A stretch of DNA of 36,528 nt from assembly GCA_025055235.1 (NCBI GenBank), contig JANWYN010000063.1, positions 1 through 36,528 of the forward strand. The letters are read 5' to 3'. This document shows, piece by piece, positions 1-36,528 of this stretch. The DNA is from Candidatus Roseilinea sp. (lineage in GTDB: Bacteria; Chloroflexota; Anaerolineae; J036; Brachytrichaceae). The position numbers and the translations under genes are program-made. Every line of letters begins with the position of its first letter. Position 1 is the stretch's first letter. Under the pieces are notes generated by a model, which was given only the letters and a program-made list of their open reading frames with translations, made no database searches and was not told the origin of the DNA.

Positions 1-20
1 AATGACAGTAACCCCCAATC

Positions 21-400
21 GTCATGCCCGCAGATCCCCGCCTGCGCGGGGATGACAGGGCATCCAGAGATCGAACCCGCTGGATTCCCGCATGCGCGGG
101 ACTGACGTGCGCATGCCTGAGCGAGGTGATAGTGGGTTGCCGTCCACTAAAACCGTCATGCCCGCAGATCCCCGCCCTCTGCGAGGATCTTCGACCTGCG
201 CGGGGATGACGGTGACGCCCCAATCGTCATGCCCGCAGATCCCCGCCTGCGCGGGGATGACAGGGCATCCAGAGACCGCGTGAGGCTGGATTCCCGCATG
301 CGCGGGAATGACGTGCGCATGCCTGAGCGAGATGACGGCGAGTTGCAATCCACTGCAACCGTCATGCCCGCAGATCCCCGCCTGCGCAGGAATGACTGAC
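21..400. repeat. REP-like palindromic repeat array (left block)
   Basis: Four copies of a unit starting GTCATGCCCGCAGATCCCCG (near 21, 155, 226 and 361) carry the palindrome ATCCCCGCCTGCGCGGGGAT or a variant. The first and third continue into a second palindrome, TTCCCGCATGCGCGGGA, so the larger unit is about 135 bp. The second copy is a variant with CCTCTGCGAGGATCTTCGAC in the middle. Every reading frame through the array is repetitive and I call no protein here. The same units recur in the same orientation at 858-992, beyond the GIY-YIG gene. Confidence 0.9.
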
Positions 401-426
401 CAGCACCTGCACAACAATCACGTGCC

Positions 427-714
427 CTACACGATATCGTCATACAAGTCTCGCCATTCCGGGTTTTGCGCCTCGATCAGTTTCAACTTCCACGCGCGAT
501 TCCATTTCTTCAACTGCTTCTCGCGCCGGATAGCATCAAGCATGCTGGTGTGTAGCTCATAGTAAACGAGCATGTGCACGCCATACTTCTTGGTAAACCC
601 CTCGGCAACATCGTTCTTGTGCTCCCAGATGCGCTGGCGTAGGTTGCTTGTGACACCGATATACAGTGTCCCGTTGCGCCGGCTGGCGAGGATGTATACG
701 GCGGGTTGCTTCAT
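427..714 (-). CDS. Small GIY-YIG nuclease domain protein
   Basis: This 95-residue protein consists of a single GIY-YIG endonuclease domain of the short, stand-alone (YhbQ/UPF0213-like) kind. The two signature tyrosines are visible at Y7 (YIL) and Y18 (YIG). They are followed by the conserved Arg in LRQRIWEHK (residues 25-33) and a Glu in AIRREKQLKKW near the C-terminus, the usual metal-binding position. The frame stays open up to position 876, but residues before the chosen Met would be translated from the repeat sequence, so I start at 714 (MKQPAVYIL). Known roles of the family are DNA nicking or cleavage; the substrate here is unknown. The gene sits alone between two blocks of the same palindromic repeat in direct orientation, so it may be involved in the spread or upkeep of that repeat (inference). 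Confidence 0.88.
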   Translation of the reverse strand: MKQPAVYILASRRNGTLYIGVTSNLRQRIWEHKNDVAEGFTKKYGVHMLVYYELHTSMLDAIRREKQLKKWNRAWKLKLIEAQNPEWRDLYDDIV

Positions 715-857
715 AGGCGCCTTTGCCGGGATGATATACCGCTTGACGCGAAGGCGAGGCAGGGTCGGGTCTGGATTCCCGCATGTGATCCTATAGCTGC
801 TGACTCGGTCTCGAGGTACCGCTATGCTTGCGCAGGCAGGCATCATGATGGAAGGCA

Positions 858-992
858 CGAGGCTGGATTCCCGCATGCGCGGGAATGACGTGCTGACGCC
901 CCAGCGAGATGATAGCGGCTCTCCCAGCCGTCACGACCGTCGTGCCTGCAGATCCCCGCCCTCTGCGAGGATCTTCGACCTGCGCGGGGATG
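858..992. repeat. REP-like palindromic repeat (right block)
   Basis: This block carries the TTCCCGCATGCGCGGGAATG palindrome at 868-887 and then the variant unit CTGCAGATCCCCGCCCTCTG (about 947-966), which ends in CCTGCGCGGGGATGAC at 977-992. The orientation matches 21-400. A remnant (CTGGATTCCCGCATG) also lies near 771-785. Together with the left block it brackets the GIY-YIG gene. Confidence 0.85.
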
Positions 993-1047
993 ACATGCGC
1001 AAGGCCGCCTGCACTATGCCCCAACAACACCGACGGGCATACCGGCC

Positions 1048-1053
1048 TATAAT
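1048..1053 (+). promoter_or_regulatory. -10 box for Uma2 gene, leaderless arrangement
   Basis: A perfect TATAAT lies 6 nt before the ATG at 1060. There is no Shine-Dalgarno between them and no clear -35. A transcript from this box would begin at or next to the start codon. Confidence 0.6.
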
Positions 1054-1059
1054 CCGCGC

Positions 1060-1752
1060 ATGTCCTCGCCCACGCCGGAGCGACTCGCCGATGACCTCGC
1101 CGTGCCACCGCTGGAGAACGGCGACTTCCTCACGCGCGATGAATTCGAGCGCCGCTACGAAGCCATGCCTCATATCAAGAAGGCAGAACTCATCGAGGGG
1201 ATCGTGTATATGACCTCGCCGCTCAAAGCCGACCACGGCATCCCACACGCCAAAATAGGCGCATGGCTCAGTGTTTATAGCGCCTCGACTGCTGGCACAA
1301 TAGTGCTCGATAACGTGTCCTATCGCATTGACCAGGACAACGAGTTCCAGCCGGACCTGATCCTGATGATTGCGCCGGAACGCGGCGGGCGGGCGCGCAT
1401 TGACAAGGACGGCTGCGTCGAGGGTGCGCCGGAGCTGATCGTCGAGGTTGCGTCGAGCAGCACGTCCAAAGACCTGCACCAGAAGTTCAACGTGTATCGC
1501 CGCGCCGGTGTGCAGGAGTACTGCGTCTGGCAGGTGCGCGACCGGGCCATCGCCTGGTGGGAACTGCGCGCCGGGCGATACGAGCCCTTGCCGGCGGATG
1601 CCGATGGCGTGCTGCGCAGCCGCATCTTCCCCGGTCTATGGCTGGACGCGCCGGCGCTGCTGCGCGGTGACATGCTGGCGGTGCTCGAACGCCTGCAGGC
1701 CGGCTTGCGCGCGCCCGAACACGCCGCCTTCATCGCCCAGATCGGCGCGTGA
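1060..1752 (+). CDS. Uma2 family (DUF820) putative restriction-like endonuclease
   Basis: The 230-residue protein has the Uma2/DUF820 layout. A short N-terminal helix region (LTRDEFERRYEAM) leads into ELIEGIVYM and HGIPHAKIGAWLSVY. The PD-(D/E)xK-like core follows: QPDLILMI, then APELIVEVASSSTSK and DLHQKFNVYRRAGVQEYCVW, with Asp and Glu at the expected metal-site positions. The C-terminal part resembles other Uma2 proteins of Cyanobacteria and Chloroflexota, where the family is expanded and its biological role is not known. The start is set by a TATAAT 6 nt upstream, with no ribosome binding site. Its neighbours (repeats upstream, a repeat-rich gap downstream) do not suggest an operon. The family assignment is firm; nuclease activity is inferred from the fold only. 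Confidence 0.9.
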   Translation: MSSPTPERLADDLAVPPLENGDFLTRDEFERRYEAMPHIKKAELIEGIVYMTSPLKADHGIPHAKIGAWLSVYSASTAGTIVLDNVSYRIDQDNEFQPDLILMIAPERGGRARIDKDGCVEGAPELIVEVASSSTSKDLHQKFNVYRRAGVQEYCVWQVRDRAIAWWELRAGRYEPLPADADGVLRSRIFPGLWLDAPALLRGDMLAVLERLQAGLRAPEHAAFIAQIGA

Positions 1753-1794
1753 GCCGCGCGCTGCTTCACCCCCTGCCGTCGCGGCTTGGCAGCA

Positions 1795-1888
1795 CTTGGT
1801 AATTGGTAATTCGTAAATCCCCAATATGCGAGACGAAAGACGCAAGACGTAAGACGCAGGAAGTAAGACGCAAGACGTAAGACGCAAC
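1795..1888. repeat. Degenerate heptanucleotide tandem array
   Basis: The stretch reads as 7-bp units: TTGGTAA, TTGGTAA, TTCGTAA, and then from about 1834 a run of AAGACGC / AAGACGT / AGGAAGT units. It lies in the 410-bp gap between the Uma2 gene and the ABC operon. Units of the same AAGACGC family recur at 3084-3146 and, on the other strand, at 11137-11164. The layout resembles the short tandemly repeated heptamers (STRR) known from cyanobacteria. No gene is seen in the gap. Confidence 0.8.
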
Positions 1889-2035
1889 CCGCAACGCATC
1901 CAACGCGCATCTAACATTTCTTGCACATCTTTCCGCGCTTGGGCGTGACCCATCACGCAGTTGTGCGTGAAGAAAACGTAACATACGTCTCAGCGCTGCT
2001 TTAGCGAACGAGATAGACTGTGGATAGGCTAAGCC

Positions 2036-2100
2036 GAAACCCGGTTTCTCAGCTCACAAGAGCCGGCGACGACCTAAGTGAAAGCTAGAAACCGGGTTTC
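2036..2100. repeat. 13-bp inverted repeat GAAACCCGGTTTC / GAAACCGGGTTTC
   Basis: GAAACCCGGTTTC (2036-2048) and its exact reverse complement GAAACCGGGTTTC (2088-2100) are separated by 39 bp. Each arm is itself nearly palindromic. It lies 62 bp before the ABC ATPase start. It could be a dispersed repeat or a structured leader; there is no T-run to call it a terminator. Confidence 0.7.
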
Positions 2101-2162
2101 TGCGTAAGAGCCAAGCGTCGGCTTCAGCCGATGACGTTTCTGAACATGTTTGGAGGACGGTC

Positions 2163-3083
2163 ATGATTCGTGTCGAAGGCTTGAAGAAGTCCTACGGCGC
2201 CATTCAGGCCCTCCGCGGGGTGAGCTTTCAGGTGGCAGCCGGCGAGATCGTCGGCCTGCTCGGCCCGAACGGCGCCGGCAAGTCCACCATCATCAAGATC
2301 CTCACCGGCTACTTACAGCCCGACGAGGGCATCGTCGAAGTGGACGGCCTGGATGTGCTGACACAGCGGCTGGAGGTGCAGGCGCGCCTCGGCTACCTGC
2401 CCGAAAACACGCCGCTTTACCCCGACATGACGGTGCAGGCCTACCTCAAGATGATGGCCGACCTGCGCCGGATCCCCGAAGATCAGCAACTCGAATACAT
2501 CTCCGAGGCGGTGTATGCCACCGACATCGCCGGCTTCCTCAACCGGCCGATCGGCAAGCTGAGCAAAGGCATGCGCCAGCGCGTGGGCCTGGCCCAGGCC
2601 ATCCTGCACAAACCGCGCCTGCTCATCCTCGACGAGCCGACGATCGGCCTGGACCCGACGCAGCTCATCGAGATCCGGCAGCTCATCCGCCAGCTGGCGC
2701 AGAACAGCACCGTGTTGTTCTCCAGCCACATCCTGCCGGAGGTGGAGGCGGTGTGCCACCGGGCGATCATCATCATGAACGGCGAAATCAAGGCCGACGC
2801 CCGATTGGCCGACCTGGCCGCGACCAACAACGCGATCGTGGCGCTGCAAAAGCCGGTGGCCGACTTCGACAAGATGCTGCGCAGCATCCGCGGCGTGAAG
2901 CGCGTGGAGGCGCTGCCGGCGGCAAACGGCGCGCCGCACTACCGCGTGTACGGCGAAGGCGATGTGGACTTGTGCCCGGCGCTCTATGCCGCGGCGACGC
3001 AGATGGGTTGGCCGCTGCGCGAACTGCGCGCCGACACGCGCACGCTGGAAAGCGTATTCAACGAACTCGCCACCCGCGGCTGA
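2163..3083 (+). CDS. ABC transporter ATP-binding protein, GldA/CcmA-like
   Basis: This 306-residue ATPase drives the membrane protein encoded next. Visible motifs are Walker A GPNGAGKST (34-42), ABC signature LSKGMRQR (133-140), Walker B LLILDEP (153-159) and the H-loop SSHIL. The C-terminal ~80 residues form the usual extra domain of ABC-2 export ATPases. The start ATG follows GGAGG at 2152-2156, a good ribosome binding site, unlike many genes in this window. It is the first gene of a three-gene set with the fused permease/GldG protein (3195) and the DUF4340 protein (6133). That set matches the GldA-GldF-GldG type of system first described in Bacteroidetes gliding, but is found widely in non-gliding bacteria. 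The substrate is unknown. Confidence 0.95.
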   Translation: MIRVEGLKKSYGAIQALRGVSFQVAAGEIVGLLGPNGAGKSTIIKILTGYLQPDEGIVEVDGLDVLTQRLEVQARLGYLPENTPLYPDMTVQAYLKMMADLRRIPEDQQLEYISEAVYATDIAGFLNRPIGKLSKGMRQRVGLAQAILHKPRLLILDEPTIGLDPTQLIEIRQLIRQLAQNSTVLFSSHILPEVEAVCHRAIIIMNGEIKADARLADLAATNNAIVALQKPVADFDKMLRSIRGVKRVEALPAANGAPHYRVYGEGDVDLCPALYAAATQMGWPLRELRADTRTLESVFNELATRG

Positions 3084-3146
3084 CACAAGACCAAGACGCA
3101 GGACACAAGACGCAGCACGCAGGACGTAAGACGCAGGACGCAATCC
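3084..3146. repeat. Heptanucleotide array inside the ABC operon
   Basis: The units AAGACGC, AGGACAC, AAGACGC, AGCACGC, AGGACGT, AAGACGC and AGGACGC follow each other in a 7-bp register between the ATPase stop and the permease start. It is the same family as 1834-1888. It fills most of the 111-bp gap, so the operon tolerates it. Confidence 0.8.
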
Positions 3147-3194
3147 GTATCCACGCATTCCGTCTTGCATCTCGCGTAACACGGAGGCGCTTCT

Positions 3195-6131
3195 ATGAAG
3201 ACCATCCTGGCAATTGCACGCAAAGAGTGGAACAACTACTTCAGCTCGCCGCAGGCACTGATCTTTATCGGCGTGTTCCTGGCGGCCAGCTTGTTCATCT
3301 TCTTCTGGGGCGAGACGTTCTTCGCCCGCGGCGTGGCCGAGATGCGCCCGCTGTTTCGCTGGATGCCGCTGTTGCTGATCTTCCTCGTCGCGGCGCTCAC
3401 CATGCGCCAATGGAGCGAGGAGCAGCGCAGCGGTTCGCTGGAGATGTTGCTGACGCTGCCCGTGCCGGCATGGCAACTGGTGGCCGGCAAGTTCCTGGCG
3501 GTGATGGGGTTGGTGGCGCTGGCGCTGGCGCTCACGTTGCCGCTCACGTTCACCGTGGCGCTGTTGGGCAACCTGGACTGGGGGCCGGTGATCGGCGGCT
3601 ACATTGCTGCGCTGCTCATGGCCTCGGCGTACGCGGCCATCGGCCTGTTCGTCTCCTCGCGCACCGATAACCAGATTGTCGCGCTGATCGTCACGGCGCT
3701 GGTCGGCGGGGCGTTCTACCTGATTGGCAGCCCGCTGGTGGTGGACTTCGTCACCGGCAGCACGGCGGAGTTCTTCCGAGCGCTGGGCACCGGCAGCCGC
3801 TTCGAGAGTATTGAGCGTGGCGTGATTGACCTGCGCGACCTGGCCTACTACGTCACGCTGGCGCTGATCTTCCTGACGTTGAACGCGTGGTCGCTGGACC
3901 GCAAGCGCTGGAGCGCCGGCCCGCGCACGGCCGAGTATCGCCGCACGGCCAACCTCACCAGCGGCCTGGTGGCGCTCAACCTGGTCGCCGTCAACGTGTG
4001 GATGGGGCCGCTGCAGGCTTTGCGCGCCGACCTGACCGCCCAGCGCGAGTTCAGCCTCTCGCCGGCCACGTTGAACTTGCTCAGCGAGCTGCAAGAGCCA
4101 CTGCTCATCCGCGCCTACATCAGCGAGAAGACGCACCCGCTGTTGGCGCCGTTGACGCCGCGCGTGCGCGACATGCTGCGCGAGTACCAAATCGCCGGCC
4201 GCGGCCAGGTCACGGCTGAAGTTGTTGACCCGATCACCGATCCGAACCTGGAGGCCGAGGCCGCGCGCACCTACGGCATCCAGCCGACGCCGGTGCAGGT
4301 GGCCGGGCGCTACGAGGCGTCGCTCATCAACACTTACTTCGACATCCTGGTACGCTATGGCGACCAGAACACCGTGCTGAACTTCCGCGATCTGATCGAG
4401 GTGGAACAGCGCCGCGACGGCACGGTGGATGTGCGCCTGCGCAACCTCGAATATGACCTAACCCGCGCCATCAAGAAAGTGACCACCGGCTTCCGCGGCA
4501 TCGAGTCGGTCTTCGCCGCGCTGCAGAAGCCGGCGCGCCTGACCATCCTCGTCACGCGGCAGACGCTGCCCGAGGCATTCAAGGACGTGCCGGGGCTGAT
4601 GGAGAAAGTCGCCCAGGAGATCCAGCAAAAGTCGGGTGGCAAGTTCGAGTATCAAGTAGTGGATCCCGACCAGCCCAACGTGACCTTCACCCGCAAGACG
4701 CTGGTCGAGCGCTACGGCCTGCAGCCGACGCCGGTCTCGCTGTTCGGCCTGGATTCGTTCTACCTGAACATGCTGCTGGAGATGGACGGCAAGACGCAGG
4801 CGATCTATCCCGAAGGTGACTTCACCGAGTCATCCATCCGCACGGCCATCGAGTCGGCGCTGAAGCGCAACGTCGGCGGCTTTCTGAACGTGATCGGTTT
4901 GTGGACGCCGCCGCCGCAGATGGGCATGTTCGGCGGCGCAGACCCGGGCAACTGGCGGCTGATCCGCGAGCAACTGAGCCGCGAATACACCGTGCGCGAC
5001 GTGAATCTCTCGACCGGCCAGGTGCCGCCGGACGTGAACACGCTGATCGTCATCGGCCCGCGCAACCTGGACGACAAGGCGCGCTATGCGATTGACCAGT
5101 ACCTGATGCAAGGCGGCTCGGTGGTGATCGCCGGCGGCAACTATTCGCTGATGCTCGGCTTTGGCTCGCCCATCTTGGAGCCGGTGCAGAACGGCCTGAA
5201 CGAGATGCTGGAGCATTACGGCGTGAAGATCGGCCAGGGCTTGGTGATGGACCCGCAGAACGAGCCGTTCCCGGTGGAGGTCAACCGCGACATCGGCGGG
5301 TTGATCGTGCGCGAGCTGCAAGCAGTGAACTATCCGTTCTTCGTGGATGTGCGCCCCGACGGCATGGATCGCAACAACCCGATCGTCTCGCGGCTGCCGG
5401 CGGTGACGATGAACTTCGTCTCGCCGATCGAGGTGGATGAGCAGAAGAACGCCAATCGCAAAGTGACGACGCTGCTGCGCTCCACCGATCAGTCGTGGGT
5501 GCGCACCAATGCCAGCGTACAGCCCGACTTCCAGGCACACCCGGAGTTTGGCTTCCCGGTCGAGGGCGAACGCAAGTCGCGCCCGCTGGCCGTCGCCATT
5601 CAGGGCAGCTTCGAGAGCTTCTTCAAGGGCAAGCCCTCGCCGTTGCAGGCCACACCGACGCCGGCGCCCACGCCTGCGCCCGGCGCGACACCCGAGCCCA
5701 CGCCCACGCCTGAGCCGGTGCGGCCGGTCGGCGCGACCATCGAGCAATCGCCCGACACGGCGCGGCTGGTGGTGATCGGCAGCGCCGACTTTCTGAACGA
5801 TGCGCTGCTGGAGCTGTCGTCGCGACTGGGCCAGGAACGCTACCTGAACAGCCTGCAATTCATGCAGAACGTGGCCGACTGGACGGTGGAAGACCTGGAG
5901 CTGTTGGACATTCGCACGCGCGGCACGGTGACGCGCGCCCTGCGCCCGCTGGCCGAGAGCGAGCAGCGTGCGTGGGAGATCGCCAACTACGCGGTGATGG
6001 TGGCCGCGTTGTTCGCGATCGGCGTGATTTGGCGGCTGCGCCAGCGCGCCGAGCCGCCGATGCAGCTTGCGCCGGTGACCGTTCCTGCGCGCGCCGGCGA
6101 CGCGCGCCCGATGCGCAAGGAGGTGAGCTAA
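3195..6131 (+). CDS. Fused ABC-2 permease (GldF-like) and GldG-like substrate-binding protein
   Basis: The 978-residue protein joins two proteins that are separate in the classical system. Residues 1-~240 are an ABC-2 type permease: KEWNNYFSSPQA at the N-terminus, about six membrane segments, and the conserved RSGSLEMLLTLPV loop. From about residue 255 it continues as a GldG/DUF7088-like extracytoplasmic part (LNLLSELQEPLLIRAYISEK..., followed by an IVIGPRNLDDKARYAIDQYL segment typical of GldG). A Pro/Thr-rich linker (TPAPTPAPGATPEP) sits near residues 815-845, and a last membrane helix near 930-950 is followed by a basic tail. AGGAGG within its last codons serves as ribosome binding site for the next gene, which starts one base after the stop. 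Fused forms are known in other phyla; the transported substrate is unknown. Confidence 0.92.
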   Translation: MKTILAIARKEWNNYFSSPQALIFIGVFLAASLFIFFWGETFFARGVAEMRPLFRWMPLLLIFLVAALTMRQWSEEQRSGSLEMLLTLPVPAWQLVAGKFLAVMGLVALALALTLPLTFTVALLGNLDWGPVIGGYIAALLMASAYAAIGLFVSSRTDNQIVALIVTALVGGAFYLIGSPLVVDFVTGSTAEFFRALGTGSRFESIERGVIDLRDLAYYVTLALIFLTLNAWSLDRKRWSAGPRTAEYRRTANLTSGLVALNLVAVNVWMGPLQALRADLTAQREFSLSPATLNLLSELQEPLLIRAYISEKTHPLLAPLTPRVRDMLREYQIAGRGQVTAEVVDPITDPNLEAEAARTYGIQPTPVQVAGRYEASLINTYFDILVRYGDQNTVLNFRDLIEVEQRRDGTVDVRLRNLEYDLTRAIKKVTTGFRGIESVFAALQKPARLTILVTRQTLPEAFKDVPGLMEKVAQEIQQKSGGKFEYQVVDPDQPNVTFTRKTLVERYGLQPTPVSLFGLDSFYLNMLLEMDGKTQAIYPEGDFTESSIRTAIESALKRNVGGFLNVIGLWTPPPQMGMFGGADPGNWRLIREQLSREYTVRDVNLSTGQVPPDVNTLIVIGPRNLDDKARYAIDQYLMQGGSVVIAGGNYSLMLGFGSPILEPVQNGLNEMLEHYGVKIGQGLVMDPQNEPFPVEVNRDIGGLIVRELQAVNYPFFVDVRPDGMDRNNPIVSRLPAVTMNFVSPIEVDEQKNANRKVTTLLRSTDQSWVRTNASVQPDFQAHPEFGFPVEGERKSRPLAVAIQGSFESFFKGKPSPLQATPTPAPTPAPGATPEPTPTPEPVRPVGATIEQSPDTARLVVIGSADFLNDALLELSSRLGQERYLNSLQFMQNVADWTVEDLELLDIRTRGTVTRALRPLAESEQRAWEIANYAVMVAALFAIGVIWRLRQRAEPPMQLAPVTVPARAGDARPMRKEVS

Positions 6132-6132
6132 G

Positions 6133-7116
6133 ATGAATCGCCGCAACCAAATCCTCGCCGTTCTGCTGGTCGTCCAGATCATCGTCGCCGCGATCGTGCT
6201 TGTGCTGCCCGCGCAGGCATCCAACCGGACGCTGCGCCCGCTGATGGCCGAGGTGGCCGCGGCGGACGTGACGGCGCTGACGATCCAGGAGAAGCCCGAC
6301 CGGCGCGTGCGCATGGCCAAGAAGGACGGCCAGTGGGTGTTGCCGGAGATCGAGGACTTCCCGGTGAACGAGACGAAGGTGAACGAGTTGCTGGATAAGC
6401 TGGTCGCTGTGCAAGTCGGCCAGCCAGTAGCCACGACGGCGACCAGCCATGCGCGCCTGCAGGTGGGCGAAGATGCTTTTGCGCGGCGCGTGGACTTGAC
6501 CACGAACAAAGGCGACCGGACGATGTTCTTCGGCCCGGCGCGCGGCGGCAGTTCGCACGTGCGCTTGGGTGGCTCGAACGACGTCTTCCTAACCACCAAG
6601 CTGGCGACCTTCGACATTCCCGGCGACTTGTCGAGCTGGATCAACACGATCTACTTCACGTCCACCGAAGCTGCGGTGGGGCAGGTGGCCATCACGAACA
6701 TCACCGGCACACTGCAGTTCCAGCGCAACGTGAGCGACGTCTGGGAGTTCAAAGGGCTGGCCGCAGGCGAGACCTTCAACCCCAGCCGGCTGGAGACCAT
6801 CCTCTCGCGCGTCTCGTCGCTCTACATGATCCGCCCGCTGGGCAAGACGGCCAAACCCGAATACAGCATGGATCGTCCGACGGCGACGATCACCCTCACG
6901 CTCAAGTCGGATCTCTCCAGCCTGGCCCCGCTGGTCTTGACGATCGGCGCGAAGCAGGAAGCCGACAACGCCTATGTGGTGAAGTCGCGCAGCTCGCCGT
7001 GGTATGTGCTCGTGAATGCCTTCATCCTGGACGAGATCGTGAACGCGCGGCGCGAGGACTTCATCCAGCCGCCGGCCACGCCGACGCCGGAAGCAACTGC
7101 CACGCCGGCGCCGTAG
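6133..7116 (+). CDS. DUF4340 domain-containing protein of the ABC operon
   Basis: The 327-residue protein has one N-terminal membrane anchor (residues 6-26, ILAVLLVVQIIVAAIVLVLP) and an extracytoplasmic DUF4340 region. The typical pattern appears early, with VTALTIQEKPDRRVRMAKKDGQWVLP split over residues ~49-75, followed by a beta-rich repeat structure. It ends in a Pro/Thr-rich tail (PPATPTPEATATPAP). DUF4340 proteins regularly follow GldG-type genes and are thought to work with them at the membrane; no reaction is known. The start directly abuts the permease stop and has a strong AAGGAGGTGAG site at 6118-6128, so translation is probably coupled. Confidence 0.92.
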   Translation: MNRRNQILAVLLVVQIIVAAIVLVLPAQASNRTLRPLMAEVAAADVTALTIQEKPDRRVRMAKKDGQWVLPEIEDFPVNETKVNELLDKLVAVQVGQPVATTATSHARLQVGEDAFARRVDLTTNKGDRTMFFGPARGGSSHVRLGGSNDVFLTTKLATFDIPGDLSSWINTIYFTSTEAAVGQVAITNITGTLQFQRNVSDVWEFKGLAAGETFNPSRLETILSRVSSLYMIRPLGKTAKPEYSMDRPTATITLTLKSDLSSLAPLVLTIGAKQEADNAYVVKSRSSPWYVLVNAFILDEIVNARREDFIQPPATPTPEATATPAP

Positions 7117-7127
7117 CAAACGTTTAC

Positions 7128-7235
7128 GCGGCGATTGGAAATCGCGCGCTACACAAGGCGAAGTCGCCCTGCGGCGGCTGGGGGCAGTCCGCGCAGGCGG
7201 ACTTTGCGCTGAGTTGCCGCGACTTTGAGTCGCCG
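7128..7235 (+). repeat. ~110-bp dispersed repeat, copy A
   Basis: The element begins GCGGCGATTGGAAATCGCGC and ends GCGACTTTGAGTCGCCG. The outer ends GCGGCGA and TCGCCG(C) are inverted copies, so it looks like a small MITE- or REP-like element. Related copies are at 8450-8540, 9766-9847, 9869-9978 and, in reverse and degraded, 20980-21050. It has no coding capacity. Confidence 0.85.
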
Positions 7236-7290
7236 TAGGGGGCTGTAGTCGCAGACACTTCCTGGTCTCCATGACTTCGGAAGTGTCTGC

Positions 7291-7370
7291 CCGACTTGAT
7301 TGACCCGATTGACCTGATTGACCTGACTGACCTGCCCGACTTGCCGACCTGCCCGACCTGCTTGACCTCC
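7291..7370. repeat. 9-bp tandem array, unit GATTGACCT
   Basis: About eight degenerate units (GATTGACCT, GATTGACCT, GACTGACCT, GCCCGACTT, GCCGACCT, GCCCGACCT, GCTTGACCT) lie directly upstream of the GHMP kinase gene. A related array (TTGACCGAC units) occurs at 31139-31206. The last unit contributes TTGACC, which has the form of a -35 box. Confidence 0.85.
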
Positions 7371-7390
7371 TCCCCTCGCCCGGCCATACT
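7362..7390 (+). promoter_or_regulatory. Promoter of the GHMP kinase gene, -35 inside the 9-bp array
   Basis: TTGACC (7362-7367), a 17-bp spacer and CATACT (7385-7390) form a plausible sigma-70 promoter. CATACT is 6 nt before the ATG at 7397, so the message is probably leaderless. The -35 is the last unit of the tandem array. Confidence 0.55.
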
Positions 7391-7396
7391 CCCTGC

Positions 7397-8437
7397 ATGC
7401 GCCCGCTCCGCATCATCAACGCCGTCGCGCCCATTCGCATCTGCGACAACGGCGGCTGGACAGATACTTGGTTCGCCGGCCACGGCAAGATCTTCAACAT
7501 CGGCGTCTACCCGTACATCGAAGTGCAGGTCGAGGTCTTCCCGCCCGATGCGCAAGCCGAGCGCATCGTGGTCTACGCGGAGAACTACGGTGAGCGCTTC
7601 ACCGTCACGCCCGGCGTCCGTTGGCAGGCGCATCCGCTCATCGAAGCGGCGATCGAGCGCATGGGCGTCCCCGACGACGTAGCCATCCGCGTCGCCATCT
7701 ACAGCGAAGCGCCTGCCGGCGCCAGCACCGGCACTTCGGCCTCGGTGGCCGTAGCGCTGATCGGCGCGCTCGACCGGCTCACGCCCGGCCGCATGACGCC
7801 GCACGAGGTGGCCTACGCCGCGCATGCCGTGGAGACGGAGATGCTGAAGCGACAGAGCGGTATTCAGGACCAACTGTGCGCGGCCTATGGCGGCATCAAC
7901 TACATCGAGATGCACCGCTATCCGCACGCCAGCGTGTCGCAGATTCGCGTGCCCGACGCGGTGTGGTGGGAGCTGGAGCGCCGGCTGGCGTTGATCTTCT
8001 TGGGCCGCACGCACGACTCGTCGCAGGTGCACGAGCGCGTGATCCGCGAGCTGGAGGACGCCGGGCCGGACAACCCGAAGATCGCAGCGCTGCGCCGCGC
8101 TGCGGAGAAAGCGCGCGACGCGGTCTATGCCGGCGACTTCGCTGCGCTTGGCCGCGCGATGGCCGAGAACACCGAGGCGCAGGCTGCGCTCAACCCGGCG
8201 CTGGTGAGCGCCGATGCGCTGCGCGTGATCGAGATCGCGCGGGCGCACGGCGCGCTGGGCTGGAAGGTGAACGGCGCCGGCGGCGAGGGCGGCTCGGTTA
8301 CCTTGCTGTGCGGCGACCTGTCACACGTCAAGCGCGCGATGATCCGCGCCATTGAGGCCGACGCGCCTCCCTGTCGTGCTATCCCGATCTACCTCAGCCG
8401 CTTCGGGCTGCGCACGTGGGAGATGGCGGGTCAGTAG
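7397..8437 (+). CDS. GHMP superfamily sugar kinase (HddA / fucokinase / galactokinase-like)
   Basis: The 346-residue kinase belongs to the GHMP superfamily and should phosphorylate a sugar at the expense of ATP in the cytoplasm. The N-terminal substrate motif is APIRICDNGGWTDTWFAG (11-28). The ATP-binding motif 2 is GASTGTSASVAVALIGALD (about 107-125). Motif 3 is KVNGAGGEGGSVTLL near the C-terminus. Heptose 7-phosphate kinase (HddA), L-fucokinase and arabinokinase-like enzymes share this plan, and I cannot tell the sugar from sequence alone. gmhB and gmhA genes for the heptose route lie at 35820-36528, which makes a heptose kinase attractive (inference). It stands alone, between repeat elements on both sides, and appears leaderless. 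Confidence 0.88.
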   Translation: MRPLRIINAVAPIRICDNGGWTDTWFAGHGKIFNIGVYPYIEVQVEVFPPDAQAERIVVYAENYGERFTVTPGVRWQAHPLIEAAIERMGVPDDVAIRVAIYSEAPAGASTGTSASVAVALIGALDRLTPGRMTPHEVAYAAHAVETEMLKRQSGIQDQLCAAYGGINYIEMHRYPHASVSQIRVPDAVWWELERRLALIFLGRTHDSSQVHERVIRELEDAGPDNPKIAALRRAAEKARDAVYAGDFAALGRAMAENTEAQAALNPALVSADALRVIEIARAHGALGWKVNGAGGEGGSVTLLCGDLSHVKRAMIRAIEADAPPCRAIPIYLSRFGLRTWEMAGQ

Positions 8438-8449
8438 CTCAACGTGATT

Positions 8450-8540
8450 CGGCGATCGGAAATTGCGCGTGCTGCAAAGGCGGCGGCGCGGCGATTGGAA
8501 ATCGCGCGCTACACAAGGCAAAGTCGCCCTTCGGCGACTA
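8450..8540 (+). repeat. ~110-bp dispersed repeat, copy B (partial, nested)
   Basis: Two incomplete starts of the element occur in a row: a degenerate GGCGATCGGAAATTGCGCG at 8451-8469 and a good GCGGCGATTGGAAATCGCGC from 8488 running through AAGTCGCCCTTCGGCGAC near 8540. The second half of the element is missing. It lies just downstream of the kinase stop. Confidence 0.75.
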
Positions 8541-8580
8541 GCCTCGGGTAACGTGAATCAGTAAACCAAATTTACATCTT

Positions 8581-8609
8581 TTAGCTAAATACCGCAGGTT
8601 TGGTATAGT
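8581..8609 (+). promoter_or_regulatory. Candidate promoter of the AAA/DUF4143 gene
   Basis: TTAGCT (8581-8586), 17 bp, TATAGT (8604-8609), then 6 nt to the GTG start at 8616. The surrounding 50 bp is strikingly A/T-rich for this region. No ribosome binding site is seen, so a leaderless transcript is likely. Confidence 0.5.
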
Positions 8610-8615
8610 ATTTTT

Positions 8616-9752
8616 GTGAAAATTCAGCGTGCGGCGCTCAGTCAGATCAAGGATTTGCTCTTGCCCGGCAAGGTCGTCGTGCTGTATGGGCCGCGCCAGG
8701 TCGGCAAAACCACGCTGGCCAAAGATCTGCTAGATGCAGTGTCATGGCGCAGCCGCTTCGTCAACGCCGACGAATTGATCTACCGTGAAGCGCTGGCCAG
8801 CCAAAGCCGGCAGCGCCTGGGCGAAGTGCTGGCCGATGCCGAATTGCTGGTGATTGATGAAGCGCAGCGCGTGCCGGACATCGGTCTTAACCTCAAGATC
8901 CTGGTGGATAGCTTCCCTCACGCGCGGTTTCTCGCGACCGGCTCGGCATCCTTCGATCTCGCGAATCGTGTTCGTGAGCCGTTGACCGGACGGGCGTTTA
9001 CGCTGACGCTTTACCCCATCGCCTATCAGGAGATTCGCGCAACGTTTGGCGCGCTTGAGGCGCGCAGCCAGTTGGAGCGTTGGCTGGTGTGGGGCGGCTA
9101 TCCCGCCATCGTGACCGAGTCCAATCCGGTGATGCGTGAGCGGTTGCTCGGTGAAATTACCGGCGCATACCTGTATCGCGACATGCTCGAGCTGGAAGGC
9201 GTTCGTCACGCCGACAAGATCGTCGCGCTGCTACGTCTGCTGGCCTTCCAAATCGGCCAGGAAGTTTCGGTCGCCGAGTTGGCCGGCAGCCTGGGCATGA
9301 GCCGCCCGACTGTCGAGCGCTATCTGGATCTTTTGGAGAAGGTATTCGTCATCTTCCGGCTGGGTGGATTCTCGCGCAACTTGCGCAAAGAAGTGACCAA
9401 GAACGCGCGTTACTACTTCTTCGACAACGGCATTCGCAACAGCCTGATTCAGAATTTCAATCCACTGCACCTGCGCCCAGATGCCGGCCAACTGTGGGAG
9501 AACTACCTGATGATCGAGCGTCGCAAGGCCAACGCGCTGGCCGGCCGCTCGGCCAACGCGTATTTCTGGCGCACATACGATCAGAAAGAGATTGACTACC
9601 TCGAGGAAACCGGCGGCCGGCTGCACGGCTACGAATTCAAGTGGGGCGAGCGCCCCATGCCGCGCAAGACCAGCCGCGAGTTCCTCACCGCCTATCCCGG
9701 TTCGGTGCTAACGACGGTCACCCCGGACAACTTCGAGGCGTTCCTGTCCTGA
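8616..9752 (+). CDS. AAA family ATPase with DUF4143 domain
   Basis: The 378-residue protein has an N-terminal AAA domain with Walker A GPRQVGKTT (25-33), Walker B LLVIDEAQ (77-84) and a sensor-like ATGSASFDL. A C-terminal DUF4143 region follows, with a winged-helix-like stretch (VSVAELAGSLGMSRPTVERY) and a nuclease-like end (YFWRTYDQKEIDYLEETGG...YEFKWGE) that has the D...E-x-K pattern of PD-(D/E)xK folds. The family is common and often mobile; proposed roles include DNA handling, toxin-like or defence functions, none proven. The start is GTG, chosen because it fits the full family N-terminus and the A/T-rich promoter just before it. Repeat elements flank it on both sides. Confidence 0.92.
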   Translation: MKIQRAALSQIKDLLLPGKVVVLYGPRQVGKTTLAKDLLDAVSWRSRFVNADELIYREALASQSRQRLGEVLADAELLVIDEAQRVPDIGLNLKILVDSFPHARFLATGSASFDLANRVREPLTGRAFTLTLYPIAYQEIRATFGALEARSQLERWLVWGGYPAIVTESNPVMRERLLGEITGAYLYRDMLELEGVRHADKIVALLRLLAFQIGQEVSVAELAGSLGMSRPTVERYLDLLEKVFVIFRLGGFSRNLRKEVTKNARYYFFDNGIRNSLIQNFNPLHLRPDAGQLWENYLMIERRKANALAGRSANAYFWRTYDQKEIDYLEETGGRLHGYEFKWGERPMPRKTSREFLTAYPGSVLTTVTPDNFEAFLS

Positions 9753-9765
9753 TGACTCAAGTTGC

Positions 9766-9847
9766 GCGGCGATTGGAGATCGCGCTATGCAGGGCGAAGT
9801 CTGAGCAGGCGGACTTCGCCCTGAGTTACCCGCGACTTTGAGTCGCC
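9766..9847 (+). repeat. ~110-bp dispersed repeat, copy C
   Basis: It starts GCGGCGATTGGAGATCGCGC and ends GCGACTTTGAGTCGCC. It is shorter than copies A and D because part of the middle (the AGTCGCCCTGCGGCGACTGG region) is deleted. It begins 13 bp after the DUF4143 stop. Confidence 0.85.
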
Positions 9848-9868
9848 GGGCGGGGTTGCACCGGTTAC

Positions 9869-9978
9869 GCGGCGATTGGAAATCGCGCGCTACACAAGGC
9901 AAAGTCGCCCTGCGGCGACTGGGTTCAGTCCGTGCAGGCGGACTTCGCCCTGAGTTACCCGCGACTTTGAGTCGCCGC
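9869..9978 (+). repeat. ~110-bp dispersed repeat, copy D (complete)
   Basis: This is the most complete copy, from GCGGCGATTGGAAATCGCGC to GACTTTGAGTCGCCGC, with 7-bp inverted ends GCGGCGA/TCGCCGC. It is in tandem with copy C, 21 bp apart, and abuts the 3' end of the convergent epimerase gene. Confidence 0.88.
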
Positions 9979-9990
9979 AGACTGTCTGCT

Positions 9991-11043
9991 CTAGCGCGCG
10001 GCGAACTTGAACACCGTCATGGAGTGAAAGGTTTCGCCCGGCCGCAGCACCGTGCTCGGGAAGTTGGGCTGGTTCGGCGCATCGGGAAAGTGCTGCGTCT
10101 CGAGGCATAGTCCGGTGCGCCGGCCGTAGACCGTCCCGCCCTTGCCGGTGATCGAACCATCCAGGAAGTTGCCGGTGTAGAGCTGCATGCCCGGCTCGGT
10201 GGTGTATACCTCCAGTGTGCGGCCGCTCGACGGCTCATAGACGCGCGCGGCGAAGCGTAGCTCGCCCATCGCGCCGTTGATGACGAAGTTGTGGTCGTAA
10301 CCGCCGGCGCGGGCAATCTGCTCGTGCGGGTCGTCAATCCGCGCGCCGATGCGCATCGGCCGGCGGAAGTCCAGCGGCGTGCCCTCGACGGATTGCAGCT
10401 CGCCGGTGGGGATGAGCGCTTCGTTCACCGGCGTGAAGTAGTCGGCGTTGATCATGATCTCGTGGTCGAGGATGTCGCCCCGGCCGGCGAGGTTGAAGTA
10501 GGTGTGGTTGGTCAGGTTGAGGACGGTCGGCTTGTCGGTGCGCGCCAGGTAGCGGATGCGCAGCGCGTTGTCGCGCGTCAGCGTGTAGGTCACCGTCACG
10601 TAGAGGTTGCCCGGATAGTGCTCTTCGCCGTCCTCGCTCAGGTAGGACAGCGCCAAGCTGATCGCGCCGTCGCTGCGGCCGGTCGTCGCGCGCCACAGCT
10701 TTTTGTCGAAGCCCACAAGGCCGCCGTGCAGGTGATTCGGGCCGTTGTTCACGGCGAGCTGATACGTCACGCCGTCGAGTGTGAAGCGCCCGCCGGCGAT
10801 GCGGTTGGCGAAGCGGCCGGTGATGCAGCCGAAGTAGGGGTGCTGCGCCAGGTAGCCGTCGAGCGAATCGAAGCCCAGCACTACGTCGCCGAGGTTGCCG
10901 TTGCGATCCGGCGCGCGCAGCGAGGTGATGATGCCGCCGTAGGTCATGATCTGCACGCTCACGCCGCCGTCGTTTTCGAGCGTGTATCGCTCGACGCCGG
11001 CGCCGTCAGGCAGTTTGCCGAAGGGATGTTTTTGGATGTTCAT
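9991..11043 (-). CDS. galM: Aldose 1-epimerase (galactose mutarotase)
   Basis: The 350-residue enzyme interconverts alpha and beta anomers of aldoses such as galactose and glucose. Family motifs are in place: GGIITSLRAPDRNG, GRFANRI with R80, NGPNHLHGG with H106, NLTNHTYFNL with the general acid H180, and LETQHFPDAPN with the general base E315. The length is typical. It is the last gene of a minus-strand set after the Ldh dehydrogenase and the lactonase, which suggests sugar or sugar-acid catabolism. The 161-bp gap to the lactonase is filled by heptamer arrays, and I see no ribosome binding site before the ATG, so how it is translated is unclear. The true sugar substrate is not predictable. 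Confidence 0.95.
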   Translation of the reverse strand: MNIQKHPFGKLPDGAGVERYTLENDGGVSVQIMTYGGIITSLRAPDRNGNLGDVVLGFDSLDGYLAQHPYFGCITGRFANRIAGGRFTLDGVTYQLAVNNGPNHLHGGLVGFDKKLWRATTGRSDGAISLALSYLSEDGEEHYPGNLYVTVTYTLTRDNALRIRYLARTDKPTVLNLTNHTYFNLAGRGDILDHEIMINADYFTPVNEALIPTGELQSVEGTPLDFRRPMRIGARIDDPHEQIARAGGYDHNFVINGAMGELRFAARVYEPSSGRTLEVYTTEPGMQLYTGNFLDGSITGKGGTVYGRRTGLCLETQHFPDAPNQPNFPSTVLRPGETFHSMTVFKFAAR

Positions 11044-11204
11044 GGTTGGGTTGCTGGTTGCTAGTTGCTGGTTGCTGGTCGCTAGTTGCTAGTTGTTGGT
11101 GGAGAGTGGGGAGTCGGGAGTAGGGGTGAGCGTTGCGCGTCTTGCGTCCTGCGTCTTGCGTTTACGCTCCACGATTCACGATCCACGCTCCACGCACCCA
11201 CGCC
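11044..11204. repeat. Composite block of heptanucleotide arrays
   Basis: Three different 7-bp families follow one another: GGTTGCT/AGTTGCT units (from 11044), drifting to AGTGGGG/AGTCGGG/AGTAGGG; then GCGTCTT/GCGTCCT units (11137-11164), the reverse complement of the arrays at 1834 and 3084; then CTCCACG/ATTCACG/ATCCACG units to about 11200. The block fills the whole gap between galM and the lactonase. Confidence 0.85.
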
Positions 11205-12284
11205 TCACTCCTCCATCGCCACGAACTTCACGCACACCGGTCTGGGGACGCGAAGCTGGTCGCGGGCCGACAGCCGGCCGGTCGCTTCATCTACTGCAAA
11301 GAGCGTGATCGCATCACTCTCCTGGTTAGCCGCCCATAGAAAGCGGCCGGTGGGATCGAGCGCGAAGTTGCGCGGCCAATGCCCGCGCGTCGGCTCCTGG
11401 CCGAGCGACGACAACCGGCCATCATCCCCTACCGCAAAGATGGCGATGCTGTCATGCCCGCGGTTCGAGCCATACAGGAAGCGACCCGACGGCGCGACGT
11501 GCACATCGGCGCAATAGCTGGTCTGCGCGTAGCCTTCCGGCAGCGTCGAGATCGTCTGCAGCTCGCGCAGCGCGCCACGCTCGGCGTCGTAGGCAAACGC
11601 CGTCACCGTGTTGTCCAGCTCGTTGATGACGTAGGCGAAGCGGCCGTTGGGGTGGAAGGCGAAGTGGCGCGGGCCGGCGCCCGGCTTCACCGGCGCGAAC
11701 GGCGGGTCATTCGGCGCCAGCTTGCCGCGCTCGGCGTCGAAGCGATAGATCATCACCTTGTCCAGGCCCAGATCGGCGACGAAGGCGAAGCGGTTGGCCG
11801 GATCGAGGATGATCGAGTGCGCGTGCGGTCCCTCTTGCCGCTGCGGGTTGACGCTTGAGCCGTGATGCTGCGCGAAGTCGCTGGCCTCGGCGAGCGATCC
11901 ATCCGCGTTGATCGGCAACACGGCGACGCTGCCGCCGGCGTAGTTGGCGACGAGGACGAAGCGCCCGGTCGCGTCCACGCTGAGGTGGCATGGCCCCGAG
12001 CCGATGGACGATTGCCGGTTGAGCGGGTGGAGCTTGCCGGTCTGCGCTTTGATGGCGAACGCGCTCACCGCGCCGGTCGGCTTGCCACCGAAGTCGCCGA
12101 TCTCATTCACGGCGTAGAGGAAGCGCCGCGAGGGATGGATGGCCAGGAACGACGGATTGGACAAGCTCTCGGTCGTGCCGAGCGGCTGCGCCGTCCCGCG
12201 TTCTGCGTCGAACCGGAAGGCGAAGATGCCTTCGCGCCGGCCGTTCGTGTATGTGCCGACGAAAGCGTAGAACATGGATGCCAT
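11205..12284 (-). CDS. Lactonase family beta-propeller protein (YbhE-type 6-phosphogluconolactonase)
   Basis: The 359-residue protein is a seven-bladed propeller of the lactonase (PF10282) family. The N-terminal FVGTYTNGRREGIFAFRFD and repeated blades (PSFLAIHPSRRFLYAVNE, GSGPCHLSVDATGRFVLVAN, GPRHFAFHPNGRFAYVINE, NFALDPTGRFLWAANQ) are diagnostic. Family members hydrolyse 6-phosphogluconolactone or other sugar lactones; some have other roles. The gene starts 10 bp after the Ldh-type dehydrogenase stop, with AGAGG just before the ATG, so the two are almost certainly co-transcribed. An oxidation step giving a lactone followed by hydrolysis, with the epimerase downstream, is a coherent pathway (inference). 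A second Met nine bases in (12275) is an alternative start. Confidence 0.92.
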   Translation of the reverse strand: MASMFYAFVGTYTNGRREGIFAFRFDAERGTAQPLGTTESLSNPSFLAIHPSRRFLYAVNEIGDFGGKPTGAVSAFAIKAQTGKLHPLNRQSSIGSGPCHLSVDATGRFVLVANYAGGSVAVLPINADGSLAEASDFAQHHGSSVNPQRQEGPHAHSIILDPANRFAFVADLGLDKVMIYRFDAERGKLAPNDPPFAPVKPGAGPRHFAFHPNGRFAYVINELDNTVTAFAYDAERGALRELQTISTLPEGYAQTSYCADVHVAPSGRFLYGSNRGHDSIAIFAVGDDGRLSSLGQEPTRGHWPRNFALDPTGRFLWAANQESDAITLFAVDEATGRLSARDQLRVPRPVCVKFVAMEE

Positions 12285-12294
12285 GGCCTCTGTT

Positions 12295-13332
12295 TTACAC
12301 CACCAGGCCGACCTGCGCAGCCGCCTCCACGATCAGCCGCCAGGATTCGTCGGCCAGTGGGATGCCTTCGCGCAGGCGCCGTTCGCGGATGCGAAAGTCA
12401 ATCGCGCCCGGCATGACCACTTCGCTGAAGCCTTCCATCAGCGGCGTGTTCACGATATAGCTGCGCAGGTCTTCGACCAGGGCCTTGAACGTTTGCGCGC
12501 CGCAAAACGCCTCGGGGTCAATCGCGATGAGACACAGGCCGTTGACGTGCGATTGCGGTTGGCTGGCGGCGTAGCCGGCCAACACGCCGCCCAGCAATTC
12601 CACCAGCAGGGCCAGGCCGAATCCTTTATAGCCATATTGGGAGCCGAATGGCAGGATGGCGCCGCGCGGTGGGCCGTAGAACGCTCTGGGGTCGGTGGAT
12701 GGCCGGCCATGCGCATCCACGATGATCCCCTCGGGCAGCGACTTGCCGGCGTGCAGGTGCACGCGGATCTTGCCTTCGGGCATCATGCACGTCGCCATGT
12801 CCAGGACGATGGGCGTGCTGCCGGCAGCAACCGGCACGGCCCAGGCCAACGGGTTGGTGCCCAGCCGCCCTTCTCGGCCGCCCCACGGCGCAACCGAATG
12901 GCCGCCGTGGGTGTTGTTCACGAAGGCCAGCCCGATCAGGTCGCGTTCGGCGATGCGCTGTACCCACGCGCCCAGCCGGCCGACGTGGTGGCTGTTCTGG
13001 CTGACTACGCAAGCCACGCCGCCGCGCGCCTTCTCGCAGGCCACCTCGACCATGGCGCGCGCGCTGACCGCGCCGAAGTTGAAGCCACAGTCCACGAGCG
13101 CTGTCGTCGGCGTCTGCTTCGCGATGGTGATCGGCGAGCCCGGCCGGATGCGTCCCTCGCGCATGTCATGAGCATACTGCGACGCGCGCATCACGCCGTG
13201 CGAGTCGAAACCCAGCAGGCTGGATTCGACCAGTTCCTCCGCAGCGATGCGCGCCTCGCCTTCGGGCGCGCCGTATGCGGCGAACAGCTTCGTGCACACG
13301 TCCAAGAGATAGTTAGGGGTGAACGTCGGCAT
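12295..13332 (-). CDS. Ldh family (malate/L-lactate/sulfolactate-type) NAD(P) dehydrogenase
   Basis: The 345-residue enzyme belongs to the malate/L-lactate dehydrogenase type 2 family (PF02615), which reduces or oxidises 2-oxo/2-hydroxy acids with NAD(P). Typical features are GFDSHGVMRASQY, the QNSHHVGRLGAWVQR motif with the active-site His region, GLAFVNNTHGG, GTNPLAWAVP and GYKGFGLALLVELLGG. Substrates in this family range from malate and ureidoglycolate to sugar acids, so the substrate stays open. It leads a minus-strand operon with the lactonase and the epimerase. TACACT lies 6 nt before the start codon and no ribosome binding site is visible. Confidence 0.93.
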   Translation of the reverse strand: MPTFTPNYLLDVCTKLFAAYGAPEGEARIAAEELVESSLLGFDSHGVMRASQYAHDMREGRIRPGSPITIAKQTPTTALVDCGFNFGAVSARAMVEVACEKARGGVACVVSQNSHHVGRLGAWVQRIAERDLIGLAFVNNTHGGHSVAPWGGREGRLGTNPLAWAVPVAAGSTPIVLDMATCMMPEGKIRVHLHAGKSLPEGIIVDAHGRPSTDPRAFYGPPRGAILPFGSQYGYKGFGLALLVELLGGVLAGYAASQPQSHVNGLCLIAIDPEAFCGAQTFKALVEDLRSYIVNTPLMEGFSEVVMPGAIDFRIRERRLREGIPLADESWRLIVEAAAQVGLVV

Positions 13333-13338
13333 GCGCGG

Positions 13339-13344
13339 AGTGTA
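13339..13344 (-). promoter_or_regulatory. -10 box of the Ldh operon, leaderless arrangement
   Basis: TACACT on the minus strand ends 6 nt before the ATG at 13332. No -35 match is seen at 16-18 bp. Confidence 0.45.
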
Positions 13345-13391
13345 TCAACGAAGCAGCGCCCCGGCTTCGCGGAGAAACCGAGGCGCTTGCA

Positions 13392-13473
13392 TGCCCAGGA
13401 CAGGATTTGAACCTGCAAGCCTTTCGGCACTACCCCCTCAAGATAGCGTGTCTGCCAATTCCACCACCTGGGC
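13392..13473 (-). tRNA. tRNA-Leu(GAG)
   Basis: On the minus strand the 82-nt sequence folds fully. The acceptor stem is GCCCAGG/CCTGGGC with discriminator A. The D-arm contains GGAATTGGCAGACAC. The anticodon stem CTATC/GGTAG encloses the loop TTGAGGG with anticodon GAG. A long variable arm GCCGAAAGGC marks it as class II. The T-arm is GCAGG-TTCAAAT-CCTGT. CCA is not encoded. It should read CTC/CTT leucine codons. Confidence 0.95.
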
Positions 13474-13483
13474 TTGCATACAA

Positions 13484-13512
13484 ATTATATCAGCCGCAAC
13501 AACGTGGATCAA
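13484..13512 (-). promoter_or_regulatory. Promoter of tRNA-Leu
   Basis: On the minus strand TTGATC (13512-13507), a 17-bp spacer and a perfect TATAAT (13489-13484) precede the tRNA 5' end by 10 nt, so the primary transcript carries only a few extra bases. Confidence 0.75.
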
Positions 13513-13548
13513 TCGCAGTGCACATTCGCCAATGAAGGTGGACGTAGA

Positions 13549-13586
13549 CCCGCCCCGGCGTAAACGCCTGGGCTGAAAGGGGCGGG
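13549..13586. repeat. Palindromic element CCCGCCCC...GGGGCGGG
   Basis: CCCGCCCC (13549-13556) and GGGGCGGG (13579-13586) can pair, with an inner GGCG-TAAA-CGCC hairpin. It sits upstream of both the tRNA (minus) and the LCP gene (plus), so it is not a terminator of either. It is probably a dispersed repeat. The rest of the 310-bp gap holds only promoter-like sequences. Confidence 0.55.
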
Positions 13587-13634
13587 ATGCGCGCGGCTCG
13601 CCTGTATGCTCAGCTAAGTCCGCGTCGTTCACGG

Positions 13635-13663
13635 TTGACATAGAAACACGTCCGGGTGAAAAT
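13635..13663 (+). promoter_or_regulatory. Candidate promoter upstream of the LCP gene
   Basis: A perfect TTGACA (13635-13640), 17-bp spacer and GAAAAT (13658-13663) would give a leader of about 115 nt before the ATG at 13784. A second candidate, TACGAT at 13773-13778, is 5 nt before the ATG and would give a leaderless message. Confidence 0.5.
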
Positions 13664-13783
13664 GATGGCACAATTCTGAGAAGAGAGATCAAGAGGGGGC
13701 CCGTAGTCCGACCGCGCCATCGTTCGCCGCTCCGAGCCTTTTCGGCGCTCTCCATTTACGCGCGTATCGCGCTACGATTCGTC

Positions 13784-15820
13784 ATGAACTGGACTCGTTC
13801 GATCCGCTGGCTGGCCGGCGCGCTCCTGGTTGCAATATCGCTCGCCATCGCCGTTCCTGCGCCCAGGACAACGTATGCGCAGGGCCAACAGCCGCCTGCC
13901 CAACCCGCGCCAACGCCGGTGCCTATCCCCCCGCCTGCCCGCAAAATTGCACTGCCGCCCGGCACGTTCAACATCGCCTTGCTAGGCGTTGATAAGCGGC
14001 CGGATCGCGGCTTCTTGAACACCGATGTCATCATCATCGCCAGCGTCAACCCCGATGTGCCGATCGTCACCCTGCTCTCGATCCCGCGCGATACGCAAGT
14101 CTATATCCCCGGCGTCGGCATGAAGAAGGTCAACCAGGCCTACGCCTTCGGCGGCCCGGATCTCTTCAAAGAGACCATTCGCTACAACTTCGGCCTAGAC
14201 GTCGCCAACTACGCGATGGTCAACTTCGCCGGACTGGTGCGCGCCGTGGATGCGCTGGGCGGCGTGGATGTGATCGCCACCTGCCCGATCCAGCACAACT
14301 TCCCGCGCGATCCGTATTACATGGGCGGCAGCATCGTGGCGAAGGACTACGTGGACACGTTCACCGGCGAGGTGTGGCCGGCCGGCTCGCGCGTGCCGCT
14401 GCTGCGCATAGACCTGCCGAAGCCCGGCGTGTATCGCCTGAACGGCTTGCAGGCGCTGGCCTACGTGCGGGCGCGCTACAACATCCCCGGCGGCGACGTG
14501 GATCGCGGCCGGCGCGAGCAACGCGTCGTGCGCGCGTTGTTGGCCAAAGCGCGCCAGGTCGGCTCGCTCACCAAGCTGACCGAGCTCTACAACGCCGTGC
14601 GCAACGACGTCGAAACCGACTTGACGCTGGAGAGCATCCTGCGCTACGCGATGATGATTGACAAGATCGGCGACGCCGTGGTGCGCAGCCGCTACCTGAT
14701 GGGCTACGACGCCAGCGGCGCAGCGCTGGAGGGCGCGCCGAGCAACTGGAACAATCGGCTGGACTACATCCAGAAAGCCTTGAACGTCGCGCTTAACCAG
14801 CGCATCAACGACGGCATCCCGATCGAGGTGCTGGATGGCATCGGCGATCCGGGCTTCGTGCTCGCGGCAGCGGATCGGTTGAAGGAGCTGGGCTTCGTGG
14901 TGACCGCTATCAAGCCAGCCGGCCAGCGCTATGCACGCACGACGGTGATCAATCACATGACCACGAGGAAGGGCAGCGCGCTGCCGCTCCTGATGCGTAC
15001 GTTCAACATCAATCAGAAGAACGTCGTCTCCGAGCCGAACCCGAACGGGCCGCGTTTCACCGTCATCGTCGGGCCGGATTTCAACACGTGCTACTACGCC
15101 AAGTCGCTGGCGGCTACGGGCAGCCAGCCGATCAAACCACAAGAGGTGGCTTCAGAGGACGCGTTGCAACCGCTACAGACCTCGGTCGTGGTCACCGACA
15201 CCGCGCACATCGAACAAGCAGTCGTCGAGTCGCTCAACCAAACTGCCGTCGTGGTCACCGCAACGGCGCTGCTTGATCCGGTGGCTGCAGCCACGACCCC
15301 GCTGGCGCCGCCGGAGGTCGCGCCGCCCACCTTCCTGGTGCCGCTGGGCGACGTCGTCAACATCCGCAGCGCGCCGACCGTGCGTTCGCGCAGCCTGGGC
15401 CAGTTGCGCGGCGGGTTCAGCAGCGAGATCCTGGGCCGCAGCGTGGACGGCAACTGGCTGCAGTTCCGGATGCCGCGCAGCGGCCGGCTGGCCTGGGTGA
15501 ACAAGAACGTCGTGCAGGTCAAGGGCTACTTCCAGGAGATGGCTGCGGCAGGTGACGAGGCGCAAGCCCAGTCGCCGCTGAATCCCGACCTGCCGCGGAT
15601 CGTCATCCCGGCCGGCAGTGTGGTGAATGTGCGCAGTGGCCCGGGCGTGAACTTCGACATCTTGGGCCGGATGCGCGCGCGCCAATCGGCGCCGATCATC
15701 GGGCGCAGCGCCAACGGCGCGTGGTGGCAGATCGAATTCGACGGTCAGCCGGCGTGGATCTCGGCGCGCTACGTGCGCACGACGGGCAACGCCGGCAGCG
15801 TCCCGACGACGGGGCAATGA
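13784..15820 (+). CDS. LytR-CpsA-Psr (LCP) family protein with LytR_C and two SH3b domains
   Basis: The 678-residue envelope protein has an N-terminal membrane anchor or signal (residues 8-33), a Pro-rich linker and an LCP domain (about 60-290). The catalytic signature is present: FNIALLGVDKR, D81, SIPRDTQVYIPG with R102, NQAYAFGG and the RARYNIPGGDVDRGRREQR block (~229-247). LCP enzymes transfer lipid-linked glycopolymers onto peptidoglycan or surface proteins. A LytR_C-like part follows (IPIEVLDGIGDPGFVLAAADRL), then two SH3b domains at about 518-585 and 605-670 (VVNIRSAPT, VVNVRSGPG), probable wall-binding modules. SH3b additions on LCP proteins are unusual outside this kind of lineage. 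The gene converges with the STAND regulator only 4 bp after its stop. Confidence 0.93.
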   Translation: MNWTRSIRWLAGALLVAISLAIAVPAPRTTYAQGQQPPAQPAPTPVPIPPPARKIALPPGTFNIALLGVDKRPDRGFLNTDVIIIASVNPDVPIVTLLSIPRDTQVYIPGVGMKKVNQAYAFGGPDLFKETIRYNFGLDVANYAMVNFAGLVRAVDALGGVDVIATCPIQHNFPRDPYYMGGSIVAKDYVDTFTGEVWPAGSRVPLLRIDLPKPGVYRLNGLQALAYVRARYNIPGGDVDRGRREQRVVRALLAKARQVGSLTKLTELYNAVRNDVETDLTLESILRYAMMIDKIGDAVVRSRYLMGYDASGAALEGAPSNWNNRLDYIQKALNVALNQRINDGIPIEVLDGIGDPGFVLAAADRLKELGFVVTAIKPAGQRYARTTVINHMTTRKGSALPLLMRTFNINQKNVVSEPNPNGPRFTVIVGPDFNTCYYAKSLAATGSQPIKPQEVASEDALQPLQTSVVVTDTAHIEQAVVESLNQTAVVVTATALLDPVAAATTPLAPPEVAPPTFLVPLGDVVNIRSAPTVRSRSLGQLRGGFSSEILGRSVDGNWLQFRMPRSGRLAWVNKNVVQVKGYFQEMAAAGDEAQAQSPLNPDLPRIVIPAGSVVNVRSGPGVNFDILGRMRARQSAPIIGRSANGAWWQIEFDGQPAWISARYVRTTGNAGSVPTTGQ

Positions 15821-15824
15821 CCAA

Positions 15825-18545
15825 TCACACTAGGCCGGCCTCGGCCATTAGCCGCCTCGTCGCCTCGACCTCGTGTTCTAGCTTCATGCTTTCGTAGAGC
15901 GCGAGCGCTTGGGCGAAAGCATCCATGGCTGCGCTGCGCTGTCCCTGGTCGAGATGGACGATGGCAAGCCAGCGCCAGGCGGGCGCTTCGCCCATTGGAT
16001 CCCGCAACTCCTCGGAACGAGCGGCGCGAATTGCCATTTCGAAGTATTCCTGCGCTTTGGCATGCTGCCGGCGTTGGCGCGCGATCATCCCCAGCACGGC
16101 GAAGGCATAGGGCACGGATTGGCTCACCTCCAGTTCGAAGACGCGCGCTGCATAGCTTTCGGCTTTGTCGAGTTGTCCCAAGTAGGCGCATGCTTCAGCC
16201 GCGTTCGCCAAGAGGCTGGCAGTCACGCGCTGCGAGCTGATGCGTTTGGCCAAGGCCAAGCCGGCCTCCGCCTGCGCTAGCGCCTCTTCATGTCGCCCGG
16301 CCACGATCAGCGCTGCGGACAGCATGGAATAGTCGAACAGCAGCCGATATTGCTCTCCGCGCGCCCGCTCGATGGCCATGGACTTTTCGATCAATGGAAT
16401 CGCTTCGTCTGGCCTGCCGCGCTGCCACAGCAGCTCGGCCAAACGGGCGTAGAACGTGCTCAGCGACCTGTGGTTGCCCGGCACACTGTCGGCAATGGGT
16501 CTGGCCGTGTTGTAGTGCGCTAGGGCCGCATCGAAGTCCCCTCGGATAAGCGCTGCTTGGGCATAGGCGGAGTATGCGTTGATCAGCGCCAGCTTCGCTT
16601 CGCTCTCAGCCTTGTCTGCGTCGCGCAGGTGCTTGTCGTACATGTAGCTTAGTTGGGCGTGCTGGTAGGACACGGCCCGCTCAGGTTCCACCTGATAGGC
16701 TTCGATCGCTTGGCGATAGTGATGGATCGCGCGCTCAGGTTGATCGAGCAACTCGTAGGCGTCGCCCAGCAGCCGCTCGATGAACGCCCGCATCGCAGCG
16801 CTCGATCCGGGTTCGGCTTGCTCCATTTCGCGGGCTGCCGATGCGCCATCGCCAAGGATGAGGCTGAGCTGGCCACGGAATGCGCGCAGCGCATTTCGGT
16901 TTTCGACCTCATCGAGGTCGCCGATGTTGATGCGGTCGAGCAGTGTTTTGACGGACGCAGCCTGGCCGCGCGCGATCTCAGCGCTCGAATGCGCAGCCCA
17001 CAGGCGCAGCGCCTGGTCAGGCCTGCGTGCCTCGATGAAGTGCTCGATGGCTGCCACGTATTCACCGTGTGCTTCGCGCACCAGCGCCGCCTTCGCATGA
17101 TGCGCGATGCGCTCCTCGCCCGTCATGCGCGCCAACACGAAGGGCCGAAAGTGCGGCGTTAACTCCACGCCGCCGGCGTCGTCCTGGCGCGCCAGGCCGC
17201 GCGCGATCAGGCTGTCCAGTACGTCTGCCTGGCCTATCCAGGCATGCTGAGGTGAAGGCGCGCGAAAGACGGCCAATTGCTTGAGCAAGATGCGCTCCTC
17301 ATCCGGCAGGCGCTCCCACAGGTAGCCGAACATCTGCTCGATAGACGGGCTCTCGGCATAGCGCGACAGCGCATCAGACGCGCTCGTTCCCGTCTGGCAA
17401 AGGCTGATCAGCAGACACAGCAGGATGGGATTACCATCGGTGATCTGCCAAGCGCGCTGTTGCTCGTCCGGCGTGAACGCGCCGGGCAGTGCCGCTTCGA
17501 GCATTTGCCCGACTTGCTCGCGCGACATGCCGGGCAGGGTATATAGCCGGTCGGTCTTGATGAGCGGGCGCTGGCCGATGACGAGCAGGTGCGCTGTGTG
17601 ATACAAGTCGGCCAGCAAATTGGCGATCTCTCTGTGCTCGCGCCGGTCCAGATGGAGCAGATCAGCCTCATCCAGGACGATCAACAAACGTTCCCCGGCC
17701 AGTTCGCCTAAATCGTGTCGCAGCACACCGATAAGGGGCGCTCGGCGCAGTGGCCCGTGCCCGGCGTCGGCTGCTGCTTGTCGCCATGTGTTCGGCGCGC
17801 CGTTCAACCGAAGGAAATAGGCCATCGCGAAGATGAAGCTGGCCAGCCAGTCGTTCCAGCCGGCGCGCAGGGTGTACCAGAAGACCCGTTCGCCGGCATA
17901 GGCTTGGGCGTGCCGCTGTTGCCACGCCAACGCGACGGCAGCGCCGACGGTGGTCTTGCCGATGCCGGCTGCGCCGGCCAGGCTGACCGAGTAGCCCTCG
18001 CTCAAATCGGCCAGCACACGACTGACCAAATCCTCGCGGCCGACCATCGGTCGGCGCACCGGTCGTTCGGCGCGCAGGGGCGGCAAGACGAGATCGGCGA
18101 AGGCGCGTGCCAGCTTCTCGGCGGCGATGGGCCACTGGCGATACAAACTACGGCGCGCTAAGCCCACGTCCAGGGCGATGTCATCGTCGCGATCGCCGGG
18201 GACGCGCTCGAAGAACGATCGGTGAATCAGCGTGCGCGTGAAGTCATCAAGCGCATCGGTTGCGCGCAGCAGTTCGGCGCGCAGGGCGCGGCCGCGGGCC
18301 TCGGGTGTGTCGCCCTGGATGTGGCGCCCCAGCACGTAGGGCGCAGCCAGGAAGGAGCGCTCGCCGATGCAGCGGTCAATGACGCGTTGGCGTTCGTTCG
18401 GTTGGATCGGTTGCCTGCGACCTCTGCCGAACACTCCCGTGCCGGCGATCATGCGCAGCACGCGCATCACTTCCTGGGCGAACGCATCGCTGCCCAAGTC
18501 GTGCGCGCTCGACTGAGACGGATCGCGTCTAAGCTTGCCTGTCAT
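15825..18545 (-). CDS. STAND-type ATPase with N-terminal HTH-like region and C-terminal TPR array
   Basis: The 906-residue protein looks like a signal-responsive regulator. Residues ~80-150 end in DIALDVGLARRSLYRQW, which has the look of a helix-turn-helix recognition region. A P-loop NTPase domain follows the linker RPMVGREDLVSRVL: Walker A GAAGIGKTT (191-199), Walker B LLIVLDEADLL, and a QRPLIKTDRLYTLPGMSREQ sensor region. From about residue 450 the chain is a helical repeat array with many TPR-like pairs (for example LLGDAYELLDQPERAIHHYR, LANAAEACAYLGQLDKAESYA). Known STAND proteins switch between ADP-bound closed and ATP-bound oligomeric states on ligand binding to the repeats. It lies head to head with the lipoprotein-metalloprotease pair, which it might control (inference); ligand and targets are unknown. 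The 265-bp divergent gap (18546-18810) contains no other gene. Confidence 0.88.
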   Translation of the reverse strand: MTGKLRRDPSQSSAHDLGSDAFAQEVMRVLRMIAGTGVFGRGRRQPIQPNERQRVIDRCIGERSFLAAPYVLGRHIQGDTPEARGRALRAELLRATDALDDFTRTLIHRSFFERVPGDRDDDIALDVGLARRSLYRQWPIAAEKLARAFADLVLPPLRAERPVRRPMVGREDLVSRVLADLSEGYSVSLAGAAGIGKTTVGAAVALAWQQRHAQAYAGERVFWYTLRAGWNDWLASFIFAMAYFLRLNGAPNTWRQAAADAGHGPLRRAPLIGVLRHDLGELAGERLLIVLDEADLLHLDRREHREIANLLADLYHTAHLLVIGQRPLIKTDRLYTLPGMSREQVGQMLEAALPGAFTPDEQQRAWQITDGNPILLCLLISLCQTGTSASDALSRYAESPSIEQMFGYLWERLPDEERILLKQLAVFRAPSPQHAWIGQADVLDSLIARGLARQDDAGGVELTPHFRPFVLARMTGEERIAHHAKAALVREAHGEYVAAIEHFIEARRPDQALRLWAAHSSAEIARGQAASVKTLLDRINIGDLDEVENRNALRAFRGQLSLILGDGASAAREMEQAEPGSSAAMRAFIERLLGDAYELLDQPERAIHHYRQAIEAYQVEPERAVSYQHAQLSYMYDKHLRDADKAESEAKLALINAYSAYAQAALIRGDFDAALAHYNTARPIADSVPGNHRSLSTFYARLAELLWQRGRPDEAIPLIEKSMAIERARGEQYRLLFDYSMLSAALIVAGRHEEALAQAEAGLALAKRISSQRVTASLLANAAEACAYLGQLDKAESYAARVFELEVSQSVPYAFAVLGMIARQRRQHAKAQEYFEMAIRAARSEELRDPMGEAPAWRWLAIVHLDQGQRSAAMDAFAQALALYESMKLEHEVEATRRLMAEAGLV

Positions 18546-18810
18546 GATGCGTATGCCATGGCGCGCGTGAGCGACGCCGGGCGCATGTGGGTAAGGAGGA
18601 GTGTACTCGCTGACGAGAAAAACACTTGCGTCGGCAGTGCGTTCCGCCGAAGGTGCGTCTGCGCCAGACTGTCACACAAGTGCGTGCATTTGGCGCACAG
18701 TGCGGGCGGCGATCTTTAAGATCAATAGAGTAGCAGCGCAACTCGCCCTGCGAGCTGGTGTTCTGCATATCAAGCGCGTCGCGAGGAAATCAATACTCAA
18801 GGGGGTCGCC

Positions 18811-19974
18811 ATGAACAAATTGCGTGCGACATCCGGTATCATGTTCGTCGCAACATTGTTATTGAGTGGGTGCGCGTTGCCACCGGCGCCGCCAACGAGC
18901 ACAGGTGTAGTTGTCACCAGAGTCACTCTAAGCAGAAAAGCCGCCCCAGAACAAACGGCGACGCCTCTGCCGCATTTAACGGACGAAGAGAGGCTCCGCA
19001 TCGCGTGCAGATCATTGGCTAATTTGGTCGCTCCGTCAAGCGAGGAAGTGTATTACTGGCGAATGAATATGAACTTCAACCCATACAATCTCGCTTGTCT
19101 GGAAGTACGCCGGAAGGATCAACTGGACACCCCGAAACGTTTTGTTATTGGGTGTTCACAAGGTGGCACCCCGGCACGTCGATCCACAATTCCTGTAGAT
19201 GTTCCGATTCCATCACTGCCTGCTGCTGGCGGACCAACACCAACGCCCATTGCTGCGCCGGTCGTGACACCAAGCGCTGGATATTATCTAGAATGTCCGC
19301 TCAATATACGCTGGTATCTAGAAGAAACTCGAAAAGATCCCATATTCGCTAACGTAATCACGCAAACTGCTAGTGTCTACACCTATACCTATTTCTCGAT
19401 GAGTGCTCTGGTCGTGTTGCCAACTGCAATGCCTTATCGCGGACTGATTGCTGCAGTCGTGCCCATTACAAATTCTGTATCAGGAGCAACAACGCCATGC
19501 ACTAGTGACTTTGTAGAATGCCAGCCGTCATTATGGGGTGTTGTATCACCTACGGTGTCTACATTTCGACTGGCAAGTGTTTACAACGGTCAATTTATCC
19601 ACATCACCCCTCCGATCAAATACACTCTCGGCATTCAGGGTTGGTGGACCGGTGTGCGAGATCGCAGAAGTGCCTACGCTGAGAAGCCAGAAGATGAGGT
19701 GATTCGAGCACAAGCTTCATTTCTGGTGGACAATTCAGGATATGTGTCGGACTTAGGTTTATGGCAACAGCACAACACTGTAACGTTCAATCGCGATTTT
19801 GCGGTTGATTCGCGCAGGCGCTTCAAGTTCTGGGCAGGAGATGTAAAAGTCTACATTGGGGGTGTTCCACCTGAGTATTGCGCCTCTTTAGCTACGTGTG
19901 ATTCGTTTAACGGCAGCTTACTTGAAGTCTTCATTGACCCAGGCGGCACCGGAAAGCCTGACAACATGGGTTGA
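18811..19974 (+). CDS. Secreted lipoprotein of unknown function
   Basis: I do not recognise a family. The 387-residue protein has a clean lipoprotein signal: basic MNKLR, a hydrophobic stretch and lipobox LLSGC with C21. A low-complexity Pro/Thr region (PTSTGVVV, TPIAAPVVTP) alternates with a beta-rich body having several cysteine pairs. The open frame extends upstream to 18601, but AAGGGGG at 18799-18805 and the signal peptide fix the start at 18811. Base composition is clearly more A/T-rich than the flanking genes, as in the rest of the block to 26528. It probably forms an operon with the metalloprotease, 40 bp downstream. The gene order lipoprotein-protease suggests that both act at the cell surface, though the protease has no obvious export signal. 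Confidence 0.8.
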   Translation: MNKLRATSGIMFVATLLLSGCALPPAPPTSTGVVVTRVTLSRKAAPEQTATPLPHLTDEERLRIACRSLANLVAPSSEEVYYWRMNMNFNPYNLACLEVRRKDQLDTPKRFVIGCSQGGTPARRSTIPVDVPIPSLPAAGGPTPTPIAAPVVTPSAGYYLECPLNIRWYLEETRKDPIFANVITQTASVYTYTYFSMSALVVLPTAMPYRGLIAAVVPITNSVSGATTPCTSDFVECQPSLWGVVSPTVSTFRLASVYNGQFIHITPPIKYTLGIQGWWTGVRDRRSAYAEKPEDEVIRAQASFLVDNSGYVSDLGLWQQHNTVTFNRDFAVDSRRRFKFWAGDVKVYIGGVPPEYCASLATCDSFNGSLLEVFIDPGGTGKPDNMG

Positions 19975-20014
19975 TCTTAACCAAGTCTCTAAGCTGACAA
20001 TCTGGAGGAAAGCA

Positions 20015-20650
20015 ATGTCCGACAACAATTGCTCTGACAACTGGATTTCACAGCAGACTGATGAGATTCACCCGCCTCCATGTTCCTGGGAAGGTGAACC
20101 GAAGCTTACCTACTCATTCGACGGGGAAGGCTGGACACCAGATTACCGAAAAGCAGTGGAGCAAGCATTCGAGTGCTGGGAAGCAGCCTTCGACAAGCTG
20201 TGTCATCAAGTTGCTCAATGTAGGCGCGTGTCATTCACCGAGGTGGACTTGCAACAACCAACGGTGCCGACACATATCTCAATCAAGTTCGTTGACCCAA
20301 GCACAAAAGTTTGTGAGGAACTGAAAGATCGTCAGGCGCACACCGACTATCCTCCTTACTGTGCGTGTAGAAAAAATAAAGAGAGCACCTGTATTCCACT
20401 CTATTTCAACAACAAGTATGAGTGGTCGCATGAACCGAAAGAGAATCACTACGATCTGTTCACCGTTGCTTTGCATGAGATTGGACATATTGTCGGACTA
20501 ACCCACATAGATATAGGGAATGATGATAAAAAGCGTGATCGCGTCATGTGCAATCCCCCGCCCATTGGTAAGAGACCCTTTACCGAGGTGACTAAATACG
20601 ATATTGATGACCTGAAACCGCTATACGGTACCCGATCTGAAGAAGATTGA
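20015..20650 (+). CDS. Matrixin-like zinc metalloprotease (metzincin)
   Basis: The 211-residue protein is close to a bare catalytic domain. It carries the extended zinc motif HEIGHIVGLTH at 154-164 (ligands H154, H158, H164, catalytic E155), a possible Met-turn at M178 (RVMCNPPP), and the matrixin-style ending YDIDDLKPLYG (195-205). The N-terminal part (LTYSFDGEGWTPDYRKAVEQAFECWEAAF) matches the first strand and helix of the fold. The start is set by GGAGGAA at 20004-20010; an upstream open frame overlaps the lipoprotein gene and is unlikely. Oddities: there is no signal peptide or propeptide with a cysteine switch, yet there are ten cysteines, more than expected for a cytosolic protein. It follows the lipoprotein gene by 40 bp. 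Confidence 0.86.
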   Translation: MSDNNCSDNWISQQTDEIHPPPCSWEGEPKLTYSFDGEGWTPDYRKAVEQAFECWEAAFDKLCHQVAQCRRVSFTEVDLQQPTVPTHISIKFVDPSTKVCEELKDRQAHTDYPPYCACRKNKESTCIPLYFNNKYEWSHEPKENHYDLFTVALHEIGHIVGLTHIDIGNDDKKRDRVMCNPPPIGKRPFTEVTKYDIDDLKPLYGTRSEED

Positions 20651-21189
20651 ATTTAATAGATGCTTTTATATTCTCAGGGTGAACGCGGAAAAGCTCAGCG
20701 AGTGGCCTAGCTAGCATAGCGATTCTCCTCAGGTTGCCTTCGCCAGCAGGGACAAGCGTGGCAGGTTAGATGATAGAGCACGCTCTCCGCAGCGCGCTAT
20801 CGCCAATGCATCGTCGGCACGGAACGGCGCCTGCCGTGCGACATTTTTGCCCCTATCCGCGAATGCACCCCTCCCCTCACTCCGCTACGGTGTTTTGTTT
20901 GGTGCAATAGACGTTGCGCACGGGTAGCATCGCGCACGCCGGCCAGCGCCACGTTCCCCGGCAGACCGCGCAATCATTCCCCGCGACTCAAAGTCGTGAG
21001 CAACCTTAAGGCAAAGTTCGCCTCGGCGGACTCGACCGCCGGTCGCCAAGGACAGCTTTGCTCCGTTTGTTTGTCACAAAAACGCGCATGTGTGGCACAC
21101 CGCCCAGCCCGCACTGCCTAATATTTCAGTTGCAGTTCGCGAACCTGCAATGACACCCGTCCGATTCAATTCAAGTGAGGTGAACAACC
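20651..21189. other. Intergenic region with a degraded repeat copy E
   Basis: No convincing gene is seen in these 539 bp. At about 20980-21050 lies a decayed, reversed copy of the ~110-bp repeat (CCGCGACTCAAAGTCGTGAG, then GGCAAAGTTCGCCTCGGCGG). Composition changes from A/T-rich to G/C-rich near 20750 and then back, so the segment may be a junction of older insertions. A TAATAT at 21119-21124 could be a -10 element for the peptide gene, without a matching -35. Confidence 0.5.
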
Positions 21190-21303
21190 ATGAAGACGAA
21201 TGCGAAGACCAAGATCAAGGCTGCTGTGGCCCTCGGGCTGGCCATCCTGGGCGCCGTGCTGATCGCCGCGCCGGCGAATGCGGGGATCCGGGTGCGCCCG
21301 TAG
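21190..21303 (+). CDS. 37-residue secreted micro-peptide, predicted mature product GIRVRP
   Basis: A short reading frame with a good ribosome binding site (GAGGTG at 21177-21182) encodes a textbook Sec signal peptide. The N-terminal region MKTNAKTKIK is basic, the core AAVALGLAILGAVLIAA is hydrophobic, and PANA (residues 28-31) gives an A-x-A cleavage site. Cleavage there leaves only the hexapeptide GIRVRP before TAG. Two readings are possible: a genuine peptide precursor (a pheromone or signal, as known for short peptides in Firmicutes), or the 5' remnant of a decayed secreted protein. The 3' side does not continue the frame; it holds a perfect 15-bp hairpin and then the membrane protein gene 100 bp downstream. 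I rate coding as likely and function as unknown. Confidence 0.6.
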   Translation: MKTNAKTKIKAAVALGLAILGAVLIAAPANAGIRVRP

Positions 21304-21316
21304 GCTGCCGGTTCGC

Positions 21317-21359
21317 GCGCCGTCGCAGCCCGGCACAAGGGGGAGGGCTGCGACGGCGC
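21317..21359 (+). promoter_or_regulatory. Perfect 15-bp stem-loop after the micro-peptide gene
   Basis: GCGCCGTCGCAGCCC (21317-21331) pairs without mismatch with GGGCTGCGACGGCGC (21345-21359) around a 13-nt loop. It starts 14 nt after the peptide stop and ends 45 nt before the next ATG. No T-run follows, so it is not a standard terminator; it could be an attenuator, an mRNA 3' stabiliser or a processing site. Confidence 0.75.
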
Positions 21360-21403
21360 TGCCTGGGCAGCATTGCGTTGCTTGCAGTTCAAGGAGGAGA
21401 GTC

Positions 21404-21892
21404 ATGGAGGATATAGCATTTTTTGTAGTGCAGTGGCTTGTCGTGCCCTGCATCATGATCGCACTGTTTATCTACGCTAGAGCAATCGTCAGAGCGTTGA
21501 GTGAAAGGGAATCGAAGACATCAGCAAATGCAGGCTTTTGGGCGGGGCTAATCATTTTAGCCATCTTTGTAATCAGTCAACTAGACGCGATTCGCAATTT
21601 CCAGTTTAGTCACGACGAATTACAGGAGTTGCTGGTGCTTCCGATGATGCTTGGAGCAATTGTCGGCTTCGTGTTCATGCACCTCGTGAGACTCGTAATT
21701 CCTACTCGCCTTGTTGGTCTTTTGACTTTGGTGTTATCAGCCACCAGCAGTTCCGCGCTGTTCTCGTATGTGTTCATGAACAACTTGCGAGTCATCCTAC
21801 TGCACGGCACTCTAGGCATTGCTTTGGGCAGCCTGTTGTACATTGTTCTCTTCCCGGCGGCGATGCGAAGCATTAACAAGATGGTAGGTTGA
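21404..21892 (+). CDS. Small integral membrane protein of unknown function
   Basis: The 162-residue protein has about five hydrophobic segments: near residues 5-25 (FFVVQWLVVPCIMIALFIYA), 45-60 (FWAGLIILAIFVISQL), 78-98 (LPMMLGAIVGFVFMHLVRLV), 100-120 and 130-152 (LLHGTLGIALGSLLYIVLFP). Only short charged loops connect them (RALSERESKTSANAG, QFSHDELQEL). No family is recognised. The start is fixed by AAGGAGGAG at 21391-21399. Its position directly after the secreted micro-peptide and its hairpin suggests co-transcription; a role in export of, response to or immunity against that peptide is possible but speculative. Confidence 0.75.
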   Translation: MEDIAFFVVQWLVVPCIMIALFIYARAIVRALSERESKTSANAGFWAGLIILAIFVISQLDAIRNFQFSHDELQELLVLPMMLGAIVGFVFMHLVRLVIPTRLVGLLTLVLSATSSSALFSYVFMNNLRVILLHGTLGIALGSLLYIVLFPAAMRSINKMVG

Positions 21893-22288
21893 AGGCTTTT
21901 ACGACGGCTCGTGTCTCAATATGCCTTCAGCTGACGCTGCTTCGTTGCACAGCGCGACTGATACATGAGCCGTTGTTACCTGCGCGCCTACGTGCTCACG
22001 GCGCGGGTCTGGCGCTACGTAGCGGTGATGCACAGCCGGATCGAGCGCGAGCTGCGCCATGACCTGACTACCCAGGAGCGGTGGAGGCTATTAATTCTAA
22101 AGGTTTTCAACTGAGCATTTTGATATCAGTATTTCACCTGCCTTTAGCTCCCAGGTGGGTCTGCTGAAGATTATGGAGCTTGCGCACATGACAACCAAGA
22201 GTTCAGGAAACTTAAAAATCAACCGATAAGCACAGTTGAGCCAAGTTCACATATCGTAAACGCAACAGAGGGGGAAGTTTCAACTACT
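21893..22288. other. Intergenic region with a possible gene fragment
   Basis: This 396-bp gap has one G/C-rich island (about 21965-22090) that looks coding, flanked by A/T-rich sequence. A reading frame at 21965-22114 would give a 49-residue basic peptide beginning MSRCYLRAYVLTARVWRY and ending in RWRLLILKVFN, with no ribosome binding site. I do not recognise it; it may be the remnant of a lost gene. Nothing else is seen, apart from a GAGGGGG at 22269-22275 that is 13 nt from the next start. Confidence 0.3.
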
Positions 22289-24904
22289 ATGGCCATTGCA
22301 AAACTTCGACGAGAATCTTTAGAGCTTTCTCGAGATAACCACTTCTGTGCATGGTCACTGTTCTGGCTCGCACAGTCTATAGGCATCGGACTGATTTTGT
22401 CCACGTTGATTCACAGGCCGCTATTACACACCGCAGTAGGCTGTCTGTACACCGCAGTAGGCTGCTTGTATCTTGGACATATTCTGATTGGAATCTTTAT
22501 CGTAAGTCTGTTAGTAGTGATCGTAGCCTGTATTTACTGTTTCACCGACATTTTTAACGAGATTCGCTCGTCACTGGCCTTGAGAAGGTTTGCGTTGTTA
22601 TTTCTCCTTCTTGTCCTTCTCATCTTTATTTATTTTGCTATTGCGCACCGCATCACCCCTGATTTGGCTTCGCTAGCAATCGGAGCCATCTTTCTTGCCG
22701 TGGCATGGCTGGTAATTCTCGTCGGAGGCGCTAGAGGAGCACTGGTAATCATCATCCTTAGCTCACTTGCCGGTCTTGGCCTGATAATCATCTTGTTCAA
22801 ATCCGACACTACTAGTAGTTCCCGACTGCTTACAGGCGTGGGTGGCTGGTTCCTCATTGGCCTGTCATTGACCTTCATCACTCTTGTCGGCTGGCACTCG
22901 ATTACTTTCCGTGAATTCGCCCTCAGCGTATCACGAATTGTTGGGCAATTCGTGCGTATCGGACGCTCGAATATCTTTCGGTTTCTGCTGCTGCTTGCCG
23001 TTGTTGGCTGGATTTACCTATGGGTCTCAAGATTGCGGAGCAGCGAAGAAATCAAGCCGGCAGAAGCCAGCGCTTTGGCGTCAATAGAAGTCGCAAAGGC
23101 TCGAGCTACTGCGGCCAGTTCACAAATCACTGCTGAAGCAACAAAGTCCAAGGCTGCGCTTGTGATCCAGCAAGCTCAAGTCACGGCAACACACGCCGCA
23201 GCAGATCGGGCTGCTGCTCTGGAGCTTACAAAAGCTGCAGCCACAGCGGCTGCCCCGATAGTAAAAGCGACGATGGAGCTTCCGATCCAGCAAGCTGAAA
23301 TCAAGATAACATTCGCCGCAACGAATCAAGCTGCTGCTCTAGAGCTTACAAAAGCCGCAGCCACAGCGGCCGCCCCGATAGTAAAAGCGACAATGGAGCT
23401 TCCGATTCAGCAAGCTCAAATCACGGCAACACGCGCTGCAGCGGATCAGGCTGCTCTAGAGCTTACAAAAGCCGCAGCTACAGCAGCCGTTCCGATCGTA
23501 ACAGCGACGATGGAGCTTCCCATTCGGGAAGCTGAAATTTCAGCAACAGCAAAGTCTGTGGAGATTCGAACCACAGCAGGTCTTCCGATAGTTGCACTAG
23601 GAACACTGCAGGCAACTTCAGAGCCGGCAGCCGACTCGACAGATGCATTGACCCAGATTCGCGACCATTTACGTTATATTGGCTCCAACAATCGTTGGCG
23701 GAATATACTCCTGATCACGCTTGCCCTGTGGCTCGCTATATTCATATGGAGACTCCGCAAGAGACCAGTCATTGACAAATTCGAAGACTACATGGGTGAG
23801 AGCAATTCGAAGCCAGTAGAGGGAGCAGGCAGTATCTTGCGATCAGAACTCGCACGGCTGGGTCGCCTGTTTCACGATATTGATGAAGCACGTCCGCAAC
23901 CTGTAACCGGCCCACTACAGCCACTGGACATTGCACCTGCGGCATTTACTGCCGAGTCTCTTGTCAAAGAAGCACTGGGGGAAGACAGCAAGGTCGAGAT
24001 AGGTACACTCTCAATCCCTATCGGCAAAGTTGCAAGCCTGATTGCCAGGCTTGTGCAGGGTCGCCGGCTCACCGGCAGCGTTCACAAAGACGATCAGCGC
24101 TTCGTCATGATCACCGCCGGCGGGAGCGGCCGCGTAGACTACAACTGGCGTGTTGAATACCCGAAAGAGAAAACAGATTCGAACATCACTTCCGCAATAC
24201 AAGCGATGTCTTCGGAGATGGCTATCCGCATCTTTACCGACCTGCTTTCGGACTCTATCGGCACGCCGAAATGGAACGCAGCTCAGGAATATTCCGAGGG
24301 GTTACGCAAGCTGCGATATGCACTGCGGAAGAGCGACAACGATAAAGAATGGTACCGGCAGGCCATTCAACACTTCACCAAGGCAATTGCTCTCGATCAA
24401 GAATTCGGCTACGCGCACTTCAACCTCGGAGTGGTGTACCGAAAGCTCGGTGATCAGCGCGCAGCCGAGAGGGCATTCGCACGTGCCGTTCACAGTGAGC
24501 CATCCAATATCGAGTTTGCCTACGCGCTCGCGCTCACCCATTATGAACTTGAGCAATACGAAGTGTGCGAAGTCTGGTGTACTGCTGCAATCAATCGAAA
24601 GCCCACCGTTGCGAAAGTGTGGCTCTTGCGCGGCCTGGCTCGCCACATGATAGCCAACCGGAAGAACGTTGATGAACATCGCTATCCAAGAGATCCCCGT
24701 CCTGAAAGTATTCGAGACTTTCAGATGGCTACGGCGCTCTCTTGGCAAAGCCTGTGCTGGGCTACAGCAACTGCCCGACCGAACAAAGAAGTGCAAATGA
24801 GACGCGTTGAGGCTTCAGAGTGTACGCGCGACCTCGCGACGGCCAGATTCTTTGAGGAAGATGAGAAGCTTCGAACGCCTCAACCCGGCTCATCGCAAAA
24901 CTAA
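22289..24904 (+). CDS. Large membrane protein with Ala-rich coiled-coil repeats and TPR domain
   Basis: No known family covers the whole 871-residue chain. Residues 1-~250 hold seven or eight membrane segments (for example LILSTLIHRPLL, IGIFIVSLLVVIVACIYCF, FALLFLLLVLLIFIYFAIA, LLLLAVVGWIYLWV). A helical Ala/Glu/Thr-rich section (~255-440) contains three 40-residue repeats beginning QQAQ/QQAE and ending KATMELPI. One further membrane helix (~470-490, NILLITLALWLAIFIWRL) leads to a soluble C-terminal half. That half includes a domain around SLVKEALGEDSKVEIG...RLTGSVHKDD and TPR units near 690-800 (YAHFNLGVVYRKLGDQRAAERAFARA). The topology places the coiled coil and the TPR domain on opposite sides or makes a hairpin through the membrane, as in a scaffold or sensor. 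It precedes another TPR protein with a 37-bp gap. Confidence 0.78.
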   Translation: MAIAKLRRESLELSRDNHFCAWSLFWLAQSIGIGLILSTLIHRPLLHTAVGCLYTAVGCLYLGHILIGIFIVSLLVVIVACIYCFTDIFNEIRSSLALRRFALLFLLLVLLIFIYFAIAHRITPDLASLAIGAIFLAVAWLVILVGGARGALVIIILSSLAGLGLIIILFKSDTTSSSRLLTGVGGWFLIGLSLTFITLVGWHSITFREFALSVSRIVGQFVRIGRSNIFRFLLLLAVVGWIYLWVSRLRSSEEIKPAEASALASIEVAKARATAASSQITAEATKSKAALVIQQAQVTATHAAADRAAALELTKAAATAAAPIVKATMELPIQQAEIKITFAATNQAAALELTKAAATAAAPIVKATMELPIQQAQITATRAAADQAALELTKAAATAAVPIVTATMELPIREAEISATAKSVEIRTTAGLPIVALGTLQATSEPAADSTDALTQIRDHLRYIGSNNRWRNILLITLALWLAIFIWRLRKRPVIDKFEDYMGESNSKPVEGAGSILRSELARLGRLFHDIDEARPQPVTGPLQPLDIAPAAFTAESLVKEALGEDSKVEIGTLSIPIGKVASLIARLVQGRRLTGSVHKDDQRFVMITAGGSGRVDYNWRVEYPKEKTDSNITSAIQAMSSEMAIRIFTDLLSDSIGTPKWNAAQEYSEGLRKLRYALRKSDNDKEWYRQAIQHFTKAIALDQEFGYAHFNLGVVYRKLGDQRAAERAFARAVHSEPSNIEFAYALALTHYELEQYEVCEVWCTAAINRKPTVAKVWLLRGLARHMIANRKNVDEHRYPRDPRPESIRDFQMATALSWQSLCWATATARPNKEVQMRRVEASECTRDLATARFFEEDEKLRTPQPGSSQN
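23168..23524 (+). repeat. Three in-frame 120-bp tandem repeats inside the membrane protein gene
   Basis: Units start at 23168, 23288 and 23408, with a fourth partial start at 23525 (one codon shorter). Each encodes QQAQ/E...AAALELTKAAATAAAP... KATMELPI. Nucleotide identity among the units is high, so the duplication is recent and could vary in copy number between strains. Confidence 0.85.
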
Positions 24905-24941
24905 TCTCCCAAAAACGGTCTTCCCAACCCTGAGAGCAAAC

Positions 24942-26528
24942 ATGGCTAACGATTACGCTTTACCCAGGGCGCTTTACGATCAGGCGCAACAACTTAATGG
25001 CTCTATGCTGATCTTGGCCATCTCGTATGCCAACGTTCTATTCGGAGCAGGAAGGACGAAAGAGGCAGACGAGAGTTTCAAAACTGCGCTTTTGGGCGCC
25101 GATACGCCGATTGATAAAGCAATGATTTGGCTGAACTTGGCGTTTATTTCGCGAGGAAGCGAAAAAGAACAATTGCTTATTAATGAATTTAGGAAGTCCA
25201 AAGCAGCGTTAAGTGAAGATGAAAGGTGGGAGCTCGCAAAAAGATTCAGAGTAGATTTGTGTGATGACCGGGATTGCTCGAAAGCTGGTAAGAATTACGC
25301 AGATCGAGCTAAATATGCGAAGGATAAGTGTGGATCAAAACCTGCTGAAAATTACGAAGAGCACAAAAAACGCGAGATCAACCTCTGCCAATCTGAAGCT
25401 GCCAACTTTATTCAGGAGCAACAGTACGATGCCGCCATCGCTAAAGCGTTAAAAGGAATAGAAACTGATCCGGACGCAACTGGGCTCTGGAAGGTCCTGG
25501 CAAAAGCGCACCTTTGCCAAGCTACCCGAACGGATGACAAAGAGAAACGCAAGCAGATACGCCAAACCTTGGTATCTTGGATGAATGTGCTATCAGAACA
25601 TCCGCCATCCAACAATGATGATCTTGGATGGATGCATTATGAGTTAGGCAATGCATACTTCTTACTCAATGAATACGACAAAGCAAGTAAACATCTCATA
25701 CTTGCCGAAAGCAAATATCGGGGTGCCGAGAGTAGTGATGGTGACACCAAAGGTGAATGGCTTGAGACCAAAGTCAAGCAGCTCGAAGTTTACTGGCACA
25801 CAGGCGCATGTGATGAAATCGAGAGGACGTTCCGGGATGTCGAGAGGACGTTCCCGAATATCAAGGGAGCTCTTGAGGGGGAGTCAAGAATCATCGCACA
25901 GCTCAGCTTTAGCCGCGCACAGCTCATCTATGCGTTCGCGCTTGCAACTCGAGCTTACCTCTCACACAGTAAGCAAATGTTTGAGGATGCAAGGAATGTA
26001 GTAGAAAAGCTTTCGTCTAGCGTACGAGGTCACGACGAACTGGAGGCTCTGACTGAGATATGCAAGGGCCAGATCGAGCTCGGCAGGTATCATCTCAAGA
26101 GCGACAGCGATGATTCCGGTGATAAACCCTTGGATCATCTCAAGAATGCAGCTAATTCCTTTCGTGCATCGCTTCAACATCAAATGCACCCGCTCGCATT
26201 TCTGTATCTCGCGCAGACTCACAAAGCATGGGCTGAGCATTACCAGACTAACAACGTAAAAAAGTCCAAGCACATATCGCGCGCGAAAGAAGCAATCCGG
26301 AAGGCAAATCAGGTTGATCTGGATGACAGGTATAAAAACCAGATAGCTGACCTTGAGGCAGAGCTAAAGGCTCTAGAAGAGGATAGTAGTCAGAACAGAT
26401 CACAGCCATCTACAGATAAAACCCCATCGGGAGCAACTCGAACAACTACAGCAAATAGGCCAGATGAATCAACTCGCAAACCGAGTGAAGATACCGGGAA
26501 CGCGGGATCGAAAGGCGAAATTACCTAG
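24942..26528 (+). CDS. TPR-repeat protein of unknown function
   Basis: The 528-residue protein is predicted to be soluble, without signal or membrane segments. It is made of helical repeats of TPR type, for example LILAISYANVLFGAGRTKEADESFKTAL near the N-terminus and MHYELGNAYFLLNEYDKASKHL in the middle. A charged, Ser/Thr/Pro-rich disordered tail follows (DSSQNRSQPSTDKTPSGATR). The frame opens at 24807, overlapping the previous gene; I prefer ATG 24942 (MANDYALP) with GAGAG five bases before it. ATG 24861 is an alternative. It probably works with the membrane TPR protein just upstream, since both share A/T-rich composition and a tight spacing. TPRs mediate protein contacts; the partner is unknown. 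Confidence 0.8.
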   Translation: MANDYALPRALYDQAQQLNGSMLILAISYANVLFGAGRTKEADESFKTALLGADTPIDKAMIWLNLAFISRGSEKEQLLINEFRKSKAALSEDERWELAKRFRVDLCDDRDCSKAGKNYADRAKYAKDKCGSKPAENYEEHKKREINLCQSEAANFIQEQQYDAAIAKALKGIETDPDATGLWKVLAKAHLCQATRTDDKEKRKQIRQTLVSWMNVLSEHPPSNNDDLGWMHYELGNAYFLLNEYDKASKHLILAESKYRGAESSDGDTKGEWLETKVKQLEVYWHTGACDEIERTFRDVERTFPNIKGALEGESRIIAQLSFSRAQLIYAFALATRAYLSHSKQMFEDARNVVEKLSSSVRGHDELEALTEICKGQIELGRYHLKSDSDDSGDKPLDHLKNAANSFRASLQHQMHPLAFLYLAQTHKAWAEHYQTNNVKKSKHISRAKEAIRKANQVDLDDRYKNQIADLEAELKALEEDSSQNRSQPSTDKTPSGATRTTTANRPDESTRKPSEDTGNAGSKGEIT

Positions 26529-26826
26529 AAGTAAAGTGAGACTTCACCATTCGATCATATTAGGAGAGATGTTGTGGTTGGCGCATTGCGCACCAGCCAA
26601 AAAGTAAAGACTTGTTATGTCCTTACGCTCTCTACCTCTGACGCCACCCAAACGTAGATGAGCGGCATAAGCACTTCCGCCAACAATCCATGTATCTAGG
26701 CTCATGCTCTACCGGTATCAAGTTTGGGAAGAGACTGGGGGCTTGTCATGCAGCTTCGGAGAGATGCAAGCGCTAGCGGTGTAGCACTCAGCACAGTGAT
26801 CCATGCGGCCTGTGTCCCACTGCCAC
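26529..26826. other. Intergenic region at the end of the A/T-rich block
   Basis: No gene, repeat or terminator is recognised in these 298 bp. Composition returns to the G/C-rich background at its right end, where the convergent M42 peptidase gene stops. It marks the right edge of the accessory block. Confidence 0.5.
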
Positions 26827-27921
26827 CTAACTCGGAATAAACCCCGTCTCTTCCCTCACCTCCCTCACAAACGCTGCGATCAGCTTCGCGGCGTTTTCGA
26901 CGTCGCTCAGGGCGATCATCTCGTTCGGCGAGTGCATGTAGCGGTTGGGGATGGAGATGATGCCGGTCGCCACGCCGCCGCGCGAGAGGTGAATCGCGTC
27001 GGCGTCCGTGCCGGTGGTGCGCGGGTTGGCCTCGACCGCATACGGGATGCCCTCGCGCTCGGCCAGGCCGACCAGCATGTCGAACACCACCGGGCTGCCC
27101 GCCGACCCGCGCGAGATTACCGGCCCGCCGCCCAGCTTCACGTCGCCGGAGCGGCGCTTGTTCGCGTCCGGGTGGTCGGTGGCGTGGGTCACGTCCACCA
27201 CGATGGCCGCCTGCGGCGCGAACGAAAAGGCCGAGGTGTGCGCGCCGGCGAAGGTGATCTCCTCCTGCACCGTCGCCACCGCGGCGACCGTCGCGGCCGG
27301 GCGCGCCTGTGCATCCTTTCGCCCTTCGACGCGCTCAGGGCTCAGGATGCGCAACGCCTCGAGCACGGTGAACGCGCCGATGCGGTTGTCAATGCTGCGC
27401 GAGACGATGCGCCCGTTGGGAAAGTCATACACCGGCGCGTCAATCACGCCGGTCGTGCCGACCCGCACGTGCGCCAGCGCCTCATCGCGGTTCTTCGCGC
27501 CGATGTCAATCCACAAATCCTCGATCTTGCTGGCCTTGTCGCGCTCGTCCGGCTTCATCAGGTGGATGGCCTTCTTGCCGACCACGCCGATCACGTCGCC
27601 CTGCTTGCCGAGCAGCCGTACACGCTGGCCCACCAGCACCTGCGCATCCCAACCGCCGATCGGCGCGAACCACAGATAGCCCTCGTCATCCACGTGGGTA
27701 ATCATCAGGCCGATCTCGTCAATATGGCCGGCCAGCAGCACGCGCGGCGCGCCTTCGACGCCGTTCAATATGGCATAGGAGTTGCCACGCACGTCGGCGC
27801 GCACCTCGTCGGCGAAGGTCTTGGCTTCTTCGCGCCAGACGCGCGCCGGGCCGGCTTCGTCGCCCGATGGGCCGGGCGTGCTGAGCAATCGCTTGAGGAA
27901 TTCGATGGAGCGCTCGTTCAT
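26827..27921 (-). CDS. M42 family metallo-aminopeptidase with an in-frame repeat insertion
   Basis: The 364-residue cytosolic enzyme belongs to peptidase family M42 (glutamyl/tetrahedral aminopeptidases, FrvX/CelM), which form dodecamers and trim peptides. All ligand positions are visible: AGHIDEIG with H66, SIDNRIG with bridging D178, VQEEI with E220/E221, VVDVTHATD with D243, and YMHSPNE with the last His. Residues ~193-206 (SPERVEGRKDAQAR) interrupt the segment between EALRIL and the AAVATVQEE strand. The DNA there is a hairpin repeat (27311-27350), so the loop was enlarged by a mobile palindrome without breaking the frame. The start has GATAAT 8 nt upstream and no ribosome binding site. 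Confidence 0.94.
   Translation of the reverse strand: MNERSIEFLKRLLSTPGPSGDEAGPARVWREEAKTFADEVRADVRGNSYAILNGVEGAPRVLLAGHIDEIGLMITHVDDEGYLWFAPIGGWDAQVLVGQRVRLLGKQGDVIGVVGKKAIHLMKPDERDKASKIEDLWIDIGAKNRDEALAHVRVGTTGVIDAPVYDFPNGRIVSRSIDNRIGAFTVLEALRILSPERVEGRKDAQARPAATVAAVATVQEEITFAGAHTSAFSFAPQAAIVVDVTHATDHPDANKRRSGDVKLGGGPVISRGSAGSPVVFDMLVGLAEREGIPYAVEANPRTTGTDADAIHLSRGGVATGIISIPNRYMHSPNEMIALSDVENAAKLIAAFVREVREETGFIPS
27311..27350. repeat. Palindromic repeat embedded in the M42 peptidase gene
   Basis: GCATCCT (27311-27317) and AGGATGC (27344-27350) form the outer stem, with CCCT/AGGG inside and TCGACGCGCTC as loop. The core CCCTTCGACGCGCTCAGGG is typical of dispersed intergenic repeats in related genomes (from memory). 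Here it is read in frame as SPERVEGRKDAQ. Confidence 0.75.
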
Positions 27922-27929
27922 GACAGGCG

Positions 27930-27935
27930 ATTATC
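27930..27935 (-). promoter_or_regulatory. -10 box of the M42 peptidase gene
   Basis: GATAAT on the minus strand lies 8 nt before the ATG at 27921, another short-leader or leaderless arrangement. No -35 is evident. Confidence 0.45.
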
Positions 27936-28000
27936 CATGATATTCAACGCCTGGCGCGATACAGGGATCGCGCCCTACGTGGTTCGTTTGCTCGGCACGT

Positions 28001-28006
28001 TAAAAT
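28001..28006 (+). promoter_or_regulatory. -10 box of the SGNH lipoprotein gene
   Basis: TAAAAT is 7 nt before the GTG start at 28014. There is no ribosome binding site between them. Confidence 0.45.
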
Positions 28007-28013
28007 CGCGTGC

Positions 28014-28958
28014 GTGAACGCGAAAGCTGTCTTCACGGCAATGGCCGGCGCGCTGCTGGTGGCGTGCGCGCCGGTGCAGGACGCCGGCCGGAACCCGCCG
28101 CGCCCTGCGCCGCCAGTCTTCGGCCGGTTCGACCCGAACACCACGCGCGACATTGACGTGGACGCCCTGCCGGTGCTGCCGGAGATCACGCCGGCGATGG
28201 TGGAATCGCTGCGCGCGATCTACCGGGCCGGCCTGGCCAAGGGCAACAACCCGCGCGTGTTCGCCAAGCTCGGCGACTGCATGACCGAGAACGATCACTT
28301 CTTGGTCCCGCTCAGCGCCGGGCGCTACGAGCTGGGTGACTACGCGGCGCTCAAACCGACGCTCGAACACTTCCTGGGCGTGCCGGCGCGGGCCAACGGC
28401 GGCCGGCCATGGGACAAGGACTCGTTCGCCACCATCGGCTTGGCGTCGGCCGGCGGCTTCAACGTGGCTGGCCCGCTCGACCCGACGTGGTCGAACCCCG
28501 AATGGTGCGCCGCCGACGAGTCGCCGCTGCAGTGCGAGTTTCGCGTCTCGAAGCCGGCCTTCGCCATCGTCATGTTCGGCACCAACGACGTGAACACCAC
28601 CGACCTGGCGACCTACGACTTCTACCTGCGCACCATCATCAGCCAGACGCTGGACGCCGGCGTGATCCCGATTCTGAACACCTTCCCTACGCGGCCGGAG
28701 AACCCCGCCAAGACCCGCCAGCTCAACCAGATCGTGGTGAAGGTGGCGCAGGACTACGGCGTGCCGCTGGTGAACCTGAACCGCGCGCTGGCCGCCTTGC
28801 CCCACCAGGGCGTGGATCCGAAGGACACGACGCACCTGACCGTGCCGCCGGACGGGCGCGTGGACATCTTCTCGGGCGAGCATCTGCAGTATGGCTTCAC
28901 CGTGCGTAACTTAGTGACGCTGCAGGCGCTCGACGCGGTGTTGAGGGCGGTTAGATAG
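28014..28958 (+). CDS. SGNH/GDSL hydrolase-like lipoprotein with Cys at the nucleophile position
   Basis: The 314-residue protein begins with a lipoprotein signal (lipobox LVAC, C18; GTG start) and carries an SGNH-like domain from about residue 80 to the end. Block I reads KLGDCMTEN: G87, D88, and C89 where Ser is expected. Block III is FGTND with N191. A C-terminal DTTH (271-274) could supply the Asp-His pair. A related domain forms the C-terminus of the protein at 29534-31009: both share GNYAYL/GDYAAL, a SPL(E/Q)CE(Y/F)..(R/K)P segment and an LQYG(Y/F)..RNL(T/V) ending. Family enzymes hydrolyse esters of lipids or glycans; with Cys replacing Ser, activity may be altered or lost. Surface location is supported by the lipobox. 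Confidence 0.82.
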   Translation: MNAKAVFTAMAGALLVACAPVQDAGRNPPRPAPPVFGRFDPNTTRDIDVDALPVLPEITPAMVESLRAIYRAGLAKGNNPRVFAKLGDCMTENDHFLVPLSAGRYELGDYAALKPTLEHFLGVPARANGGRPWDKDSFATIGLASAGGFNVAGPLDPTWSNPEWCAADESPLQCEFRVSKPAFAIVMFGTNDVNTTDLATYDFYLRTIISQTLDAGVIPILNTFPTRPENPAKTRQLNQIVVKVAQDYGVPLVNLNRALAALPHQGVDPKDTTHLTVPPDGRVDIFSGEHLQYGFTVRNLVTLQALDAVLRAVR

Positions 28959-28965
28959 GAGGGGT

Positions 28966-29092
28966 GTCGTTGGTGTCGCTAGTGTCGTTAGTGTCGTTGG
29001 TGTCGTTGGTGTCAGCGTGGCGACGTTCCCTACACCGACGACACTATCTGACACGATTGACACCACTGACACCGTTGACACCCTTCGACACC
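28966..29092. repeat. Pair of opposed 9-bp tandem arrays between convergent genes
   Basis: Left arm (28966-29017): GTGTCGTTG, GTGTCGCTA, GTGTCGTTA, GTGTCGTTG, GTGTCGTTG, GTGTCAGCG. Right arm (about 29030-29092): units such as TGACACGAT, TGACACCAC, TGACACCGT, TGACACCCT, which are the complementary strand of the same family. The two arms can fold into a long imperfect hairpin. It occupies the whole gap between two genes that converge, so it may act as a bidirectional terminator (inference). Confidence 0.85.
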
Positions 29093-29093
29093 A

Positions 29094-29486
29094 TCACCTA
29101 TATCCGCACATCCGCCACTCGCCGCCTTCTTGAACCACTTTGAACTGGCGCTCGGCCAGGTCGAACTCGCGGCGCTCGCCGTCGTAGTTGGTGACGATCT
29201 TGCCGGTGCAGGCGACGAAAGCCGTGTTGCCCTCGGTGGCGCTGGTCCGGCAGGCGAGCGCGTCCAGCGCCGGGCTGCGCCCCTGGATCGAGGTCGCCTC
29301 CAGGCGCGCGTTCGGCTCCCACGCTGCGCACGAGAGCGTGATCATGCGATCCACGTCGCCCTTCACGCGCGCTTGCAGATACGCTTCGATGCGCTGAGCC
29401 GGATCACCGGCCGGCGCGCCGCCGCAGGCAACCAGCGCGATGCCCAGCCCGATCGCCGCCACGACCGTCTTGCTTGTCTTGCGCAT
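29094..29486 (-). CDS. Small lipoprotein, NTF2-like fold possible
   Basis: The 130-residue protein has a lipoprotein signal ending in ALVACGG. The mature part starts DPAQRIEAYLQARVKGDVDRMITLSCAAWE and ends in FDLAERQFKVVQEGGEWRMCGY. That order (helix with length-defining residues, then paired strands ending in GEWRMCGY) is reminiscent of DUF4878/NTF2-like lipoproteins; I infer this from pattern only. The start could be 29495 (GGTGGTGAT 3-nt upstream as a ribosome binding site) or 29486 (TACGAT 7 nt upstream as a leaderless -10). I list the latter because it matches the habit of the neighbouring genes. It is divergent from the LysM/SH3b/SGNH gene. Confidence 0.78.
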   Translation of the reverse strand: MRKTSKTVVAAIGLGIALVACGGAPAGDPAQRIEAYLQARVKGDVDRMITLSCAAWEPNARLEATSIQGRSPALDALACRTSATEGNTAFVACTGKIVTNYDGERREFDLAERQFKVVQEGGEWRMCGYR

Positions 29487-29493
29487 GGCGCGC

Positions 29494-29499
29494 ATCGTA
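29494..29499 (-). promoter_or_regulatory. -10 box of the small lipoprotein gene
   Basis: TACGAT on the minus strand lies 7 nt before the ATG at 29486. It partly overlaps the alternative start at 29495, so only one of the two readings can hold. Confidence 0.35.
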
Positions 29500-29519
29500 T
29501 CACCACCGGCTCGGTTCGA

Positions 29520-29525
29520 TACAAT
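29520..29525 (+). promoter_or_regulatory. -10 box of the LysM/SH3b/SGNH gene
   Basis: TACAAT is 8 nt before the ATG at 29534. The divergent gap is under 50 bp, so the two promoters share the same DNA. Confidence 0.5.
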
Positions 29526-29533
29526 TTGTGCCG

Positions 29534-31009
29534 ATGCAGCCTCGTTCGCGCACGCCGTCGCCCGTCATCGCCGCGCTTTTTGCCCTGCTCGCGCTGATCG
29601 GCGCGGCACTCATCGCGGTCACCCTTAATCGCGCCGCGCCTGCCCCTTCGCCAGGTAGCATCATGGTGACCATCTACCCGACGCAGCCGCTGCCGACGGC
29701 CACGCCGATCCCGCTGATCGCTGCGCCTACGGAGGCGCCGACCGTCGAGCCGACGCCCACGCCGCGCGTGACGCAATACGTCGTGCAGCCGAACGATACG
29801 CTGTGGGACATCGCCATCCGTTTCGGCTTCGCCACGCTCGATCCGATCATCGCGGCAAACCCCGGCATCAACCCCGACTTCCTCTCGCTCGGGCAGGTCA
29901 TCAACATCCCCGGCGCGGATTTCGTCCCGCCGCCTCGGCCGCAGCCGACCGCTGTGCCGGCTCAGCCGCAGCCGCCTGCGCCCGGCTACTTCGTGATGGG
30001 GCAGGTGTTGCCCGACGCCGGCGGGTTGCGCTTGCGCGCCGGCCCGAGCTACGAGAGCGACGTCATCACGCGGCTGGGGCCGAACACCGAGCTGAAGATC
30101 CTCGGCCAGGTGGCCGGGCAGAGCTGGTTGAAGGTGATCACCCCCAACGGCACCGAGGGCTATGTGGACGCGCGCTACGTGAGCATCGGCGGCGCGACGG
30201 TGCTGCCGACGTCGCCTGCCCTGGACGCGCCGCCGGTCTCTGCGGTCGCCCCCGGCCCGCTCGAATACCCGTATCTCTCCGACATCTCGCCGCGCGTGTA
30301 TCAGATCTTCCAGCTCGGCCAGGCGCGCGGCAATCGCCCCAACGCCTTCTCGGTGGTCGGCGACAGCAACTCGCAGCACCCGGCCTTCCTCAAGCCGTTC
30401 GATTGGGGCAACTACAACCTGGGCAACTACGCCTACCTGCAGCCCACGGTGGACTTCTTTCGCGGCTCGTTCGCCAACGACAGCCCGGCGGCTGCCGGCG
30501 GCTTCAACACGGCGAAAGTGCTCGATCCCGCGCACGCGCCGGCCTATTGCAACGGCCAGTCGCCGCTCGAGTGCGAATACAACCGCACCCGGCCCAGCGT
30601 CGCGCTCATCCTGCTCGGCACGGGCGACCAGCACAACTGGCAAAACTTCGAGCGCAACTACCGCCGCATCATCGAGATCTCGATCAACATGGGCGTGATC
30701 CCGGTGCTGATCACGAAGGCCGATGACCTGGAGTCGCGCGACAACAACGCGCCCTACGGCTACATCAACAGCAAGATCGCCCAGCTTGCCAGCGAGTACC
30801 AAGTGCCACTGCTGAACCTGCGCCAGGTGGTGCAGCGTTTGCCCAACGGCGGCACCACCGGTGACGGCTTCCACTACAACTACCCCGGCGACAACCGCAG
30901 CGCATGGTTCACGCCGGACTACCTGCAATACGGCTACAACCAGCGCAACCTGACCGCGCTGCAGGTGCTGGACGTGCTGCGCCGCAAGGTGATCCAGCCG
31001 GGGACGTAA
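29534..31009 (+). CDS. Membrane-anchored LysM-SH3b-SGNH protein
   Basis: The 491-residue envelope protein has an N-terminal anchor (residues 11-31, VIAALFALLALIGAALIAVTL) and a Pro/Thr linker. A LysM domain (81-126: QYVVQPNDTLWDIAIRFGF) and an SH3b domain (~152-219: GLRLRAGPSYESDVI) follow, then a second Pro region and an SGNH-like domain (270-491). In the last, block I is GDS (276-278), block III is GTGD (362-365) with G in place of the usual Asn, and D444/H447 in DGFH can complete a triad. LysM and SH3b are typical peptidoglycan-binding modules, so it likely acts on wall-linked glycans or esters. The open frame extends upstream to 29474, but ATG 29534 gives the proper signal anchor. It is a paralogue of the lipoprotein at 28014. 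Confidence 0.88.
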   Translation: MQPRSRTPSPVIAALFALLALIGAALIAVTLNRAAPAPSPGSIMVTIYPTQPLPTATPIPLIAAPTEAPTVEPTPTPRVTQYVVQPNDTLWDIAIRFGFATLDPIIAANPGINPDFLSLGQVINIPGADFVPPPRPQPTAVPAQPQPPAPGYFVMGQVLPDAGGLRLRAGPSYESDVITRLGPNTELKILGQVAGQSWLKVITPNGTEGYVDARYVSIGGATVLPTSPALDAPPVSAVAPGPLEYPYLSDISPRVYQIFQLGQARGNRPNAFSVVGDSNSQHPAFLKPFDWGNYNLGNYAYLQPTVDFFRGSFANDSPAAAGGFNTAKVLDPAHAPAYCNGQSPLECEYNRTRPSVALILLGTGDQHNWQNFERNYRRIIEISINMGVIPVLITKADDLESRDNNAPYGYINSKIAQLASEYQVPLLNLRQVVQRLPNGGTTGDGFHYNYPGDNRSAWFTPDYLQYGYNQRNLTALQVLDVLRRKVIQPGT

Positions 31010-31138
31010 GAGGAGCAGTGCCGGCCGATTCTTACGATTCGCAAACGCAATTGCTCACGATAGGTTGTCAAATCCACCTACCAGAACCGGGGTTACTAGC
31101 CGTCGGGCGAACCAAGCCGATGGCGTCGAAGGGCGTCT

Positions 31139-31206
31139 GACGACTTGACCGACTTGAGATGACTTGACCGACTCGGAACGACTTGACCGACCTGGCTTGA
31201 CCTCTA
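31139..31206. repeat. 9-bp tandem array, TTGACCGAC units
   Basis: Repeats of CGACTTGAC / TTGACCGAC type (for example GACGACTTGACCGACTTGAG, AACGACTTGACCGACCTGGC, TTGACCTCTATTGACCCGAC) belong to the same family as 7291-7370. The array touches the stop codon of the P450 gene. The preceding part of the gap (31010-31138) holds nothing I recognise. Confidence 0.8.
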
Positions 31207-32439
31207 TTGACCCGACACACGCACGCGCAGCGACTTCAGCCCGTGGAAGTGATAGGCGTTGCGATACTCCGGCTGCTCCATCAGCTCCAGGCCGGGGACA
31301 CGCCTGGCCAGCGTGCTCAGCGCGATGTCCAGCTCGAGCCGGGCCAGCGGCGCGCCTATGCAGAAGTGAATGCCGCCGCCGAACGAGACATGCGGATTGT
31401 CGGCGCGCGTGATGTCCAGCGTATTCGGATTTGCGAAGCGCCGCGGGTCGCGGTTGGCGGCGCCCAGCAAGAGCGCAATCGTGTCGCCGAACTTGAAGGC
31501 GTGCCCGTTCCAGCTCAGGTCGTCTAGCACCCAACGCGTGAACAAGTGCAGCGGCGTGTCGAAGCGCATCAACTCTTCGGCGGCAGACCGGCTGAGCGAC
31601 GGATTGGCGACGAGCCTGTCCCATTGGTCGCGGTGCGTCAGCAGCGCGAACACGCCGTTACCGATCACGTTCACGGTGGCTTCGTGCCCCGCATTCAGCA
31701 GTTGCATGCAGCCGGAGATCAGCTCGTGTTCCGTCAGCCGGTTGCCCTGATCCTCGGCCTCGATCAGCCGCGTGATCAGGTCGTCGGTCGGTTTACGCCT
31801 CCGCTCTTGCACCAGTGCGCTCAGGTAGGCGTAGAACTCCTGCGTCGCTTGCACTGCCCTGTGCTCTTGTTCGGCGGTGCGTCCTAATTCATACATCGCG
31901 ACCATCGCGTGCGACCAGTTCAGCAAGGAGTCGCTCATCTCGACCGGCACGCCCAGCATGTTGGCGATGGTGACGACGGGGATCGGTGTGGCGTAGGCCG
32001 GCAGCAAATCCACCTCGCCCTGGGCGAGCATCTCGTCAATCAGCCGGTCGCACAATGCTTGAATCTGGGGACGCAGGCTCTCGATCTGCCGCGCCATGAA
32101 CGCCTTCTGCACCAGGCTGCGCAGCCGCGTGTGATCCGGCGGCTCCATTTGGATCATGGTCGCGTTGTCCACGTCGTAGAACGGCTTCAATGCTTCCGGG
32201 ATGGGCGGCCAGCCCAGCTCCTCGCGCGTGCGCAGGTGCGTGATCTGCCGGCCAAAACGCCGGTCGCGCAGCAAGGCGTTCACGTCGTCCCAGTGCGCGA
32301 AGCACCACAGATCGAAGTCTTCCCAGTAGAACGGCTGCGGCAATTGCCGCAGCGCGTCGTAGTAGGGGTAGGGGTTGTTGTAGAAGTGTGGATCGCGCGG
32401 ATTCAGCCGGATGTTTCGCTCGTGTATCTCCAGGTGCAT
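31204..32439 (-). CDS. Cytochrome P450
   Basis: This 411-residue soluble bacterial P450 (class I-like) is a monooxygenase that needs external ferredoxin partners. Motifs are the heme-binding FGGGIHFCIGAPLARLE with ligand C360, the I-helix AGHEATVN (the oxygen-activation site), the K-helix ExxR in EELMR, and a PPDHTRLRSLVQKAF segment typical of CYP107-like and related families. The reading frame is open upstream to 32889, but ATG 32439 gives the canonical length and has TTGCTG-N16-TATACT in front. No ferredoxin or reductase gene lies in this window, so the redox partner must be elsewhere. The substrate is not predictable. Confidence 0.96.
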   Translation of the reverse strand: MHLEIHERNIRLNPRDPHFYNNPYPYYDALRQLPQPFYWEDFDLWCFAHWDDVNALLRDRRFGRQITHLRTREELGWPPIPEALKPFYDVDNATMIQMEPPDHTRLRSLVQKAFMARQIESLRPQIQALCDRLIDEMLAQGEVDLLPAYATPIPVVTIANMLGVPVEMSDSLLNWSHAMVAMYELGRTAEQEHRAVQATQEFYAYLSALVQERRRKPTDDLITRLIEAEDQGNRLTEHELISGCMQLLNAGHEATVNVIGNGVFALLTHRDQWDRLVANPSLSRSAAEELMRFDTPLHLFTRWVLDDLSWNGHAFKFGDTIALLLGAANRDPRRFANPNTLDITRADNPHVSFGGGIHFCIGAPLARLELDIALSTLARRVPGLELMEQPEYRNAYHFHGLKSLRVRVSGQ

Positions 32440-32449
32440 CACGCTAGCC

Positions 32450-32477
32450 AGTATATGTGAGCAGCGCGCCGCAGCAA
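32450..32477 (-). promoter_or_regulatory. Promoter of the P450 gene
   Basis: On the minus strand TTGCTG (32477-32472), 16 bp and TATACT (32455-32450) lie before the ATG at 32439, with only 10 nt between the -10 and the start. A leaderless or nearly leaderless message is likely. Confidence 0.5.
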
Positions 32478-32616
32478 TACGCGGATCGGCGCTAACGTTT
32501 CGACTATTCGGGTGTAATAGAATCTTAAAAAGCTGTGCCGGGACGCACAGCAATCGTGTTCGACAGACACTTGCCGCACGATTGAGATTCGACGTAAGCG
32601 ATTCGGAGGGTGATCC

Positions 32617-33954
32617 ATGACGATCTTTGACCCGTTGCGCCCGTCGTCGGCGAGGCCGGCGACGAACGGCGCTGAGTCGCCCGCGACGCTGCAGAGCCGG
32701 GCGACCGAAAAGAAAGACAGCGCGTACGCAACTGCGCTTGCCCAGTTCGATCGCGCCGCCCAGATCCTCAACCTCGATCCCGGGCTGGCCGATACGCTGC
32801 GTTCCTGCAAACGTGAGCTTACCGTTAACTTCCCTGTGAAGATGGATAACGGCGAAGTCCGCCGCTTCACCGGCTATCGCGTCCATCACAACACAGCGCG
32901 CGGGCCGACGAAAGGCGGCATCCGCTATGCGCCGACCGTTAACCTGGACGAGGTGCGCGCGCTGGCGATGTGGATGACGTGGAAGTGCGCTGTGGTGAAC
33001 ATCCCGTATGGCGGCGCGAAAGGCGGCGTGGTGTGCAATCCGAAAGAGCTATCGCTGCGCGAGCTGGAGGGATTGACGCGCCGTTACACCACCGAGATCT
33101 CCCCCCTCATCAGCCCGGAGGGCGACATCCCCGCGCCGGACATGGGCACCAACCCGCAGATCATGGCATGGATCATGGACACCTATTCCATGCACCGCGG
33201 CTACTCCGTGCCGGCCATCGTCACCGGCAAGCCGGTCAACATCGGCGGCTCGGCCGGGCGCTTCGAGGCGACCGGGCGGGGCATCATGTTCACCGTGCGC
33301 GAGGCCTATCGCACCTTCGGCTGGGATTTCGATGGCATCAGCGTAGTGGTGCAGGGCTTTGGCAACGTCGGCTCGGTCACGGCGCAGACGGCCCACGAGA
33401 TGGGATGCAAAGTGATCGCTGTGAGCGACGTCCAAGGCGGCATCTACAACCCCAAGGGCATAGATATCCCGCGCCTGCGCCGCTACATGCGTGAGCATCC
33501 GACTGTGCAAGGGTTCGACGGTGCGGATAAGATCACCAACGCCGAATTGCTCGAGTTACCCTGCGATGTGCTGGTGCCAGCGGCGACGGAGAACCAAATC
33601 ACGCGCGCAAACGCCGATAGGATCAGAGCGCGCGTAGTCGCCGAGGGCGCGAACGGCCCAACGACGCCCGAAGCCGATGAGATTCTGATGGCGAACAACG
33701 TGCTCGTCATCCCCGACATCTTGTGCAACGCCGGCGGCGTCGTCGTCAGCTACTTCGAGTGGGTGCAGAGCTTGCAGCAGTTGTTCTGGGAGGAAGATGA
33801 CGTCAATCATCGCCTGGAGCGCATCATGGTGCGCAGCTTCCACGACGTCTACGAGCAGTCCATCCGCATGAACCTAGATCTGCGGACAAGCGCGCTCGTG
33901 TTGGGCATCGGCCGGGTGGCCGAGGCGACGCAGACGCGCGGGTTGTATCCGTAG
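32617..33954 (+). CDS. gdhA: Glu/Leu/Phe/Val dehydrogenase family glutamate dehydrogenase
   Basis: The 445-residue enzyme reversibly converts glutamate to 2-oxoglutarate and ammonia with NAD(P). Visible motifs are [10 protein letters not shown] (substrate Lys at K99), [19 protein letters not shown] (K123 and catalytic K135), PAPDMGTN with the catalytic Asp, and the Rossmann motif [11 protein letters not shown] in the C-terminal domain. Length and layout match hexameric GDHs. About 35 residues of poorly conserved, charged sequence extend the N-terminus. GGAGGG at 32605-32610 gives a normal ribosome binding site, unlike the divergent P450 gene. It appears to be monocistronic. Coenzyme preference is not decided from sequence. 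Confidence 0.95.
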
Positions 33955-33961
33955 TGCAACG

Positions 33962-34070
33962 GTTGCAACCGCTGCGCTTGCGCCCGAGGGAGCGCCTCGC
34001 TACGCTCGGCAGCCCCAGGCCGGCCAGCCAGCTAGTTGCAACCGCTGCGCTTGCGCCCGAGGGAGCGCCT
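33962..34070. repeat. Perfect 36-bp direct repeat
   Basis: The 36-bp sequence that begins GTTGCAACCGCTGCGCTTGC and ends GAGGGAGCGCCT occurs at 33962-33997 and again, identically, at 34035-34070, separated by 37 bp. It lies between the gdh stop and the infC promoter. It might be a recent local duplication or a dispersed repeat pair. Confidence 0.9.
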
Positions 34071-34117
34071 CTGGCAGCCGGCTGGCGGATTGGCCGGAAC
34101 GCCGGAACGCGGTCGCC

Positions 34118-34146
34118 TTGAACTGCTGAGCGCAACTGGCTATAAT
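34118..34146 (+). promoter_or_regulatory. Sigma-70 promoter of infC-rpmI-rplT
   Basis: TTGAAC (34118-34123), a 17-bp spacer and a perfect TATAAT (34141-34146). A leader of about 50 nt follows and contains CCCGC-TTG-GCGGG (34175-34187), a small hairpin that touches the ribosome binding site GGGGAGGAA at 34186-34194. Confidence 0.8.
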
Positions 34147-34201
34147 CCGAGCTCGTCCGGTTGAAAAGTTCAGTCCCGCTTGGCGGGGGAGGAATGAGAG
34201 T

Positions 34202-35017
34202 ATCGCGCAGCAAAAATCGAATCGAGCGTCGTCGCAGCAGACTTTTCGAATCAACAACCAGATCCGCGCGCCGCAGGTGCGCGTGATCATGCCGGATGGC
34301 ACGAACAAAGGCATCCTGGACACGCGCGACGCGCTGGAACTGGCGCGGAACATGCGCATGGATCTGATCGAGGTCGCGCCGAACGCCGACCCGCCGGTGT
34401 GTCGCATCATAGACTACGGACGCTTCATTTACGAAAAAGAAAAGAAGGAGCGCGCAGCGAGGAAGAGCCAGAAGACGATTGAAGTGAAAGGCGTGCAATT
34501 GCGCCCCAAGACGACCGAACATCATCTGGCATTCAAAATTCGCGCAGCACGGCGCTTCCTGGAAGCGGGCAACAAAGTCAAGCTCAATCTGCGGTTCCGC
34601 GGTCGAGAAGTCGCGAACCAACATGTCGCGCTCAAGCTCATAGACCGGTTCCTGCAGGAGCTTTCGGACATCGGCGTCGTGGAAGTTGCGCCGAATCTCG
34701 AAGGCAAGGCGCTGGTTGCCGTCGTGGCTCCGACGCCGGCGACGCTCGCGGCGGCTCACCTGAAGTCAACGCAACAGCGCATCGAAGCGGAGCGTGCTGC
34801 CGATCGTGCTGCGGGCTACAACGAAGAAGAGGAAGAGATCGAAGAAGTCGAGGACGTCGAGCTGGAGGAAGGAACATCGAGCGAACCCGTGCCCGAGCTG
34901 GTCGCGGCTACACCCGTCAAAGCGCTCACCAAAGAGCAGGAGGCGGAATTGCGCCGGCGACAAAATCGCGAGAAGTTGGCGCAAAAACGGGCCAACGAAC
35001 AGTTTGGGTTACCGTAG
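34202..35017 (+). CDS. infC: Translation initiation factor IF-3, apparent ATC start codon
   Basis: IF-3 binds the 30S subunit, keeps it apart from 50S and checks initiator tRNA-start codon pairing. The full N-terminal domain begins FRINNQIRAPQVRVIMPDG and the C-terminal domain contains LRPKTTEHHLAFKIRAARRF. The only ATG/GTG codons in frame (such as GTG 34277) would cut into this conserved N-terminus. Upstream, ATC at 34202 sits about 9 nt after GGGGAGGAA and gives a sensible 271-residue protein; the ATG at 34194 is out of frame. Non-AUG starts (AUU, AUC) for infC, used for autoregulation by IF-3, are known in other bacteria. The chain also has an unusual ~80-residue C-terminal extension, acidic (EEEEEIEEVEDVELEE) then basic. 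Confidence 0.92.
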   Translation: MAQQKSNRASSQQTFRINNQIRAPQVRVIMPDGTNKGILDTRDALELARNMRMDLIEVAPNADPPVCRIIDYGRFIYEKEKKERAARKSQKTIEVKGVQLRPKTTEHHLAFKIRAARRFLEAGNKVKLNLRFRGREVANQHVALKLIDRFLQELSDIGVVEVAPNLEGKALVAVVAPTPATLAAAHLKSTQQRIEAERAADRAAGYNEEEEEIEEVEDVELEEGTSSEPVPELVAATPVKALTKEQEAELRRRQNREKLAQKRANEQFGLP

Positions 35018-35055
35018 CTTCCATCGCCGGTTTGGCGTTCACAGGCAATGCGATG

Positions 35056-35085
35056 TTTCGCCGCAGTCTTTCGGCTGCGGCGAAA
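35056..35085 (+). promoter_or_regulatory. Stem-loop between infC and rpmI, possible L20-type autoregulatory site
   Basis: TTTCGCCGCAG (35056-35066) pairs perfectly with CTGCGGCGAAA (35075-35085) around the loop TCTTTCGG. It lies 28 nt before the rpmI start in the gap where L20 controls translation of rpmI-rplT in other bacteria. No T-run follows, so it is not a terminator. A role in L20 feedback is inferred. Confidence 0.6.
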
Positions 35086-35113
35086 TTGTGAAGGTGAATT
35101 AGAGGAACACATC

Positions 35114-35323
35114 ATGGGCAAGATCAAGACGCACAAGTCCACGTCCAAGCGATTTAAGGTGACGGGGAGTGGCAAGCTGATGCGCACCCGGCAGGGGAAG
35201 AGCCACTTCCGGCGCAAGAAGCCGGCGCGCGTGAAGGCGCTCTTCGTCGAGATGACCGAGGTAGAAGGCAAAGGCATCCAGAAACGCATTCATAAGCTCG
35301 CCCCGTATCTGAAGAACAAGTAG
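35114..35323 (+). CDS. rpmI: 50S ribosomal protein L35
   Basis: This 69-residue basic protein of the large subunit begins [20 protein letters not shown] and carries the [16 protein letters not shown] region typical of L35. An open frame extends upstream to 35048, but AGAGGA at 35101-35106 and the family N-terminus place the start at 35114. It is followed 31 bp later by rplT, the conserved infC-rpmI-rplT order. The ending (KLAPYLKNK) is typical. Confidence 0.97.
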
Positions 35324-35354
35324 AGCACACCAGAGTAGAAGGAGTAGCAGGGAA

Positions 35355-35702
35355 ATGGCTAGAGTAAAGGGCGGCGTGAAGACACGCCGACGCCACAACC
35401 GCGTGCTCGCCGCGACCAAAGGCCAGTTCGGTGCGCGGCACAAGCACTTTCGCAAGGCCAACGAGGCGCGCTTGCACGCCATGGCCTATGCCACCCGCGA
35501 CCGACGCAGTCGCCGCCGCGAGTTGCGCAGCCTATGGATCACCCGCATCAACGCCGCAGCGCGCTTGAACGGCACGACCTACAGCAAGCTCATCCAGGCT
35601 TTGAAGGCCGCCGACGTCCAGCTCGATCGCAAGATCCTGGCCGACCTGGCGGTGCGCGACGCCGATGCGTTTGCCGCCGTAGTCAAAGCAGTGCAAGCTT
35701 GA
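35355..35702 (+). CDS. rplT: 50S ribosomal protein L20
   Basis: The 115-residue L20 is a large-subunit assembly protein that binds 23S rRNA early and often represses its own operon. The chain starts [20 protein letters not shown] and includes [29 protein letters not shown], broken here only by description, followed by [21 protein letters not shown]. Length is normal. The ribosome binding site is AAGGAG at 35339-35344. A strong terminator starts 29 bp after the stop, closing the operon. Confidence 0.97.
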
Positions 35703-35730
35703 GGTCGCGCTGAGATCACAATGCCGGCAT

Positions 35731-35768
35731 AAAGCCCGGCGCTCCGATCACCGAGCGCCGGGCTTTTT
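35731..35768 (+). terminator. Rho-independent terminator of infC-rpmI-rplT
   Basis: AAAGCCCGGCGCTC (35731-35744) pairs perfectly with GAGCGCCGGGCTTT (35753-35766) around an 8-nt loop and continues into a T-run (TTTTT at 35764-35768). It is the only classical terminator I recognise in the window. Confidence 0.93.
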
Positions 35769-35819
35769 GTTGCAGTTTGCCCTGCCGTCCCCGACTATCG
35801 GGCGGAGGGTAAACACTAC

Positions 35820-36374
35820 ATGCGACCTGCCATCTTCCTCGACCGAGACGGCGTGATCATCGAGAATTGCGAAGCCTACGTTCGATCCTGGGACGACGTC
35901 AGTTTCATCCCTGCCGCGTTGGAGGCGCTGCGCGCGGTGTCACGCTCGGACTGGGCGATCGTCATTGCGACCAACCAGGCCGCGGTAGGCAAGGGGATCA
36001 TCACGCTTGAACTTGCACATCAAATCAACCAGCGCGTCGTGACCGAAGTCGTTCGCTGCGGCGGACGCATTGACGCAGCTTATCTTTGCCCACACCGGCC
36101 GGACGAATGTTGCGATTGTCGCAAGCCCAAGCCCGGCATGCTGCTGCGCGCTGCACACGATCTCGGGCTCGACCTGTCGCGGTCGGTGATGATTGGCGAC
36201 GCGATTACCGATATGGAGGCGGCGCGCGCCGCCGGGGTACGCGGCATATTGGTCATGACCGGCCGCGGCCTGTCGGAGTGGTGCGCTTTTGCCGATACGC
36301 CGTGGTTCGACGTGGCTGACGATCTGGCCTGCGCCGTCGAGCTGCTGGCGCCGATCGAGAGGATCGTCCGATGA
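35820..36374 (+). CDS. gmhB: D-glycero-D-manno-heptose 1,7-bisphosphate 7-phosphatase (HAD-IIIA, GmhB-like)
   Basis: The 184-residue HAD phosphatase removes the 7-phosphate of heptose 1,7-bisphosphate on the way to an ADP- or GDP-heptose. Motif I is FLDRDGVI with nucleophile D8 and acid D10; motif II is ATNQAAVGKG. The zinc-binding loop reads CPHRPDECCDC (C90, H92, C98 or C97, C100), followed by KPKPGML and motif IV GDAITDMEAARAAG. The zinc loop is characteristic of GmhB rather than of histidinol phosphatase alone. GGAGGG at 35804-35809 is the ribosome binding site. It overlaps the next gene (ATGA) and so is translationally coupled to gmhA. In an organism without obvious LPS genes here, the heptose probably goes to surface glycans. 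Confidence 0.92.
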   Translation: MRPAIFLDRDGVIIENCEAYVRSWDDVSFIPAALEALRAVSRSDWAIVIATNQAAVGKGIITLELAHQINQRVVTEVVRCGGRIDAAYLCPHRPDECCDCRKPKPGMLLRAAHDLGLDLSRSVMIGDAITDMEAARAAGVRGILVMTGRGLSEWCAFADTPWFDVADDLACAVELLAPIERIVR

Positions 36375-36528
36375 CCCTGCGCACTTTCGTCAACGACTAC
36401 AAAGCGGCGTTCATCGCTGTGCTGGACGCTATCGCGCCGGAGCAAATCGAAGCTGCGGCGGAGCAGATTCGGCTGGCTTTCGAAGAAGGCAGACAGATCT
36501 TCATCGCCGGCAACGGCGGCAGCGCGGC
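36371..36528 (+). CDS. gmhA: SIS-domain protein, probable phosphoheptose isomerase GmhA (partial, runs off the window)
   Basis: Only the first 52 residues are present. They include a helical start (TLRTFVNDYKAAFIAVLDAI) and the first SIS motif IFIAGNGGSAA. This motif and the position directly after gmhB, with ATGA overlap, fit GmhA, which makes sedoheptulose 7-phosphate into heptose 7-phosphate. The end is cut by the window edge, so other SIS isomerases are not excluded. Confidence 0.82.
   Translation, partial: MTLRTFVNDYKAAFIAVLDAIAPEQIEAAAEQIRLAFEEGRQIFIAGNGGSA

Follow-up and report, generated by a model that had tools for sequence, protein, structure and literature searches.

The window analysed here, a stretch of 36,528 nt from a Candidatus Roseilinea genome, raises the question of whether a very short open reading frame, followed by a strong hairpin and then by the gene of a small membrane protein, is a gene in its own right, and if so what becomes of its product. 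The frame, hereafter the minigene, lies on the plus strand at 21190..21303; it opens with ATG, encodes 37 residues (MKTNAKTKIKAAVALGLAILGAVLIAAPANAGIRVRP) and ends with TAG, and the region upstream of its ATG (21173..21189, plus strand) carries GAGGTGA, a 7-nt match to the Shine-Dalgarno consensus as it is generally known. Regarding its product, a reading by eye gives a lysine-rich start, then a hydrophobic core, which is also picked up by a home-made signal-peptide filter, and then an A-N-A box, beyond which the residues GIRVRP are left. The earlier note had described a 38-codon frame with a good ribosome binding site, made up almost entirely of a signal peptide with six residues past A-N-A; the frame and its ribosome binding site are as described, and the product has the anatomy of a Sec signal peptide, judged by eye.

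As for the coding signal, codon usage was scored with a model trained on long ORFs of the same genome. With ORFs taken from their longest starts, the minigene ranked first among the 702 small ORFs that 436 kb contain beyond the predicted genes, and again among 1637 in 1.18 Mb; this pool had already lost, as predicted genes, the ORFs of at least 60 residues scoring at least 12, and some of the small ORFs ranked sit within low-GC insertion ORFs, since the gene caller misses these. Scored from an inner start, another small ORF (L076) reaches 13.7, against 12.3 for the minigene. None of 2225 stop-free base shuffles attained the score of the minigene, which amounts to +0.331 per codon with a GC3 of 0.89; the 5-95% range of 309 predicted host genes is 0.12-0.37, whereas five low-GC ORFs of the surrounding insertion score from -0.13 to -0.29 per codon. 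Read-through or frameshifting into a longer gene was rejected because the 96 nt 3' of the stop carry no coding signal in any of the three forward frames (-0.5, -18.7 and -8.1). When a Shine-Dalgarno site, a signal-peptide-like sequence and an A-x-A box were required together, a filter devised post hoc, after the minigene was known, the minigene was the sole ORF retained in 436 kb, and none was retained in 40 shuffles; a less strict one let through 22 rows over 1.18 Mb versus 7.4 per shuffle, several of these rows being alternative starts of one frame. A small coding frame of secretory type is supported by its Shine-Dalgarno site, its signal-peptide anatomy and its codon usage.

The hairpin that follows (21317..21359, plus strand) begins 13 nt past the stop of the minigene, and its arms, 21317-21331 and 21345-21359, pair at 15 of 15 positions around a 13-nt loop, confirming the mismatch-free 15-bp stem-loop noted before. 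The RNA fold of 21295-21400 has -57.9 kcal/mol, whereas shuffles average -49.3 (z -2.5) and 5 out of 200 are as stable, with an outer stem that extends back as far as the stop codon, and arms of at least 15 bp did not occur in 20 shuffles of the window. Hairpins of this kind are common in the host genome: with a minimum arm length of 10 bp and loops of 3-20, 400 kb of it contain 74 perfect hairpins, in nine of which the arms reach 15 bp or more, while 200 kb of shuffled sequence contain five, all of 10 bp. A census of 436 kb, restricted to perfect hairpins whose arms reach 11 bp or more, returned 53, with overlapping hairpins counted separately and some of them simple-repeat hairpins; 24 lie at most 60 nt past a predicted stop, 4 at 61-150 nt past one, 12 within genes and 13 elsewhere, the last group including the hairpin studied here because the minigene is absent from the predicted gene set. 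Hairpins of short repeated words, of the types GAGATTGG, GAATTGAGAA and GGTAACTAGTAA, were also seen at four other loci of the genome (L083, L088, L084 and L070), several of them near predicted gene ends.

The stable, G+C-rich stem-loop shortly after a stop agrees with what is expected of a classical intrinsic terminator. Directly 3' of the stem there is no T-run (the tail reads TGCCTGGGCA), and a terminator scan makes no call there; among the 24 stop-proximal hairpins of the genome, TTTT occurs within 12 nt past the stem, on the strand of the gene, in 4. According to PMC8355165, poly-U is not required for termination in all bacteria, and the gene-end hairpins without U-tract discussed there likewise have a strong stem close past the stop and no T-run; they differ from the hairpin of the minigene in that termination here is a prediction. 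Its simplest role is probably to close the minigene's own transcript at the 3' end. Across the whole window, no Rfam family reaches its gathering score. A match of mir-6644 to the minus strand of the hairpin (29.9 bits with a cut-off of 82, E 6e-4, in a scan at E <= 1) was taken as a generic-hairpin match. On the 5' side, a near-palindrome (TTGCAGTTCGCGAACCTGCAA, 21130..21150) ends 39 nt before the ATG; this 21-mer occurs once in 436 kb and its core, GTTCGCGAAC, twice, and it is a possible operator. The promoter and terminator scan gave no promoter-like site near the minigene.

Downstream, the gene start of the membrane protein lies 44 nt past the hairpin. The ORF (21404..21892, plus strand) encodes 162 aa, among which the Kyte-Doolittle scale marks five hydrophobic stretches of 19 residues, in keeping with the small multi-pass membrane protein announced in the earlier note. 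A second open frame, 21278-21892, runs from an ATG within the minigene into the membrane protein and would give 204 aa; it has no coding signal before 21404, so that the 162-aa start is preferred. All Pfam matches of the protein are below cut-off, the best being SpoIIM (17.4 bits versus 26.9), and PADLOC, NCBIfam and PHROGs offer no family for it. A search of 60 genomes at E <= 0.01 gave matches in 3, its own included, the other two being G014 (6e-25), the one clear relative, and G050 (4e-4); short partial matches also turned up twice in genome contigs from other phyla, while no relative was confirmed in viral contigs and none was found in plasmids.

Both genes lie within about 11 kb of DNA (15821..26826, approximate edges drawn from congener comparison) between a LytR-CpsA-Psr family gene on the left (13784-15820) and an M42 aminopeptidase gene on the right (26827-27921, minus strand). 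These flanking genes adjoin in all eight congeners, with the flank matches ~20-35 nt apart in seven of them and ~0.84 kb apart in G004, and none has the ~11 kb at that site, so that the stretch is an insertion here. Its content is a NACHT-TPR protein, a lipoprotein-like ORF, a matrixin-like protein, the minigene, the membrane protein and two TPR ORFs; relatives of the matrixin-like protein and of the 573-aa TPR ORF were each found in 1 of 149 genomes at E <= 1e-8, namely their own, and the stretch 21880-22290 has no second copy in the genome. The insertion is mostly low in GC, and the minigene forms with its upstream DNA a GC-richer, host-like patch. Two host-type interspersed repeats, detected by own-genome matches, belong to this patch, at 20771-20875 and 20950-21062; at E <= 5.2e-6, and with 40 of 244 candidates scored, the genome holds another 39 partial matches to them, and partial copies of these repeat families also occur in the congener G006. 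At the right edge, a plus-strand ORF (26803-28017) was discarded as the shadow of the minus-strand M42 gene, since its frame is broken by stops in 7 of 8 congeners and the M42 protein is 80-91% identical in all eight. Elsewhere in the genome, on contig C53, the locus L109 (10939-11367, plus strand) holds a thioredoxin-like lipoprotein frame with TGA at the expected first Cys of CxxC (FYAPW-TGA-GSC), open over 142 residues if TGA is read as selenocysteine; it is a candidate selenoprotein. The genome carries SelB above the family cut-off (323 versus 242 bits), and Rfam gave no match in support of a SECIS element for the frame.

Homologues of the minigene were sought in three overlapping samples, each including its own genome: one of 99 relatives, one of 396 genomes from the class and one of 400 from the phylum. 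In its own genome, the peptide finds itself alone at E <= 10. Among the relatives, matches at E <= 1 occur in 21 of 99 genomes, its own included; none of the 22 non-self rows is below E 0.059, and 21 fall within open frames of at least 116 residues, the only short-frame match being one of 42 residues on the minus strand of a contig of G013 (L004). Matches at E <= 0.1 occur in 12 of the 396 class genomes, and at E <= 0.02 in 3 of the 400 phylum genomes, its own included in both counts. Over the three samples, the non-self matches listed have E 0.006 or worse and lie mostly in long ORFs; because E-values are calculated per genome, such values are expected by chance across hundreds of genomes. 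The match at E 0.006 (L140, from G621, same phylum) was not counted, as about 2.6 such are expected over 400 genomes; taken by itself, L140 (1501-1632, plus strand) is a 43-aa frame, MKALALIIILVGSVLVVAPASAGIRPVRSLRSRSSGSVCAWAC, that is signal-peptide-like with AGIR. A pattern for the GIRVRP tail was found in 3 of 396 genomes, its own included, and the other two occurrences (L049 and L050) are not in signal-peptide frames; NCBIfam and PHROGs contain no family for the minigene. On these comparisons, none of the matches in the 99-, 396- and 400-genome samples can be trusted as a homologue. The earlier note had proposed that a peptide frame lacking conservation should be given up, and a trustworthy relative is indeed lacking, but detection is difficult for a hydrophobic query of 37 residues, and fast-evolving relatives could be missed.

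The reading that best accommodates these data is that of a free-standing small coding sequence with its own Shine-Dalgarno site, encoding a Sec-exported peptide and found in one genome so far, to which a probability of about one half is assigned. The position of the hairpin, 13 nt past the stop, speaks for it, being the usual place of long hairpins in this genome; against it stand the missing homologue, the hairpin without a direct T-run, passed over by the terminator scan, and the host-like GC-rich patch in a low-GC insert, which makes a remnant plausible. The main rival is indeed that the frame is a 5' remnant: a larger gene for a secreted protein would have kept its signal peptide and lost its body as the insertion was assembled, a nearby stop and the old gene-end hairpin closing what was left. 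The mosaic of a host-like patch and interspersed repeats within low-GC DNA makes such a deletion a serious contender, a signal peptide with six residues is what it would be expected to leave, and the want of homologues suits it as well; however, the 96 nt past the stop carry no coding signal, a search of the genome at E <= 10 gave no longer gene whose signal peptide matches, the eight congeners give only weak matches (E 0.39 and 0.51, in G001 and G006), and both the start and the gene-end hairpin are present, so that this origin is judged possible though doubtful.

Two other explanations look to the membrane. In form, the nearest analogue of the minigene is TimP of Salmonella, which PMC7667032 describes as a free-standing small ORF of 38 aa with an N-terminal Sec signal sequence, conserved in enterobacteria and paired with the sRNA TimR; length and anatomy are alike, and the minigene product could act in the same manner on the membrane of its own cell, perhaps restrained by an antisense RNA. 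This is unlikely, since TimP, according to the same source, has Leu at -3 and is uncleaved, while A-N-A favours cleavage; moreover, no trustworthy relatives of the minigene were found, and the searches gave neither an antisense RNA gene nor an Rfam family at gathering score, with the proviso that novel RNAs could escape Rfam. The succession of a short frame, a hairpin and, 44 nt on, a gene start could also denote a leader peptide whose attenuator-type hairpin controls the membrane-protein gene, a quite improbable arrangement given that the minigene has host-like codon usage versus the low-GC usage of the next gene and that its hairpin has no T-run. In G014, the relative of the membrane protein has no such minigene-like frame in the 214 upstream bases available (39% GC; by eye and tblastn), which is weak evidence, against this reading and the signalling one alike, because the minigene starts exactly 214 bases before its own neighbour. 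The last reading to be weighed is the signalling role that the earlier note had put forward, and which found no support here: no relative can be trusted, the minigene has no TPR neighbour and its hairpin is of a common kind. RRNPP pairs, as delimited in PMC10075063, consist of a small propeptide (10-100 aa), predicted by SignalP to be exported via Sec, directly beside a TPR receptor of 250-500 aa. The minigene falls in this size range with its 37 aa, and its anatomy, assessed by eye and with the home-made filter, fits Sec export; like RRNPP propeptides, including the arbitrium peptide AimP (PMC10075063, PMC6458997), it would be a short propeptide of Sec type that ends in a short C-terminal tail, here six residues, as in the arbitrium hexapeptide (PMC6458997). 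In contrast to them, it has no family relatives, and its direct neighbours are the 250-aa matrixin-like protein and the 162-aa membrane protein, both devoid of TPR hits; the three TPR proteins of the insertion (871, 573 and 906 aa) lie further off, none adjacent to the minigene. An RRNPP-like signal read by one of them is very improbable, and equally so is its fullest version, in which GIRVRP would be a hexapeptide secreted as the signal of an insertion-borne system outside Firmicutes, read by a large TPR or NACHT-TPR protein. Titles and abstract openings retrieved for RRNPP with signal peptide, peptide pheromones and autoinducing peptides in Chloroflexi/Chloroflexota contained nothing relevant.

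Returning to the free-standing minigene, it would be translated from its own Shine-Dalgarno site and its peptide would be exported via Sec; signal peptidase I would probably cut past A-N-A, so that GIRVRP is released, or the short peptide may instead stay at the membrane. The hairpin would most likely terminate or protect the minigene transcript and thereby set the membrane-protein gene apart. Among known small genes, it resembles the unconserved small bacterial ORFs (cf. the smORF catalogue, PMC11364881) in being short, gene-like and unconserved, and it differs from them by an unusually clean Shine-Dalgarno site, its signal-peptide anatomy and its end hairpin; as a gene it may be young, or dispensable.

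In conclusion, with a frame, a Shine-Dalgarno site, signal-peptide anatomy, host-like codon usage, a hairpin and the insertion context all present in the DNA, the locus is a credible orphan secretory minigene with predicted export, placed in a genome-specific insertion. The signalling reading, if true, would matter much more, and the evidence gives it little weight. If translated, the minigene would be a clean case of an orphan secretory gene borne by a genome-specific insertion, of the kind that annotation tends to skip.
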